This document shows, piece by piece, positions 1 through 64,000 of a stretch of 64,000 bases of DNA. A program made the translations under genes and the position numbers. The DNA is from Pseudomonadota bacterium (GTDB lineage Bacteria; Pseudomonadota; Gammaproteobacteria; Pseudomonadales; Moraxellaceae): positions 62,001 to 126,000 of the forward strand of contig JAJZBU010000001.1 in assembly GCA_021851865.1 (NCBI GenBank). Direction: 5' to 3'. Within the stretch, counting starts at the first letter, position 1. Every line of letters begins with the position of its first letter. The notes beneath the pieces are model-generated. The model had not been told where the DNA came from and ran no database searches. It worked only from the letters and a program-made list of their open reading frames with translations.

Positions 1-1696
1 TGAACCAGGCGACAAAACCGCTTTTGAGCGATGCGGGAGCTTCGCTCGTCGGCGCTGCCGGCGCTGCCGCCGCAGGCGCGGTGACGGGCAAAGCCTGGCG
101 TTGCACCATGGAGACGGCAGCTTCGGTGCGCGGCTGCAGGGGCTGCAGGGTATCGACACCTTCTTCCAATGCCGGTGGCTGGATGTTCTCAACGAGACGG
201 AAGGAGCTGACACTGGTATTTTCGTCGATCTGATCGTCGCGCAGGCGCAGGACCTCGTAGTGCGGGGTCTCCAGGTGCGGATCCGGCAAGACGAGGATAC
301 GCACGCCCGAACGCTGTTCGAGATCGGTCAGCACGGCGCGTTTTTCATTGAGGATGAAGGCGGCGACCACCACCGGCACGCGCGCACGAATCTCGGCTGA
401 ACGTTCCTTGAGCACCTCTTCTTCGATCAAGCGCAAGATGGAGAGCGACAAGGAGCGCACGTCGCGGATGACGCCGGTGCCATGGCAGCGCGGACAGACC
501 AGGCCTGAGGTTTCTTCGAGCGAGGGGCGCAGGCGCTGGCGCGACAATTCGAGCAGGCCGAACTTGGAGATGCGGCCAGTCTGAATGCGCGCCCGGTCGA
601 CGGCGAGGGCGTCGCGCAGACGGTCCTCGACGGCGCGTTGGTTGCGCGCTGGCGTCATGTCGATGAAATCGATGACGATGAGGCCGCCGATGTCGCGCAG
701 TCGCAGCTGACGAGCGATCTCATCAGCGGCTTCGAGGTTGGTGTTGAGCGCCGTCTCCTCGATGTCGCCGCCTTTCGTCGCGCGCGCCGAGTTGATGTCG
801 ATGGACACCAGGGCTTCGGTCGGGTCGATGACGATGGAGCCACCGGAGGGCAGTTTGACCTCGCGCTGATAGGCGGTCTCGATCTGGCCTTCGATCTGAT
901 AGCGGTTGAACAGCGGCACCGTGTCCTTGTAGAGCTTGATGCGCCCGGCCAGATGCGGCATGACCTTTTGCACGAAGTCCATCGCCTGCTGCCAAGCAGC
1001 TTCGCTGTCGATGAGGACGTCGTTGATGTCGTTGCGCAGATAGTCACGCACGGCACGGATGACGACATTCGATTCCTGATAGATCAGAAAAGGCGCTGGG
1101 CGTTCGCTGGCGGCGCTTGTGATCGCCGTCCACAAGGTCATCAGGTAGTCGAAGTCGGCCTGCAGTTCCTCGGGCGACCGGCCGACGCCGGCGGTGCGCA
1201 CGATGATCCCCATCTCCGGGCTGATGTTGAGATGCGCCAGCGTATCCTTGAGTTCCTGCCGTTCCTCGCCCTCGACACGGCGGGAGATGCCGCCGGCGCG
1301 GGGGTTATTGGGCATCAGCACCAGGTAGCGCCCGGCCAGGGAGATGAAAGTCGAGAGAGCGGCGCCTTTGTTGCCGCGCTCTTCTTTTTCGACCTGGACG
1401 ATGATTTCCTGGCCTTCCTGCAGCATGTCGCGAATGTTGTTGCGACCATCCTTGCTGTTTTTCATGTACTCGCGGGCGATTTCCTTGAGCGGCAGAAAAC
1501 CGTGCCGTTCAGCGCCATAGTCGACGAAGGCGGCTTCGAGCGAAGGCTCAACGCGGGTGATGGTGCCTTTATAGATGTTGGCCTTTTTTTGTTGACGGGC
1601 GAGGTGCTCGACGTCGAAATCGTAGAGTTTTTGCCCATCGACCATCGCGACCCGAATTTCTTCGTGGTGCGTGGCGTTGATCAGAATGCGTTTCAT
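1..1696 (-). CDS. rne: Ribonuclease E (N-terminal ~565 residues; C-terminus beyond window)
   Basis: Endoribonuclease that initiates mRNA decay and processes rRNA and tRNA precursors; it is the scaffold of the degradosome. The translation starts [17 protein letters not shown], typical of the family. An S1 RNA-binding domain lies at about residues 35-120. The DNase I-like catalytic region has the two metal-binding Asp motifs SIDINSAR and LIVIDFIDM. The zinc-link CPRCHGTG lies near residue 400. The visible C-terminal part is turning Ala/Pro-rich where the window ends, so the degradosome scaffold region is not seen. It is divergent from rluC, as in many gammaproteobacteria. In E. coli rne is autoregulated through a long 5' UTR, and the ~470-nt upstream gap here would leave room for one. 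Identity is certain; the end is not visible. Confidence 0.97.
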
Positions 1697-2170
1697 AGGG
1701 GACCGTCAAAATAGTTGATCCGGTCGGCTAGGGCAGGGCTTGGGCGAGGTGACGCCGTGCTCCAGGCACGCGTCGGATATGTAGCCCCCGGAAGGGGCGC
1801 AGAGATCGGCGATCGTCAAATCAGCGCACGTCCTCAGCTGCCCGGCAGCGCCGGTATCAGCTCAAAAATCCTCGCCTCGGCACGCTGTCGTCCAGTCGCC
1901 GGGCATGATCAATACGGCAGCTCAGAGCTGCCACCATCTGCTGCGTGTGGCCACGCCATGTAAACACAGGCGACCCTGTCATGGGTCCATGCGCCTGGTG
2001 TCGCGCTGGCACACAAGCCACCCGTTTCCTTTATACTGGCGCCAGACTTCGCTCTCGGATCGAGGTGAACGCGGGGTGTCCTACGCCAACGGGCTGGGCA
2101 AGACTAGCACAGACTTTGTCATGATCCAAGGTCTTGTTGTTTATCTTCCTGAAAAATCAAGGAGTTTTCT
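1697..2170. other. rne-rluC divergent intergenic region (474 bp)
   Basis: No credible gene is seen here. The region must hold the promoters and 5' UTRs of both rne and rluC. It contains short GC-rich hairpins, for example GCCCC-cggaa-GGGGC near 1785, which could belong to an rne leader that RNase E itself recognises; that is inference from E. coli. An AT-rich island at about 2027-2037 has -10-like sequences on both strands (TATACT on +, TATAAA on -). Initiation there on the minus strand would give rne a leader of roughly 330 nt. Confidence 0.6.
2007..2037 (+). promoter_or_regulatory. Candidate sigma-70 promoter for rluC
   Basis: TGGCAC at 2007-2012 and TATACT at 2032-2037 are separated by 19 bp. 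The -10 is good, the -35 is weak and the spacing is long. It would give an rluC leader of about 125 nt. This is a weak call. Confidence 0.3.
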
Positions 2171-3133
2171 GTGGATGAAGGCAGGCAGGCACAACTGCTT
2201 CTGGTCGATGCCGGACACGCCGGTCAAAGGCTGGACAATTTCTTGCTGAGTTGCCTAAAAGGGGTGCCGCGCTCTCTCGTCTATCGCATCGTGCGCACCG
2301 GCGAGGTCCGCGTCAATCGTGGCCGGGCGCGCGTCGACCAGCGTTTGGCCGACGGTGACAGCGTGCGCATACCGCCTTTGCGCCTGGCTGCGGACAAAGC
2401 GGCAGCGACGCCGGGCGCGGAACTATCGCATCATCTGCAGTCGCGCATCCTCTACGAACAAGCCGGTCTCATCGTCCTGGACAAGCCGCATGGGCTGGCG
2501 GTGCATGGTGGCAGCGGCGTCCAGCTTGGGGTCATCGAAGCGCTGCGCGCTCTGCGTCCGCACTATCGTTTTCTGGAGCTGGTGCATCGTCTCGATCGCG
2601 ACACGTCGGGTTTGTTATTGCTCGCCTATGAGCGCCAGACCTTGCTGGCCCTGCAGGATCAACTGCGCGGCGAGCATATGTTCAAGTGCTATACCACCAT
2701 TCTTGTCGGTGAGCTGAAGGGGCGCCGGCATCGCGTTGAACGGCCTTTGTACAAATACCTCCTGCCCTCGGGGGAGCGGCGGGTGCGTATCGATCAGCAG
2801 GGTAAAGCGGCGCGCAGTGATTTTCAGGTCGTCAACAGTTGTCCGGACTGGACTTTAGCGCGTGTCCGCATCCACACCGGCCGTACCCATCAGATCCGTG
2901 TCCATGCACAAAGCCTCGGTCATCCCGTGCTGGGTGATGATAAATATGGCGACGCTGCGGTCAATGCGCGGTGGCGCGAGCGTGGTTTTGCGCGTCTGTT
3001 CCTGCACGCCACGGAACTCGAGCTGGATTTGCCGGGGCCGGGGCATCTACGGTTTGAAGCGGCTTTGCCGGAAAGCTTTCAGCGTTTGTGTGCAACGACA
3101 GGAAAAACCCAGAATGCCGCTACTGATTTTTGA
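2171..3133 (+). CDS. rluC: 23S rRNA pseudouridine synthase RluC
   Basis: RluA-family synthase; RluC modifies U955, U2504 and U2580 of 23S rRNA in E. coli. The 320 residues contain an N-terminal S4 RNA-binding domain (about 20-75) and the catalytic motif HRLDRDTSG with the nucleophilic Asp. The GTG start at 2171 is chosen because AAGGAG lies 6 nt upstream and the protein then begins just before the S4 domain. The 3' end overlaps the next gene by 20 nt, so the two are probably co-transcribed. The position next to rne supports RluC rather than another RluA paralogue. Confidence 0.93.
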   Translation: MDEGRQAQLLLVDAGHAGQRLDNFLLSCLKGVPRSLVYRIVRTGEVRVNRGRARVDQRLADGDSVRIPPLRLAADKAAATPGAELSHHLQSRILYEQAGLIVLDKPHGLAVHGGSGVQLGVIEALRALRPHYRFLELVHRLDRDTSGLLLLAYERQTLLALQDQLRGEHMFKCYTTILVGELKGRRHRVERPLYKYLLPSGERRVRIDQQGKAARSDFQVVNSCPDWTLARVRIHTGRTHQIRVHAQSLGHPVLGDDKYGDAAVNARWRERGFARLFLHATELELDLPGPGHLRFEAALPESFQRLCATTGKTQNAATDF

Positions 3134-3782
3134 TTGGGACGGGACCTTGATGGATTCGACGGCGCAGATCGTGCGCACGGTGCGCGCTGCCGCCGCTGAC
3201 GTCGGGGTCGAGGCGCCAGCGCCGGAGGCGGTGTTGCACATCATCGGCCTCAGCCTGGATGTGGCGATGCAGCAGCTCTTTCCGTCTTTGCTGGAAGAGC
3301 AACGTGCCGCCCTGTTAGCGGCCTATGCGCGTCGCTTTATGGCGGGTGACGGTGGTGCAGCGACTCTTTTTGACGGAGCGCGCGCCCTCATCGATGATCT
3401 TGCCCTGAGCTGTGATCTGGCCATCGCCACCGGCAAGAGCCGCCGTGGACTCGACCGTATTCTGCATGAGCAGGGCTGGCAGGAGCGTTTTCAGACGACG
3501 CGCTGCGCCGATGAGAGTGCCTCGAAGCCGCATCCGCGTATGCTCTTCGACATCCTCGAGCGACTCGGTTATGCGGCGCATGAGGCGGTGATGATCGGGG
3601 ATACCAGTTATGATCTGGCGATGGCGCGGGCGGCGGGCATGCCGGCGATCGGTGTCAGCTGGGGGGCGCACGCACGCTCCGCACTGGCGGCTGAAAATCC
3701 GCTCGCCATACTGGATTCCATGACGGCTTTACGTCACTATCTGCAGCATCGTTTGAGCGCGGGAGCGGCGTATGAGTCGTGA
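3114..3782 (+). CDS. HAD-superfamily phosphatase (phosphoglycolate phosphatase-like)
   Basis: Predicted cytosolic hydrolase of 222 residues. Motif I is DWDGTLMDS with nucleophile Asp7 and acid/base Asp9. Motif II is ATGKS, motif III is the Lys in SKPHPRM, and motif IV is GDTSYDLAMA. An alpha-helical cap sits between motifs I and II. It starts inside the 3' end of rluC, and its own end overlaps the sppA-like gene by 11 nt. The rluC-HAD-sppA order is common in Pseudomonas-like genomes. The substrate cannot be read from the sequence; phosphoglycolate is only the annotation most often attached to this subgroup. Confidence 0.88.
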   Translation: MPLLIFDWDGTLMDSTAQIVRTVRAAAADVGVEAPAPEAVLHIIGLSLDVAMQQLFPSLLEEQRAALLAAYARRFMAGDGGAATLFDGARALIDDLALSCDLAIATGKSRRGLDRILHEQGWQERFQTTRCADESASKPHPRMLFDILERLGYAAHEAVMIGDTSYDLAMARAAGMPAIGVSWGAHARSALAAENPLAILDSMTALRHYLQHRLSAGAAYES

Positions 3783-4743
3783 TATTTGGGGGCGTGGACC
3801 AGAGGAAGGCGACAGTCCGCATGGGGCGCTCGAGCGCGTGGTGCTGGCGATGCTCGCCGAGCAGCGGCGTGCCCGGCGTTGGAGGCTATTTTTTCGCCTG
3901 ATCTATCTCGCCCTCGCTTTGTTCCTGGTCGCCAGTCTCCTCCCCCAGCGTTTTGAAAGCGGCAGTCTCGGACAAGACTTCACGGCGGTCGTCGATGTCG
4001 ATGGCGTCATCGCGGATCATGCTGACGCCAGTGCCGATCACATCATCGCAGGACTCGACGACGCTTTTTCCGAACCACATTGCAAGGCGGTCATCCTCAA
4101 AATCGACAGCCCTGGCGGTAGTCCGGTACAAGCCGATCAGGTCTATCGCGAGATCCGGCGATTACGGCGCGAGCATCCGCAACGCAAGGTCTATGCCGTC
4201 ATCGGCGACATGGGGGCTTCCGGTGCTTACTACATCGCCGCCGCCGCAGATGAGATCTATGTCAGCCCGGCCAGCATCGTCGGCTCAATCGGCGTCATCA
4301 TGGAAGGTTTTGGTTTTCCTGATGCCCTGCACAAGCTCGGGGTCGAGCGCCGTGTCTTGACAGCGGGGGCGCACAAGGCCATCGGTGACCCATTCTCGGC
4401 GACGAAACCGGATGAGCAGGCGTATCTGCAGAAGGTGCTGGGACAGGTGCATCAGCAGTTCATCGCCGCCGTGCGTGAAGGACGCGGTCAGCGTCTGCAT
4501 GTCGATGCCGACACCTTCTCCGGTCTGTTCTGGACGGGGGATCAAGCCGTGCAGCTGGGACTGGCCGACGGCTTTGGTAGTCCCGCCGACGTGGCGCGGC
4601 AGATCGTGCACGCGCCGCATCTGGTCAATTTCACCCATGCCGGCAATCCCTTCGACCAAGCGGCCAAGAAGATCGGTCTGAGCGCTGCTGAAGGATTGTT
4701 TCAGGGGCTACAAACGCTCGCCGCCAGCCCGCATCTGCGCTGA
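3772..4743 (+). CDS. sppA: Signal peptide peptidase SppA, short (36K) type, S49 family
   Basis: Membrane-anchored serine protease thought to degrade cleaved signal peptides. It has 323 residues with one transmembrane helix at about 38-57 and the catalytic domain predicted outside the cytoplasm. Nucleophile Ser150 sits in GDMGASGAYY and the general base Lys202 in AHKAIGDPF, giving the Ser-Lys dyad of S49 peptidases. It is about half the length of E. coli SppA and corresponds to the single-repeat form. The last gene of the rluC operon; its 3' end overlaps the convergent flavoprotein gene by 36 nt. Confidence 0.92.
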   Translation: MSRDIWGRGPEEGDSPHGALERVVLAMLAEQRRARRWRLFFRLIYLALALFLVASLLPQRFESGSLGQDFTAVVDVDGVIADHADASADHIIAGLDDAFSEPHCKAVILKIDSPGGSPVQADQVYREIRRLRREHPQRKVYAVIGDMGASGAYYIAAAADEIYVSPASIVGSIGVIMEGFGFPDALHKLGVERRVLTAGAHKAIGDPFSATKPDEQAYLQKVLGQVHQQFIAAVREGRGQRLHVDADTFSGLFWTGDQAVQLGLADGFGSPADVARQIVHAPHLVNFTHAGNPFDQAAKKIGLSAAEGLFQGLQTLAASPHLR

Positions 4744-5937
4744 CCAGTCGACCGCCGCCAGCGCTGCGGCGCGGCCGCTGGCCCAGGCCGCCGTCAGCAG
4801 ATAACCGCCGGTGGGAGCGTCGAAGTTGAGCATCTCGCCGGCGCAGAACACCCCCGGCCAGGATTTGAGCATGAAGTGCTCGTCCAGGCTGTCGGGGTTG
4901 AGGCCGCCGACGCTGCTGATGGCTTCCGCCACGGGACGCAACCCGCTGACCTGCAGGGGCAAGTCTTTCAGACAGGCGACGAAAACCGTGTCGTCGCTCC
5001 AGTGTTGCCGGTCGAGGTGATCGCGCACCAGATCGATCTCGATGGGTTTGAAACCGGCCCGCCGCCAGCGATTGCTCAAGCTGAGATGGCGCGGGCAGGC
5101 CTGTAGTCGTGTCAGCAAGGCAGCGGCGGGCTGCTGCGGGCGCAGATCGAGACGGATCGTCGCTCTTGCGTTGGTGGCCAGATGCGTGCGCAGGGCGTGC
5201 GTCAGCGCATAGATGGCGCCACCCTCGAGACCGTAGGACGTCAGCAGGAGGTCGCCGCGTGTCTGCAAGGAGCCGAGGTGGACGGCGCAGTCCTTCAAGG
5301 CGCCGCCATGATGGCGTTGCCATGTCGCGTCGGCAGCGACGATGACGCCGACGTTGCTCGCCTGAAAGGGCTGACAGGCCTCCGGCATCTGCGTACTCCA
5401 GCGGCCATCAGAACCGAGACGCGGCCAGCTGGCGCCGCCGAGGGCGAGAATGACGACATCGGCGGCGAGCTCAAAGCTTTCACCATCGGCCGTCTCCATC
5501 TGGTGCATGCCCGGGCGTATCTGCCCCAACCAGCGGCTGCGCAGACGCCAAGTGACCGCCCGCGCATCGAGGCGGGCCTTCCAGGCGCGCAGCAGGGGCG
5601 ATGCTTTCATGGCGACGGGGAAGATGCGCCCTGAGCTGCCGACGAAGGTGGCGATGCCGAGCTCTTGCAGAAAGGCCTCGAGTTCGCTTCGGCCAAAATC
5701 GCGTATCGCCTGCAAGAGGGGTGGGTAGTCGCTGTGGTAGCGGCGGAGGAAGGCGGCGGCGTCTTCGCTATGGCTGACGTTGAGGCCGCCGATGCCGGCG
5801 CGCAGAACCTTGCGTCCGAGGCTCGGCATGCGGTCGACGCCGGTGACCTGAAAACCGGCGGCGCTGAGCACGTCCATCGCCATCAGACCGGCAGCACCGC
5901 AGCCGATGACCAGTGCTTTAGATGCTGAAGGGGGCAT
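4708..5937 (-). CDS. FAD-dependent oxidoreductase, HI0933/BaiN-like family (TIGR03862 type)
   Basis: Flavoprotein of 409 residues, function not established for this clade. The N-terminus carries the dinucleotide-binding fingerprint GCGAAGLMAMD followed by an acidic residue in GVDRM. The family signature GIGGLNVSHSED follows at about 50. A second glycine-rich FAD motif near the C-terminus reads GVFCAGEMLNFDAPTGG. The start lies 20 nt inside the 3' end of lexA on the same strand, so it is probably co-transcribed with lexA and under SOS control. That is unusual, because the usual partner of lexA in gammaproteobacteria is sulA or dinF. Confidence 0.85.
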   Translation of the reverse strand: MPPSASKALVIGCGAAGLMAMDVLSAAGFQVTGVDRMPSLGRKVLRAGIGGLNVSHSEDAAAFLRRYHSDYPPLLQAIRDFGRSELEAFLQELGIATFVGSSGRIFPVAMKASPLLRAWKARLDARAVTWRLRSRWLGQIRPGMHQMETADGESFELAADVVILALGGASWPRLGSDGRWSTQMPEACQPFQASNVGVIVAADATWQRHHGGALKDCAVHLGSLQTRGDLLLTSYGLEGGAIYALTHALRTHLATNARATIRLDLRPQQPAAALLTRLQACPRHLSLSNRWRRAGFKPIEIDLVRDHLDRQHWSDDTVFVACLKDLPLQVSGLRPVAEAISSVGGLNPDSLDEHFMLKSWPGVFCAGEMLNFDAPTGGYLLTAAWASGRAAALAAVDWSAQMRAGGERL

Positions 5938-6556
5938 GTCGTATCAATCCGACGTAGACGCCCTCGATCATCAACTTCTCACCAGTGATGAGCATGGGTT
6001 GATAGGCGGCGTTGGCGGGCAGGAGCTTGGCCATGCCATTCTCATAATCGAGATATTTGACGGTGACTTCCTCGTCGATGCGGGCGACGACGATCTGACC
6101 TTTGCGGGCGATGGACGTCTTGTAGACGGCGATCAGGTCGCCGTCGAGAATGCCGGCGTCTTTCATGGAGTCGCCGCGCACGCGCAGCAGAAAAGTGGGT
6201 GATGTGGCGAAAAGTCCTTTCGGTAGCGGAATTTTTTCGTCATGCTGTTCGATCGCCTCGATCGGCAAACCGGCAGCCACCTGTCCGATCAGGGGGACCC
6301 ACTCGATGTCATCTTCGGCGAGGAGGGGCGCAGGCTCGTCGGCGACCGGCAACAACTGGATGCCGCGTGAACGGTCGGGATGTAGGTGGATATAGCCTTT
6401 TTGTGCTAGGGCATGCAGGTGGTCGACCGCTGCCGTGCGCGAACGAAAGCCGAAACGCAGAGCGATCTCGGCGCGCGTCGGCGGCATGCCGTGCTGCTGC
6501 AGGTTTTCACGGATGAAAGCGAGAATTTCCGCCTGGCGCAGGGTGAGCTTGTGCAT
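5918..6556 (-). CDS. lexA: LexA, SOS repressor
   Basis: Transcriptional repressor of the SOS regulon, inactivated by RecA-stimulated self-cleavage. It has 212 residues. The N-terminal winged-helix domain reads LTLRQAEILAFI and PPTRAEIALRFGFRSRTAA. The cleavage bond is Ala95-Gly96 in GQVAAGLP. The Ser130/Lys167 dyad lies in RGDSMKDAG and EVTVKYL. A perfect LexA operator and a second imperfect one lie 33-76 nt upstream, so it is autoregulated. The overlapping downstream flavoprotein gene shares its transcript. Confidence 0.97.
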   Translation of the reverse strand: MHKLTLRQAEILAFIRENLQQHGMPPTRAEIALRFGFRSRTAAVDHLHALAQKGYIHLHPDRSRGIQLLPVADEPAPLLAEDDIEWVPLIGQVAAGLPIEAIEQHDEKIPLPKGLFATSPTFLLRVRGDSMKDAGILDGDLIAVYKTSIARKGQIVVARIDEEVTVKYLDYENGMAKLLPANAAYQPMLITGEKLMIEGVYVGLIRHAPFSI

Positions 6557-6588
6557 GGAAGGAGCTCCGGTGAGGAAGAAGATGCCAC

Positions 6589-6604
6589 CTGTCTTTGTAG
6601 ACAG
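6589..6604. promoter_or_regulatory. LexA operator (SOS box), perfect consensus
   Basis: CTGTCTTTGTAGACAG matches CTGT-N8-ACAG exactly. It lies 33 nt upstream of the lexA start and overlaps the -10 of the lexA promoter. Confidence 0.93.
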
Positions 6605-6631
6605 TGTAGGCGTGAACTAGCATCATGTACA
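6603..6631 (-). promoter_or_regulatory. lexA sigma-70 promoter
   Basis: On the minus strand, TGTACA (6626-6631) and TACACT (6603-6608) are separated by exactly 17 bp. Both elements are covered by the LexA operators, which explains repression. Confidence 0.7.
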
Positions 6632-6632
6632 G
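6617..6632. promoter_or_regulatory. Second, imperfect LexA operator
   Basis: CTAGCATCATGTACAG keeps one perfect half-site (ACAG) and two of four bases in the other. It is centred 28 bp from the perfect box and overlaps the -35. Paired operators at lexA are known in E. coli and Pseudomonas. Confidence 0.55.
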
Positions 6633-6780
6633 TATTTTGCGTGCAGTAGGAATGAGGGAGGTGGGGCTTGGTCGGTAAAAGCGGCGTGTGTTCACAGAGG
6701 CAGGGCAGGGGAATCTGCCTACTGGTGAGTCGTGGCGATTTGAACTACCTTATTCGTGCGGTTACCGAGGAATGCAAGAC

Positions 6781-7461
6781 ATGATCGACTATCACTTTAC
6801 TTTCGACGATGGCCTGGAGTTGACTTATCGTGTCGATCCGGAGCGTCAGTACGATCCTAGGCTCGATGTGGAGCAAGCCCCTGAGTGGACTCGCCTCGAG
6901 AACAATCGTTGCACCAACTGTCCGCTCAATGCGCAGGAACATTCACATTGTCCGGCGGCGGTCGATCTCGATCGCGTCGCGCGTGATTTTCAACACCTGC
7001 CCTCGTTCACCAAGACCTGGGTCAAGGTGACGACGCCGGAACGCGAATACGTCAAGCGTGCTAGCCTCGAAGAAGGCGTGCGCGCCTTGATGGGCTTGAT
7101 CATGGCGACCTGCGCTTGCCCGATATTTTCTGAGCTGAAGGCGAATGCCCATAATCATCTGCCTTTCGCCTCGCAAGAGGAGTTCATCATCCGTGCTGCC
7201 TCGATCTATCTGCTCAAGCAGTACTTCATCATGCGGGAAGGAGGCGAGCCGGACTGGGATTTACGCGGACTGGTGCGCATGAATGAGCGCCTGCAACTGG
7301 TCAACCATGCCTTCTGGCAGAGGGTGATCGCGGCCTTTCAAAATGACTCCAACTCCAAAGCTTTGCTCAGTTTTTTCAATATGGCGTCGAGCATGACCAG
7401 TTCCATGGACGCGCAGATGGCACGGATCCGCCCGATTTTTTATCAGGGTGGTGGCGATTGA
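6781..7461 (+). CDS. Conserved protein of unknown function, DUF6901-like
   Basis: Soluble protein of 226 residues with no signal peptide or membrane segment. Near residues 40-60 there is a Cys/His cluster (NNRCTNCPLNAQEHSHCPAAVD) that could bind metal. It is followed by a mostly helical C-terminus with a CACPIFSELKANAHNHLPF segment. I think it belongs to the DUF6901 family, from memory of similar sequences. The ATG at 6781 is preferred because GAGGAA ends 8 nt before it; an ATG at 6772 is too close. The stop overlaps the TTG start of the next gene by 3 nt. Its place between lexA and topA recalls the Pseudomonas gene order. Function unknown. Confidence 0.72.
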   Translation: MIDYHFTFDDGLELTYRVDPERQYDPRLDVEQAPEWTRLENNRCTNCPLNAQEHSHCPAAVDLDRVARDFQHLPSFTKTWVKVTTPEREYVKRASLEEGVRALMGLIMATCACPIFSELKANAHNHLPFASQEEFIIRAASIYLLKQYFIMREGGEPDWDLRGLVRMNERLQLVNHAFWQRVIAAFQNDSNSKALLSFFNMASSMTSSMDAQMARIRPIFYQGGGD

Positions 7462-7904
7462 AGGCAGGCGTCATCGTCGCGTTGCTGGCGGGAGGCTATG
7501 TGCTCGGGCAGTGGCTGCTCCTCCGGCCGCGGCCGGAGGAGCAGCGCCGCATGCGCCTGCGTGCGCAGGCACATCACCAGGGCTGGCAGGTGCGCTTGTG
7601 CAAGCCACCCTCTTGGTGGTCGGGTGCGCCGCCCCTGGTGCCTCGTTATACTTGGCACTGCCCTTCACAGGATGGAGCGGGGCGGTGTTTTTTGTGGCAT
7701 GAAGTCGATGGTTGGCGAGCTTTGCCCAACGGTCCCGTGCCCGTCGCTCTGCAGTCTTGTACGGTGCCGGGATTGACCGCCGTCGAGTGCGAGGCGCAGG
7801 CTTGGCACTTCTATTGGGATGAGCGATCCGATCTTGCCGGCATGACACTTTTATGCACCTTGGCCGATGAACTAACAGCACAACCTATTGACCGTTCGGC
7901 CTAA
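7458..7904 (+). CDS. Small membrane-anchored protein of unknown function
   Basis: 148 residues starting at a TTG that overlaps the TGA of the preceding gene, so translation is probably coupled. The N-terminal ~22 residues form one hydrophobic helix (VIVALLAGGYVLGQWLLL) followed by basic residues, suggesting a membrane anchor. The rest is a Trp- and Cys-rich domain (four Cys, WHCPSQDG, WHFYWDE). I do not recognise the family. The topA -35 element begins inside its 3' end. It is likely part of a two-gene unit with the DUF6901-like gene. Confidence 0.6.
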   Translation: MKAGVIVALLAGGYVLGQWLLLRPRPEEQRRMRLRAQAHHQGWQVRLCKPPSWWSGAPPLVPRYTWHCPSQDGAGRCFLWHEVDGWRALPNGPVPVALQSCTVPGLTAVECEAQAWHFYWDERSDLAGMTLLCTLADELTAQPIDRSA

Positions 7905-7916
7905 GCTGCTTATATA
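7888..7916 (+). promoter_or_regulatory. topA promoter
   Basis: TTGACC (7888-7893) and TATATA (7911-7916) are separated by 17 bp. A GC-rich discriminator (TGCGCC) follows. The start point would be about 35 nt upstream of the topA ATG. Confidence 0.65.
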
Positions 7917-7959
7917 TGCGCCCTGATCGCTGTCCCGCCTGACTGGAAGCACACAATTT

Positions 7960-10560
7960 ATGGCAAAGTCCCTCGTCATCGTCGAGTCCCCGGCCAAAGC
8001 CAAGACCATCAACAAGTATCTGGGTTCCCAGTTCATTGTGCGTTCGAGCGTCGGTCACGTGCGTGATCTCCCAGTCAGTGGGCAGGGTGAAAAATCACCC
8101 GCACGCAAGGCTGCGACGCCTGGGTTGTCTCCCGAGCTGAAGGCTTGGCGAGCTCTGGTGGCGCGCATGGGTGTCGATCCTGAGGATCACTGGAAGGCCA
8201 ACTATCAAGTTCTGCCGGGAAAGGAAAAGGTGGTAGATGAACTGCGTCGTCTGGCGCAGGAAGCGGACACCATCTATCTGGCGACTGACTTGGATCGCGA
8301 AGGAGAGGCCATCGCTTGGCATCTGCGCGAAGTGATCGGTGGCGACGCGGCGCGTTATCAACGGGTGGTCTTCAATGAGATCACCAAAAACGCCATCAGT
8401 GAGGCTTTTAACCATCCCGGGCGGCTCAACCAGGACCGTGTCGATGCGCAGCAGGCGCGGCGTTTTCTCGATCGCGTCGTCGGTTATATGGTTTCGCCCT
8501 TGTTGTGGGAGAAGCTGGCGCGTGGTTTATCGGCGGGGCGGGTGCAGTCGGTGGCGGTGCGTTTGATCGTCGAACGCGAGCGTGAAATCGGTGCTTTCGT
8601 CCCCGAGGAGTACTGGGAACTGCACGCTGATACCCAGGGAAACCGGGGTGAAGATCTGCGTCTGCAGGTGGTGCGTGACGGCAAACAAGCCTTTCGTCCC
8701 ACCGATCGCGGGCAGATTGATCTCGCTCTCGAACAGTTACGTACCGCCGCCTATCAGGTTGTGCAGCGCGAGGACAAGCCGACGCGTACGCGTCCGGCGG
8801 CGCCTTTCATCACCTCGACGCTGCAGCAGGCGGCCAGCACCCGCCTCGGGTTTTCGGTCAAGAAGACGATGACCCTGGCGCAGCGACTGTATGAGGCCGG
8901 GCATATCACGTATATGCGTACGGACTCGACCAATCTCAGTGCCGAGGCGGTCGACGCCTGTCGGCAGTACATTCTCGAGCATATGGGCGCCGCCTATTTG
9001 CCCGAAAAAGCGTTGAGCTATGCCGCCGGCGACAATGCACAAGAGGCGCACGAGGCGATTCGCCCCTCCGATGTCGCCGCCGAACCCAGCCAGGTGGCCG
9101 GCCTTGAGCGTGACGCTGAGCGCCTGTATGAGTTGATCTGGCGCCAGTTCGTCGCCTGTCAGATGCCGGATGCGCAGTACCTCACCAGCACCTTGACCGT
9201 GCAGGCCGATCGCTTTGAGCTGAAGGCGCGCGGTCGCATCCTCAAGTTTGACGGTTATACGCGTATCCTGCCGCCGGCGCAGCGCGACAAGGAGGAGGTG
9301 ATCCTGCCCGATATCGCCGCGGGCGAGAGTTTGCGTTTGGTGAAGCTGTTGCCGAGCCAGCATTTCACCAAGCCGACGCCACGCTATACCGAAGCGACCC
9401 TGGTGCGCGAGTTGGAGAAACGCGGCATCGGACGCCCGTCGACCTATGCCGCCATCATCTCGACCATTCAGGAGCGCGGCTACGTCAAAGTCGAGCAGAA
9501 GCGTTTCTATGCTGAGAAGATGGGTGAAATCGTCACCGAGCGCCTGGTCGAGAGCTTTACCAACCTGCTCGACTATGACTTCACCGCGCATCTCGAGGGC
9601 GATCTCGACAAGATCGCCAAGGGCCAGCTGCATTGGGAGCAGGTGCTCGATGCTTTTTACGTCGACTTTCATCAGCGCTTGAAACGCGCCGCCGACGATG
9701 AGGGGATGCGCCGTAATCAGCCGACCGCCACCGACATTCCCTGTCCCTTGTGTGCCCGTCCGATGATGATCCGGACGGCGGCTACCGGCGTTTTCCTCGG
9801 ATGCTCGGGCTATGCCCTGCCGGTCAAAGAGCGCTGCAAGGGGACGATCAATCTGGTGCCGGGCGATGAGGTTCTGGCGATCGATGACAGCGACGAGGAA
9901 GGGGAGACGCGCGAGCTGCGCGCCAAACGGCGCTGCCCGATCTGTCAGTCGGCGATGAATGCCTATCTCATCGATGAGCAGCGTAAGCTACACGTCTGTG
10001 GTCACAATCCCGATTGCAATGGTTATATCGTTGAATCGGGGCACTTCCGCCTCAAGGGCTATGAGGGACCGGTTCTCACTTGCGACAAGTGTGGACAGGA
10101 AATGCAGCTGAAAACCGGGCGCTTTGGCAAGTATTTCGCCTGTACCTCGGCGGCGTGCGGCAACACCCGCAAGCTCTTGCGCAATGGCGAAGCGGCGCCG
10201 CCCAAGTCGGCGCCCATCGCCCTGCCGCATTTGCGCTGTCAGCGAGTGGATGACTACTTCCTGTTGCGCGATGGCGCCGCTGGGCTCTTTCTCGCCGCCA
10301 GCACCTTTCCCAAGCATCGTGAGACGCGCGCGCCGACCATCGCTGAGCTCAAGTCGGTGGCCGATCAGATCGATCCCAAATACGCCTATCTGCTGACGGC
10401 GCCGGAGGTCGATGCGGAAGGGCGCCCCGCTGTGCTCAAGTTTGCGCGCAAGACGCGCGAACAGTATGTCGCCAGCGAGGAACAAGGCAAAGCGACAGGA
10501 TGGCAGGCGCATTACCGCGAAGGTCGTTGGCAGGTCAGCCGCGGCGGGAAGTCGGCATGA
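7960..10560 (+). CDS. topA: DNA topoisomerase I (type IA, omega protein)
   Basis: Relaxes negatively supercoiled DNA. It has 866 residues, the usual length for gammaproteobacterial TopA. The TOPRIM domain starts [15 protein letters not shown] and includes the metal-binding [11 protein letters not shown]. The catalytic tyrosine is Tyr318 in [10 protein letters not shown]. Three C-terminal tetracysteine zinc ribbons begin CPLC (about 595), CPIC (about 660) and CDKC (about 710), followed by a Cys-less C-terminal ribbon. The ATG of the next gene overlaps the TGA. Confidence 0.97.
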
Positions 10561-11060
10561 GCCGGGCACAGCGCCAGGCGTCGATCGGACGCACGAACGA
10601 AAAGCTCTATCACGCCCAGTTGCACCTGGAGGCCTGGGTACAATCGCAGGGTGACGAGGAGCGTTTCAATCCGCGTGCCTGGGCGTTATCCTATAGTGAG
10701 TCGGTCTTGTTTCACTTGGAGCTGGCTTGGGAGTCTTTCCTCGCCGAGATCGCTGAGTTCTATAAAGTGCCGCGCCCACAGGATCTGACAGATCTTGGCA
10801 GGCAGTTACAGGCGGCGGGTATTGTTTCACCCGAGTGGGCGCAGCTTCAGGCGGCGGCTGAGGATGTGACGAGTTTCCTGACGCAATTGTTGACAGCGTA
10901 CGCGCATCTTCGTGTGCCGAGCCCGGAGGCGGCGACCGCCACTGCGGTGGGCCGCGTGGCGGTGGCTGAGCCTGGTCCGGATCGGGAACGGTTGCATGCG
11001 TGGTGGCAGGGGTTGCGGGCGTTGATCGATGCCCAGCGGCGACAGATGCAAGAATGGTAG
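10557..11060 (+). CDS. Conserved hypothetical protein, DUF6586-like
   Basis: Predicted soluble helical protein of 167 residues, function unknown. It begins [20 protein letters not shown] and contains the conserved segment [27 protein letters not shown], here described by its ends only (about residues 45-70). The ATG overlaps the topA stop (ATGA), so it is translated from the topA message. Similar small proteins accompany topA in Pseudomonas-like genomes, but no role has been shown to my knowledge. Confidence 0.75.
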
Positions 11061-11079
11061 GCGCGGGGTTGGGTGCTAT

Positions 11080-11352
11080 ATGTCATTGAAAGATGAGGAA
11101 TCTTCATCTTGGCTCGAGATCGTCGAAGTGGCGCCCGGGCAGATTGAGTTGCGCCGTGAGATGGGCGAGGAGCGGACGGCGGTGGAAGAGCCGCTGCTAC
11201 GCCTGCAGTTTTCTGCCGATGCCCAGTTGATGCTCGGTGAGCATCTGGTGGCGGTGACGCAGGCGATGATCGCCGCGGGTTTGCAGACAGCGGGGGAGTT
11301 GCAGCGGCGTATGTTGAATGGTGAGGGTGGCGAAGCCCGTCTCCTGCATTGA
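11080..11352 (+). CDS. Small hypothetical protein
   Basis: 90 residues beginning MSLKDEESSSWLEIVEVAPG. It is acidic and mostly helical at the C-terminus. A phrase like EPLLRLQFSADAQLML suggests a compact globular fold. The ATG at 11080 is chosen as the first start clear of the upstream gene, although its ribosome binding site is weak. It lies 19 nt after the DUF6586-like gene and is probably in the same transcript. Family not recognised. Confidence 0.55.
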   Translation: MSLKDEESSSWLEIVEVAPGQIELRREMGEERTAVEEPLLRLQFSADAQLMLGEHLVAVTQAMIAAGLQTAGELQRRMLNGEGGEARLLH

Positions 11353-11432
11353 ACGGCGCAAGGCATCGTCGTGTCTCTGCCTGGGTCCCCGCCTGCTAGA
11401 CTGAGGGGATCGAGGTCATCGGGAGATGCGGC

Positions 11433-12086
11433 ATGTTCGACAAGAAAATGCCTGAGGCATGGCGGGTTTTGCGGATTCAATCGGAACTCGTCGATGGTAT
11501 CGAGCACCTGACCAAAATTGGTGCTGCTGTCAACATCTTCGGCAGTGCCCGTCTCACCGCCGACAACCCCTATTATCAGCAAGCCGAACGATTGGCGCGT
11601 TTATTGGCGCAAGCTGGCATACCGGTGATCACCGGCGGTGGCCCCGGCATCATGGAAGCTGGCAACAAAGGGGCGCAGGGTCACGGTCGTCTGTCCATTG
11701 GATTGAATATCACCCTGCCGGCGGAACAGTGCCCCAATGCCTACCAGGAGCTCAGTCTGAGCTTTCGCTATTTTTTCGTGCGCAAGTTCATGTTCATCAA
11801 GCACGCCATCGCCTTTGCCATTTTCCCAGGTGGCATGGGCACACTGGATGAACTCTTCGAGGCGGTGACACTGATTCAGACAGAAAAGATCGATCCTTTT
11901 CCAGTGGTGATGGTCGGCCGTTCCTACTGGCAGGGACTGCTGTCTTGGATCGAAGAGACGGTCTTGGCGCAGGGCTGCATCGACGCGGTGGACATGAAGT
12001 TGTTCCAGGTCGTCGACAGCGCCGAAGAGGCGATGCAGATCATCTATCGACACTATCGGGCCTATCAGAGCGAGGAAGAGGCATGA
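11433..12086 (+). CDS. LOG/TIGR00730-family Rossmann-fold protein (putative nucleotide 5'-monophosphate phosphoribohydrolase)
   Basis: 217 residues with the lysine-decarboxylase-like signature of LOG proteins: GGGPGIMEA at 68-76 and PGGMGTLDE at 132-140. Family members such as PpnN and plant LOG cleave the base from nucleoside monophosphates, so nucleotide salvage or cytokinin-like release is the expected chemistry; the older name lysine decarboxylase is misleading. A GGGAGA ribosome binding site precedes the ATG. The stop overlaps the ATG of the L,D-transpeptidase gene. Confidence 0.85.
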   Translation: MFDKKMPEAWRVLRIQSELVDGIEHLTKIGAAVNIFGSARLTADNPYYQQAERLARLLAQAGIPVITGGGPGIMEAGNKGAQGHGRLSIGLNITLPAEQCPNAYQELSLSFRYFFVRKFMFIKHAIAFAIFPGGMGTLDELFEAVTLIQTEKIDPFPVVMVGRSYWQGLLSWIEETVLAQGCIDAVDMKLFQVVDSAEEAMQIIYRHYRAYQSEEEA

Positions 12087-12577
12087 AGGTCGGGGCGAGG
12101 TCTCTCAGGGTTCAGGTAGCCGATCAGACCCTGCATTGGCTGGAGGATGGCGTCACCTATCGCATCAGTCCTTGTTCGACAGCGGCGCGTGGCGTCGGTG
12201 AGCGTCGTGGCAGCGAGCAGACGCCGCGCGGTCGCCACGTGATACGAGCCAGCATCGGTGCAGGCTGCGCCGCCGGGACGGTCTTCGTCGGACGGCGGCC
12301 GACGGGTGAGATATGGACACCACAGCTCGCCGCGCAGTATCCGGAACGGGATTGGATCCTGACGCGCATCCTCTGGTTGAGTGGACTGCAGCCGGGGTTC
12401 AATCGCCTGCATGACGTCGATAGCATGCGTCGCTACATCTATATCCACGCCACCGCGCCGACCGAGCCCATGGGTGTGCCGCGCTCGCACGGCTGTATTC
12501 GTCTGCACGATGGCGAATTACTCGCGCTGTTCGACTGGGTGCGCCCAGGTTGTGAAGTGGAGATCGTCGCGCCTTGA
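12083..12577 (+). CDS. L,D-transpeptidase (YkuD domain), short form
   Basis: YkuD-domain protein of 164 residues. The active site motif is complete: His122 in IYIHAT, then SHGCIR with Cys138 and Arg140. Family members form 3-3 crosslinks or attach Braun lipoprotein to peptidoglycan in the periplasm. No signal peptide or membrane helix is visible at this start (MKVGARSLRV), which is odd for a periplasmic enzyme. Its start is fixed by the 4-nt overlap with the LOG-family gene. It ends just before the -35 of the tRNA operon. Confidence 0.85.
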   Translation: MKVGARSLRVQVADQTLHWLEDGVTYRISPCSTAARGVGERRGSEQTPRGRHVIRASIGAGCAAGTVFVGRRPTGEIWTPQLAAQYPERDWILTRILWLSGLQPGFNRLHDVDSMRRYIYIHATAPTEPMGVPRSHGCIRLHDGELLALFDWVRPGCEVEIVAP

Positions 12578-12585
12578 AAAAAGCG

Positions 12586-12613
12586 TTGACATGTCGGTGG
12601 ATGTCCCTATAAT
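12586..12613 (+). promoter_or_regulatory. tRNA-Val/tRNA-Asp operon promoter
   Basis: Consensus -35 TTGACA (12586-12591) and -10 TATAAT (12608-12613) with 16-bp spacing. The GC-rich discriminator GCGCCCCC after the -10 is typical of stringently controlled stable-RNA promoters. Confidence 0.95.
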
Positions 12614-12631
12614 GCGCCCCCACACGCTGTT

Positions 12632-12707
12632 GGGTGCTTAGCTCAGCTGGGAGAGCATCTCCCTTACAAGGAGAGGGTCGGGGGTTCGATCCCCTCAGCA
12701 CCCACCA
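12632..12707 (+). tRNA. tRNA-Val (TAC anticodon)
   Basis: 76 nt with encoded CCA. The acceptor stem GGGTGCT pairs with AGCACCC. The anticodon TAC is at 12665-12667 in loop CTTACAA, and the T-arm contains GGTTCGATCC. It is transcribed with tRNA-Asp, which starts 10 nt later. Confidence 0.98.
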
Positions 12708-12717
12708 CGACGATCAT

Positions 12718-12794
12718 GCAGCGGTAGTTCAGTCGGTTAGAATACCGGCCTGTCACGCCGGGGGTCGCGGGTTCGAGTCCCGTCCGCTGCGCCA
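12718..12794 (+). tRNA. tRNA-Asp (GTC anticodon)
   Basis: 77 nt with encoded CCA. The acceptor stem GCAGCGG pairs with CCGCTGC. The anticodon GTC is at 12752-12754 and the T-arm contains GGTTCGAGTCC. Confidence 0.98.
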
Positions 12795-12819
12795 TATCAC
12801 CGGAACATCCGGTACATCA

Positions 12820-12848
12820 ATGCGACCCTAACGGGTCGCATTTTTTTT
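12820..12848 (+). terminator. Rho-independent terminator of the tRNA operon
   Basis: The stem ATGCGACCC / GGGTCGCAT with loop TAAC is followed by a run of eight T. It lies 26 nt after tRNA-Asp and only 6 nt before the first possible start of the next gene. Confidence 0.95.
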
Positions 12849-12875
12849 ACCCTGATGATACCGTCTCGTTATACT
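12847..12875 (+). promoter_or_regulatory. Candidate promoter of the PilZ-DUF1631-GGDEF-EAL gene
   Basis: TTACCC (12847-12852) and TATACT (12870-12875) are 17 bp apart. The -10 is good, the -35 poor. If real, transcription starts downstream of the first ATG (12855), so the protein would begin at 12894 or 12942. Confidence 0.35.
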
Positions 12876-15800
12876 GAAAGCATACTCGCAGGGATGGAGC
12901 TGCCGCTTCATCGTTGGGTCGAGCGCTTTGAGGAGATACCGGTGGAGCTGCGCAGAGATCTTCGCGCCAACATCGCCGTGCCGGCGAGTGTCCTGGATGA
13001 AAAGGGAAAGACCTGGTTTGTCCTGATTCGCGATTTCAGTGAGCAGGGAGCTCAGATCGAGTTCGAGCGTGTCGCTACCGATATGCCGCGTTCTGGCGCG
13101 CGGCTGCGGCTGTGCGTCGGCGTGGGCGAAGGTGACGCGCCGGCTTATGAGCTGGAGGTGCAAGTCCAGCATGAACGGCAGGGTCGCCTGGGTGTGCGGT
13201 TTTTGTCGGCGGCGAACCACCTGCTCGAGTTTCTGCGCCGTGAGATTCTCCTGCCGCCGCAGAAGATCTTGCCAGTGTCCCTGCAGAAGGCGCTGGAAGA
13301 CGTACAGAAGCAGGGCATGGACTTTTTCGAGATGGTGCTCCCGCGTCTGCTCGAAGCCATCGTGCAGGCTTTTGAGCAGGCGATGCAGCAGGCCGGTAGT
13401 GACGCCGAGCGCCTGCGCCTGTCCGAGGCTAGGCAGAGCTTCAAGGCGCGACAAGAGGTCGTGGCGCAACGTTTCCATGAATATATCGAGCCGATCATCC
13501 GGCATTTTGCCCGCCCCGGTCAGGCTCAGGGGGTGGAGCATCAGGCGCAGATACGGCAGTTGTCCTTGATCGCCAAGGAAGAGTTCGAAAGCTGGCTGGT
13601 CGTCAAAGTGATGATCACCAAGGTCGAGGGACGCTTTCGTGAAGGGCTGTTCGCCTTGCAGTTGCGCCTCGATCAGATGATGGGGGCTGCGGCCGGTAAG
13701 CAGCTCAACCCCTTCGCCCCGCTGATCGCCTGTGATGCGCTCAAATATGCCTTGGTCGGGCTGACGCTGCCAGTCCAGATCGAGAAGATGATCTACCAAG
13801 TCTTTGCTGAGCAGGTGCTCGATCGACTCGGTCGTCTCTACGATACGCTCAATGTCACCCTGATTCGACATGGGGTGCTGCCCGAGCTCGATCTGGCGCG
13901 GGTGATGGCCGCCAGCAAGGTGCCAGCCCAGGCGGCATCCAAGACTGTTCCCTCCGAGGTGAAGGAGGCCGATGCGCGCATCCCGCTTGCACCGGTGCGG
14001 GCGGATGCGAAGCCGGCCGCCTTGCAGGGATTCTCTGCTTCGCCGGCGCCGGCGCGTACGTCCTATGCCACCGCTTTGCGTATCGCAGAATTGTCGCAGT
14101 GGGTGCAGGAAATGCCGGTGGCGGCGACGTCGGTCGAGCAGCGGCAGGTGGCCTCACGTGAAAACCTTCTCGTCTCCTTGCAGCGGCTGCAGCAGGGCGG
14201 TGGTGATGTCCTGCATATGGTGGAGAGTCTGCAAAAAGATCTGGCGCAGAGCGGCCAGATGCTCAGTCGCCAGGATTTCGCCACTTGTCAGATGGTCGAT
14301 GGCCTGCTCGAGTCGATGACGGCGCACGATTCTCTGGCGCAGGATGTGCAGCCCTGGTTTGAAAGCCTGAAGCTGCCACTGCTCAAGCTGGTTCTGCAAA
14401 ACGAGCGCTTGTTCCAGATCGATGATCATCCGGCGCGCCTGGTGCTCAATCGTCTGGCGCGTCTGGGTATGCGCGGGCAGATCCTGGTGCAGCAGCAGCG
14501 CGAGCAGATCGATGCGCTTTTGGCGCAGCTGGTGGCCAGTTCGCTGACCCAGGATGAGGACTTTGCCGCGGTTCTGCCACAGCTTGACGCGCTGGTGCAG
14601 AGTCAGGACGCTTTGGTCGAACGCAATTTACAGCGTGTCGCCCAGGTCGCTGAGAGTGAGCAGAAACGTGATCTGGCGCGGCGACGGGTGGATGAGGAAA
14701 TCGATACACGTCTCGCCGGTAAACATGTGCCGCGCGTTCTTCTCACCCTGTTGGAGATGGGGTGGCGTGACCTGCTGATCATGACGCATGTACGTTATGG
14801 TGAAGAGCATGAAGAGTGGCGGCAACATTGGTCGGTGATCGATGAGCTGCTCACCCGCGATGTCGATGCGGCCAGTGGTCAGCTCGAATTGCGCGAGCTC
14901 GTGCATCGCATCAAGGAAGGCCTGCATGCCAGTGGTGTCACCGTCTCGGCGGCTGACAAGATACGGATGGGGGCGGATCTCAAGCTCCTGCTTGGGCAAG
15001 GCGGAGACCCCGGAGGAGTGCCGAGGGTGCCTTTCCCGCGCCGACGGACCCGCGCCGACGATGAGGCCGATATGGCGCCGTGGATGGAGCGCTGGCGTCA
15101 ACGCTGTCGCCAGTTGCAGGTCGGTGACTGGATCGAGCTGCAGCGCGCACACGGCGCGACCGAGCGCATGCGCCTGGCCTGGATCGGGCAAAACCACGAG
15201 CGCTTCGTCTTCGTCAATCATCAGGGAATGCGTGTCAGCGACTTTTCGCTCGATGACATGGCGCGCTTGCTGCACGGCGGCGAGCTGATCCTGCTCGACA
15301 TGGCGCCGGCTTCTCCCGTCGATGAAGCGATGGAGAAGATGGTGCAAAATATGTATGACCAACTGGCTTGGGCGGGCATGCATGATGAATTGACCGGCCT
15401 GATCAACCGGCGCGAGTTCGAACGGCAAGTAGAGCAGGCTCTGGCCTACTCGCGCCGCACCCGTGTCAAACATGTCCTGGCGCAGTTGGATCTGAATCAG
15501 TTTGGCCTGGTCAATAAGGACGCCGGATATGAAGCCGGTGATGCGCTGTTGCGCGAACTGGTGGGCCTGCTGGATGGCCTGCCGCACGCCAACAAGAAGC
15601 TGGCGCGTCTCGCCGGTGACGTCTTCGGTATTCTCCTTGTGGACATCGATCAGGCGCAGGCGCAGACGCAGTTGACCGATCTGATGCAGACGATCGCTGA
15701 CTATCGTTTCACTTATACCGACAAGATTTTCCATCTGGGCTGTTGTGTCGGTGCTGTGGTGGTGGCGCATACCGATGAATCGGCCGATATGCTCCTGCGT

Positions 15801-16652
15801 GGCGCCGAGTCGGCGTGTTCGATCGCCAAGGAAACGCCAGGCGGGCAGCGCATGCAGTGGTGGCTACCGAACGATCAGGAGCAGGCCCGGCGCCAGGAGG
15901 TGATGTCTTGGGTGTCGCGTCTCAATCAGGCGCTCGATGAGCATCGCCTGGAACTGCGTTGTCAGAAAATCTCGCCTCTGTCGGAGGCGGCACAACACGC
16001 AGGAGCGCACTATGAGGTGCTGCTGGCGATGCAGGGTGATGATGGACGCATGATCTCGCCAGGGGAGTTCATGCAAGCCGCCGAACGTTACAACCGCATG
16101 CATGCCGTCGATCGTTGGGTGATCGAAAATGTTTTGCAGTGGATGGTTGAACATAAAGAGAAGGTCGCGGATCTCGGCGGCTTTTCGATCAATCTGTCCG
16201 GTCACTCGTTCAATGACGAGGGCTTGCTGGAGTTCATCTTCGAGAGGTTCACGGCTTATGACGTGCCGCGAGAGAAGATCGTCTTCGAGGTCACCGAGAC
16301 GACGGCGATCGCCAATCTCGTCGATGCTGCTGATTTTATCCGTGAGATGAAACGCATCGGCTGTCGGTTTGCTCTCGACGACTTTGGCGCTGGCATGTCC
16401 TCCTATACCTATCTCAAGAACCTGCCGGTCGACTTCGTCAAAATCGATGGCAGCTTCGTCAAGCATCTCGACGAGGACAAGCAGGACTTGGCCATGGTCA
16501 AGTCCATCCATGAGATGAGTCATATGCTCGGTAAGCAGACGATCGCCGAATATGTTGAAAACGATCTCATTCTGGCCAAGCTGGCCGAGATAGGCATCGA
16601 CTTCGTCCAGGGCTATGGCATCGAGAAGCCACGATTGCTGTCGTCTTTGTGA
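12855..16652 (+). CDS. PilZ-DUF1631-GGDEF-EAL protein, putative c-di-GMP sensor/phosphodiesterase
   Basis: 1265 residues as drawn. A PilZ-like domain at about 30-130 keeps both c-di-GMP motifs (RRDLR and IRDFSEQG). A long helical DUF1631 region spans about 130-740, followed by a linker. The GGDEF domain starts around HDELTGLINRREF (844), but its active-site motif is AGDVF (920-924) rather than GGDEF, so it is probably not a cyclase. The EAL domain has EVL at 1054-1056, NLS, FEVTET, DDFGAG at 1175-1180 and VKID, so phosphodiesterase activity is plausible. Start uncertain: 12855 has no ribosome binding site and abuts the tRNA terminator. GTG at 12942 has GAGGAG 7 nt upstream and would begin right at the PilZ motif. 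Confidence 0.88.
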   Translation: MIPSRYTESILAGMELPLHRWVERFEEIPVELRRDLRANIAVPASVLDEKGKTWFVLIRDFSEQGAQIEFERVATDMPRSGARLRLCVGVGEGDAPAYELEVQVQHERQGRLGVRFLSAANHLLEFLRREILLPPQKILPVSLQKALEDVQKQGMDFFEMVLPRLLEAIVQAFEQAMQQAGSDAERLRLSEARQSFKARQEVVAQRFHEYIEPIIRHFARPGQAQGVEHQAQIRQLSLIAKEEFESWLVVKVMITKVEGRFREGLFALQLRLDQMMGAAAGKQLNPFAPLIACDALKYALVGLTLPVQIEKMIYQVFAEQVLDRLGRLYDTLNVTLIRHGVLPELDLARVMAASKVPAQAASKTVPSEVKEADARIPLAPVRADAKPAALQGFSASPAPARTSYATALRIAELSQWVQEMPVAATSVEQRQVASRENLLVSLQRLQQGGGDVLHMVESLQKDLAQSGQMLSRQDFATCQMVDGLLESMTAHDSLAQDVQPWFESLKLPLLKLVLQNERLFQIDDHPARLVLNRLARLGMRGQILVQQQREQIDALLAQLVASSLTQDEDFAAVLPQLDALVQSQDALVERNLQRVAQVAESEQKRDLARRRVDEEIDTRLAGKHVPRVLLTLLEMGWRDLLIMTHVRYGEEHEEWRQHWSVIDELLTRDVDAASGQLELRELVHRIKEGLHASGVTVSAADKIRMGADLKLLLGQGGDPGGVPRVPFPRRRTRADDEADMAPWMERWRQRCRQLQVGDWIELQRAHGATERMRLAWIGQNHERFVFVNHQGMRVSDFSLDDMARLLHGGELILLDMAPASPVDEAMEKMVQNMYDQLAWAGMHDELTGLINRREFERQVEQALAYSRRTRVKHVLAQLDLNQFGLVNKDAGYEAGDALLRELVGLLDGLPHANKKLARLAGDVFGILLVDIDQAQAQTQLTDLMQTIADYRFTYTDKIFHLGCCVGAVVVAHTDESADMLLRGAESACSIAKETPGGQRMQWWLPNDQEQARRQEVMSWVSRLNQALDEHRLELRCQKISPLSEAAQHAGAHYEVLLAMQGDDGRMISPGEFMQAAERYNRMHAVDRWVIENVLQWMVEHKEKVADLGGFSINLSGHSFNDEGLLEFIFERFTAYDVPREKIVFEVTETTAIANLVDAADFIREMKRIGCRFALDDFGAGMSSYTYLKNLPVDFVKIDGSFVKHLDEDKQDLAMVKSIHEMSHMLGKQTIAEYVENDLILAKLAEIGIDFVQGYGIEKPRLLSSL

Positions 16653-16665
16653 GGGCTTGGTCGCA

Positions 16666-17007
16666 TCAGGCTTTCTTGACGAACTCGGATTTGAGTTGCA
16701 TGGCGCCGATGCCGTCGATCTTGCAGTCGATGTCGTGGTCACCCTGGACGAGGCGTATGTTCTTGACCTTGGTGCCCACCTTGACCACCAGCGACGATCC
16801 TTTGACCTTGAGATCCTTGATGACGGTCACGCTGTCGCCGTCGCTGAGCAGGTTACCGTTTGCGTCACGGACGACCTGTTCGGGTTCTTCTGCGGGCGTG
16901 GCGCTCTGCTGCGGCCATTCATGCGCACATTCGGGGCAGACATAGTTCGCTTCGTCCGCATAAGTGTATTCAGAGTTGCACTGGGGACAGGGGGGCAGTC
17001 CGCTCAT
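16666..17007 (-). CDS. PhnA/YjdM-like zinc-ribbon protein
   Basis: 113 residues. The N-terminal zinc ribbon is CPQC-x13-CPEC, and the C-terminal SH3-like PhnA domain contains [15 protein letters not shown] and ends KSEFVKKA, as in E. coli YjdM. The family is named for an alkylphosphonate operon, but no phosphonate genes are nearby and its role is unknown. The ATG at 17007 has GAGG about 8 nt upstream on the minus strand. It converges on the PilZ-DUF1631 gene with a 13-bp gap and marks the left edge of the IS-rich segment. Confidence 0.85.
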
Positions 17008-17056
17008 ACTATACCTCGTTTGTGAATAGGGGAAAGAGACTTCCCGTGTGCCAAAA

Positions 17057-17150
17057 TTACAACAGCCCATCGTGAACCGCCGCGTAGTTTGCCTCAGCTT
17101 CAGCCGGCGGTATATACCCGATGGTTTCCTGGCGCGATGATGCGCCGGTC
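17057..17150 (-). pseudogene. IS3-family transposase (OrfB) C-terminal remnant
   Basis: On the minus strand a short reading frame ends with [19 protein letters not shown] followed by a stop. The phrase [13 protein letters not shown] is the typical C-terminus of IS3-family OrfB proteins. Nothing of the catalytic core is left. It lies back to back with a plus-strand IS3 remnant. Confidence 0.65.
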
Positions 17151-17199
17151 GCGTTGGCCTGATCCAGCACAAACCGGCCTACCAGGGGGCGAGAAGAGC

Positions 17200-17671
17200 T
17201 GGCCCCGGAAATTTGAACAAGCGGATAAGTGGAACGCCTGCTACTTTTGATGCCCATGCAGGGCGTAGAAATGGAGCGGGAAATGGCGAAGAGGACGAGA
17301 AGGACGCATTCGGCGGTATTCAAGGCCAAAGTGGCTATGGCGGCGCTATCGGGTGACAAGACGCTGGCGCAACGTGAAGTACGAGGATGTGTCCCTGAAA
17401 GGGTACGCCAACATGGCGGAATTGACGGTGGGCTTGGCGCAGTATTTCGCGTTCTACAACGCGGAGCGCCCGCACCAGGCACTGGGCTATCAAACGCCCA
17501 GCCACGTCTACAGCACCGGGGTTGGCGGTGGTGCGGTGATCGTCGACCGGTTTGGCGACGATGAAGAGAAGCCGCAGGAAAAGAGTCATACGGGGCAGCG
17601 CCGGGCAGCTGACAAGGTGGAGGTTGGCACAGCTTAAATTCACCGGCAAAGTGTCTTGACTGACGGGTCCA
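17200..17671 (+). mobile_element. Internally deleted IS3-family element (~470 bp)
   Basis: The start of OrfA (MAKRTRRTHSAVFKAKVA, ATG at 17283) is joined after about 30 codons to the C-terminal part of OrfB in another frame (NVKYEDVSLKGYANMAELT, then AERPHQALGYQTPSHVY, stop at 17637). The helix-turn-helix end and the DDE core are missing, so it cannot transpose by itself. The ends TGGCCCCG (17200) and, inverted, TGGACCCG (ending 17671) are an 8-bp terminal repeat with one mismatch. I found no target duplication. The right end has cut the mntA-like gene. Confidence 0.72.
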
Positions 17672-17673
17672 CT

Positions 17674-17841
17674 TTAGTCGGTGATGATGGCCAGATCAAG
17701 GTCTGAATATTGTTTGGCGGTCCATTTGGCTCGTGAGCCAAAGGCCCAGACCTCATACTGGGGTACATACTTTTGCAAGATGCCTTGCACGATGTCCCAA
17801 TGATCTTCACGGATGTCGATGAGCGATGCTGTTTTTGTCAT
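17674..17841 (-). pseudogene. Truncated MNT-type nucleotidyltransferase (MntA-like antitoxin)
   Basis: 55 codons remain of a protein normally about 100-115 residues long. The nucleotidyltransferase signature is present: GSRAKW at 35-40 and SDLDLAII at 46-53 (GS...DxD). The reading frame then runs into the IS3 end and stops two codons later, so the third catalytic Asp and the C-terminal half are lost. Its ATG overlaps the stop of the HEPN gene. In HEPN/MNT modules this protein neutralises the toxin, in several cases by AMPylating or otherwise nucleotidylating it. Confidence 0.8.
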
Positions 17842-18251
17842 CGCAGGCGGCCATTCAGTTGATCACGCAAATAACGTGCTTCATTTAAAAAGTCAGGTAT
17901 GGTGGACACGACTTCGAGCGCAACCTTTTCATCGTAGGTATGACTGGTTTTCGAGCGCATGTCGCGATAGCGTTTCCAGTGGGACCATTCACCCAGCAAA
18001 AGCCCTTGTTCGTTGCCCGAGCGAATCAAGTCCTGAAATGCCATGCTGTCGTATTGCGCTGGCGTAGCGGATACAAACTCCAGGTAGCGTTTCAAGGTCT
18101 TGTGGCTGAGTTCATAGGTGAACTCAAAGCGCTGAATCAAGCCATCACGTATTAGCGTATTGGCCTGATCCATTTGATAGACAGAGATGCCTTCTTCCAG
18201 GCGAGCAATGGCTTTATCAAAATTCTGGATATTGAGTTTCTCGTTGCTCAT
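17838..18251 (-). CDS. HEPN-domain protein, HI0074/TIGR01987 type (HepT-like toxin)
   Basis: Complete protein of 137 residues. It has the all-helical HEPN fold signature of nucleotidyltransferase-associated proteins and the ribonuclease-type motif RSKTSH (R99-x4-H104) followed by TYDE. HI0074-type proteins were first described as nucleotidyltransferase substrate-binding subunits; HepT relatives act as RNA-targeting toxins. It is followed, with an ATGA overlap, by the truncated mntA-like gene. The combination of an intact putative toxin and a broken partner suggests the toxin is weak, silent or neutralised elsewhere. Confidence 0.82.
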   Translation of the reverse strand: MSNEKLNIQNFDKAIARLEEGISVYQMDQANTLIRDGLIQRFEFTYELSHKTLKRYLEFVSATPAQYDSMAFQDLIRSGNEQGLLLGEWSHWKRYRDMRSKTSHTYDEKVALEVVSTIPDFLNEARYLRDQLNGRLR

Positions 18252-18287
18252 GGTCGTGTCTCAAAAGCCAAGATGTTTCAGATTCGC

Positions 18288-18348
18288 GGCGTTTTTCAAG
18301 GTAGTTGTCGCTTTTCTGTGTTTCCTATGCGGCCTGTGGAACGGCCAT
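18288..18348. repeat. Left arm of a 61-bp inverted repeat
   Basis: It matches the reverse complement of 18645-18705 at 57 of 61 positions. It contains the last codons and stop of the adjacent transposase remnant, so it is the tail of an IS. Confidence 0.9.
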
Positions 18349-18630
18349 ATCCTCTCTTTCCGGATTCAGCATGACAGCACTCACCGGAGTCCAGTTGCGG
18401 GTCTCCCCTGACCAACGTTCTGGTCGTGCCGCCTTCGCAGATTCATAGACCGCGTGACGCTGCGCCAAGATACCATGGTCCTTGCCCTGATGCCGTTGGG
18501 CCGGTGTGACGAAGCGGATGCGGCTATGACGGTGCTCCTCGTTGTACCAGCGTACAAAGGCGCAGATCCATTGCCGTGCGGCTTCCAGGGTGGCAAAACC
18601 CTTGGCCGGCCACAGTAGACAATACTTCAA
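18325..18630 (-). pseudogene. IS3-type (rve integrase) transposase C-terminal remnant
   Basis: The minus-strand frame contains KGFATLEAARQWICAFVRWY and HRHSRIRFVTPAQRH, the C-terminal end of the integrase core with its WYN...HSRI signature in IS3-family OrfB proteins. Only about 100 codons survive; the first two catalytic acidic residues are absent. It is enclosed by the 61-bp inverted repeat, whose left arm encodes its last residues (MAVPQAA). Confidence 0.75.
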
Positions 18631-18644
18631 CGCGCATCAACAAG

Positions 18645-18705
18645 ATGGCCGTTCCACAGCCCGCATAGGAAACACAGAAAAGCGATAACCACCTTGAAAA
18701 ATGCC
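18645..18705. repeat. Right arm of the 61-bp inverted repeat
   Basis: An inverted copy of 18288-18348 with four mismatches. It encodes on the plus strand the same transposase tail (MAVPQPA, stop), so it looks like the end of a second, oppositely oriented IS copy. Confidence 0.9.
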
Positions 18706-18964
18706 GTCCAACTCCCAGTGCTGTTCAGGTCGCTCACACGGGGAGTTTAGAATCGGGTGATCGAAGATAAGGATTCGACATGGCGATGGCCTACACGTGA
18801 GCGCTTATGTTGTATTTTGAGTAGCTGGGCATTGTCCGTCAAATGCCGGGCATCAACGGTAAGGCTCTAGCCGATGCACCTGGACGGTGGATGGCCTGAT
18901 GTACACGCCCATCCCCAGATTGCGGGGAAGAGCTGCAAAGTGTTCCCCCAGAGGCTAAAGGCAA
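18706..18964. other. Non-coding or decayed segment between IS remnant and tRNA-Arg
   Basis: About 260 bp with no reading frame I can support on either strand. It is probably further decayed mobile DNA, given its neighbours, but I recognise no family in it. Confidence 0.5.
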
Positions 18965-18999
18965 CAAAAAAGGGCTAGACCGTTTGATCTAACCCTTTG
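18965..18999 (-). terminator. Rho-independent terminator of tRNA-Arg
   Basis: On the minus strand, AAAGGGTTAGATC pairs imperfectly with GTCTAGCCCTTT around a short loop and runs into six T. It starts about 8 nt after the tRNA 3' end. Confidence 0.85.
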
Positions 19000-19006
19000 A
19001 TTTGTA

Positions 19007-19083
19007 TGGCGCGCCCGGAGAGATTCGAACTCCCGACCACCTGGTTCGTAGCCAGGTACTCTATCCAGCTGAGCTACGGGCGC
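19007..19083 (-). tRNA. tRNA-Arg (ACG anticodon)
   Basis: 77 nt with encoded CCA, leftward. The acceptor stem GCGCCCG pairs with CGGGCGC. The anticodon ACG is at 19047-19049 (read on the minus strand) in loop CTACGAA. It forms the right boundary of the IS-rich island. Confidence 0.98.
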
Positions 19084-19098
19084 TCAAGCAAGGCGCAC

Positions 19099-19127
19099 AT
19101 TATCTTGATGTCGACTCTGTGCGTCAA
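19099..19127 (-). promoter_or_regulatory. tRNA-Arg promoter
   Basis: On the minus strand, TTGACG (19122-19127) and GATAAT (19099-19104) are separated by 17 bp, followed by a GTGCGCC discriminator. Confidence 0.85.
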
Positions 19128-19169
19128 GATCTCTGATGATTTTTTTCTTCAAAGATCCGTGCGTTTGCT

Positions 19170-19994
19170 TCAGTCGACGATGCGTAGCAGTTCGTTGATG
19201 CCGACCTTGGCGCGGGTGCTGGCGTCGACCTTCTTGACGATGATGGCGGCGTAGAGGCTGTAGCGTCCGTCGGCCGAAGGTAGCGAGCCGGGCACGACGA
19301 CGGCGCCTGCCGGAACGCGGCCATAGTGGATCTCGCCGGTTTCGCGGTCATAGATGCGCGTCGACTGGCCGATGTAGACGCCCATCGAGATGACGGCACC
19401 TTGTTCGACGATGACGCCTTCGACGATCTCGGAACGGGCACCGATGAAGCAGTCGTCCTCGATGATGGTGGGATTGGCTTGCAGCGGTTCAAGCACGCCG
19501 CCGATGCCGACGCCACCGGAGAGATGCACGCGCTTGCCGATCTGGGCGCAAGAACCGACGGTGGCCCAGGTGTCGACCATGCTGCCTTCATCGACGTAGG
19601 CGCCGATGTTGACATAGGAGGGCATGAGGACGGTGTTGCGGGCGATGTGGCTGCCATGGCGCGCACAGGCCGGTGGCACGACGCGAATGCCGCTCTGCTG
19701 GAAGCGGGCGCTGTCCCAGCCAGCGAACTTGCTCGCCACCTTGTCGAAGAACTGCAGATCCTGACCGGCCTGCAAGACGACATTGTCCTGTATGCGGAAA
19801 GACAGCAGGACGGCTTTTTTGAGCCACTGATGCACCTGCCACTGGCCGGCGATCTTTTCGGCGACGCGCAAGGTGCCGGCGTCGAGTTCGCTGAGCACCG
19901 CCGTGACGGCCTGACGGACTTCGTCGGGCGTCGACGTCGGGCTGAACTCACTGCGACGTTCAAAGGCTTGTTCGATGATCTGGCTGAGGCTCAT
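19170..19994 (-). CDS. dapD: 2,3,4,5-tetrahydropyridine-2,6-dicarboxylate N-succinyltransferase
   Basis: Third last-branch step of lysine and meso-diaminopimelate synthesis: succinyl-CoA plus tetrahydrodipicolinate. It has 274 residues, the standard length. The N-terminal helical domain is followed by a left-handed beta-helix of hexapeptide repeats, with the conserved segments [20 protein letters not shown] and [16 protein letters not shown]. The start overlaps the dapC stop by 4 nt (ATGA). Succinylase-pathway partner dapC is directly upstream. Confidence 0.96.
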
Positions 19995-21211
19995 GCCTGG
20001 GGCTCCTTGAGAGACTTGAGAAAATCTTGCAGACGTTGTGCGGCCTGGAGGCAGGTTTCCAACTCCGGGACCAGGGCGATGCGGACGAAGCCTGCGCCGG
20101 GGTTGTGGCCATCGACTTGGCGACCAAGAAAGCTGCCGGGCAGCACCTGGACGTGCTGTTGCCGCCAGAGTTCGCGGGCGAAGATTGTGTCATCGATGCT
20201 GGTTGCTAGCCATAGATAAAATGAGGCGTCAGGGGCCTGTATGCGCGTATGCGCTGATAACAAACGCGTGACCCCCGCAAATTTGGCGCGATAGGCGCTG
20301 CGGTTGAGGCGTACATGTTCCTCGTCGCCCCAGGCGATGAGGCTGGCGACCTGGGTGGGTAGCGACATCGCTGAACCGTGATAAGTGCGGTAAAGGAGAA
20401 ATTTTTCGATCAGACGGGCATCACCAGCGACGAAGCCAGAACGCAGACCAGGCAGGTTGGAGCGCTTGGATAGCGAGTGAAAGACCATCAGTTTGTCAAA
20501 ATCGTCACGGCCCATCTGTGCCGCCGCCTGCAGCAGGCCCGGGGGTGGGGCATCTTCTTGCGGATAGATCTCGCTATAGCATTCGTCGGCACAGATCATG
20601 AAGTCATGGCGGTCGGCCAGTTCGATCAGGTGCATCAGCGACTCGATCGGAGTCACGGCGCCGCTCGGATTGGCCGGGTTGCAGAGGAAGACCAGAGAGG
20701 TCTTCTTCCACAGGCTCTCAGGGACGGCATCATAGTCGGGCAGAAAAGCGTTTTCAGCTAGGCTCGGCAAAAAATACGGCGTGGCGCCGGCGAGCAGGGC
20801 AGCGCCTTCATAGATCTGATAAAAGGGATTGGGCATCAGGACCAGGGCGTCGCTGCGGGCGCCGAGCATGGCCTGAACGAAAGAGAACAGCGCCTCACGG
20901 CTGCCATTGACGGGCAGGATATGGCGGGCAGGGTCCGGCGTCTGCGACAACTGAAAGCGCCAGGTCAGCCAGTTGGCGATGCCTTCACGCAGGGCGTCGA
21001 TGCCCTTGGTGACGGGATACAGCGACAGGCCGGCGAGGGCCTCGCTGAGGCCGCGCAAGACCAGGGCGGGGGCTTCATGTCGCGGCTCGCCGATGGACAT
21101 CTGGATGGGTGATAGGGATGGATTGGGAAGGACGCCTTCATTGAGGGTGCGAAGCCGCTCGAAGGGGTAGGGCTGCAAGAGCGCCAGTCGTGGGTTGTGA
21201 TCCATGCTCAT
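19991..21211 (-). CDS. dapC: Succinyldiaminopimelate transaminase
   Basis: PLP-dependent class I/II aminotransferase of 406 residues that makes N-succinyl-LL-diaminopimelate. Fold type I landmarks are present: NPANPSGAV (about 178-186), the PLP-contacting [10 protein letters not shown], and the Schiff-base Lys249 in [16 protein letters not shown]. Assignment as DapC rather than ArgD rests on the sequence type and on the dapD neighbour. It is coupled to glnD upstream and dapD downstream through 4-nt overlaps. Confidence 0.9.
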
Positions 21212-23886
21212 TCCTGCTGATCCAGCTGTTGACGCAGACTTTGCGCCAAGCGTTCACAAAGCGCCGCATCGGCGATGGGGTGGAGGTTTTCGTCGGTGAG
21301 AAAGAAGACGTCTTCAGCGCGCTCTCCCAAGGTGGCGATGCGCGCATTGTGCAGATAGACCTCGTGTTCCATGAAAATGCGTCCGATACGCGCCAACAGA
21401 CCCGGACGATCGAGGGTGATGATCTCGACGATGGTGTGCTGGTTGTTCAGGTCATTGCTCAAGGTCACGCTCGTCGCCACCGGGAAATGACGCAACTGGC
21501 GCGGCATGCGCCGGCTGACGATGTCGGGGAAGAGGTCGGGTTGAGCGAGGGTTTCGATCAGGCTCAGACGTATCCGTTCCAGGCGGGCGCTGTCTTTGAT
21601 GTGTTCATTGTTCTCGTCGAGGACGATATAGGTATCGAGCGAGAAGCGATCGTTCGAGGTGATGATGCGTGCGTCGACGACGCTGAGGTGCAGTTGGTCG
21701 AGGAGGGCGACGGTCGCTGCAAAAAGATTGCGGCGGTCGCGGGTGTAGATGAAGATCTGGGTAGCGCCGAGGAACTGATGTTCCGTCGTCTCCTTGAGCA
21801 GGACCAGCGGTTGTTCACGGTTGCCATGTTCGATCAGAGCTTGCGTGTGCCAGGCGATATCGCTGGCATTTTCGCGCATGAAGTATTCATCGCCGAGCCC
21901 TTCCCAGATCAGCTGCACGGATGCATCAGCGATGCCGACGGCTTGCAGCTGTTGCAGTGCGTCATTGCGTTTTTCCGCGATCCACTCGGCCTTGTCGACG
22001 GGCTTGGCGAGGCCGCGGCGCAGGGCGCGCTTGGTCTGTGTATAGAGTTCTTGCAGGAGCGAGGCTTTCCAGTTGTTCCACAGGGTTGGATTGGTGGCGT
22101 TGATGTCGGCGACGGTCAGGGCGTAGAGGTAGTCGAGGTGGACGAGATCGCCGACCTGTTGCGCAAAAGCGTGGATGACGTCGGGATCATGGATGTCTTT
22201 TTTCTGTGCCGTCATCGACATGATCAGGTGATGGCGGGTCAGCCAAGCCACCAGATGGGCATCCCAGCTTCCCAGGCGGTGGTGCAGGCAAAAGTCGAGG
22301 GCATCCCTGGAACCGAGTTCGGAATGGTCGCCACCACGTCCCTTGCCGATGTCGTGAAAGAGGCCGGCGAGATAGAGCAGTTCGATCTTGGGCAGGGATT
22401 GCGCCACCTTGGCGACGACGGGAAAACGCCCCTCGACTTCGGTATAGCCGAAACGACGCATGTTCTTGATCAGCAGCAGGGTATGCGCATCGACGGTGTA
22501 GATATGGAAAAGGTCGTACTGCATCTGTCCGATGATCGCGCCGAAGGCAGGAATATAGCGGCCGAGCACGCCATAGCGTTTCATCCGACGCAGCACCGAG
22601 AACAGCTGGTGCGGTGAGCGCAGCAGTTCCATAAACAAGGTGATGCAGCGCAGATCGGCACGGAAGTTGTCATCGATCAGGTCGACGCTCTGCATGATCA
22701 GACGAATGGTGCTGGCGCGTATGTCGAGGGTCTGTTCATCGTTGGCCATGAGCACGAAGATTTCAAGCAGTGCCGGTGGATAGCGACGAAAGACCTCATC
22801 ATGGATGGCTTCGATGTGTTGACCGCGTTTGAGGAAGCGGTTGTTCATGACGACGGCTTCGCCAAGACGATCCTGCTGCAAGATGCTCTCATCGAAGTAC
22901 TGCAAGAGCAGTTCATTGAGCGTCGAGATCTCCATGGCAGCGCGATAATAGGACTTCATCAGCTGTTCGACGGCGCGCTGGCGCGGAGTGTCGCGGTAAC
23001 CAAAAAGTTCGGCGACGCGCGTCTGATGGTCGAAAAGCAGACGGTTTTCAGCGCGATCGGTGAGCATGTGCAGGGCGTAGCGGATACGCCAGAGGAGACC
23101 CTGGCAGGTGTCGAGGTGGCGATATTCGGCTTCGGTGAGAAAGCCGTGCAGTACGAGATCGTGCAGGGTGTCGGCGCCGAAATGGCGTTTTGCGACCCAG
23201 CCGACCATCTGGATATCGCGCAATCCGCCAGGCGCATTCTTGATGTCGGGCTCGAGGTTGTACTCGGTGTTGTTATGTTTGGCGTGTCGTTCACGCTGTT
23301 CCTGCCACTTGGCTTGAAAGAAGCTGGGGCCGGGCCAGACATGTTCGGGTGAGGTGTGCTCGAGCATCGCTTGACGCAGGATGTCGGTACCGGCGATGGT
23401 GCGTGACTCCATCATGTGGGTGGCGATGGTGATGTCCGAGCGCGCCGCTTCTTCGCAGTCCTCGAGTGCCCTCACGCTCGAGCCGACGTCGAGTTTGAGG
23501 TCCCACAAAAAGCTCAGGAAGTGAGCGATGCGGTCGCTGAGTTCGTCATCCAGGCTAGGCGCCGCGTGCAGGATGAGGACGTCGATGTCGGAGTGTGGGT
23601 GCAGTTCGCCGCGGCCATAGCCGCCCACCGCCAGCAAAGCGAGCTCCATGTCTCCGGCTAGGCCAAAGGCGCTCCAGGCGTGTCGTAGCACCTGATCGAT
23701 GACCCAAGCGCGCAGGGCGACCAGTTCGCGCACATCGATGCCCTCACGAAAACGCCGATGCAGCACGTCCTGCGCGTCAGCGAGGATCTGTCGGTAGTCC
23801 TGAACCGGCAGCAGGGATGTCGTGACGCTGAGGCGGCGCGGATCCAGAAGCTCGTGGTCGATGGGGTGCTCGTCATCGTCGATCAT
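21208..23886 (-). CDS. glnD: Bifunctional uridylyltransferase/uridylyl-removing enzyme GlnD
   Basis: Nitrogen sensor that uridylylates PII at low glutamine and reverses it at high glutamine. It has 892 residues, against 890 in E. coli. The nucleotidyltransferase domain has GGYGRGELHPHSDID (about 88-102) with Asp100 and Asp102. The HD domain for removal has FHDIGKGRGGDHSE. Two ACT domains form the last ~190 residues. The ATG at 23886 is chosen because it overlaps the map stop (ATGA) and matches the family N-terminus; an upstream in-frame extension into map is rejected. Confidence 0.96.
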   Translation of the reverse strand: MIDDDEHPIDHELLDPRRLSVTTSLLPVQDYRQILADAQDVLHRRFREGIDVRELVALRAWVIDQVLRHAWSAFGLAGDMELALLAVGGYGRGELHPHSDIDVLILHAAPSLDDELSDRIAHFLSFLWDLKLDVGSSVRALEDCEEAARSDITIATHMMESRTIAGTDILRQAMLEHTSPEHVWPGPSFFQAKWQEQRERHAKHNNTEYNLEPDIKNAPGGLRDIQMVGWVAKRHFGADTLHDLVLHGFLTEAEYRHLDTCQGLLWRIRYALHMLTDRAENRLLFDHQTRVAELFGYRDTPRQRAVEQLMKSYYRAAMEISTLNELLLQYFDESILQQDRLGEAVVMNNRFLKRGQHIEAIHDEVFRRYPPALLEIFVLMANDEQTLDIRASTIRLIMQSVDLIDDNFRADLRCITLFMELLRSPHQLFSVLRRMKRYGVLGRYIPAFGAIIGQMQYDLFHIYTVDAHTLLLIKNMRRFGYTEVEGRFPVVAKVAQSLPKIELLYLAGLFHDIGKGRGGDHSELGSRDALDFCLHHRLGSWDAHLVAWLTRHHLIMSMTAQKKDIHDPDVIHAFAQQVGDLVHLDYLYALTVADINATNPTLWNNWKASLLQELYTQTKRALRRGLAKPVDKAEWIAEKRNDALQQLQAVGIADASVQLIWEGLGDEYFMRENASDIAWHTQALIEHGNREQPLVLLKETTEHQFLGATQIFIYTRDRRNLFAATVALLDQLHLSVVDARIITSNDRFSLDTYIVLDENNEHIKDSARLERIRLSLIETLAQPDLFPDIVSRRMPRQLRHFPVATSVTLSNDLNNQHTIVEIITLDRPGLLARIGRIFMEHEVYLHNARIATLGERAEDVFFLTDENLHPIADAALCERLAQSLRQQLDQQE

Positions 23887-24671
23887 GCGGCGTTCTCCAG
23901 AAAGCTGAAGTCTTCTTCCGTGCGCGGCGTCAGCACCTCGACGCCACTTTCCGTCACCAGCAGCATATGCTCCCACTGCGCCGAGAGCTGATGGTCGCGA
24001 GTGACGACGGTCCAGTCGTCGGCGAGCAGGCGGGTGTGGTAGCTGCCGGCATTGATCATCGGTTCGATGGTGAAGATCATGCCGGGCTGCAGCTCCATGC
24101 CTGTGCCGGGGCGACCGTAATGCAGGACTTGCGGTTCTTCATGGAAGCCGAGACCGATGCCGTGGCCACAGTAGTCACGCACGACGGAGAAGCGCTGTGC
24201 TTCGGCGTGCGTCTGGATAGCGTGACCGATGTCGCCGAGATGGGCGCCGGGACGCACCTGGGCGATGCCGAGGTAGAGGCACTCCTGCGCCACCTTGCAT
24301 AGGCGGCGCGCCAGGACCGAACAGTCTCCGACGAGAAACATCTTGCTGGTGTCGCCATGATAGCCGTCTTTGATGACGGTGATGTCGACGTTGATGATGT
24401 CGCCCTGTTTGAGCAGCTTTTTCTCAGTCGGAATGCCATGGCAGACGACGTGATTCACCGATGTACAGATGCTTTTGGGGAAGCCGTGGTAATTGAGCGG
24501 GGCGGGGATGACCCCCTGCACTTCGGTCATGTAGGCGTGCGCGAGGCGGTCGAGCTCGAGGGTGCTGATGCCGACGCGAATATGTGGCTCGATGAATTTC
24601 AGGACGTCGGCCGCCAATCGGCCGGCCTCACGCATGGCGGTGATGTCGGCGGCGGTCTTGATCAGACTCAT
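23883..24671 (-). CDS. map: Methionine aminopeptidase, type I
   Basis: Removes the initiator Met from nascent proteins. It has 262 residues. Metal ligands are visible: the two Asp in VDITVIKDGYHGDTSKM, His in GIGLGFHEEP, and Glu in FTIEPM and near the C-terminus. It is the first gene of the leftward map-glnD-dapC-dapD unit and divergent from rpsB. AGGAGC-like bases lie just upstream of the ATG. Confidence 0.96.
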   Translation of the reverse strand: MSLIKTAADITAMREAGRLAADVLKFIEPHIRVGISTLELDRLAHAYMTEVQGVIPAPLNYHGFPKSICTSVNHVVCHGIPTEKKLLKQGDIINVDITVIKDGYHGDTSKMFLVGDCSVLARRLCKVAQECLYLGIAQVRPGAHLGDIGHAIQTHAEAQRFSVVRDYCGHGIGLGFHEEPQVLHYGRPGTGMELQPGMIFTIEPMINAGSYHTRLLADDWTVVTRDHQLSAQWEHMLLVTESGVEVLTPRTEEDFSFLENAA

Positions 24672-24705
24672 GGAAGCTCCTGGGCGGGGGGGGGCGAAGC
24701 AGCCA

Positions 24706-24734
24706 TTGAGGCCGCGCTGGCGATATGGTATAAA
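24706..24734 (+). promoter_or_regulatory. rpsB promoter
   Basis: TTGAGG (24706-24711) and TATAAA (24729-24734) are spaced by 17 bp, with a GC-rich discriminator (GCCCGGCGC). It gives a leader of about 128 nt before rpsB. Confidence 0.75.
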
Positions 24735-24780
24735 GCCCGGCGCTTTTCGGCAATGATAGCCAGAGCGTATTCAATCAATG

Positions 24781-24850
24781 ACAGACGCACACATACCGGC
24801 ACGCCGCTCTGGGTGCCCGCAAGGGTGGATCGGCGGGGTGTGTGGAGGCT
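24781..24850 (+). promoter_or_regulatory. rpsB autoregulatory leader (ribosomal protein S2 binding structure)
   Basis: The leader folds with CACACA (24788-24793) pairing TGTGTG (24839-24844) and an inner GC-rich stem-loop containing GGGTGCCCGCAAGGGTGG. This closely resembles the conserved rpsB leader through which S2 represses rpsB-tsf in gammaproteobacteria (known for E. coli). Pairing was done by eye. Confidence 0.72.
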
Positions 24851-24868
24851 CAACCCAGGAGAACAATG

Positions 24869-25615
24869 ATGGCACAAGTATCCATGCGTGATCTGCTGCA
24901 AGCAGGCGCCCATTTCGGTCACCAGACGCGTTTCTGGAATCCCAAGATGAAACCATTCATCTATGGCGCACGCAACAAGATTCACATCATCAACCTCGAA
25001 CACACGGTTCCGGCGCTCAATGATGCGCTGAACTTCGTCAATCGCAAAGTCGCTGCCGGCGGCAAGGTGCTCTTTGTCGGCACCAAGCGCGCCGCTGCTC
25101 CGATCATCCGCGAACAGGCAGCGCGTTGCGGCATGCCCTTCGTCGATCACCGCTGGCTGGGGGGCATGCTCACCAACTGGAAGACCATCCGCCAGTCGAT
25201 CAAGCGTTTGAAGGATCTCGAACAGCAGTCACAGGACGGTACCTTCGACAAGCTGACCAAGCGTGAAGCTCTCGAGCGCAGTCGCGAGATGGAAAAACTC
25301 AATCGCAGCCTTGGCGGGATCAAGGACATGGGTGGTTTGCCCGATGCCTTGTTCGTCATCGACGTCGACCACGAAAAGATCGCGATCACCGAAGCACGCA
25401 AGCTCGGCATCCCGGTCATCGCCATCGTTGATACGAACAGCAATCCCGATGGTGTCGACTACATCATCCCGGGCAATGACGACGCCATTCGTGCGGTCAA
25501 CCTGTACGTCGGCGCCATGGCTGATGCGGTCAATGAAGGCAAGGAATACGCCGCGCATCAGGCGGCTGGTCGTAGCGAAGCTACGGCTACCACCGAAGGT
25601 GAGCAGCGGGCTTGA
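24869..25615 (+). CDS. rpsB: 30S ribosomal protein S2
   Basis: 248 residues starting [19 protein letters not shown], with [11 protein letters not shown] and the C-terminal [19 protein letters not shown] typical of S2. Of two adjacent ATGs, 24869 is chosen because AGGAG ends 7 nt before it and the mature N-terminus is MAQVSM. It lies behind a long structured leader and upstream of tsf, as in nearly all bacteria. Confidence 0.97.
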
Positions 25616-25657
25616 GCCCGCTGTTTCGGCGATACAAACGATTTTGAGGAGAGATTC

Positions 25658-26539
25658 ATGGCGGAAATCACGGCAAGTCTGGTGAAAGAGCTGCGCGAGC
25701 GCACGGGTCTTGGCATGATGGAATGCAAAAAGGCCCTGCAGGAAGCCCTGGGAGATATCGAACTGGCCATCGATAATCTGCGTAAGTCGGGTCAGGCCAA
25801 GGCGGCGAAGAAGGCAGGCAATATCGCTGCCGACGGCGCCATCATCACCGCCGTCTCTGCGGATGGCCAGCAGGCGATCATTCTGGAAGTCAATTCGCAG
25901 ACCGACTTTGTCGCCCGCGATGCGAATTTCACTGCATTTGCGCAGGGCGTGGCGCGTCTTGCTCTGGAAGCCGGCATCAGTGACATCGCGGCTATTTCCG
26001 CTTTGCCTATGCAGGAAACGACGGTTGAGGGTGCGCGTGTCGCCCTGGTGCAGAAGATCGGTGAGAATATTCAGCTGCGTCGTGCCCAGTTGCTGCGCGG
26101 TGAGCGACTGATCAGCTACGTGCACGGCCTAAAGATCGGTGTCGTCGTCGCCTTGCAAGGTGGCGATGAGGATCTCGGCAAGGATCTGGCTATGCATATC
26201 GCGGCCGCCAATCCCATGGTGGTGACGGCGGCCGATGTTCCGGCCGATGTCCTCGCCAAGGAAAAAGAGATCTATGCCGCCAAGGCGCGTGAGTCGGGCA
26301 AGCCTTCGAATATCATCGAGAAGATGATCGAAGGTAGCCTGAAGAAGTTTCTCGCCGAGGTCAGCTTGGTCGAGCAGGGCTTCGTCAAGGACCCTGACAC
26401 CAAAGTGGCTGATCTGCTGAAGAAGGCCGGCGCTGCGGTGACCAGCTTCGTGCGTTTCCAGGTGGGTGAAGGCATCGAGAAGAAAGAAGTCGATTTCGCC
26501 GCAGAAGTAGCGGCGGCAGCGGCGGCAGCTAAGAGCTGA
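25658..26539 (+). CDS. tsf: Elongation factor Ts
   Basis: Guanine nucleotide exchange factor of EF-Tu. It has 293 residues. The N-terminal UBA-like domain contains [19 protein letters not shown], and the core contains [10 protein letters not shown]. The ribosome binding site GAGGAGAG precedes the ATG. It is co-transcribed with rpsB; a strong terminator follows 20 nt after the stop. Confidence 0.97.
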
Positions 26540-26558
26540 GTGTGTCGCAGTATCACGA

Positions 26559-26583
26559 AGCCCCTCATTGAGGGGCTTTTTGT
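26559..26583 (+). terminator. Rho-independent terminator after rpsB-tsf
   Basis: AGCCCCTC / GAGGGGCT stem with a short ATT loop followed by TTTTTG. Confidence 0.93.
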
Positions 26584-26626
26584 TGTAGAATGCTGCACCG
26601 ATTGGGCATGAGACAAGGGGCGCCAG

Positions 26627-27355
26627 ATGAGCCAAGAGCCAGCCGTATATCGTCGTATTCTCCTCAAACTGAGTGGAGAAGCTCTGGCGGGAGAGGCTGA
26701 ATTCGGTATTGATCCCAAGGTCTTGAATCGCCTCGCCAGCGAAATTAGCCAGGTGCTCGCCGTCGGCGTCCAGGTTGGATTGGTGCTCGGTGGCGGCAAT
26801 CTCTTTCGCGGTGCTGCTTTGCAGAGCGCCGGGCTGGACCGGGTCGCCGGTGATCATATGGGAATGTTGGCGACAGTGATGAATGGTCTGGCCATGCGCG
26901 ATGCGCTGGAGCGGGCCAATATCCGGACCCGGGTCATGTCGGCGATTCCCATGAGTGGCATCGTCGATCATTACGATCGACGTAATGCCATACGCTTTTT
27001 GCAGGGGGGGGACGTCTGCATCTTTGTCGCCGGCACCGGCAATCCTTTCTTTACTACCGACTCAGCGGCTTGTCTGCGTGGTATCGAGATGGGGGCAGAC
27101 GTCGTCTTGAAGGCGACCAAGGTCGATGGCGTCTATGACGCCGACCCGATGAAGGTCGCCGATGCGCATCGCTATGATGAGTTGAGTTTTGATCAGGTGC
27201 TCGAAGCGCAGCTGGGGGTGATGGATCTGACCGCCATCTGCCTGTGTCGCGACCATGACATGCCGCTCATCGTCTTCAATATGAACCAACCGGGCGCCTT
27301 GCTCAAGCTGATGCAAGGTGGTAAGGAAGGTACCCTGATACGTAAGCACGTTTGA
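26627..27355 (+). CDS. pyrH: UMP kinase
   Basis: Hexameric amino-acid-kinase-fold enzyme that phosphorylates UMP for pyrimidine nucleotide synthesis. It has 242 residues with [41 protein letters not shown] and [19 protein letters not shown] lies upstream of the ATG. It is the first gene of a long rightward block after the tsf terminator; its promoter was not securely found. Confidence 0.97.
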
Positions 27356-27379
27356 GCGGCCGCATCCAAGGAGTCACCC

Positions 27380-27934
27380 ATGATTCAAGACATCAAGAAA
27401 GACTGTGAACAACGTATGCGCAAGAGCCTGGAATCGCTCGATGCTGCTTTCGTCAAGGTGCGCACGGGGCGGGCCAGTCCGGCCATGCTCAAGGACGTGA
27501 TGGTGCCTTATTACGGCAGCGATACACCGCTGACGCAGCTGGCCTCGATCAATGTCGAAGACGCGCGCACCCTGCTCGTACAACCTTTTGATCGTAGTGC
27601 GGTGGCAGCCATCGACAAGGCTTTGCGCAATGCCGATCTGGGGCTGAATCCGATCACCGCCGACGTCATTCGTGTCCCCCTGCCGGCGTTGACCGAAGAA
27701 ACCCGGCGCGAGATGCAAAAAGTGGCGCGCCATGAAGCGGAAAATGCGCGTGTCGCAGTGCGCAATATCCGGCGCGATGCGATGGCCGACCTCAAGGAAT
27801 TGCTCAAAGCCAAGGAGATCTCCGAGGATGAAGAGCGGCGAGGCAATGATGACGTCCAGAAGCTTACCGACAAGGCCATCGCCGAGGTCGACAAGGCGCT
27901 CGCCGCCAAAGAAGCGGAATTGATGAAAGTATGA
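27380..27934 (+). CDS. frr: Ribosome recycling factor
   Basis: Releases ribosomes from mRNA after termination, with EF-G. It has 184 residues, with the diagnostic [23 protein letters not shown] and [19 protein letters not shown] perfect AAGGAG precedes the ATG. The stop overlaps the uppS start by 4 nt. Confidence 0.97.
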
Positions 27935-28704
27935 TCGTGGCGCAGAGCTCGGCACCGGATCTGGCAACGGCATGGTCGCGTCCGCGTCATGTGGCCATCA
28001 TCATGGATGGCAACAACCGTTGGGCGCAGCGCCAGGGTCTGGGTGGTGGCGCCGGGCACGCCGCCGGTGAGCGCGGCGTCAAGAGCTGCGTTGAGACGGC
28101 GGTGCGCGAAGGGGTCGAAGTGTTGACCCTGTTCGCCTTCAGTTCCGAGAACTGGCGACGGCCGGCGGTGGAAGTGCAGGGCTTGATGACCCTGTTTCTG
28201 CAAGCCTTGCAGGAGCGCGTCGCTGAATTGTACGCACAGGGTGTGCGTTTGCGTTTTATCGGCGATCTCGCGGCATTTAGCGAGGATTTACGCCAGGGCA
28301 TGCAGTCCGCCATGGAAAAGACAGCGTCGGGTCGTCGTCTGACGCTCAATATCGCCGTCAATTACGGTGGCCAGTGGGACATGGCGCAGGCTGCCCTGAG
28401 TCTGGCTCAAGCGGTGGCGTCTGGCGCTATCCGTCAAGCCGATCTAAGCGCCGAGCATTACGCCGCGCGTCTGAGTATGGCGGATCTGCCGGCGGTCGAT
28501 CTGCTCATCCGGACTGGGGGCGAGTATCGCCTGTCCAACTTTGTGCTCTGGCAGGCGGCTTACGCCGAACTCTACTTCACCGAAACCTTATGGCCGGATT
28601 TCGATGCTGCCTGTTTCGTCGCGGCCCTTACCGAATATGGCCGACGGGAAAGACGTTTTGGCCGTACCTCCGAACAGATTGCGGAGATGCGCAACGATGC
28701 TTAA
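27931..28704 (+). CDS. uppS: Undecaprenyl diphosphate synthase (cis-prenyltransferase)
   Basis: Makes the C55 lipid carrier precursor for peptidoglycan and O-antigen. It has 257 residues. The catalytic Asp26 lies in [10 protein letters not shown] (the usual form is DGNGRWA). [11 protein letters not shown] and [15 protein letters not shown] complete the substrate pocket. It overlaps frr and cdsA, forming one operon for lipid carrier and phospholipid synthesis. Confidence 0.96.
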
Positions 28705-29503
28705 ACAAAGAATTCTGACGGCGCTCGTCCTTCTTCCCATCATTCTCGTGGCCGTGTTTGCGACCGCTTCCTGGCCTTTTTGGAGCGTCACTACCGGCAT
28801 CGTTCTGGTCGCCAGTTGGGAGTGGAGCGCTCTCATCGGCTGGACGCGGACGCCGGCGCGTATCGTTTACTCGTCGCTGACGGCTCTTGGCATGTTGTCG
28901 ATCGCCATTTATGGCCGCCCCTCCTTGTTCCATTTTGTCTATGCCCTGGCCCTGCCGGGTTGGCTGTGGGCCCTGGTGCGGGTCTGGCGCTATCGCGGTG
29001 AAGAGGGCGTTTTCCTGTCGCTATCGGCGCCGTTTCTGGGATGGGCGGTGCTCCTTCCGGCCTGGCTGGCGCTGAATGAGTTGAAGAGTCTGGCCACCGC
29101 TTGGCTGCTTTATCTCTTCATCCTGGTCTGGGGGGCTGACACGGGGGCCTATTTTGCCGGTCGTCGCTTCGGGCGTACCAAGCTGGCACCAATGGTCAGC
29201 CCGGGCAAGAGTGTTGAGGGGGTGATCGGCGGGGTGGCCTTGACCGCGGCGGTGGCCGTCGTCATCGCCTGGCGCCATGCCTGGACGTTCGCGCATAGCC
29301 TGGAGTTTCTTCTCCTGTCCCTGTGCACGGTAGCGGCGTCGGTGCTCGGTGATCTTTTCGAAAGCATGCTCAAGCGCCAGCGTGGCGTCAAAGATTCCGG
29401 TACGATTTTCCCCGGGCACGGCGGTGCCTTGGATCGTATCGACAGCCTCACGGCGGCGGCACCGATCTTTTTGCTCGGCTGGGTGTTGCTGGGGGGCTTT
29501 TGA
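28697..29503 (+). CDS. cdsA: Phosphatidate cytidylyltransferase
   Basis: Membrane enzyme forming CDP-diacylglycerol. It has 268 residues with about eight hydrophobic segments. The family signature near the C-terminus reads SVLGDLFESMLKRQRGVKDS followed by FPGHGGALDRIDS. The ATG at 28697 lies 8 nt inside the uppS end; it gives the expected hydrophobic N-terminus [14 protein letters not shown]. Confidence 0.95.
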   Translation: MLKQRILTALVLLPIILVAVFATASWPFWSVTTGIVLVASWEWSALIGWTRTPARIVYSSLTALGMLSIAIYGRPSLFHFVYALALPGWLWALVRVWRYRGEEGVFLSLSAPFLGWAVLLPAWLALNELKSLATAWLLYLFILVWGADTGAYFAGRRFGRTKLAPMVSPGKSVEGVIGGVALTAAVAVVIAWRHAWTFAHSLEFLLLSLCTVAASVLGDLFESMLKRQRGVKDSGTIFPGHGGALDRIDSLTAAAPIFLLGWVLLGGF

Positions 29504-30672
29504 TGCATAAGGTCTGCCTTCTCGGCGCCACCGGTTCGATCGGGCAGAGCAGTCTCGAGGTGATCGCTCTGCATCCCGAGCGCTACACCGTGCACGCTCT
29601 GAGCGCCTGGCGGCGCATGGACGTCCTGCTCGATCTCTACCGCCGCTTCTCGCCGCAGGTCCTGGTGGTGGCGGATCGGGCCCAGCGCGATGATCTGTAT
29701 CGTGCTGGCGTCCGCTGCGATGTTCTGTATGGTGAAGAAGGATTGCTGAGCATCGCGGCCGATGCCGGCAGCGATATCGTCGTCGCCGCTATCGTTGGCG
29801 CCGCCGGACTCTTGCCGACGCTGGCGGCGGTGCGCGCCGGTAAACGCGTCTTGCTGGCCAACAAGGAGTCTTTGGTGATGGCCGGGGCGCTGTTCATGCA
29901 GGCAGTGCAGGAGCATGGTGCGGCACTCCTCCCGGTCGACAGCGAACACAATGCTATTTTTCAGTGTTTGGAAAAGCCCGGTGCCGGCCTCGCTGAACAG
30001 GGCATCGAACGCCTCATCCTGACCGCCTCTGGGGGGCCTTTTCGGCAATATGAGCTGGAGCGTCTGCACACCGTGACCCCGGCGGAGGCGGTGCGTCACC
30101 CGCGTTGGAGCATGGGGCCAAAGATCTCCGTCGATTCGGCGACCTTGATGAACAAGGGGCTGGAGCTGATCGAAGCCTGCTATCTCTTCGGTGCCCGCGA
30201 CGATCAGGTGCAGATCGTCGTGCACCCACAGAGTATCGTGCATTCCATGGTGCAGTATCGCGACGGCTCTTTCCTGGCCCAGCTCGGTCGCCCCGATATG
30301 CGGACGCCGATCGCGCATGCCCTGGCTTGGCCGGAGCGTATCGACGCTGGCGTCGAAGCGCTCGATCTGTTGCAGATGGCGGCGCTCGAGTTTGAAGCGC
30401 CGGATGAAGAGCGTTTCCCCTGTTTGCGTCTGGCGCGTCAAGCCTTCGCCACGGGCGGTACGGCTTGCGCCATCCTCAATGCAGCCAATGAGATGGCCGT
30501 GGCGGCATTTTTACAAAATGAAACATCTTTCACGATGATCCCCGTTATCATCGCCGAGGCTCTGCAACGTCTTCCCGTGCGCGCAGTGCACTCGCTGGCG
30601 GATGTTTTGGAGGCCGATGCCCAGGCGCGTCGTCTGGTCGCTGATCATCTTCAGGCTTTGCGGGAGGGCTGA
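29503..30672 (+). CDS. dxr: 1-deoxy-D-xylulose 5-phosphate reductoisomerase
   Basis: First committed step of the MEP isoprenoid pathway, using NADPH. It has 389 residues. The Rossmann motif is LLGATGSIGQSSLEVI. Metal and substrate motifs include LLANKESLVMAGALF, PVDSEHNAIFQ and LTASGGPFR. The ATG at 29503 shares one base with the cdsA stop; a TTG one codon upstream is the alternative. It is directly followed by rseP. Confidence 0.96.
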   Translation: MHKVCLLGATGSIGQSSLEVIALHPERYTVHALSAWRRMDVLLDLYRRFSPQVLVVADRAQRDDLYRAGVRCDVLYGEEGLLSIAADAGSDIVVAAIVGAAGLLPTLAAVRAGKRVLLANKESLVMAGALFMQAVQEHGAALLPVDSEHNAIFQCLEKPGAGLAEQGIERLILTASGGPFRQYELERLHTVTPAEAVRHPRWSMGPKISVDSATLMNKGLELIEACYLFGARDDQVQIVVHPQSIVHSMVQYRDGSFLAQLGRPDMRTPIAHALAWPERIDAGVEALDLLQMAALEFEAPDEERFPCLRLARQAFATGGTACAILNAANEMAVAAFLQNETSFTMIPVIIAEALQRLPVRAVHSLADVLEADAQARRLVADHLQALREG

Positions 30673-30674
30673 GC

Positions 30675-32027
30675 ATGCATCTGTCTCCCTGGTGGGCCGC
30701 CATTCTCGTGCTTGCGCCCCTGATCATCCTGCACGAACTCGGCCATTTTCTTGTCGCGCGTTGGGTCGGCGTGCGCGTTCTCGCTTTCTCCATCGGCATG
30801 GGGCCGATTCTCGCGCGCTGGACCGATCGTAGCGGTGTCGAGTGGCGACTCTCGCTTTTGCCCATCGGCGGCTATGTGAAGATGCTCGATGAGCCGGAAT
30901 CAGGAGAAGATCTCTCCGGAAGGTTCGCCTTCAACCGTCAGCCCACCTGGGCGCGGGCCCTGGTGGCCATGGCGGGCCCGGCGATGAATATCCTGCTCGC
31001 CTGGGTGCTCTACATCGTCCTGGCCATGCATGGCAGCTTGCAACTGGTGACGCGTATCGGCAGTGTCCTGCCGGGCACGCCAGCGCAGATGGCGGGCGTA
31101 CAGGCCGGTGAACTGCTTTTGGCCATCGATGGTCAGCCGGTGCATGACTGGCAGCAAGTCAACATGCGTCTCGCCGAGCGTGTCGGCGATAGTGGGCAGA
31201 TTCTGCTGACGACGCGCGCCGGCAGCCTGCAGCGTACTTATCATGTCCCTGTCCGTCACTTTCTTGCCCATGGTCAGGATGCTTTGCGTGCTTTGGGCCT
31301 CACGCCACCGCAACCGCCGATCTTGCCGATCATCGACCAACTGACGCCGGGTGGAGCGGCGGCGCGCGCTGGCCTGTTGCCTGGAGATCGCCTGCTCGGT
31401 GTCGATGGTCAGAACCTGTTCACCTGGCCGCAGTGGGTGGATCGCATACAATCTTCGCCCGGACAGGCCATGCAGGTCCGCTATGAGCGGCACGGCAAGA
31501 TCGCAGTCCTGCGTTTGACGCCGGACAGCGTCGTCGATGAGTGGGGCGAGCACATCGGTCGTGTCGGCGCCATGCCGCGTATCGATGCCAGCATGGTCTG
31601 GCCGCCGCAGAACCTGCTCGTGCATGTGCAGGATGACCTGCCGGAGGCGATGGCGCGTGCCGATGGTGAGGTGAGTGATGTCGTCACTGTCACCGTGCGG
31701 ACGCTTTTCAAATTGCTGAGCGGCAGCATGAGTCTCGATCGGCTTTCCGGTCCGATCGGCATCGCCCATATCGCTGCGGCGTCGGCCTCTTATGGTTGGA
31801 TGGCGCTGTTGTCTCTTGCCGCCTTGCTCAGTGTCAATCTGGGCGTGTTGAATCTTTTACCCATCCCGGTTCTCGACGGCGGCCATCTCGTTTATGTCCT
31901 CCTGGAGTCCTGGCGTGGTCGTCCATTGTCGGCGCGGGTACAGAGTTGGGGAGTGGCGGCCGGGGCTGCCGTCATGGTGGCGATCATGTTGCTGGTGATC
32001 GTCAATGATCTGAGACGATTTTATTGA
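30675..32027 (+). CDS. rseP: Site-2 intramembrane zinc protease RseP
   Basis: Cleaves anti-sigma factor RseA in the envelope stress response and also remnant signal peptides. It has 450 residues and four predicted transmembrane helices. The zinc site is HELGH at 20-24 in the first helix and Asp401 in PVLDGGH in the third. Two periplasmic PDZ domains lie between (about 115-290). It is positioned between dxr and bamA as in other gammaproteobacteria. Confidence 0.96.
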   Translation: MHLSPWWAAILVLAPLIILHELGHFLVARWVGVRVLAFSIGMGPILARWTDRSGVEWRLSLLPIGGYVKMLDEPESGEDLSGRFAFNRQPTWARALVAMAGPAMNILLAWVLYIVLAMHGSLQLVTRIGSVLPGTPAQMAGVQAGELLLAIDGQPVHDWQQVNMRLAERVGDSGQILLTTRAGSLQRTYHVPVRHFLAHGQDALRALGLTPPQPPILPIIDQLTPGGAAARAGLLPGDRLLGVDGQNLFTWPQWVDRIQSSPGQAMQVRYERHGKIAVLRLTPDSVVDEWGEHIGRVGAMPRIDASMVWPPQNLLVHVQDDLPEAMARADGEVSDVVTVTVRTLFKLLSGSMSLDRLSGPIGIAHIAAASASYGWMALLSLAALLSVNLGVLNLLPIPVLDGGHLVYVLLESWRGRPLSARVQSWGVAAGAAVMVAIMLLVIVNDLRRFY

Positions 32028-32056
32028 GCGCTGGCTGTCGCTGAGGATGTTGCGTT

Positions 32057-34429
32057 TTGAAAAGCTATTTGGGATATCTCCGTGTTGGAGTGGCTTTGGT
32101 GGTCACCCTCAGTGGCGCCCCGGTCTGGGCTGAGGCATCGGGCAGTGACTTTACGGTCAAGGATATTCGTCTCGACGGTTTGGTGCGTGTGCCGGCCAGC
32201 ACGGTCTATGGCTTGCTGCCGATCAGCGCCGGTGATCACATCGATAGTGAGCGTCTCGCCGATTCTCTCAAGAAGCTGTTCGCAACCGGGGACTTCGAAG
32301 ATGTTCAGGCTTTGCGCGACGGTGATGTGCTGATCTACAAGTTTACCGAACGGGCATCGATCACGTCGATCGACATCAAGGGCAACAAGGCCATCGACAA
32401 AGACTCCTTGCTCAAGGGACTGAAAGCGGCTGGCGTGACGACAGGGGCTGTGTTGCATCGCGCCACCCTCGATCAGGTGCGTCAGGAACTGCTCGACCAG
32501 TACATCGCACAGGGTCGCTACGCCACCGAGATCGACATCAAAACCGAAGCGCGCACACGCAATCGCGTCGCCATCAAGATCGTCATCCGCGAAGGCGATG
32601 AAGCCAGTATTCGCGGCATTCACTTTGTCGGCAACCATGCTTTTGCAGCGAGTGAATTGCGCGATCAATTGCAGCTCAAGGTGCGGCACTTTCTGTCTTT
32701 CGTCAAAGGCGATGACAAGTATTCGCAGGAAAAGCTGCGCGGCGACCTCGAGCGTTTGCGCTCCTACTATCTCGACCGCGGCTATGCCGCCTTCCATGTC
32801 AATTCGACTCAGGTCACCTTGAGTCCGGACCATCGTGAAGTCTATATCGACATCAATGTCGAGGAAGGCGCCATCTACAAGGTTGGTACGGTCAAACTGG
32901 TCGGAGAGCTGCCGGTGGCCGAGGATCAGCTGCATCAACTAATTCTGGTCAAGACGGGGCAGACCTTCTCGCAGCATATGCTGACCGCCAGCACAGAACT
33001 GATCGGCAAGCGCATCGGCGATGAGGGTTACATCTTTGCCGATGTCAACGGCGACCCGAAGCTTGATGACAAGAACCATATCGCCAACATCACCATTTTT
33101 GTCAATCCGCAAGGCCGTGCCTATGTGCGCCGTATCGATATGAAGGGCAATCACAAGACCGATGACGAGGTGATCCGGCGCGAGATGCGTCAGTTTGAGT
33201 CCTCGGTCGCTTCGAGCGATCGTATCGACATCTCCAAGCAGAGACTGGAGCGACTGGGTTATTTCAAGACGGTCAAGATCGACAAGCAGCGCGTTCCGGG
33301 CAGTACCGACCTCGTCGATCTGTCGACGAAAGTCGAGGAACAGCCCTCCGGTTCAGTGGGGGCCAGCGTCGGTTATTCGCAGGCTGTCGGCCTGACCTTG
33401 AGCGCCACCATCAGTCAGAACAATTTTTTCGGCACGGGTGACAACATCTCTTTGGGTATGACGCGCAACCAGATCTCGCAATCGGCGAACTTTTCTTTCA
33501 CCAATCCCTATTTCACTGACGATGGCGTCAGCCGCGGGTATAACATCTATAGCAACAAGACCTTCTTCTCCTCGTATAGTGTGACGGCTTATTTCACCGA
33601 CTCCGTCGGTGGCAATGTCAGTTTTGGTTATCCGATCAACGAAATCGAGAATCTGAGTTTTTCTTTCGGCGTCGATGACACCCAGATCATCGAGGGCAAC
33701 ATGCCGGCGCAGTTGGTGGCCGACTACGTCAACAGCAATGGGTCGGGGGCGGTGACCCAGGTGAATACCTTGGCGTGGAATCGCAGCACGCTCAACCGCG
33801 GCATGTTCCCGGATCGAGGCACGTCACAGAGCGTCAGCCTTGAGATCACTTCACCGATGACCCAGGTCAACTACTACAAGCTGACGTATGACGGTCAGCT
33901 CTTTGTGCCCATCCACGGCCCCTGGGCTCTGCACTTTCATACCTTGCTCGGTTACGGCAACGGTCTGTTCGGCACCTCGGGCCTGCCGTTTTACAAGAAC
34001 TTCTTTACCGGCGGCATCGGTTCGGTACGCGGCTTCCTCGATTACACGGCGGCGCCGCGCGCGCCGCAGTTCCAAGCTTATATCGATCCGATGACCGGGG
34101 CGGTGATACGTGACGGCATGCCCGCCGTCATCGGCGGTAATGCCGTGGTCAACGGCACCATGGAGCTGATTTTGCCGATGCCGTTCATCAAGGATGCCTC
34201 GAGCATGCGTGCTACGCTCTTTGTTGACGCAGGCCAAGCTTTTGATACGACCAGTTCACCGTATATCGTCGATAATCCCGGATTAAGTGGTATGCGCTAC
34301 TCGGTCGGGTTAGGATTCTCCTGGCTGACCCCGATAGGGCCGTTGACCTTTAGTCTGGCTCATCCTTACCATCTGCAACCGGATGATCAGCGTCAGGTCT
34401 TCCAGTTTACGATCGGACAAGGCTTTTAA
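32057..34429 (+). CDS. bamA: Outer membrane protein assembly factor BamA
   Basis: Central component of the BAM complex. It has 790 residues with a signal peptide (cleavage likely after VWA, about 25), five POTRA domains (about 27-420) and a C-terminal Omp85 beta-barrel. The barrel has the lid-loop motif VRGF in GSVRGFLDY and the C-terminal phenylalanine (IGQGF). The start is a TTG at 32057 with GAGGA 10 nt upstream. skp follows after 44 bp. Confidence 0.96.
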   Translation: MKSYLGYLRVGVALVVTLSGAPVWAEASGSDFTVKDIRLDGLVRVPASTVYGLLPISAGDHIDSERLADSLKKLFATGDFEDVQALRDGDVLIYKFTERASITSIDIKGNKAIDKDSLLKGLKAAGVTTGAVLHRATLDQVRQELLDQYIAQGRYATEIDIKTEARTRNRVAIKIVIREGDEASIRGIHFVGNHAFAASELRDQLQLKVRHFLSFVKGDDKYSQEKLRGDLERLRSYYLDRGYAAFHVNSTQVTLSPDHREVYIDINVEEGAIYKVGTVKLVGELPVAEDQLHQLILVKTGQTFSQHMLTASTELIGKRIGDEGYIFADVNGDPKLDDKNHIANITIFVNPQGRAYVRRIDMKGNHKTDDEVIRREMRQFESSVASSDRIDISKQRLERLGYFKTVKIDKQRVPGSTDLVDLSTKVEEQPSGSVGASVGYSQAVGLTLSATISQNNFFGTGDNISLGMTRNQISQSANFSFTNPYFTDDGVSRGYNIYSNKTFFSSYSVTAYFTDSVGGNVSFGYPINEIENLSFSFGVDDTQIIEGNMPAQLVADYVNSNGSGAVTQVNTLAWNRSTLNRGMFPDRGTSQSVSLEITSPMTQVNYYKLTYDGQLFVPIHGPWALHFHTLLGYGNGLFGTSGLPFYKNFFTGGIGSVRGFLDYTAAPRAPQFQAYIDPMTGAVIRDGMPAVIGGNAVVNGTMELILPMPFIKDASSMRATLFVDAGQAFDTTSSPYIVDNPGLSGMRYSVGLGFSWLTPIGPLTFSLAHPYHLQPDDQRQVFQFTIGQGF

Positions 34430-34473
34430 AACCCGTCGTGCGCATGATGCGGCGACGCCAATGGAGGTGGGAC

Positions 34474-34995
34474 GTGAAGAAGTTGATCCAAGGTGCGGTA
34501 CTATCCATGGCCTTGCTGGCCCCGGTGGCACAGGCGGCTCCGGCAGCGTTGAAGATGGCTGTGTTTGATCCGCAGGCGGCTCTGTGGAACTCGGATGCGG
34601 CGCAGAAGGCTTTGGTGCAGTTCAAAGGCGACATCAAGGTGCAGACCGATCGTATGGACGTTCTGCGCAAGCAGCTCGACCAGTTGTCGGAAAACCTCAA
34701 GGCCAATGGCTCGGTGATGTCCAAGGATCAGCGTGACAAGATCCAGGCCAAGGGCGATCAGATGTACAAGGAATACCAGAATCTGGCCGCAGCCGTGCAG
34801 GAAAAGAACCAGAAGATGCAGCAGACGGTCATCGCCAGCATGAAGCCCAAGCTGGATGCCGCTGTGCAGGCTTTGATCAAGTCCGGTGGCTATGATCTCA
34901 TCGTCGACTCGCACGCTGCGCTCTATGCTTCGCCTGATCTTGACATCACCAAGCAGGTGATCGCGAAGATCAATCAGGGTGCTACGGGTCAATAA
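34474..34995 (+). CDS. skp: Periplasmic chaperone Skp/OmpH family
   Basis: Holds unfolded outer-membrane proteins on the way to BAM. It has 173 residues with a signal peptide MKKLIQGAVLSMALLAPVAQA and a long coiled-coil body rich in Lys, Gln and Asp (about 60-130). The GTG at 34474 is preferred to upstream ATGs because GGAGGTGG lies 4-11 nt before it and it gives a clean signal peptide. Located between bamA and lpxD, the usual place. Confidence 0.92.
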   Translation: MKKLIQGAVLSMALLAPVAQAAPAALKMAVFDPQAALWNSDAAQKALVQFKGDIKVQTDRMDVLRKQLDQLSENLKANGSVMSKDQRDKIQAKGDQMYKEYQNLAAAVQEKNQKMQQTVIASMKPKLDAAVQALIKSGGYDLIVDSHAALYASPDLDITKQVIAKINQGATGQ

Positions 34996-34999
34996 GTTG

Positions 35000-36046
35000 A
35001 TGTCGACGTCGGACTGGCGCCTGGGGGCGCTCGCTGAGTCGCTCGGGGTCGAGCTGCGTGGTGATCCCGAGAGGCGCATCACCGGACTGCAGACCCTGCG
35101 CGATGCCGGCCCTGAGTCGCTCAGCTTTCTGGCCAACACGCGCTATACGGAGGCACTGCGCCGGTCCTGTGCCGGAGCGGTTCTCCTGCGTCCGTCCGAT
35201 TTGCCCTTGTGGTCGGGGGATGCGCTGTTGACCGAGGATCCTTATGCGGTTTATGCGCGCGCCAGCCATCTCTTCGATCGTCAGCCGGTGCGTCCGCCGG
35301 GATGCCACGCCAGTGCCGTCATTGCCGCCGATGCCTTGATCGGTACTGGTGTGCATATCGGTCCGCTGGTGGTGATCGGGGCGGGAGCGGTCATCGCCGA
35401 TGCTTGCATCATCGAGGCCGGCTGCGTCATCGGCGAAAATTGTCGTCTCGGACCGGCGGTGCATCTCGCGCCGCGCGTCGTTCTTTATCCTGAAGTCCAC
35501 CTCGGTGCGCGGGTGCGTATCCAAAGTGGCAGCGTTCTTGGCGGAGATGGTTTTGGCTTCGCCCATGAGGGGGGGCGCTGGCAGCGTATCGCTCAGCTCG
35601 GTCGGGTCGTGGTCGGTGACGACGTCGACATCGGTGCCAACACCTGTATCGATCGCGGCGCTCTCGGTGATACCGTGCTCGAGGAGGGCGTGATCATCGA
35701 CAATCAGGTGCAGATCGCGCATAACGTGCATATCGGCGCGCATACCGCCATCGCTGCTTGTGTCGGTATTTCCGGCAGCACGCGTATTGGCCGGCACTGT
35801 GTGCTCGCCGGTGGCGTCGGTCTCGTCGGGCATATTGAGATCTGTGATGCCGTCCATATCACCGGCATGACCATGATCACCAAGTCCATTCACACGCCGG
35901 GCAGTTATTCGTCAGGAACGGCCTTTGAATCTTCCCGACAGTGGAAGAAGACCGCCGTACGTCTGCGCCAGTTGGAGAGCATGGCCGAGCGCTTGCGCCG
36001 ACTCGAGGCGCAGGTCAGCGAATTGCAGACCCCCGCGCGCAAATAG
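35000..36046 (+). CDS. lpxD: UDP-3-O-(3-hydroxyacyl)glucosamine N-acyltransferase
   Basis: Third step of lipid A synthesis. It has 348 residues: an N-terminal uridine-binding domain ([15 protein letters not shown]), a left-handed beta-helix with many hexapeptide repeats, [14 protein letters not shown], the catalytic His region QIAHNVHIG, and a C-terminal helix. The ATG at 35000 is preferred; its ribosome binding site is poor and it may be coupled to skp, which ends 4 nt earlier. Confidence 0.95.
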
Positions 36047-36075
36047 GGTATTCTTTCCGTTTTGATCTGGATTGT

Positions 36076-36519
36076 ATGAGTATGCTGGACATCAAGGCGA
36101 TACGCGCCTATCTACCACAGCGCTATCCGTTTCTGTTGCTCGACCGGGTGACCTCGATCGAGCCTGGCGTGCGCGCTGTCGGTTATAAGAACCTGACCGC
36201 CAATGAAGAGTTCTTCAATGGCCACTTCCCCGATCACCCGATCATGCCCGGTGTCCTCATCGTCGAGGCGATGGCGCAATTGGCGGGTGTGCTCGGTTTT
36301 GTCAGTACCGGTCGTCGGCCGGAAGATGGCGTCATCCATCTCTTTGTCGGCACCGACGATCTGCGCTTCAAACGTCAGGTCGTTCCCGGGGACCAACTCA
36401 TCCTCGAAGCCGAGATCGGGACCTGCAAGCGTAATCTCTATAAGTTCAATTGCCGTGCTTCGGTCGATGGAGACCTCGTCGCCAAGGCGCAAATCCTGAT
36501 TGCTGAGCAACATCTATGA
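36076..36519 (+). CDS. fabZ: (3R)-hydroxyacyl-ACP dehydratase FabZ
   Basis: Dehydratase of fatty acid elongation, competing with LpxA for hydroxyacyl-ACP. It has 147 residues in a hot-dog fold. The active site is [20 protein letters not shown] with His50 and Glu64. The ATG at 36076 gives [19 protein letters not shown]; an ATG two codons later is also possible. It overlaps lpxA by 4 nt. Confidence 0.96.
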
Positions 36520-37298
36520 GCGTAGGACAGCATCACCCGAGCGCGCTCATCGATCCGCGCGCGCGTCTTGATGAGGGCGTGACCGTCGGCCCCTACAGCA
36601 TCATCGGTCCGGACGTCGAGATCGGCGCCGGCACCGTCATCGGTCCGCATGTTGTCATCTCCGGACCGACGACCATCGGTCAACGCAACCGGTTTTTTCA
36701 GTTCTGCTCGATCGGTGAAGAGTGCCAGGATAAAAAGTATCGGGGTGAGCCGACACGCCTGACGATCGCCGACGACAACATCTTTCGTGAAGCTTGTTCG
36801 GTGCACCGTGGCACGGTTCAGGACGCTGGTGAGACCAAGATAGGCAGCCGCAATCTGTTCATGGTCAATACCCATATCGCGCATGACTGCCGTATCGGTG
36901 ACGACAACATCACCGCCAACAATGTCGGCCTGGCGGGCCATGTACACATCGGTGATGGGGCTATCTTGGGCGGTATGGTGGGAGTTCACCAGTTCGTCAG
37001 GGTTGGCTCCTACGCCATGGCGGCGGGGGGGGCCATCCTGTTCAAGGATGTTCCGGCCTTCGTCATGGTCAGCGGTCACCCGGCGGTGGCGCGCGGCATG
37101 AATTTCGAGGGTATGCGGCGGCGTGGCTATGACAACGCCACCATTCAGGCGCTGCGCCAAGCTTATCGTATCGTCTATCGCCAGGGGGTGACGCTGGAGC
37201 AGGCGATGCAGGAACTGCAAGTTCTGGCGGCGCAATATCCGCAGGTTGGCTGGTTCATGGAGTCCCTGCAGGTTTCGCAGCGCGGCATCGCGAGATAG
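36516..37298 (+). CDS. lpxA: Acyl-ACP-UDP-N-acetylglucosamine O-acyltransferase
   Basis: First step of lipid A synthesis. It has 260 residues and a left-handed beta-helix built from hexapeptide repeats ([16 protein letters not shown] and similar). The catalytic His lies in [14 protein letters not shown]. The characteristic [12 protein letters not shown] loop and a helical C-terminus are present. The acyl length is not deduced. Confidence 0.96.
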
Positions 37299-37300
37299 CC

Positions 37301-38452
37301 ATGGCGCGACCTCTGCTGTTCGGTATCGTCGCCGGGGAGGCCTCGGGAGATTTGCTGGCAGCAGCCCTCATACCGGCTTTGCGGGATCTTTATCCGGGAG
37401 CGCAATTCGTCGGCATCGCGGGTCCGCAGATGCTCGCTCTTGGTGTTGAGACCTTGGCGCCGATGGAGCGTCTGGCGGTGATGGGCCTGGTCGAGGTCGT
37501 CGGGCGTCTCGGTGAATTGCTGCGCCTGCGCGCGCGCCTGATGCAAGAACTGACGGCCCGCCGTATCGACGCCTTCATCGGCATCGATGCCCCTGACTTC
37601 AATCTCGCTCTCGAACGGCACTTCAAAGAACGCGGCATCCCGACGTTTCATTACGTCAGTCCCTCGGTCTGGGCCTGGCGCCCGGGGCGGGTCAAGACGG
37701 TCCGTCGTGCCTGTGATCGCGTGCTCTGTCTCTTGCCTTTCGAACCGGCCTTTTATGCGCGTCATGGCGTTGACGCCGTCTTCGTCGGACATCCGCTGGC
37801 CGATACGCTGCCTCTGCACAGTGCCCGACTACCCGCGCGCGAGCACCTCCATCTCGACCCGGATCGCCCGGTTCTGGCCTTGTTGCCAGGCAGTCGGCGC
37901 GGTGAGGTGGCACGTATTGGTCCGGTGCTACACGCCGCTCTCCTCGAGTTCTGGCAGCGCCATCCGCATTGGCAGGTGGCCATCGCGGCGATCAATGAAG
38001 AACGCCGGGTGCAGATCGAGGCCATCTTTGCCGACGTCCGTGATCGTGTTCATGTCTATGACGCCAGTCTCGGGGCTGGCGTCGGCCGTTATGTCATGCA
38101 GGCCGCCGATCAAGTCTGGCTGGCCTCGGGCACGGCCAGCCTTGAGGCCATGCTCATCGGTCGCCCGATGCTGGTTCTGTACCGGTTTCACTGGTTGACG
38201 TATTGGATGGCACGCCTCCTGGTCAAGATCAGCATCTACAGTCTACCCAATCTGCTCGCCGGTACGACCTTGGTGCCGGAGCTGATTCAGGGCGAAGCCC
38301 GACCCGAGAAAGTGCTCGAGATGAGTGAACGGATCTCGGCTCAGGGTGATGAATTGGCGAGTCGCTTCCAGGTGCTGCACCGGCAATTGCGCTGTGATGC
38401 CAGTCGGCGCGCGGCTGAGGCGATCCGCGAGGTGATCGATGCCCGTCGCTGA
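37301..38452 (+). CDS. lpxB: Lipid-A-disaccharide synthase
   Basis: GT19 glycosyltransferase joining UDP-diacylglucosamine and lipid X. It has 383 residues starting [19 protein letters not shown], with [32 protein letters not shown] and [11 protein letters not shown], all conserved family blocks. It is separated from lpxA by 2 nt, and the rnhB start lies 14 nt inside its 3' end. Confidence 0.96.
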
Positions 38453-39029
38453 ACCGCTGATCGCGGCTGGAGTCGATGAAGTCGGACGCGGCCCTTTGCT
38501 CGGGGCGGTGGTCTGTGCCGCGGTCATCCTGCATCCGCAGCGTCCCATCCCAGGACTGGCCGATTCCAAAAAACTCAGTCCGGCGCGCCGTCAGGCGCTC
38601 GCTGAACGCATTCGTGGTGAAGCTTGGGCTTATGCCCTGGGGCGAGCCGAGGCCGAAGAGATCGATCGCCTCAATATCTTGCAGGCGACCCTGCTCGCCA
38701 TGCAGCGAGCGGTCGAGGCCCTGCCGCTGCGTCCTGACAAAGTCTGGGTCGATGGCTTGCATTGCCCGCGCCTGAGTATGCCGGTCGAGGCTGTCGTCGG
38801 TGGTGACGCCAGCATGGCGGTGATCAGTGCCGCTTCGATTCTGGCGAAAGTGACGCGCGATGCGGAGATGCTTGAGCTCGATCAGCGATTTCCTGGCTAT
38901 GGCATCGCCCGTCACAAGGGCTATCCCACACCCGAGCATCTCGCCGCCTTGCGCAGGCTCGGCCCGACCAGCGAACATCGGCGATCCTTTGCACCCGTCG
39001 CGCGCTGTGGCGTGGAGGGCTGGTCATGA
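38439..39029 (+). CDS. rnhB: Ribonuclease HII
   Basis: Cleaves RNA in RNA/DNA hybrids, including single ribonucleotides. It has 196 residues. The acidic active site begins in [11 protein letters not shown], followed by LADSKKLS and a later Asp in [14 protein letters not shown]. The C-terminal [15 protein letters not shown] is typical. It overlaps both lpxB and dnaE, as in the E. coli lpxB-rnhB-dnaE arrangement. Confidence 0.96.
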
Positions 39030-42000
39030 CCCCGCGTTTCGTGCATCTTCGTCTGCATAGCGAGTTTGCTCTGCAGGACAGCATCATCCGCATCGATGAT
39101 CTGCTCGCCACTTGTCAGAGTCAGGGGCTGGCGGCCGTCGCTTTGACCGACCCTGGCAACTTCTATGCCTTGGTGCGCTTCTATCGTGGCGCCCGCAGTC
39201 AGGGTATCAAGCCTGTTTTTGGCGCCGATCTCGAACTGGAGCAAGGCGAAGGCCAATTCAGCCTGCTGGTGCTCGACGAAGAGGGTTATCACCAGCTCAT
39301 CGTCTTGCTGTCGCGCGCCCACACCGAGCCTTGCGAAGGGGCCGCCGTTGTGATGCGACGTGCCTGGGTGGAAGGCGCTGCCGGGCATCTTCTGCTTCTG
39401 CTCAGCCGTTACAGCGACGTCGGCAGAGCCCTCGAACGTGGTGATGTCGATCGCGCACGGCAATTGCTTGAGCGCTGGCGCGAGGTCTTCGGCGCTGACA
39501 AGGTCTATCTCGAACTGCAGCGCACGGGCAGGCCAGGAGATGAGGACTTCGTGCATCAGGCGGTATCCTTGGCCGCCGCCACCGCGACGCCGGTGGTGGC
39601 CAGCAATGATGTGCGGTTTTTGCGGCGGGAAGACTTCGAGGTGCATGAGACGCGCGTCTGCATCGCTGAAAAGACCACTCTCGGTGACACACGTCGGTCG
39701 CGGCGCTACAGCGCCGAGCAGTATCTCAAGAGCGAGCAGGAGATGCTCGATCTGTTCGCCGACATTCCTGAAGCGCTCGCTAACAGCGTGCAGATCGCGC
39801 TGCGCTGCAATCTCGAACTGACCTTGGGCAAGAGTTTTCTGCCGAATTTTCCAGTGCCGGCGGGGATGACGATCGATGACTATCTCAGCGTCGAAGCCCA
39901 TCAGCGTCTCGAAAAAATGCTGCCGCGTCTCGTCCCTGAAGGGCAGGCGCAAAGAGAAGCGGCGTGTGCAGTGTACCGTGAGCGTCTGCAAGCGGAGCTC
40001 TCGATCATCAATAGCATGGGCTTTGCCGGCTATTTTCTCATCGTCATGGATTTCATCCGCTGGGCCAAGGAACATGGCGTGCCAGTAGGGCCGGGACGTG
40101 GTTCCGGGGCGGGATCGCTGGTCGCTTACGCTTTGGCCATCACCGATCTCGACCCCTTGCGCTACGATCTGCTATTCGAGCGTTTCCTCAATCCGGAACG
40201 TGTCTCCATGCCAGACTTCGACATCGATTTCTGCATGGAAGGTCGTGACCGCGTCATCGACTATGTGGCGCATGCTTACGGCCGTGAGGCGGTGTCCCAG
40301 ATCACCACGTTCAGCACCATGGCTGCCAAAGCGGTGGTGCGCGACGTCGCGCGTGTCCTCGGCAAGTCCTATGGACTGGCGGATCGTATGTCCAAGCTCA
40401 TTCCGGCCAAGCCTCCTGGTATCACCTTGGCCGAGGCCCGCGCCGCTGAGCCGCAACTGGAGGCTTTGCTCAGTGATGCGAGCGAGCGTGATCATGAGGA
40501 TGCACTGGAGATCTGGGAACGAGCGGTGCAGCTCGAAGGCATCACCCGTGGCGTCGGCAAACACGCCGGCGGCGTCCTCATCGCGCCGGGTCGCCTGACC
40601 GATTTTACGCCGATCTTCTGCGACGAAGAGGGTAAGTGGGTCAGCCAGTATGACAAGGACGACGTCGAGAAGGTCGGCTTGGTCAAGTTCGACTTTCTCG
40701 GCCTGCGGACGCTCACCATTATCGACTGGGCGATGCAGCACATCGCCGCGCGCCGCCGGCGCGAGGACTTGCCCGAGCTCGATTTGACGACTCTGGCTCT
40801 GGATGATGCGGCGACCTATCGCATGATCCAGGAGGGGCGCACGACGGCGGTGTTTCAGCTCGAATCACCGGGTATGAAAAATCTGCAGAAAAAACTCAAA
40901 CCTTCGAATTTTGAAGATCTCATCGCGCTCGTTGCCCTCTTCCGTCCCGGCCCGCTCGATTCCGGCATGGTCGATGACTTCATCAATCGCAAACACGGCC
41001 TCGCCGCCGTCGCCTATCCCGACGTCCAATACCAGCACGCTTGCCTGAAACCCGTCCTCGAGCCGACGTATGGTGTCATCGTCTATCAGGAACAGGTGAT
41101 GCAGATCGCCCAGGTCATGGCGGGTTTCTCGCTCGGCGCGGCCGATCTTCTGCGCCGTGCCATGGGCAAGAAAAAAGCAGAGGAGATGGCCGAACAGCGC
41201 GAGATTTTTGTTCAGGGCGCGACGGCTCAGGGCATCGAGACCACCTTGTCGGGTCATATCTTCGATCTGATGGAGAAGTTTGCCGGGTACGGATTCAACA
41301 AATCGCATTCGGCAGCCTATGCGCTGCTCTCTTATCAGACGGCTTGGCTGAAGCAACATTACCCTGCTGAATTCATGGCGGCAGTCTTGTCGGCGGAAAT
41401 GCACAATATCGACAACGTCGTCTTTCTTGTCGCCGAGTGCCGGAGCATGGGTCTTGCTATCGCCGCTCCGCACGTCAATCGTTCCGCATATCGGTTCTTG
41501 CCGCAGCCAGGCCAGGGCATTCTCTACGGGCTGGGAGCGATCAAGGGCCTCGGCCAGGGGGCGGTCGATGCTTTGCTCGAGGCGCGTCAGCACGGGTCGT
41601 TCAAGGATCTCTTCGATCTTTGCGCGCGTATCGACGTCGGCAAGATCAATAAACGCTCTCTGGAAGTCTTGATCCTTGCCGGTGCCATGGATGGGCTCGG
41701 CGGTGATCGTGCCACCATGCTGGCCGGTCTCGATCTGGCTTTGCAGGTGGCGGCGCAGCAGCATCGCAATCGCGACGTCGGCATCGTCGACATGTTCGGA
41801 ACGGTTGAACCCGACGAGCATTGGCAGTTGCCGCAAGTGCCGGCCTGGGAGCAGGGATATCTCCTGACCCAGGAAAAGGCGACGTTGGGCCTGTATCTGT
41901 CCGGCCACCCCCTGCAGATCTGGCGCCAGGAACTGCAAGCCATGCACTGCCATCCCTTGCAGGGACTGGAGCCGACACGGCAGAACGTATCGGTACGCAT

Positions 42001-42490
42001 CGCCGGCTTGTTGCAGGACAAACGCCTCGACAAACGCGGACGCGCCATCCTCACGCTGGAAGACGAGCATGATCGCCTGGAAGTGGTGGTGGAGAGCGAA
42101 CTGCTGCTCAGTTGCGGCGATCTCCTGCAGCCAGATCAGCTGCTCATCGTCGAAGGTGATGTGCGCTACGACAAATTCCGCGAAGCTCCGGCCGTGCGCG
42201 CCTGGACGGTCTATGACTTGGTGGGGGGGCGCCTGCGGCATGGGCGGCGCCTGCAATTCACGGTGCCATCGACACTGCCGCCGCAGAAGGTGCAGGAATT
42301 GGCGCAACAGCTCGCCGCTTGGCGGCAGAAGGGTACAGCGAACAATTGCCGAGTGACGGTACAATTGACCGCCGCCGGATATTCGACGGGCATGATCTGG
42401 GCGAATGACTGGTGTTTGCCAGCACATGCGGAAGTCATCGCCCTCCTGGAACAATGGTCGGGATCTCAAGTGACGGTCTACTATGGATAA
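39026..42490 (+). CDS. dnaE: DNA polymerase III subunit alpha
   Basis: Replicative polymerase catalytic subunit of 1154 residues (E. coli 1160). The N-terminal PHP domain starts [16 protein letters not shown]. The polymerase active site carries [14 protein letters not shown] with Asp397 and Asp399; [10 protein letters not shown] holds the third acidic residue. A beta-clamp-binding region and OB fold ([11 protein letters not shown]) lie toward the C-terminus. Overlaps rnhB by 4 nt and the next glycosyltransferase gene by 8 nt. Confidence 0.97.
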
Positions 42491-43454
42491 TCGAGCCTTG
42501 CACCCGCGTCAGCGACGCATTTCTGTCGTTATTCCGGCTTATCATGAAGCCGCCAACCTCGCCCGCCTGGTGCCGGCGCTATGTCGGGTTTTGGCCGATC
42601 TGGTCGATCACTATGAGGTGGTGGTGGTCAATGACGGCAGCCGTGATGAAACGGATACCGTCATGGCGACGCTCGCTGCCGCCTATCCGGTGCATTACCT
42701 GTCCTTGTCGCGCAATTTCGGCAAAGAAGCGGCTTTGACCGCAGGCCTTGACGTCGCGCGTGGCGAGGCGGTCATCCTCATGGACGCTGATTTTCAGCAC
42801 CCACTATCCATTCTGCCGGTCTTTTTCAAGCACTGGCTGGAAGGCTACGACATGGTCTACGCCGTGCGCGCCTCACGTGCGGAGGAGTCCTGGCTCAAGC
42901 GCGAGGGAACGCGCTGGTTCTATCGCTTGATGTCTTCCGGCGCCGAGGTCGAAATCACGCCCGATGCCGGTGACTTTCGTCTGCTCGATCAGCGGGTGGT
43001 GCAGTCCTTGCGTCGTCTGTCCGAACGCAACCGCTTCATGAAGGGGATGTATGCTTGGGTCGGTTATCGCAGCCTGGCCATTCCTTATATCCCTGATGAA
43101 CGCGAGGCGGGGGACAGTTCCTTTGGTTTCAGTCAGCTCTTGCGTCTGGCTTTCACCGGTCTGACCGCCTTCACCGACCTGCCTTTGCGCATATGGAGTG
43201 GCCTCGGGGTGATCGTTTCCCTGCTGGCGCTCGCTTATGGCGCCTGGATCGTGTTATCGACTTTGCTCTACGGTAAGGACGTGCCCGGTTACGCCACGAT
43301 CACCACCAGCATCATGTTTTTTTCGGGGGTGCAACTGCTATCGATCGGGGTGCTGGGGGAGTATCTCGCTCGCGTCTACACCGAGGTCAAGCAAAGACCC
43401 ACTTATTTGATCGGACACGCCACCGACCACAGTCCGCTGGATCCGCCGCTGTGA
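42483..43454 (+). CDS. GT2 polyprenyl-phosphate glycosyltransferase, GtrB/ArnC-like
   Basis: 323 residues. The GT-A domain begins ISVVIPAYHEAANL, with DGSRDET, LSRNFGKEAALTAGLD, and a DxD-type MDADFQHPL. Two transmembrane helices follow at about 232-256 and 268-290. The family transfers a sugar from a nucleotide to undecaprenyl phosphate on the inner face of the membrane. The next two genes (GtrA-like, ChbG-like) overlap in order, suggesting one glycolipid pathway. The sugar cannot be told from sequence. Confidence 0.88.
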   Translation: MDNRALHPRQRRISVVIPAYHEAANLARLVPALCRVLADLVDHYEVVVVNDGSRDETDTVMATLAAAYPVHYLSLSRNFGKEAALTAGLDVARGEAVILMDADFQHPLSILPVFFKHWLEGYDMVYAVRASRAEESWLKREGTRWFYRLMSSGAEVEITPDAGDFRLLDQRVVQSLRRLSERNRFMKGMYAWVGYRSLAIPYIPDEREAGDSSFGFSQLLRLAFTGLTAFTDLPLRIWSGLGVIVSLLALAYGAWIVLSTLLYGKDVPGYATITTSIMFFSGVQLLSIGVLGEYLARVYTEVKQRPTYLIGHATDHSPLDPPL

Positions 43455-43840
43455 AGCGTCAGCTCCTGCCCTTTCTTCTCGTCGGTGGTGCGGCTGCCGC
43501 GACCCACTATCTGAGCGTGGTGGCGCTCGTGCAAGATCTCGCCATGCCGCCCTTGCACGCCAATGTGCTCGGATTCCTGTGTGCCTTCGGTGTCAGTTAT
43601 GGTGGCCATCGGCGTTGGACTTTCGCTGCGCATGATCTGGCGCATCGCCAGACCCTGCCGCGTTTCTTCATCATCGCCGTCACTTCCTTTCTCCTCAATC
43701 AGGCGCTCTTTGCTTTTATGCTGCAGCATTTCTCCGCCTTGCCCTATACCGTGTCGCTGGCCTTGGTGTTGATCCTGGTGGCGGCGTTGACCTTCACCAG
43801 TGCCAGATTGTGGGCTTTTGCGCGCCGGGGGCAGGAATGA
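43451..43840 (+). CDS. GtrA-family membrane protein (putative lipid-linked sugar flippase)
   Basis: 129 residues with four predicted transmembrane helices and the GtrA-type motif FLCAFGVSYGGHRRWTF between helices 2 and 3. GtrA proteins are thought to flip undecaprenyl-phosphate sugars made by GtrB-type enzymes. Overlaps the upstream transferase and downstream deacetylase genes by 4 nt each, so the three are translated together. Confidence 0.85.
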   Translation: MKRQLLPFLLVGGAAAATHYLSVVALVQDLAMPPLHANVLGFLCAFGVSYGGHRRWTFAAHDLAHRQTLPRFFIIAVTSFLLNQALFAFMLQHFSALPYTVSLALVLILVAALTFTSARLWAFARRGQE

Positions 43841-44613
43841 GCGAGAAACGATCCATTTGGCTGGTCGCCGACGACTATGCGCAAGATCCGGCCATCGATG
43901 CCGGTATTCTCGCGCTGGCCGGTGCGGGTCGCCTCTCGGCGACCAGTGTTCTGTCACAATCGCCGCATTGGCCGGCCGCTGCTGCGGCTCTGCTCGCACT
44001 GCCCGAGTTGGCGGTGGGTTTGCACTTCAATCTGACGCACGCCTGGCAAGGGACGGCGATGCGCCTGCCGCGGCTGATCCTCGCCGCCAACTGCGGCGGT
44101 CTGCCTGAGCCCCGGCTGCGTCAGCTCGGGTGTGAGCAGTTCGACCGCTTTGAAGACGCCCTCGGGCGCGCGCCGGATTACATCGACGGTCATCAACATG
44201 TCCATCAACTGCCACAGATTCGTGGCATGCTCTTGGAGGAAATGACGCGTCGCTACGGTCGCTCACTGCCCTGGCGATCGACCTTGCCACGGCACTGGCG
44301 TGGCTGGAAGGCGGCATTGATCGGCTACCTCGGTGCGCGTGGCATTCCGGTGCAGATGCGGATGAACAGCGATTTTGCTGGCGTCTATGGGTTTCAGGGC
44401 GAGAGGTTCGCGGCGCTGATGCAGCGATGGTTGCAGGACATCCAGACCGGCGGCATGGTCATGTGTCATCCGGGGGGGGCGGTGGCGGGTGACCCGCTCG
44501 TCGCCTCGCGCCCCTTGGAGTGGGCGTATCTGGCCGCGCCAGATTTTAGCAATGATCTCGATCGTGCCGGTGTGCGACTGTTGTGCCGCCGGGACATGCT
44601 GTCCATACGATAG
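43837..44613 (+). CDS. ChbG/HpnK (YdjC-fold) carbohydrate deacetylase, NaxD-like
   Basis: 258 residues with the metal and catalytic motifs of the family: [16 protein letters not shown] (Asp-Asp), [10 protein letters not shown] (His), [12 protein letters not shown] (His-x-x-x-His) and MCHPGG. Relatives deacetylate chitobiose, hopanoid glucosamine (HpnK), or, in Francisella and Bordetella, undecaprenyl-phosphate GalNAc for lipid A modification (NaxD). With a GtrB-like transferase and GtrA-like flippase in the same operon, a lipid-linked N-acetylhexosamine is the most likely substrate; this is inference. Confidence 0.83.
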
Positions 44614-44633
44614 GCTTCAGGAGAATAGCCACG

Positions 44634-45587
44634 ATGAGTAATCCAAACTTTCTTGATTTTGAACAGCCCATCGTCGAACTTGAGGCGCGTATCGAAGGAT
44701 TGCGCGCCGTCGGTGAAGGGAGTGGTCTCAATATTCAAGAAGAGGTCAGGCGCCTGGAAGAAAAGGTGTTGAGCCTGACGGGCGACATTTTTGGCAAGCT
44801 CAGTCCCTGGCAGGTTTCGCAGCTGTCGCGGCATCAGCAGCGCCCCTATACCATGGACTATATCGAGCGCATCTTCACCGATTTCGATGAATACCATGGC
44901 GATCGCCTCTACGGCGATGATCCGGCCATCATCGGTGGCACGGCGCGCCTGATGGGAGAGACGGTGATGGTCATCGGGCATCAAAAGGGCAGGGACATCA
45001 AGGAGAAAGTCTGGCGCAATTTTGGCATGCCCAAGCCTGAGGGCTATCGCAAGGCCTTGCGCCTGTTTGAGATGGCTGAGCGTTTCCGCATTCCGGTGCT
45101 CACCTTCATCGACACCCCCGGGGCTTATCCCGGTATCGATGCCGAAGAGCGCGGCCAGTCGGAAGCCATCGCCCGCAATCTGGCGGTGATGTCGCGTCTG
45201 CGTACGCCGATCATCGCCACGGTGATCGGCGAGGGGGGGTCGGGTGGAGCGCTGGCCATCGGCGTCGGCGACGTCTTGCAGATGTTGCAGTACAGCACCT
45301 ATGCGGTGATTTCCCCGGAGGGTTGTGCTTCGATCTTGTGGAAGACCGCCGAGAAGGCGCCGGAGGCCGCTGCCGCCATGGGCTTGACGGCAGCGCGCCT
45401 GAAGGAGTTGGGTTTTGTCGATGATTTGCTGGAAGAACCTCTCGGTGGCGCGCATCGCCAGGTCGACGCCATGTGTGACATCGTGCGTAAGAGTTTGATC
45501 CGGCATTTGAAGAAATTGCGCGCCATGGATGTCGATCAGCTGCTCAGCCGTCGCTACAAGCGTTTGATGAGCTATGGCGTCCTCTGA
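44634..45587 (+). CDS. accA: Acetyl-CoA carboxylase carboxyltransferase subunit alpha
   Basis: Carboxyltransferase half of acetyl-CoA carboxylase, making malonyl-CoA. It has 317 residues starting [20 protein letters not shown], with [20 protein letters not shown] and [16 protein letters not shown]. The ATG at 44634 has CAGGAG upstream. In E. coli accA follows dnaE directly; here the three-gene glycolipid cassette has come between them. Confidence 0.96.
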
Positions 45588-45631
45588 TGAGCATTTGGAT
45601 GTACGCTTGGATGGGTATTTGAATTGGTACT

Positions 45632-45647
45632 TGGCTCTTTTTTTGCA
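45632..45647 (+). promoter_or_regulatory. Sigma-54 promoter upstream of fliK
   Basis: TGGCTCT-N4-TTGCA, with GG (45633-45634) and GC (45645-45646) separated by exactly 10 bp, matches the RpoN consensus TGGCACG-N4-TTGCW. It lies 35 nt upstream of the fliK ATG. Confidence 0.8.
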
Positions 45648-45681
45648 TATATGATGTGTTCGAGTTGCTGAGGATCACATC

Positions 45682-46944
45682 ATGACCGTGACGATAGCGC
45701 CTGTTGCCGCGCCGGCAGTTCTGCCAGCATCCAGCCACGAAACGAACGCCGGTGGTAGCGGTGACCCGGCAGCGTCCGCTGCGGCTAAGACGACCTACGC
45801 GCAAGTGGCGGAGCGACTAGCGGCCGATGTGTGGGCCTTGTCACAAGGCAAGACAGGCAGCGGCGATCAGGCGCCGAAGTCGCCGCAGCAAGAGGCAGCG
45901 ACCTCGGCGGCGACAGGGAAGTCGCCGGCGTGGCAACAGCGACTACCGATAGGCAAGGATCTGCCGTCGACCGGGCACACCTCTGCCGCTATTTCGGGAA
46001 CGCTGAGGCAACCCGTGCCGCCGATCGTCGCTGCGGCGACGCAGGTACCGGTGGCGACGCCGACGCCGACTTCGACACCGGTACGACTGGCGGCGAAACC
46101 GCGTCATGAGGCGCATCAGGGGGCCAAAAAAATGACACATACGGCGCCACTGGTGTCGCCGTCAGCGACATGGAGTGCGCCTTTGCCCGTTCCCGTGTCG
46201 GGGAGTCCGGTGTTGTCGGCGACCTCTGCTGCTCCCGCCAACCACTCTGACGCGACGGCATCGACAGGGGGGGGCGCCGTCACTTCCGGTGCGCCGCATC
46301 CTGCTTCTCCCGATCCGGCGCATGCCGTTCTCTTGGCCACCGCCGCCGCCGTCGCGACGAAAAACACAGATGCGCTGCCGGGTAAGGTGACGGCGGCGGG
46401 TCCGAGTGCCGTCGCCGCACCGGCAGCGACACCAGCGTGGTCGCCAATGTTGCCCGGAGCCGCGCTGCCACATGCGGCGGCGGCAGCAGCGTCGGGGACG
46501 GTCCAGGCACAGATCGCCGTGCCTGCCGACAGCGCGCATTTTCCGCAGGCTTTGGCGCAGCATCTGGTGGTTCTGGCCGGGCAACAGGTGCAGACGGCGA
46601 GGCTGCATCTCAGTCCCCCGGACATGGGGCCGATCGCGGTTGAGATACGTCTGCATGACGCAGGTCGCGTCGATGTCGCTTTGCAGGTCAGCCATCCGCT
46701 GACGCATGAGGTGTTGCGCCAGTCGGCGGATACCTTGCAGGGCGTCTTTCAGAATCAAGGCTTGCAGTTGAACTTGCAGTTGAGCGGTGGGCAAGGACAG
46801 GGGCAACAGGCGCCGACACGTGAAGAATGGCTGCAGTTGACGCAAAATGGCGGTACGACGCCGGTTGATGCGACCATGGCGCAGCCTCTGGTGGCGCAGA
46901 TTCAGGCTTTGCATCGTGATACTCTGCTGGATACTTATGCTTGA
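45682..46944 (+). CDS. fliK: Flagellar hook-length control protein FliK
   Basis: Molecular ruler exported by the flagellar type III apparatus; it switches export from hook to filament. It has 420 residues. The N-terminal ~270 residues are low-complexity Ala/Pro/Thr-rich. The C-terminal Flg_hook domain contains TARLHLSPPDMGPIAVEIRL and ends in a Gln-rich tail, as in other FliK proteins. It is first in the flagellar block, behind a sigma-54 promoter. Confidence 0.92.
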   Translation: MTVTIAPVAAPAVLPASSHETNAGGSGDPAASAAAKTTYAQVAERLAADVWALSQGKTGSGDQAPKSPQQEAATSAATGKSPAWQQRLPIGKDLPSTGHTSAAISGTLRQPVPPIVAAATQVPVATPTPTSTPVRLAAKPRHEAHQGAKKMTHTAPLVSPSATWSAPLPVPVSGSPVLSATSAAPANHSDATASTGGGAVTSGAPHPASPDPAHAVLLATAAAVATKNTDALPGKVTAAGPSAVAAPAATPAWSPMLPGAALPHAAAAAASGTVQAQIAVPADSAHFPQALAQHLVVLAGQQVQTARLHLSPPDMGPIAVEIRLHDAGRVDVALQVSHPLTHEVLRQSADTLQGVFQNQGLQLNLQLSGGQGQGQQAPTREEWLQLTQNGGTTPVDATMAQPLVAQIQALHRDTLLDTYA

Positions 46945-46946
46945 TT

Positions 46947-46974
46947 CGATCGATCGGTCGACCGGTCGATCGAT
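46947..46974. repeat. CGAT-rich 28-bp palindrome after fliK
   Basis: An almost perfect inverted repeat centred between 46960 and 46961 (one mismatch per 13-bp arm), made of CGATCG-like tetramers. It begins 3 nt after the fliK stop. There is no T-run, so it is not a standard terminator; it may be a transcript-end hairpin or processing site. Confidence 0.7.
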
Positions 46975-47010
46975 TGGGCGATTTATCCGTCCTGAGCTAC
47001 TCTTGTGCCG

Positions 47011-47026
47011 TGGCATGCCTCTTGCT
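47011..47026 (+). promoter_or_regulatory. Sigma-54 promoter upstream of fliL operon
   Basis: TGGCATG-N4-TTGCT fits the RpoN consensus with GG-N10-GC spacing (47012-47013 and 47024-47025). It would transcribe fliL-fliM-fliN-fliO-fliP-fliQ-fliR-flhB. Confidence 0.83.
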
Positions 47027-47079
47027 CATCACAGCAGAGAGCGGTGGCCGATGGAGTATCGACGAGAAGGGGGATCGTG

Positions 47080-47613
47080 ATGGCGGCAAACAAGGAAAAA
47101 CCTGCGGCCGAGAAGGACAAAGACAAAGACAGTGCGGAAGCAGCGCCGTCGACGGGCGGCGGTCGATTGAAGTTCATCGTCATTGTCGTGGTGGTGGTGC
47201 TCGCCTCCATGGGCCTAGCCGGTGGTGGCGTGTTTTGGTATATGCAGCACCCACATACGGCCAAAGCTGCACCAAAATTGCCGGAAAAGGCCCTGTATTA
47301 CGCCATGGATCCACCGTTCACCGTGACGATGACCGATCCGCAAAGTGGTAATCTGCGTTATATGCAGGCCGCCGTGACGGTGATGACGCGGCATGCCAAG
47401 GTTGTCGAGGATCTGAAATCTTATGACCCGGAGTTGCGGAACAATTTGAACCAGCTATTTTCATCCTTCACGCCAGACCAAGTCATCTCCGCGGCTGGTC
47501 GCGAGATGCTCGAGCGGCGCGCCTTGGCTGAGATCAATCGGGTTCTGGCGGCAGAAACAGGACGCAAGAACGCCTGTGAAGAAGTTCTATTCACCGCCTT
47601 CGTCGTCCAATAG
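47080..47613 (+). CDS. fliL: Flagellar basal body-associated protein FliL
   Basis: Inner-membrane protein around the stator. It has 177 residues: a charged Lys/Asp-rich cytoplasmic N-terminus, one transmembrane helix (about 30-53, FIVIVVVVVLASMGLAGGG), and a periplasmic stomatin-like domain. AAGGGGG lies just before the ATG at 47080; a GTG one codon upstream is possible. fliM follows after 15 nt. Confidence 0.92.
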   Translation: MAANKEKPAAEKDKDKDSAEAAPSTGGGRLKFIVIVVVVVLASMGLAGGGVFWYMQHPHTAKAAPKLPEKALYYAMDPPFTVTMTDPQSGNLRYMQAAVTVMTRHAKVVEDLKSYDPELRNNLNQLFSSFTPDQVISAAGREMLERRALAEINRVLAAETGRKNACEEVLFTAFVVQ

Positions 47614-47628
47614 AACGGGAATTCCGCC

Positions 47629-48627
47629 ATGGCCGCTTCCGACATCCTCAATCAAGACGAAATCGATGCCCTGCTGCACGGTGTCGATGACGGGGATGTC
47701 GAAACCGGGTCGGATGTTCCACCGGAAGGCATCCATGATTATGATCTGACCTCGCAGGATCGCATCGTGCGTGGGCGCATGCCCACCCTCGAGATGATCA
47801 ACGAGCGCTTTGCCCGGTATACCCGTATCAGCATGTTCAACATGCTGCGTTATTCGGCGGACGTGTCGGTGGGGGGGGTGCAGCTGACCAAATTTGGTGA
47901 GTACGTCCACACCTTGTTCGTGCCGACCAGCCTCAATCTGGTGAAGATCCGCCCTCTGCGCGGTACCGCTTTGTTCATTCTCGATGCCAAGCTGGTCTTC
48001 AAGCTGGTCGACAACTTCTTCGGTGGTGAGGGACGACACGCCAAGATCGAAGGACGCGAATTCACCCCGACCGAGCTACGCATCGTTCAGTTGGTGCTCA
48101 ACAACGCGTTCAAGGACATGAAAGAGGCCTGGAGTACGGTCTATCCGGTCGATTTCGAGTACCTGACTTCTGAAGTCAACCCGGCCATGGCCAATATCGT
48201 CAGCCCGTCTGAGGTGGTGGTGGTGTCGACTTTTCGTATCGAGCTCGAAGGCGGTGGCGGCGAGATGCACATGACCATGCCTTACTCGATGGTCGAGCCC
48301 CTGCGTGATGTTCTCGATTCCGGTGTGCAGTCGGATATCGATGAAAAAGATGCCCGCTGGATCAACAGCATCCGTGCCGAGATCGTCGAAGCGCGCCTGC
48401 ACCTGCAAGCTCGACTGATGGAGAGAGAGATGCATCTGCGCGATGTTCTGGCCATGAAAGCTGGTGATATCCTGCCCCTCGAGTCGCCGGACCAGATGCA
48501 GCTTTTCGCCAACAATGTGCCTTTTGCGGCGGCGCAACTGGGGATGCGGCAGGGGCGTTTGGCGGCGCGTATCCGTTCCTTCCATAAGCGCAAGACCTTC
48601 AATTTTGATTTCGGAGATCTGGTATGA
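47629..48627 (+). CDS. fliM: Flagellar motor switch protein FliM
   Basis: C-ring protein that binds phosphorylated CheY. It has 332 residues. The N-terminal CheY-binding segment is DILNQDEIDALLHG; the middle domain has GRMPTLEMINERFARYTRI; the C-terminal SpoA domain has GDILPLESPDQMQLFANNVP. Overlaps fliN by 4 nt. Confidence 0.97.
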   Translation: MAASDILNQDEIDALLHGVDDGDVETGSDVPPEGIHDYDLTSQDRIVRGRMPTLEMINERFARYTRISMFNMLRYSADVSVGGVQLTKFGEYVHTLFVPTSLNLVKIRPLRGTALFILDAKLVFKLVDNFFGGEGRHAKIEGREFTPTELRIVQLVLNNAFKDMKEAWSTVYPVDFEYLTSEVNPAMANIVSPSEVVVVSTFRIELEGGGGEMHMTMPYSMVEPLRDVLDSGVQSDIDEKDARWINSIRAEIVEARLHLQARLMEREMHLRDVLAMKAGDILPLESPDQMQLFANNVPFAAAQLGMRQGRLAARIRSFHKRKTFNFDFGDLV

Positions 48628-49010
48628 GTGATTCCGATCAGGACGCGATGGCCGACGCCTGGGCGGCGGCGCTCGATGAACAGTCGACCAGCACGACCCA
48701 GGCGGCCACACTTGAGAATTTTGACCAAGCGCAGGCCGCTTCCGGCAGTGGTCCCAATCTCGATGTCATTCTCGACATCCCGGTGACTTTGTCGATGGAG
48801 GTGGGGGGGACGGAGATCACCATCAGGAATCTGCTGCAGCTCAATCAGGGATCGGTGGTGGAACTCGATCGCCTGGCGGGAGAGCCGCTCGATGTTCTGG
48901 TCAATGGCACGCTCATCGCGCATGGCGAGGTCGTCGTCGTCAATGAAAAGTTTGGCATCCGTCTGACCGACATCGTCAGCCCTTCCGAACGTATCAATCG
49001 GTTGCGTTGA
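48624..49010 (+). CDS. fliN: Flagellar motor switch protein FliN
   Basis: C-ring protein that with FliM forms the switch and docks the export ATPase. It has 128 residues with a SpoA domain: LDVILDIPVTLSMEVGGTEI, LLQLNQGSVVELDRLAGEPL and IRLTDIVSPSERINRLR. Overlaps fliO by one base. Confidence 0.97.
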   Translation: MSDSDQDAMADAWAAALDEQSTSTTQAATLENFDQAQAASGSGPNLDVILDIPVTLSMEVGGTEITIRNLLQLNQGSVVELDRLAGEPLDVLVNGTLIAHGEVVVVNEKFGIRLTDIVSPSERINRLR

Positions 49011-49360
49011 TGAGCGCAGCCGCCACTTTACCCGTTCTGCAGCCGCACCCATGGCTTGGACTCATGGCCTATCTCCTGCTGGTCATCGCCCTGATCCTGT
49101 TGTCGGCCTGGTTGGCACGGCACAAGCGCGCTGGCTCTTCAGCCGCGCACTCCTTGCGCGTGCGTGCGCAGTTGGCCCTTGGCTTACGCGAGAAGCTGGT
49201 GATCGTGCAAGTCGACGGCCGTCGTCTGCTGCTGGGTCTGACGCCTGGACGTATTCAGTTGCTCACCGAACTGGCGGCCGCCGATGAACAAGAAGCGACG
49301 GACGAGGCGGTGAGCTTTGCGGCGCGTCTGCGCGAATTGATGCAGCGAGGTGGGGTATGA
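49010..49360 (+). CDS. fliO: Flagellar biosynthetic protein FliO
   Basis: Assembly factor of the FliP ring in the export gate. It has 116 residues, one transmembrane helix (about 15-37) and the conserved cytoplasmic part [23 protein letters not shown]. The ATG at 49010 shares one base with the fliN stop; a TTG one codon upstream is an alternative. Overlaps fliP by 4 nt. Confidence 0.9.
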
Positions 49361-50109
49361 AGGGGCGGCGATTCGTAAGCGCGGCTCTGATCTTGTTGTC
49401 GCTGTGGCCGGCCTCAGCCATGGCCGAGGCCGGCTTGCCGCTTTTGACCATGAATGCGCAGGCTGGCGGGGGGCAGACTTACAGCGTGCCGCTACAGATC
49501 CTGCTCATCATGACGGCGTTGTCGCTGTTGCCGGCCGCCCTCATGATGATGACCAGTTTTGCACGCATCATCATCGTCTTTTCCCTTTTACGTCAGGCTC
49601 TCGGTCTGCAACAGACGCCTTCCAACCAGATTCTCATTGGTCTGGCCCTGTTCCTGACCATGTTCATCATGAGACCGGTCTTCGACCAGATCAACCAGGA
49701 CGCACTGCAGCCCTATCTTGCGCAGAAGATCGAAGCCGGTCCTGCCCTCGACAAGGCGGCTGTGCCTTTACGCCATTTCATGTTGAAACAGACGCGTCGC
49801 GATGATCTGGCGCTGTTTCTGCATCTGTCGCACCAGGACCATCCGCGCAGTCTTGATGATATTCCGATGAGCACGCTGATCCCGGCTTATGCCACGAGCG
49901 AGCTTAAGACCGCTTTTCAGATCGGGTTTCTGCTCTTCATTCCTTTTATGATCATCGATCTCGTGGTCGCCTCCGTGCTCATGGCGATGGGGATGATGAT
50001 GCTATCGCCCCTGGTCATCTCCTTGCCCTTCAAGCTCATGCTTTTTGTCATGGTCGATGGCTGGGGCATGATCATAGGAACCCTGGCGGCGAGTTACGGG
50101 CAACAGTGA
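49357..50109 (+). CDS. fliP: Flagellar export gate protein FliP
   Basis: Membrane core of the flagellar type III export gate. It has 250 residues: signal peptide ([23 protein letters not shown]), then hydrophobic segments with the family blocks [39 protein letters not shown] and [18 protein letters not shown]. Confidence 0.97.
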
Positions 50110-50119
50110 GGGCCAAGCG

Positions 50120-50389
50120 ATGAATCCTCTGCAGATCCTCGATCTCTTCCGTTCCGGTCTTTGGCTTTGCATCATCATCACGGCGGTGATCACCTTGCCG
50201 GGGCTCATCGTTGGTTTGATCGTCGCGGTCTTTCAGGCGGCGACCCAGATCAACGAGCAGACTCTGGGTTTTTTGCCGCGTCTGTTCGCCACCTTGCTGA
50301 CCTTGGCGTTGGCCGGCCCGTGGATCGGCAGGATGATCTTTGACTTCACGCAACAATTACTTCTCAATCTACCGCAAATGATAGGCTGA
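50120..50389 (+). CDS. fliQ: Flagellar export gate protein FliQ
   Basis: 89 residues forming two transmembrane helices, with LPGLIVGLIVAVFQAATQIN and QTLGFLPRLFATLLTL typical of FliQ/SctS. It lies 10 nt after fliP. Confidence 0.95.
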   Translation: MNPLQILDLFRSGLWLCIIITAVITLPGLIVGLIVAVFQAATQINEQTLGFLPRLFATLLTLALAGPWIGRMIFDFTQQLLLNLPQMIG

Positions 50390-50392
50390 GCG

Positions 50393-51172
50393 ATGTCCTC
50401 CGGCGTGCCTGAAGTCGATATCGCCGCCTGGGTGGGGCAGTACCTCTGGCCTTTTTCGCGGATCAGTGCTTTCGTCTTTGCCGCGCCCGTGCTCGGTAGT
50501 CAGGTCGTGCCGGCGCGCCTGCGTCTGCTGCTCTGTCTGTTATTGACCGGCATCGTCGCCAGCGCCTTGCCTAGTCTGCCGCGTTGTTCCGTGTTGACGC
50601 TCGACGCTTGGCTGGTGGTCGTCGAACAGACCCTGATCGGTTTGACCATGGGTTGGATACTGCAGTTGGTCTTTCAGGCTCTGGAATTGTCCGGGCAGGT
50701 GGTGGCGACGCAGAGTGGTCTCGGCTTTTCCTCCCTGATCGATCCCAATTCCGGGGTCTCGGTGGCGAGCTTGAGCCAGCTCTATGTCATGCTGGCGACG
50801 CTGATTTTTTTGGCGATGAATGGCCACTTGGTCATGATCGACTACCTCTTTCGCAGTTTTACCGTGTTGCCCCTGGGGCGATCACCCGGATTGGATCTGC
50901 CCTGGGCCGATCTCCTGGCGGCGGGTGGGTGGGTCTTTTCCGCCGGTTTGATCGCATCTTTGCCCGCCGTGGTGGCGCTTTTGGTCATCAATGTCGCCCT
51001 CGGCATCATCACCCGCGCTTCTCCCCAGTTGAATATTTTCTCCATCGGTTTTCCGATCACCCTGATGCTCGGTCTGCTCGCGGTCTGGCTGTCCTTGCGG
51101 GGTTTCACCGATCTCTTCAGTGCGCTGAGCGATGAAGCCTTCGCGCGCCTGCAGCATTTCTTGAGGCTCTGA
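50393..51172 (+). CDS. fliR: Flagellar export gate protein FliR
   Basis: Export gate subunit of 259 residues with about six hydrophobic segments. Conserved blocks include FVFAAPVLGSQVVPARLRLL, GFSSLIDPNSGVSVASLSQL and ASPQLNIFSIGFPITL. It lies 3 nt after fliQ and 2 nt before flhB. Confidence 0.96.
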   Translation: MSSGVPEVDIAAWVGQYLWPFSRISAFVFAAPVLGSQVVPARLRLLLCLLLTGIVASALPSLPRCSVLTLDAWLVVVEQTLIGLTMGWILQLVFQALELSGQVVATQSGLGFSSLIDPNSGVSVASLSQLYVMLATLIFLAMNGHLVMIDYLFRSFTVLPLGRSPGLDLPWADLLAAGGWVFSAGLIASLPAVVALLVINVALGIITRASPQLNIFSIGFPITLMLGLLAVWLSLRGFTDLFSALSDEAFARLQHFLRL

Positions 51173-51174
51173 TC

Positions 51175-52311
51175 ATGGCGGCCGATGAGAGCGGTGCCGA
51201 GCGCACCGAAGAGGCGACACCACGAAGGCAGGAGGAGGCGCGCAAACGCGGCCAAGTGGTGCGTTCGCGTGACCTCAACATGAGTTTGAGTCTGCTCGCC
51301 GGGATGGTCAGTCTGTTGTGGACGTCGAGTTCCATGGCGCATTGGGCGATGCAGTTGGTTCATGCCAATCTGCAGTTGTCAGCGGTTGAGCTGTCGCGTC
51401 CGGATCTGCTCGCTCATCATGCCCGTGCGGCCCTGTGGATGCTGATGAAGATTCTCAGCGTGCCGTTGTTGGTGATGCTGCTGGCAACCCTGGCGGGAGG
51501 AATCGCCCTCGGTGGCTGGGTCTTCTCGAGCGAGGCCTTCATGCCCCAGTGGTCGCGCATCGACCCCTGGGCCGGCCTGCAGCGCATGGTCTCGCTGCGC
51601 GCTCTGCTCGAACTGCTCAAGGCTTTGCTCAAATTCATGCTCGTCTCGACCTGTTGTCTGGTCATCCTGCGTTGGCATCGAGACGAGATCATGGGTCTGG
51701 CGCGCGAAACCGCTCCTGGCGTGTGGCTGCATGTGGCGCACATCATTTTGTGGTCGGCGTTGACCATGAGCGCCAGCCTCTTGCTGGTGGCCGCCATCGA
51801 CGCTCCGGCGCAGTGGTTCAGCTTCATGCGTGAATTGAAGATGACGCGTCAGGAATTGCGCGATGAATTCAAGGAGAGCGAGGGGCGGCCTGAGGTCAAG
51901 ATGCGTCTGCGGCAGATGCAGCGCAAGATGGCGGAGTCGCGGATGATGGCGAAAGTGGCGCAGGCTGACGTCGTCATCACCAATCCGACGCACTATGCCG
52001 TCGCCCTGCGTTATCAACCGGGACGGGATGCGGCTCCCATCCTTCTCGCCAAGGGGGTCGATCATATGGCCCTGCAGATCCGCAAAGTCGCCGATGAGAA
52101 CTCGGTGATCAGGGTCGAAGCTCCTCCTTTGGCGCGTGCCATCTATTTCAGCACCGATCTCGATCGCGAGATTCCGGCGGCGCTTTATATGGCGGTCGCG
52201 CAGGTGCTCGCCTGGCTGCACGGTCTGCGGCGTTATCGGGCCGGGCAGGGGCGTCATCCCGGCGACGTTCCTGAGCTCGAAATTCCACAGGATCTACGCC
52301 GCGACGTATGA
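51175..52311 (+). CDS. flhB: Flagellar export switch protein FlhB
   Basis: Substrate-specificity switch of 378 residues. It starts ESGAERTEEATPRRQEEARK (typical export-gate N-terminus), has four membrane segments, and a cytoplasmic domain with the autocleavage motif NPTHYAV at Asn270-Pro271. FliK, at the start of this block, is its known partner in the switch. Confidence 0.97.
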   Translation: MAADESGAERTEEATPRRQEEARKRGQVVRSRDLNMSLSLLAGMVSLLWTSSSMAHWAMQLVHANLQLSAVELSRPDLLAHHARAALWMLMKILSVPLLVMLLATLAGGIALGGWVFSSEAFMPQWSRIDPWAGLQRMVSLRALLELLKALLKFMLVSTCCLVILRWHRDEIMGLARETAPGVWLHVAHIILWSALTMSASLLLVAAIDAPAQWFSFMRELKMTRQELRDEFKESEGRPEVKMRLRQMQRKMAESRMMAKVAQADVVITNPTHYAVALRYQPGRDAAPILLAKGVDHMALQIRKVADENSVIRVEAPPLARAIYFSTDLDREIPAALYMAVAQVLAWLHGLRRYRAGQGRHPGDVPELEIPQDLRRDV

Positions 52312-52322
52312 ACGAGGTTATT

Positions 52323-52338
52323 TGGCCCTGATCTTGCA
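52323..52338 (+). promoter_or_regulatory. Sigma-54 promoter upstream of flhA
   Basis: TGGCCCT-N4-TTGCA, with GG-N10-GC spacing (52324-52325 and 52336-52337), lies in the 71-bp flhB-flhA gap, 45 nt before the flhA ATG. Confidence 0.83.
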
Positions 52339-52382
52339 AGGGAGGCTGCAACGACAAAACTCTGTCAGGTGCAGCTTTGAAC

Positions 52383-54470
52383 ATGAGCAAGATCCTTCAA
52401 CTCCTGATGCGCAGCGGACTCGGTGTTCCCGTCTTCCTGCTGGTCATCCTCGGTATGATGATCCTGCCGCTGCCGCCTTTTCTGCTCGATGTCCTGTTTT
52501 CTTTCAACATCAGTCTGTCCCTGGTCATCATCCTCGCCTCCATCTATGCGCAAAGGCCGCTCGACTTCGCTATTTTTCCGACGGTGTTGCTGGTCGCGAC
52601 CTTGATGCGGCTAGCCCTCAACATCGCCTCGACGCGTGTCGTTCTCCTGCATGGCCATCAAGGTAGCGATGCCGCCGGCAAGGTGATCGAGGCTTTCGGT
52701 CACGTCGTCATCGGTGGCAACTATGCGGTCGGTGTCGTCGTTTTCGCCATCTTCATCATCATCAATTTCGTCGTCATCACCAAAGGCGCCGGCCGTGTTT
52801 CGGAGGTGAGCGCGCGGTTTACCCTGGATGCCATGCCGGGCAAGCAGATGGCCATCGATGCGGATCTCAATGCCGGCATCATCAATCAGGAAGAGGCCAA
52901 GACGCGGCGCTCGGAAGTCGCCCAGGAAGCTGATTTCTACGGTGCCATGGACGGCGCTTCGAAGTTTGTGCGCGGCGATGCCGTCGCCGGCATTCTCATC
53001 CTGCTGATCAATCTCATCGGCGGTATTCTCATCGGCATGCTGCAGCACTCGCTCAGTTTTTCCGATGCTTTGTCGTCGTACGCCTTGCTCACCATCGGTG
53101 ATGGCATCGTCGCGCAGATTCCGGCTTTGCTCTTGTCGACGGCCTCCGCCATCTTGGTGACACGGGTCTCATCAGCACAGAGCATGAGTGAGCAACTATT
53201 CACACAGTTGTTCGCGACGCCGCAACCTCTGTTCGTGGCTGCCGGAATTTTGACGGTCATGGGGCTGGTGCCCGGCATGCCGCACTTTTCTTTTCTGCTT
53301 CTAGCGAGCTTGGCGGCGGCGATGGGCTACAGCCTGTATCAGCGTCAGCAGAGTCTGGCGGCGGCAGCGGTCACCGAGACCGTGCCGGTGGCGGCGGCGC
53401 AGCCGGCCGAGCAACGGGAGATCGGTTGGGACGATGTGCAGCCGGTCGACAGCCTTGGTTTGGAAGTGGGCTATCGTCTCATTCCTCTGGTCGATAAGAC
53501 GCAAGGCGGTGCTTTGCTCAGCCGGATCAAGGGGGTGCGTAAAAAGCTGTCACAGGACCTTGGGTTTTTGCTGCCGTCGGTACACATTCGTGACAACCTC
53601 GAACTGGCACCGACGCACTATCGTTTGACCCTGATGGGGGTGACCATAGGGCAGGCCGAGGCTTATGCCGATCGCGAATTGGCGATCAACCCGGGACAGG
53701 TCTTCGGCAGCTTGCGCGGTGTCGCCTGCAAGGATCCAGCGTATGGTCTCGACGCCGTCTGGATCGAAGCGACGCAGCGCGATCAGGCGCAGAGCCTCGG
53801 CTATACCGTCGTCGATGCGGCGACGGTCATCGCCACGCATCTCAACAGCGTCATGCAAAAGCACGCCTGGGAGTTGATCGGTCATGAAGAGGTGCAGCAG
53901 TTGGTGGAACAACTGCGCAAGACGCACCCGAAGCTGGTCGAGAGCCTGATTCCGCAACCCTTGTCCTTGTCGGTACTGCTCAAGGTTTTGCAAAACCTTC
54001 TGCGTGAAAAAGTCGCCATCCGCGATATGCGCAGCATCTGTGAGTCGCTGTCGGACGCCATCACGCGCACCCAGGACGTCGATGCCCTGACCGCGCATGT
54101 ACGGGTCGGCTTGGCGCGGATGATCGTGCAGTCGGTGGCCGGCGATCAGGAAGAGATTCCGGTCATCACGCTCGAGCCGGAACTGGAGCAGATCTTGCTG
54201 CAGTCGGTGCAACAGGCGCGCCACGCTGGTGGTGGTGACAGTGACGCCATGCTTGAGCCCGGTCTGGCAGAAAGACTACGTCATCATCTGAGTGAGGCGA
54301 CGCAGCGTATGGAGATGGCGGGCAAGGAGTCGGTCCTCCTGGTCTCGATCGGGGTCAGGGCCATGCTGGCGAGATTCGCCCGCTACAGCCTGCCGACGCT
54401 GACGGTGCTGGCCTACAACGAGATTCCGGAAAACCGCAAGATCACCATCTTTGCGACGGCTGGGCGATAG
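52383..54470 (+). CDS. flhA: Flagellar export gate protein FlhA
   Basis: Export gate subunit and cargo/chaperone docking platform. It has 695 residues: about eight transmembrane helices in the first half, with the FHIPEP family signature region NFVVITKGAGRVSEVSARFT and TLDAMPGKQMAIDADLNAG, then a large cytoplasmic domain. The ATG at 52383 (MSKILQLLMRSG) is preferred over a TTG two codons upstream. It starts a second transcription unit with its own sigma-54 promoter. Confidence 0.96.
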   Translation: MSKILQLLMRSGLGVPVFLLVILGMMILPLPPFLLDVLFSFNISLSLVIILASIYAQRPLDFAIFPTVLLVATLMRLALNIASTRVVLLHGHQGSDAAGKVIEAFGHVVIGGNYAVGVVVFAIFIIINFVVITKGAGRVSEVSARFTLDAMPGKQMAIDADLNAGIINQEEAKTRRSEVAQEADFYGAMDGASKFVRGDAVAGILILLINLIGGILIGMLQHSLSFSDALSSYALLTIGDGIVAQIPALLLSTASAILVTRVSSAQSMSEQLFTQLFATPQPLFVAAGILTVMGLVPGMPHFSFLLLASLAAAMGYSLYQRQQSLAAAAVTETVPVAAAQPAEQREIGWDDVQPVDSLGLEVGYRLIPLVDKTQGGALLSRIKGVRKKLSQDLGFLLPSVHIRDNLELAPTHYRLTLMGVTIGQAEAYADRELAINPGQVFGSLRGVACKDPAYGLDAVWIEATQRDQAQSLGYTVVDAATVIATHLNSVMQKHAWELIGHEEVQQLVEQLRKTHPKLVESLIPQPLSLSVLLKVLQNLLREKVAIRDMRSICESLSDAITRTQDVDALTAHVRVGLARMIVQSVAGDQEEIPVITLEPELEQILLQSVQQARHAGGGDSDAMLEPGLAERLRHHLSEATQRMEMAGKESVLLVSIGVRAMLARFARYSLPTLTVLAYNEIPENRKITIFATAGR

Positions 54471-54479
54471 GGGGTATCT

Positions 54480-55823
54480 ATGAGAGTTCGACGTTATCTC
54501 GCCGCTGATTTACGCGCCGCCTTGCGTCTGGTGCAGGAAGATCTGGGACCGCAGGCCATCGTCCTGGAGACCCATCGTCGTGCCGAAGGCATCGAGATCG
54601 TGGCGACCATGGATCATGCCGAGGCAGAAGCCGAGCACCAGGCACGTCTGCAGCAGCGTGAGCTGGCACGGCGGCCGCAGCCGATCGAAGAGGAGGCCCT
54701 GTTGCCGGCTTGGGTGCGGCAGGGGCTCGATGTCGAGTCGGCGCCCAGGCCGCGTGCCGTGAAGCTCGCCGATCCAGAGCCGCGTCAAGTCGAGGCGGTC
54801 ATTCATGCATCGGCGCGTGCCCCAGCTCTCGGTCGTGATCAGCAGTTGGCCGGTTTGCGCGAGCGTTTGAACGCGAGCCCGGACGCGAGCGAAGACGTGC
54901 GCGCCATGCGCGCTGAACTGGTGGCACTGCGTAGCCAATTGCAAGCTCTGCGGCGCAATGAGACGCCGCCGCCCAGCGATGATCGTGGTCGTATCGCTGA
55001 GCGCTTGCGGCAGATGGGACTGAGCGCGCGCGTGATCGAGGAGGTGATGGCGCCGGTCATGGGCGCAGATCAGTGGTCGGCCGACAAGCTCTGGCAGCAT
55101 TGTTTGGGTAAACTCGCCAAAGCGGTGCGTATCGAAGCTGAACCTGAACTGATCGATCGCTCCGGTATTTTGGTCATGCTCGGTCCCACCGGTGCCGGCA
55201 AGACCACCTCGCTGGCCAAGCTGGCGGCGCGTCACGTCATCGCGCACGGCAGCGAAGGACTGGCCCTGCTGTCGACGGATAGTTATCGCGTCGGCAGCTA
55301 TGAGCAGTTGGAGAAGATCGCCAATGCGCTTGGCGTGCGTTCAGCCCTGGTCGAACCGGGTGATCGTCTGGATAGCGTTCTCGCCAGTCTCGGTCGTCGT
55401 CGCCTCATCCTCATCGACACGGCGGGCTTCAGTCGCCATGCCGCCGAGCATATGGCGCAGCAGCAGATGCTGGCGGCTTCGCGCTACCGTATGCAGGGAC
55501 AATTGGTGTTGCCGGCCAATCTGCAAGGTCCGGTCTTGCAGCGCAGCTATGAGGATTTCGCCAGTTTTCGTCTGAGTGGTGCCATCATCAGCAAGGTGGA
55601 CGAAGCGACCAGCCTTGGAGAGACGATCAGTCTGCTCATCGCCACCGGTCTGCCCTTGTCCTACTGGACGCATGGGCAGCGTATTCCTGAGGATATCGAA
55701 AAGCCGAGCGCGGCCCGCCTGATCAGCATGGCGGTGGCCATGGCGCCGCGGCAGTTGGCGACACGCAAGACCGAAGAAGTGATGCACAAGACTGGACGAA
55801 TGGCGAAATCGAGCCACACTTAA
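54480..55823 (+). CDS. flhF: Flagellar GTPase FlhF
   Basis: SRP-type GTPase that sets polar flagellum position and number with FleN. It has 447 residues: a basic N-terminus MRVRRYLAADLRAALRLVQE typical of FlhF, a variable middle, and the NG domain with P-loop GPTGAGKTTS at 235-244 and DTAGF as the G3 motif. Its presence points to polar rather than peritrichous flagella. Confidence 0.96.
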   Translation: MRVRRYLAADLRAALRLVQEDLGPQAIVLETHRRAEGIEIVATMDHAEAEAEHQARLQQRELARRPQPIEEEALLPAWVRQGLDVESAPRPRAVKLADPEPRQVEAVIHASARAPALGRDQQLAGLRERLNASPDASEDVRAMRAELVALRSQLQALRRNETPPPSDDRGRIAERLRQMGLSARVIEEVMAPVMGADQWSADKLWQHCLGKLAKAVRIEAEPELIDRSGILVMLGPTGAGKTTSLAKLAARHVIAHGSEGLALLSTDSYRVGSYEQLEKIANALGVRSALVEPGDRLDSVLASLGRRRLILIDTAGFSRHAAEHMAQQQMLAASRYRMQGQLVLPANLQGPVLQRSYEDFASFRLSGAIISKVDEATSLGETISLLIATGLPLSYWTHGQRIPEDIEKPSAARLISMAVAMAPRQLATRKTEEVMHKTGRMAKSSHT

Positions 55824-55867
55824 GTCAGTGCCCGGAGTTGGGTTGACGTCTGAAAGTTGAGGTTTGC

Positions 55868-56686
55868 ATGGCTGGGCTACAACCCGTTCAAGTACTCGCC
55901 GTCACGGGTGGCAAAGGCGGCGTCGGTAAAACCAACGCCGCCATCAATCTCAGCATCTGTCTTGCTGAGATGGGGCGGCGGGTGGTGCTCATGGACGCCG
56001 ACCTTGGTTTGGCCAATGTCGACATTCTACTCGGTGTCAGTCCGCGCGAGACTCTCGAACACGTCATCAAGGGGCAGTGTTCTTTGCGTGACGTTCTTCT
56101 CGAAGGGCCGCGTGGTGTGCGCATCGTGCCGGCGGCTTCCGGCACGCAGCATATGGCCGATCTGTCGATGCAGGAGCAGGCGGGCCTCATTCATGCTTTC
56201 AGTGATCTCGGTGATGACATCGACACCCTGGTGATCGATACGGCGGCGGGCATCTCGCACCACGTCATCTCTTTTGCGCGCGCCGCCCAGGAGGTGCTCG
56301 TCGTTGTCGCCAATGAACCGACGTCGCTGACCGACGCCTACGCCTTGATCAAGGTGCTCAATCAGAGTTATGGGGTGTCGCGTTTCTATATCCTGGCCAA
56401 TATGGTGCGTTCCCTACAGGAAGGGAATGAGGTGTTCGACAAACTGTCGAATGCGGCGGATCGCTTTCTCGACGTCGCTCTGGTCTATCTCGGGGCGGTG
56501 CCTTTCGATGACTACCTGCGCAAAGCGGTGCAAAGACAGAAAGCCGTCTGTGACATCTATCCGCGCACCAAGTCGGCTTTGGCCTATCGTGCCTTGGCGC
56601 AGAAAATCAGATCCTGGTCTTTGCCGGCGTCACCGCGTGGACATCTCGAATTTTTTATGGACAGGCTGGTGCAAGGAGTGCGGTGA
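55868..56686 (+). CDS. fleN: Flagellar number regulator FleN/FlhG (MinD-like ATPase)
   Basis: 272 residues. The deviant Walker A is TGGKGGVGKTN with Lys21; DADLGLANVDILLG and VIDTAAGISHHVISF follow. FleN counters FlhF and, in Pseudomonas and Vibrio, antagonises the sigma-54 activator FleQ. It lies 44 nt after flhF; fliA follows after 30 nt. Confidence 0.95.
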   Translation: MAGLQPVQVLAVTGGKGGVGKTNAAINLSICLAEMGRRVVLMDADLGLANVDILLGVSPRETLEHVIKGQCSLRDVLLEGPRGVRIVPAASGTQHMADLSMQEQAGLIHAFSDLGDDIDTLVIDTAAGISHHVISFARAAQEVLVVVANEPTSLTDAYALIKVLNQSYGVSRFYILANMVRSLQEGNEVFDKLSNAADRFLDVALVYLGAVPFDDYLRKAVQRQKAVCDIYPRTKSALAYRALAQKIRSWSLPASPRGHLEFFMDRLVQGVR

Positions 56687-56716
56687 TCTGGCGGGTGCCC
56701 GGGGGGGATTGCAGCG

Positions 56717-57436
56717 ATGGGGCAGGCTATGAGCTATAAAACGCCGCCGGTTCGGTATGATCAGCGTCTGCTCGAGCAGCATGCCGTACTCGTCAAGCGT
56801 ATTGCCCACCATCTGATGGCGCGATTGCCCAGTTCTGTCGCCGTTGATGACCTGATTCAAGCGGGTATGATCGGTCTGATGGAAGCTTTGCAGAAGTATG
56901 ACGCCGCCCGTGGCGCCAGCTTCGATACCTATGCTGGCATCCGTATCCGAGGCGCCATGCTCGATGAGGTGCGTCGCTCTGACTGGGCGCCACGTTCGGT
57001 ACATCGCCAGGGGCGTGAAGTCGGTGAGGCCATTCGCCGCCTTGAGCATCGCCTCGGACGGGCGCCGGCCGAGCGTGAGATCGCCGCCGCGATGGATTTG
57101 TCGCTGGAGGAGTATCATCAGATCCTGCATGACAGCGTGGCGTCACGTCTGTTCAGCTTCGATGCGCTGATCGAGGAGGGAGGGCAGCCGGTTCAGGAAG
57201 AGAAGGACTTGGTGGTCGATGAAGTGACGCAGACAGCGATGCGTCAGGCTCTGGCAGAAGCGATTACTCAGCTGCCTGAGCGCGAGGCACTGGTTCTATC
57301 GCTCTATTATGATGAAGAACTCAATCTCAAGGAGATCGGTGAAGTTCTTGGGGTGAGTGAGTCTCGCGTCAGTCAGATCCATTCGCAGGCAGTAGCGCGC
57401 TTACGCGCGCGCTTGTCGGGGTGGCGGCCGGCTTGA
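56717..57436 (+). CDS. fliA: Sigma factor FliA (sigma-28)
   Basis: Sigma factor for late flagellar and chemotaxis genes. It has 239 residues: sigma region 2 (DDLIQAGMIGLMEALQKYD), RIRGAMLDEVRRSDWAPRSV, and region 4 (LPEREALVLSLYYDEELNLK and GVSESRVSQIHSQAV). The start may be 56717 or the ATG 12 nt later (MSYKTPP); both have G-rich sequence upstream. Confidence 0.96.
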   Translation: MGQAMSYKTPPVRYDQRLLEQHAVLVKRIAHHLMARLPSSVAVDDLIQAGMIGLMEALQKYDAARGASFDTYAGIRIRGAMLDEVRRSDWAPRSVHRQGREVGEAIRRLEHRLGRAPAEREIAAAMDLSLEEYHQILHDSVASRLFSFDALIEEGGQPVQEEKDLVVDEVTQTAMRQALAEAITQLPEREALVLSLYYDEELNLKEIGEVLGVSESRVSQIHSQAVARLRARLSGWRPA

Positions 57437-57522
57437 GGGTATGATGGGGGCTGGCGAGATGCCAGGATGCTTCTAGACTGAGTTGAGGTTTTGGCGCCAG
57501 GCGCATGAATGGGGAGGTGGCC

Positions 57523-57915
57523 TTGGACAAAAATATGAAGATTCTGATCGTCGACGATTTTTCGACGATGCGCAGAATCATCAAGAATCTTCTGCGAGAT
57601 CTGGGTTTTACCAATACGGCGGAGGCGGATGATGGTCAGACGGCCTTGCCCATGATGCAGAGCACGCATTTTGATTTTGTCGTCACCGACTGGAACATGC
57701 CCGGCATGACCGGCATCGACCTGTTGCGTGCCATGCGCGCCGATGCGCGTCTGGCCACGGTGCCCGTTCTGATGGTGACGGCCGAGGCGAAGCGTGAGCA
57801 GATCATCGAAGCGGCCCAGGCCGGGGTGAATGGTTATGTGGTCAAACCTTTCACAGCCCAGGTGCTCAAGGAAAAGATCGAGAAGATCTTTGAACGTATC
57901 GATGCCAGCAAGTAA
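57523..57915 (+). CDS. cheY: Chemotaxis response regulator CheY
   Basis: 130 residues: [20 protein letters not shown], the phosphorylated Asp56 in [17 protein letters not shown] and the KPF motif near the C-terminus. The TTG at 57523 is chosen because GGGAGG ends 5 nt before it and it gives [12 protein letters not shown], as in other polar flagellates; GTG at 57517 and ATG at 57535 remain possible. It is the first gene of the chemotaxis part; phosphorylated CheY binds the FliM N-terminus. Confidence 0.95.
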
Positions 57916-57947
57916 GACTGGTGAGCAAGTTATTCGGAGTTCAAGGC

Positions 57948-58751
57948 ATGAGCACCCCGCACGAAACAACTCTCAGCGACAGAGATCTCGATACGAGCGC
58001 GCAGATGATGGAGTACGCTCGCCAGCTGATGCAGAGTCTCGAGCAAGGGCAGTCGCTGGAGGCCATGAAGATCATTCATGATCTCAACAAATTTAGAGAT
58101 CAACGTCTTTTCGCAGAAGTCGGGCGGCTGACCCGCACCCTCCATGATGCCATCGTCAATTTCCATCTCGACGGCGAGATGCAAGCCATCGACGAGCAGG
58201 ACGAACAGGAGATGTCGCGGATGCGCGATGCCTCCGATCGTCTCAACTACGTCATCACGATGACCGACAGGGCGGCGAACAAGACCATGGATTTGCTGGA
58301 GACGACCCTGCCTGTCCTCGAACGGCTGCATCTCAATGCCCGCGAGTTGCGTCCGCAGTGGCAGAAGTTGATGCGGCGCGAGATGCAGGCCAGCGAGTTC
58401 AGGGAATTGTACGGACGTATCGATGCCTTCCTCGCCTCGGCGGCGCAGGATGCCCATGATCTGAAGTCTCTGCATAACGACATTGTCGTTGCACAGGACT
58501 ATCAGGACCTGACCGGGCAGGTGATCAAACGTGTCATCTCCTTGGTCAAGGAGGTCGAGGACAGTCTGGTCAAACTGGTGAAGATGGCTTCCCAGGTCGA
58601 CAGTATCGCGGGCATCTCGCACCAGCAGCCATTGCGTGAATTGAGCGCGCGCGATCGACTGGCCGGCCCTGTGGTCAATCCGGAGGTGGCCAAAGATTCG
58701 GTCAGTGGCCAGGATGAAGTCGACGACCTGCTGTCCAGCTTGGGCTTTTAG
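57948..58751 (+). CDS. cheZ: CheY phosphatase CheZ
   Basis: 267 residues, mostly a long helical hairpin. The catalytic region is QDYQDLTGQVIKRVI, with the acidic residue and Gln that attack phospho-CheY. The C-terminal CheY-binding tail ends QDEVDDLLSSLGF. The ATG at 57948 has GGAG 8 nt upstream and is preferred to a GTG at 57921. Confidence 0.94.
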   Translation: MSTPHETTLSDRDLDTSAQMMEYARQLMQSLEQGQSLEAMKIIHDLNKFRDQRLFAEVGRLTRTLHDAIVNFHLDGEMQAIDEQDEQEMSRMRDASDRLNYVITMTDRAANKTMDLLETTLPVLERLHLNARELRPQWQKLMRREMQASEFRELYGRIDAFLASAAQDAHDLKSLHNDIVVAQDYQDLTGQVIKRVISLVKEVEDSLVKLVKMASQVDSIAGISHQQPLRELSARDRLAGPVVNPEVAKDSVSGQDEVDDLLSSLGF

Positions 58752-58762
58752 GAGCAGCATTT

Positions 58763-60841
58763 ATGGCTTTGGACGCTGATGACGAAATTCTTCAAGACTT
58801 TCTCATTGAAGCTGGAGAAATTCTCGAACGCTTATCAGAGCAGCTCGTCGAACTGGAAAACAATCCGGCTGACAAGGCGCTATTGAACGCCATTTTTCGT
58901 GGCTTTCATACGGTCAAGGGCGGGGCGGGTTTTCTCCAGCTCGATGCCTTGGTTGAAGTCTGTCATGCCGCCGAAAATCTTTTTGATCTGCTACGCAATG
59001 AAAAGCTGCAGATGAATGCAGGGGTGATGGATGTCATCCTGCAGGCTCTGGACACGGTCAATGCCATGTTTCGCCAGGTGCAATCGCATCAGGATCCGTC
59101 GCCAGCTGCACCGAGCTTGCTCGAGGCCCTGCATCGTCTCGCCCAAGGTGGAAGCCCGGCACCAGCACCGGCACCAGCACCGGCACCAGCACCAGCACCG
59201 GCACCAGCACCGGCACCAGCACCGGCACCGGCACCGGATCTCATCAGCGATGAAGAGTTTGAGTCCCTGCTCAATGCTTTGCACGACACGCCGGCCGCTG
59301 ATGCAGCGTCACCCCAGGTGAAGACAGCGAAGGCCGCCGATGACGAGATCAGTGAAGCTGAATTCGAAGCTCTGCTCGATCAGCTGCACTCCAAGCCTGC
59401 CGCGGTAACCAAGACTGCTCCGGCGGCGGCAGCTCCGGCAGCGACGAAGAGCTCGGACGAGATGACGGAGTCCGAGTTCGATGCTTTGCTGGATACCCTG
59501 CAAGCGAAAAAAGCCCCGGCCGCGCCGGTGCCGGCGCACGTCACTTCGGTGGATGCGCCAGCGGCAGCGCTGTCGTCGCGGCCGTCGTCGCCAGTGTTGC
59601 CTGACAAGGTCGCGGAGAAGGTGGCGGAGAAGGCTCCTGACAGGGCGCCGGCGACCGCTGATGTGGCGGCGGATGCAGCGACGGTGCGGGTCGATACCAA
59701 GCGACTCGACGACATCATGAACATGGTCGGTGAGCTTGTCCTGGTGCGTAATCGTCTGGTGCGTCTGGGGGTGAACACGGCGGACGAGGACATGGCCAAG
59801 GCCGTTGCCAACCTCGATGTGGTGACGGCGGATCTGCAGATGGCGGTCATGAAGACGCGTATGCAGCCGATCAAGAAGGTCTTTGGGCGTTTCCCCCGGG
59901 TGGTGCGCGATCTCGCGCGCAACTTGAAAAAAGAGGTCGAACTCGAGCAGATCGGGGAGGAAACTGATCTCGATAAGAATCTGGTCGAAGCTCTCGCCGA
60001 TCCCCTCGTGCATCTGGTGCGCAATGCTGTCGATCACGGCATCGAGATGCCGGCCCTGCGTGAATCGCGCGGTAAAGCGCGAGTCGGCCGTATCGTTCTG
60101 TCGGCGCAGCAGGAGGGCGACCATATCATCTTGTCGATCAGCGATGATGGTGCCGGCATGGATCCCAGCAAGCTGAGAGACAAGGCGGTCGAGAAAGGGT
60201 TGATGGATGAGGATGCGGCTGCGCGTCTATCGGATAGTGAAGCTTTTAACCTGATCTTTTATCCCGGTTTTTCGACCAAGGATGAGATCTCGGACATCTC
60301 CGGCCGTGGCGTTGGGATGGATGTGGTCAAGACCAAGATTTCCCAGCTCAATGGTAGCATCGATATTCATTCCGTCCTTGGCACTGGCACTGAGATTGCC
60401 ATCAAGGTTCCTCTGACCCTGGCGATCATGCCGACCTTGATGATCATGCTCGGGCAGCAGACTTTCGCCTTGCCACTGGCGTCGGTGAATGAGATTTTCC
60501 ATATGGATGTGTCGCGGAAGAATGTCGTCGATGGTCAGGACGTGCTCATCGTGCGCGAGAAGGCGTTGCCCTTGTTCTATCTCAAGCGTTGGCTGGTGCC
60601 CAATGAAAGCAGTCAGCTGCATGGGGATAATGCCCACGTCGTCATCGTCAATGTCGCTTCCAAGAAAATTGGTTTTGTCGTCGATCAACTGATCGGACAG
60701 GAGGAAGTGGTCATCAAACCCCTCGGCTTGATGCTGCAGGGAACGCCGGGTATCGCCGGTGCGACGATCACCGGTGATGGGCGCATCGCGATGATACTCG
60801 ATGTACCCAGCATGCTGCGCCATTATGCCAATCGACTCTAG
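58763..60841 (+). CDS. cheA: Chemotaxis histidine kinase CheA
   Basis: 692 residues. The Hpt domain has the phosphorylated His49 in FHTVKGGAGFLQL. A Pro-Ala tract (about 131-158) is followed by three copies of an acidic motif, D-E-x-x-E-x-E-F-x-x-L-L (about 160, 194, 233), then P3 dimerisation, the HATPase domain (VRNAVDHGIEMP, DDGAGMDP, GRGVGMDVVKTKI), and a CheW-like P5 domain at the C-terminus. The canonical single P2 CheY-binding domain is not evident; the acidic repeats occupy its place. Confidence 0.95.
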   Translation: MALDADDEILQDFLIEAGEILERLSEQLVELENNPADKALLNAIFRGFHTVKGGAGFLQLDALVEVCHAAENLFDLLRNEKLQMNAGVMDVILQALDTVNAMFRQVQSHQDPSPAAPSLLEALHRLAQGGSPAPAPAPAPAPAPAPAPAPAPAPAPAPDLISDEEFESLLNALHDTPAADAASPQVKTAKAADDEISEAEFEALLDQLHSKPAAVTKTAPAAAAPAATKSSDEMTESEFDALLDTLQAKKAPAAPVPAHVTSVDAPAAALSSRPSSPVLPDKVAEKVAEKAPDRAPATADVAADAATVRVDTKRLDDIMNMVGELVLVRNRLVRLGVNTADEDMAKAVANLDVVTADLQMAVMKTRMQPIKKVFGRFPRVVRDLARNLKKEVELEQIGEETDLDKNLVEALADPLVHLVRNAVDHGIEMPALRESRGKARVGRIVLSAQQEGDHIILSISDDGAGMDPSKLRDKAVEKGLMDEDAAARLSDSEAFNLIFYPGFSTKDEISDISGRGVGMDVVKTKISQLNGSIDIHSVLGTGTEIAIKVPLTLAIMPTLMIMLGQQTFALPLASVNEIFHMDVSRKNVVDGQDVLIVREKALPLFYLKRWLVPNESSQLHGDNAHVVIVNVASKKIGFVVDQLIGQEEVVIKPLGLMLQGTPGIAGATITGDGRIAMILDVPSMLRHYANRL
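59157..59238 (+). repeat. Hexanucleotide repeat in cheA encoding a Pro-Ala tract
   Basis: About 13 units of GCACCA or GCACCG in tandem. It encodes alternating Ala-Pro between the Hpt domain and the first acidic motif. The repeat keeps frame if units are gained or lost. Confidence 0.92.
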
Positions 60842-60850
60842 TGTGTGCTG

Positions 60851-61882
60851 ATGTTGCGCATTCTGGTGGTCGATGATTCGAGTTTTGCTCGTCGCCGGAT
60901 TCGACAGGTTCTGGCTCAGGCTCAGGACATCGTCGTGGTTGGAGAAGCCGGCGATGGTCGTGAGGCGGTCGAGATGGCAGCGCGTCTGCAGCCGGATCTG
61001 ATCACCATGGACTATGAAATGCCGGTCATGGACGGCGTCTCTGCCTTGCAGCGCATACGTCAGCAGCGTCCGGTGCCGGTCATCATGATTTCCTCGTTGA
61101 CCTTTGCCGGGGCGCGGGTGACTTTGATGGCGCTGGAGGCGGGAGCTTCCGATTTCGTCGTCAAAAGCCAGATTGATGCCAAGGCGCAAGGACGGGTGTC
61201 GTTGATCGACAAGATCAGAGCCTTGTGTGCCGCACCGTCGCCGCCCCTGTCTCCGCACGCTCCGCCCCCCCCAACGGCGCCCGTGGCGAGTCCGCCGGCG
61301 GCGCAGGCGGGCTGGCAGCCGCGTTTGGTCATCATCGGTGCCTCGACGGGTGGCCCGCCCACGGTGCGTCAGGTGCTCGCCCCCTTGGGTAAGGATTTTC
61401 CTCTACCTATTCTGGTCGTTCAACATATGCCGGAGCGTTTCACCCGTGCCTTTGCTGAGCGGCTGCAGGAGAGTGGTCCATTGCCGGCACAGGAGGCCGT
61501 GGATCAGCAGGTCATGAAGGCCGGCCAGGTCTATGTCGCGCCAGGGGGGCGGCAGTTGTTGCTTGAGAGCGAGCAGGTCTTGCGGATGCGGGTGGTGCAG
61601 GAACCGACGGCACAGCTCTATCATCCCTCGCTCGATCTCACACTCGGCTCGGCGGCGAAGATGGTAGGAGCTAAGGTTCTGGTCCTGGTATTGACGGGGA
61701 TGGGCGATGATGGGGTGCGCGGAGGGCGTTTGCTGCGTCGTGCGGGCGGGCGTGTGTGGGCGCAGCAGGCAGATACTTGTGTCGTCAATGGTATGCCTCA
61801 GGCTATGCGTGATGCCGGTCTGGTCGATGCGGTGCTGCCCCCGGTGATGATGGGGCAGCGCTTGGCCCGGCAGGCCTGGTGA
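60851..61882 (+). CDS. cheB: Chemotaxis-type protein-glutamate methylesterase CheB
   Basis: 343 residues. The receiver domain has phosphorylated Asp54 in TMDYEMPVMDG. A Pro-rich linker is followed by the methylesterase domain with the triad Ser165 in GASTGGPP, His192 in VVQHMPE and Asp286 in GMGDDG. It demethylates receptors in adaptation. The ATG at 60851 is used; a GTG two codons upstream is possible, and neither has a strong ribosome binding site. Confidence 0.94.
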   Translation: MLRILVVDDSSFARRRIRQVLAQAQDIVVVGEAGDGREAVEMAARLQPDLITMDYEMPVMDGVSALQRIRQQRPVPVIMISSLTFAGARVTLMALEAGASDFVVKSQIDAKAQGRVSLIDKIRALCAAPSPPLSPHAPPPPTAPVASPPAAQAGWQPRLVIIGASTGGPPTVRQVLAPLGKDFPLPILVVQHMPERFTRAFAERLQESGPLPAQEAVDQQVMKAGQVYVAPGGRQLLLESEQVLRMRVVQEPTAQLYHPSLDLTLGSAAKMVGAKVLVLVLTGMGDDGVRGGRLLRRAGGRVWAQQADTCVVNGMPQAMRDAGLVDAVLPPVMMGQRLARQAW

Positions 61883-61892
61883 GGGAGCCGCT

Positions 61893-62642
61893 ATGGATAT
61901 TCTGAGCGTCATCGGCGTCTTGCTCGCCTTAGGTGCGATCATCGGTGGCAATTTTATCGAAGGCGGGCATCTTTCTGCTCTGGTCAATGTCTCGGCTGTT
62001 GTCATCGTCTTTGGTGGCACCGTGGGGGCGGCCTGTCTGCAGACGCCTTGGCGGACCATGCGACGTTGTTTGCGCATCGCCATCTGGGTCTTCAATCCGC
62101 CATCGACGCGCGCCAGTGCCCTGCTCGAGGATATTCTGTTGTGGAGCAATATTGCCCGGCGCGAGGGCTTGCTCGGATTGGAGGCCATCGCCGAACAACA
62201 GAGCGATCGTTTTTTTCAAAAAGGGCTACAGATGCTGGTCGATGGCTCCGAGCCTGCGGTGCTGCGCGAGGCCATGGAAAGTGAGATTTATCTGCGCCTG
62301 GAGACGGATATGGCGGCCGCTGGCGTTTTTGAGGCGATGGGCGGTTATGCCCCAACGGTAGGTATCCTCGGCGCCGTGATGGGTCTGATCCATGTCATGA
62401 GCCATCTGGCCGACCCATCCAAGTTGGGCGCGGGTATCGCTACGGCCTTCGTGGCGACCATCTATGGTGTCGGCTCGGCCAATCTTTTTTTCTTGCCTTT
62501 TGCCAGCAAGATCAAGAGTCAGGTGCAACAGCGTGCTCAATACATGGACATGCTGGTCGAGGGTCTGGTGGCCATCTCGGATGGCGAAAATCCACGTAAT
62601 ATCGAGCTGCGCCTGCAGTCTTATCTGGCACAGGAGCGTTAG
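61893..62642 (+). CDS. motC: Flagellar stator protein MotC (MotA/PomA family)
   Basis: Proton or sodium channel subunit of the motor stator. It has 249 residues with four transmembrane segments: two at the N-terminus and two around GGYAPTVGILGAVMGLIHVM, the conserved proton-path region. The length and location after cheB match MotC of Pseudomonas. The coupling ion cannot be decided. Confidence 0.92.
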   Translation: MDILSVIGVLLALGAIIGGNFIEGGHLSALVNVSAVVIVFGGTVGAACLQTPWRTMRRCLRIAIWVFNPPSTRASALLEDILLWSNIARREGLLGLEAIAEQQSDRFFQKGLQMLVDGSEPAVLREAMESEIYLRLETDMAAAGVFEAMGGYAPTVGILGAVMGLIHVMSHLADPSKLGAGIATAFVATIYGVGSANLFFLPFASKIKSQVQQRAQYMDMLVEGLVAISDGENPRNIELRLQSYLAQER

Positions 62643-62643
62643 G

Positions 62644-63384
62644 ATGCGTCGCCGACCGGCTCCCCATGGACACGTCAATCATGAGCGCTGGCTGGTCTCT
62701 TACGCCGACTTTATCACCCTGCTCTTCGCTTTTTTTGTGGTCATGTATGCGATCTCCTCGGTCAATGAAGGTAAGTACAAAATCCTCTCGGCGACGTTGA
62801 AGAACGTTTTTGAAACGCAGCCGACGTCGAACAAGCCGATCTCCCTACTGCATGGGCAAGATGGTTCGGCCGGCCATCCCAATGCCTCCGCCAGTGACGA
62901 CCAGCGCAAGGTTTTGGTGCAGGTACAAGAGCAGATGCAGGCGAATTTACAAAAGGAGGTGCGGGCGCATCAGATCAGCATCATCGATCATGGCGCATGG
63001 CTGGAGGTGGATATCCGCAGCGAACTTCTGTTTGACAGCGGCAGTGCCGTGATCAATCAAGGCGCGCTAGCCCTTCTGGCAAAAATTGCTGATCAACTGG
63101 CGGGAATGCATAATGCGCTGCGCATCGCCGGCTATACCGACAATCAACCTATCATCAGCCCCATTTATCCGAGCAACTGGGAGTTGTCAGCGGCGCGGGC
63201 GGTCTCGGTGCTGCGCTTCTTCTCTGAACGGGGCGTAGCTGAATCGCGCATGGCGGCGATTGCCTATGGAGAATTTCATCCTGTGGCCGATAACAATACT
63301 GAGACGGGCCGGCAACAGAATCGCCGGGTCATGGTCGCCATCTCGGCGACGCCCCAGGATCCCTTGTCGCCTTTTCAGCCATGA
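62644..63384 (+). CDS. motD: Flagellar stator protein MotD (MotB/PomB family)
   Basis: 246 residues: one transmembrane helix with the channel aspartate (SYADFITLLFAFFVVMYAIS), and an OmpA-like peptidoglycan-binding domain (RIAGYTDNQPI, NWELSAARAVSVLRFF, NRRVMVAI). It starts one base after the motC stop, with AGGAG upstream. Partner of MotC. Confidence 0.94.
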   Translation: MRRRPAPHGHVNHERWLVSYADFITLLFAFFVVMYAISSVNEGKYKILSATLKNVFETQPTSNKPISLLHGQDGSAGHPNASASDDQRKVLVQVQEQMQANLQKEVRAHQISIIDHGAWLEVDIRSELLFDSGSAVINQGALALLAKIADQLAGMHNALRIAGYTDNQPIISPIYPSNWELSAARAVSVLRFFSERGVAESRMAAIAYGEFHPVADNNTETGRQQNRRVMVAISATPQDPLSPFQP

Positions 63385-63540
63385 AGGATTCTTCTGGCGC
63401 AGGATGTTTTATCGGTATGTGCGTAAAACTAAGACCCTGTCGTTTCCCTAGACCCTGTTCTTTTCAGGGGTTGGGCAGGGATGTCAGCATGCAGTCATGT
63501 TGGGGCGAAGGCTGTCTAAGATGACCGTATCAGGAGGACC
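63385..63540. other. Spacer after motD, possibly the left end of an IS200/IS605-type element
   Basis: No gene is seen. It contains a small hairpin CCCTG-N7-CAGGG (63453-63469) and a 9-bp direct repeat AGACCCTGT at 63432-63440 and 63450-63458. IS200/IS605 ends carry such hairpins, but I cannot place the left boundary. Confidence 0.4.
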
Positions 63541-63594
63541 GTGACCTTGGCCATCAAGACCTTAAAAGTTCGAGAGCGTGACCTGCATGCCAAG

Positions 63595-63617
63595 GCTCTT
63601 GCCGCACCGGCAAGAGC
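63595..63617. repeat. Perfect hairpin in the TnpB remnant
   Basis: GCTCTTGCCG-cac-CGGCAAGAGC: 10-bp perfect stem with a 3-nt loop. Confidence 0.85.
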
Positions 63618-63660
63618 GGTGAACTTTGTTGGGAACGACCTGTTGCTTGAGAACGACCTG

Positions 63661-63786
63661 AATGAATGCGAAGGCTCCAGCTGGAGCCTTCGTGATATGC
63701 CCCCCTATACCACCGTCACCACCATCCTCGCGCTCGAACATGAGCGTCTGGTAGCAGGAATCTCCGTCCTTTAGGGGGGGTGTCAA
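63661..63786 (+). ncRNA. Candidate omega-RNA-like right end of the IS200/IS605 element
   Basis: After the palindrome, the segment ends TCCGTCCTTTAGGGGGGGTG followed by TCAA. This resembles right ends of IS200/IS605 elements (a stem with a CTTTAG loop and a terminal TCAA). Such ends are transcribed as the guide RNA of TnpB, with the guide taken from flanking DNA, here the parC start. No expression evidence; the nuclease is gone. Confidence 0.35.
63669..63692. repeat. Perfect 24-bp palindrome in the TnpB-element right end
   Basis: CGAAGGCTCCAG is followed directly by its reverse complement. In TnpB elements the right end encodes the omega RNA scaffold, and this could be one of its stems. Confidence 0.85.
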
Positions 63787-63788
63787 TC

Positions 63789-64000
63789 ATGCAAAAATGG
63801 ACGGTCGCCAATCAGAAAGGTGGAGTGGGTAAAACCACCACGGTGATCACTTTGGCCGGGTTGCTGGCCGAGGCGGGCCAGCGTGTGCTCATGGTCGATA
63901 TGGATCCACAGGCTTCCCTGACTCAGTATCTCGGACAAAATTGCGAGCTGCCGCATCTGTTCGGTTTGTTCCGCGATCGCCAGGATCTCAATGCTGAACG
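63789..64000 (+). CDS. parC: ParA-like ATPase ParC of the chemotaxis cluster (partial, N-terminal 70 residues)
   Basis: The visible part starts [20 protein letters not shown] with a deviant Walker A, and has [14 protein letters not shown]. In Vibrio and Pseudomonas the ParA-like gene after motD is ParC, which places chemotaxis arrays at the cell pole with ParP; that context supports the call over a chromosome-partition ParA. The run of seven G at 63774-63780 serves as ribosome binding site, 8 nt before the ATG. It runs off the window. Confidence 0.85.

Follow-up and report, generated by a model that had tools for sequence, protein, structure and literature searches.

What does DUF1631 contribute to a protein that also carries PilZ, GGDEF and EAL domains, and does it, as an earlier note on this locus proposed, transmit a c-di-GMP signal to a phosphodiesterase? 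The protein is encoded in a 64,000-nucleotide stretch of Moraxellaceae DNA, here called the window. In the literature searched, we found no functional study of DUF1631, the name of which appears a single time in each of three papers and in no title or abstract, and not a single mention of PF07793; a search for the PilZ–DUF1631–GGDEF–EAL architecture returned nothing beyond two of these three papers. In long proteins of this type, DUF1631 shares one chain with a c-di-GMP sensor and an EAL domain, making its role approachable domain by domain.

The frame at 12855-16652 on the forward strand comprises 1265 codons without an internal stop, and all four domains pass their Pfam cut-offs on it in the order PilZ, DUF1631, GGDEF and EAL, just as the earlier note had described. 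The same architecture recurs in three close relatives, L067, L065 and L066 (81, 66 and 50% identity, respectively), and is not unique to the window protein. Although the open frame stands, its length of 1265 residues probably does not. Starting at ATG 12855 yields the maximal frame, to which all residue numbers given here refer, but GTG 12942 (residue 30; 1236 aa) is probably the true start and ATG 12855 misplaced, because a GAGGAG box (12930-12935, +) precedes the GTG, the sole promoter-like -10 element (12870-12875) lies downstream of ATG 12855, the DNA just 5′ of the GTG is nearly identical in L067 and yet one base out of frame, and the frame of L066 opens at the codon matching GTG 12942. 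The codon at this conserved position is GTG in the window, L067 and L066, and TTG in L065. The sigma-70-like promoter itself (TTTACC-18-TATACT, 12846..12875, +) was found once against 0.1 expected, and TTATACT is present in L067 too. The likeliest coding sequence thus extends over 12942..16652 (+), and PilZ would probably lie at the very N-terminus of a 1236-aa protein. Just upstream, an intrinsic-terminator-like hairpin (12819..12842, +) closes a tRNA-Val/tRNA-Asp unit, preceded in turn by topA, a DUF6586 gene, a short unknown ORF, a LOG-type gene and a YkuD gene; the order topA–DUF6586–LOG–YkuD before the gene is preserved in L066. Downstream follows yjdM on the opposite strand.

For comparison, stretches covering 26 other genomes were used, these genomes having been picked from the matches listed by the presence, judged by eye, of long open frames; the long carriers considered here are thus a lower bound. 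The resulting set of 32 long proteins includes the window protein, L065, L066, L067 and L077, and excludes L076, L079 and L080, which are partial or split, and L075, taken to be the same record as L053/G213.

The PilZ domain (12948..13241, +; residues 32-129) matches its Pfam profile with E 1.5e-7. PilZ receptors of c-di-GMP are marked by the motifs RxxxR and [DN]xSxxG, and the window protein possesses both, as RRDLR at residues 33-37 and DFSEQG at 60-65. When C for S and Q for D/N are allowed, the complete motif is present in 29 of the 32 long proteins. RxxxR and DFSxxG are retained in the window protein, L065, L066 and L067, while PilZ identity to the three relatives is low (82/60/31%, in the order L067, L065, L066), and this retention amid drift suggests that ligand binding is under selection. 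In a structural model of residues 25-845, the domain adopts a PilZ fold (Foldseek probability 1.00 to PilZ structures), the top rows being PilZ domains, several with c-di-GMP bound; against the PilZ domain of BcsA, the comparison gave a VIA Z of 13.1 and an rmsd of 2.2 Å over 92 aligned residues. Motif and predicted fold therefore agree with the view that this PilZ domain is apparently competent to bind c-di-GMP.

DUF1631 (13275..15353, +; residues 141-833) scores 339.5 bits against a cut-off of 33.7 (E 6e-101) and covers profile positions 4-741 of 741. A structure prediction had been suggested for residues 130-740; AlphaFold2 was run on residues 25-845 with 14 sequences, yielding a pLDDT of 74.8 and a pTM of 0.45, at which the arrangement of the domains is unreliable. 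In the model, PilZ forms a barrel and is followed by two helical halves, between which lies a linker modelled with low confidence (about residues 352-429); a second, small barrel (15087..15302, +; about residues 745-816) comes next, and a long helix (15315..15386, +; residues 821-844) leads from it into GGDEF. DUF1631 is accordingly predicted to be composed of two helical halves, a flexible linker and the C-terminal barrel, and it is placed, as the earlier note had it, between PilZ and the GGDEF/EAL pair, its C-terminal module running by the helix straight into GGDEF-EAL. For the helical halves, no solved structure was among the matches listed, a list filled by matches to the PilZ domain, so that these halves may still have a known fold. 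The C-terminal barrel, modelled alone (pLDDT 82), resembles Tudor/SH3-like barrels such as those of the SMN Tudor domain and Spindlin, and matches TraI with a Z of 8.6 (rmsd 2.4, 67 residues). Because no Foldseek match passes E 0.001, the modelled likeness is one of shape, not of kinship. The possibility that the barrel is a hidden second PilZ domain found no support, as hhalign against the family's own PilZ profile gave a probability of 0.3-0.5%; no PilZ entry appears among the listed structural matches of the separately modelled barrel.

Of the two domains that follow, the degenerate GGDEF (15378..15839, +; residues 842-995; Pfam E 3e-23) reads AGDVF at residues 920-924 (15612-15626) instead of GG[DE]EF, confirming the motif given in the earlier note, with V replacing the E at position 4 in L065, L066 and L067 as well. 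The EAL domain (15918..16631, +; residues 1022-1259; Pfam E 5e-57) has EVL for the EAL motif itself and keeps all eight metal/catalytic positions (E1054, N1113, E1145, D1175, D1176, K1196, E1232 and Q1252; roles according to the accessible part of PMC7290235), as do the three relatives. The statement that its residues are mostly kept is thus accurate for the catalytic core. However, the substrate-binding Arg, located four residues past the first EAL Glu and corresponding to R332 of ProE in the same source (PMC7290235), is Ala1058 in the window protein and Ser in L065, L066 and L067. At this position, the other EAL domains of the window's genome carry Arg in six of six cases, and only 2 of the 19 long proteins with an intact EAL core do so (L046 and L049). 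The loss suggests a weak or tuned enzyme and, given its extent among the 19, hydrolysis may be weak or missing in the whole family.

Known GGDEF-EAL proteins resemble the window protein only in part. The best solved match for residues 835-1259 is RbdA of Pseudomonas aeruginosa (PA0861, PDB 5xgb; E 1.6e-107), which shares the GGDEF-EAL order and the EAL catalytic set but differs at three sites, with GGDEF, REGD (its I-site) and the Arg that follows the EAL motif where the window protein has AGDVF, the aligned HANK and Ala; its chain, in contrast to the window protein, contains no PilZ or DUF1631 match. RbdA has a PAS domain, according to a title cited in PMC10874727, and the accessible text of that paper describes it as behaving mainly as a phosphodiesterase, with EAL activity linked to GTP. 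In ProE (PA5295), a dead GGDEF likewise precedes an EAL, which is live in that protein; as far as the available portion of PMC7290235 goes, ProE, there termed a degenerated DGC, shows very high phosphodiesterase activity and differs from the window protein in consisting of GGDEF-EAL without a signal-sensing domain and in keeping the substrate Arg R332. FimX, which works around type IV pili (accessible part of PMC12533971), is also a tandem GGDEF-EAL protein with a degenerate GGDEF, but lacks the N and DD of EAL, whereas the window protein keeps N1113, D1175 and D1176 and is to that extent not of the FimX type.

DUF1631 was found in 93 of the 274 genomes sampled from the class and in none of 14 control genomes. 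Standalone DUF1631 proteins, for which NCBIfam has a 'PacR family' (NF058594), resemble the window protein in having DUF1631 and the C-terminal barrel, which forms one module in long and standalone proteins (hhalign 99.8%), but are devoid of PilZ, GGDEF and EAL; in the eight that were scanned, no other Pfam domain was detected. With a PilZ profile derived from the long set, 31 of the 32 long proteins and 0 of 40 standalone ones (a set of 43 minus the three long proteins L057-L059) are matched. The window protein falls short of NF058594, scoring 90.8 bits where the cut-off is 1200; seven standalone proteins reach 184-316 bits on the same profile. For PacR, the literature searched yielded no experimental role, the papers on PacR being concerned with other things. 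Of the long proteins, 19 have an intact EAL core and 13 one that is eroded or broken, yet all of these 13 retain DUF1631 and a PilZ match, one of them cut by a contig end and one without the first Arg. What stays the same across the long forms in these comparisons is PilZ plus DUF1631, with EAL as an output kept or lost by branch.

These counts bear directly on the proposal that DUF1631 transmits a c-di-GMP signal to a phosphodiesterase. In the window protein, the PilZ motif and fold, the EAL catalytic set and the position of DUF1631 between them speak for it; the absence of PilZ from the standalone proteins, the erosion of EAL in 13 of the 32 long ones and the missing substrate Arg speak against it, which leaves the proposal supported in part. 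As a general role for DUF1631 it seems unlikely, because the domain is widespread without c-di-GMP domains and EAL is lost in some branches. On the same comparative grounds, DUF1631 is likelier a partner-binding or scaffold module, which the long forms would put under the control of PilZ.

In 10 of the 32 long loci (L038, L040, L041, L043, L045, L053, L055, L056, L057 and L077), the gene immediately downstream has the same orientation and encodes a Ser/Thr kinase that carries a cNMP-binding domain at its C-terminus, an identification for which Pfam was run on four of the ten; in nine loci, the kinase gene lies within about 120 bases or overlaps. EAL is eroded or broken in nine of these ten long proteins, the exception being L038, which keeps 8/8 EAL positions and has ASDIF replacing GGDEF. 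Among the 28 long proteins for which enough downstream sequence is present and EAL was scored, eight combine kinase and eroded EAL, one kinase and intact EAL, two no kinase and eroded EAL, and 17 no kinase and intact EAL (Fisher 1e-4, ignoring kinship); outside this count are L057, the N-terminus of which is cut by a contig end and the frame of which is broken before EAL, and L058, L059 and L065, with less than 0.7 kb downstream. Repeated independent erosion together with kinase linkage proved unsupported, for the tree of long proteins, in which deep forks are weak, needs one or two linkage changes and gives a single independent pair. Because kinase linkage could be one event, we regard the association as one lineage-level fact. 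At E<=1e-60, 76 of the 274 genomes contain such kinases, with some of the matches confined to the kinase part, and the kinase family is therefore wider than its pairing with DUF1631. The window gene has no kinase directly downstream, where yjdM lies, and its genome none at E<=1e-60.

The window protein belongs to a widespread, unstudied family, some members of which have no working EAL and are encoded beside a kinase gene. Our preferred reading, to which we give an even chance, is that the protein responds to c-di-GMP and probably acts as a phosphodiesterase, with DUF1631 coupling PilZ and partner binding to EAL. PilZ would bind c-di-GMP, and DUF1631 would relay the resulting change, or its engagement of a partner, via its barrel and the long helix to EAL, which would then hydrolyse c-di-GMP locally and so provide negative feedback. 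The dead GGDEF, having lost the residues for c-di-GMP synthesis, may act as a connector and dimerisation element.

FimX and LapD bind c-di-GMP without hydrolysing it, and the window protein may likewise be a non-catalytic double receptor, with PilZ and EAL both binding the ligand and DUF1631 serving as the output that engages a partner such as a pilus motor or a kinase. We consider this possible, at clearly less than an even chance. It would account for the loss of the substrate Arg in 17 of the 19 long proteins with an intact EAL core and for the persistence of PilZ in every protein with an eroded EAL, and it is in keeping with the kinase gene adjoining eroded-EAL members and with FimX being among the best solved matches to the GGDEF-EAL part. 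Yet the lineage of the window protein preserves 8/8 EAL positions down to 50% overall identity, EAL being, at 91/85/76% identity to the three relatives, best kept together with the barrel (91/81/72%); FimX itself, moreover, is without residues that are kept here, and in the window's genome no such kinase was found at E<=1e-60. More improbable, in our judgement, is a constitutive phosphodiesterase that PilZ and DUF1631 merely localise, for example to the pole, without regulating its activity. Barrels of the Tudor/SH3-like type are typical binding modules, which suits this explanation, and in the polar PdeB the GGDEF domain is, according to the accessible part of PMC9061725, a spatial on-switch acting through HubP. 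The PilZ motif residues, held while the rest of the domain diverges, argue instead for selected ligand binding. Beyond the window protein, the feedback reading extends, somewhat more tentatively, to the PilZ–DUF1631 proteins at large, which would be receptor hubs for c-di-GMP that have evolved in two directions. In the lineage of the window protein, EAL would be kept as an integral feedback phosphodiesterase; in the other, GGDEF and EAL would decay into pseudo-enzymes and the signal would pass to a dedicated Ser/Thr kinase, encoded downstream, that carries a cyclic-nucleotide-binding domain. If so, the eroded branch would represent a c-di-GMP-controlled receptor–kinase pair tied to type IV pilus life, and its position beside kinase genes raises the possibility that c-di-GMP and Ser/Thr phosphorylation are directly connected.

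The process served is perhaps type IV pilus-based surface behaviour, not swimming, because DUF1631 co-occurs with pilO, which is present in 90 of 93 DUF1631 genomes versus 122 of 181 others (base rate 212/274); flhA is present in 75 of 93 versus 75 of 181, both comparisons ignoring kinship. In the three DUF1631 genomes that lack pilO, the assembly consists of about 240 to 560 contigs. Carriers of long proteins have pilO in 27 of 27 cases and flhA in 21 of 27. The window's genome (2.44 Mb, 54 contigs; 25 GGDEF, 7 EAL and 5 PilZ matches over cut-off) encodes T2SSE-type ATPases and FlhA, the latter within the 64-kb window, which counts against the pilus reading; another of its proteins, L086, resembles FimX (4j40, E 4e-67). 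Of its EAL proteins, the catalytic set is intact in L083, L084, L085 and the window protein and altered in L086, L087 and L088. The same genome also encodes a standalone DUF1631 protein of 917 aa, the gene of which adjoins nadC. More broadly, nadC lies near the standalone DUF1631 gene in 6 of the 13 loci examined, as confirmed by Pfam in the four that were scanned.

Loss of the substrate-binding arginine of the EAL domain is a change across the family of long, multi-domain DUF1631 proteins. The arginine is replaced, mostly by small residues, at window residue 1058 and its counterparts in 17 of the 19 long proteins whose catalytic sets are otherwise intact.

In a subset of loci (L038, L040, L041, L043, L045, L053, L055, L056, L057 and L077), the long DUF1631 gene is followed directly 3′, on the same strand, by a gene whose product is a Ser/Thr kinase carrying a cyclic-nucleotide-binding domain at its C-terminus (for example, L043:9735-11018 and L055:4239-5537). 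GGDEF and EAL are eroded in nearly all of the adjoining long DUF1631 proteins, which, together with the downstream kinase, are candidates for a c-di-GMP receptor–kinase pair. Erosion is also seen in L034, a locus from another genome that carries two long DUF1631 genes in tandem (5968-9726 and 9870-13877). One member of the pair has an intact EAL (8/8 metal and catalytic positions) and an intact GGDEF, while the other has an eroded EAL (5/8), DKDKF at the GGDEF site and no first PilZ arginine, an arrangement that resembles a gene duplication after which the copies divided their tasks.

Within DUF1631 itself, the alignment of long proteins revealed a variable helical segment (PF07793 profile positions about 480-640; about residues 610-720), which is present in the window lineage and in L034_5968, missing from five other long proteins, and retained in standalone DUF1631 proteins. 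The standalone gene is adjoined by nadC in 6 of the 13 loci examined (L060, L069, L071, L072, L073 and L089; in L060, nadC lies at 7064-7900 on the minus strand).

Elsewhere in the window, an NTase_sub_bind gene (17841-18251, minus strand) lies between a fragment with an integrase-core match (18328-18630, minus strand) and a short frame (17229-17561, plus strand), read by eye as a possible transposase remnant and lacking any Pfam match. Further along, flhA (52377-54470, plus strand; PF00771, 897 bits) is the sole PF00771 match in the genome; the organism probably has flagella in addition to pili.
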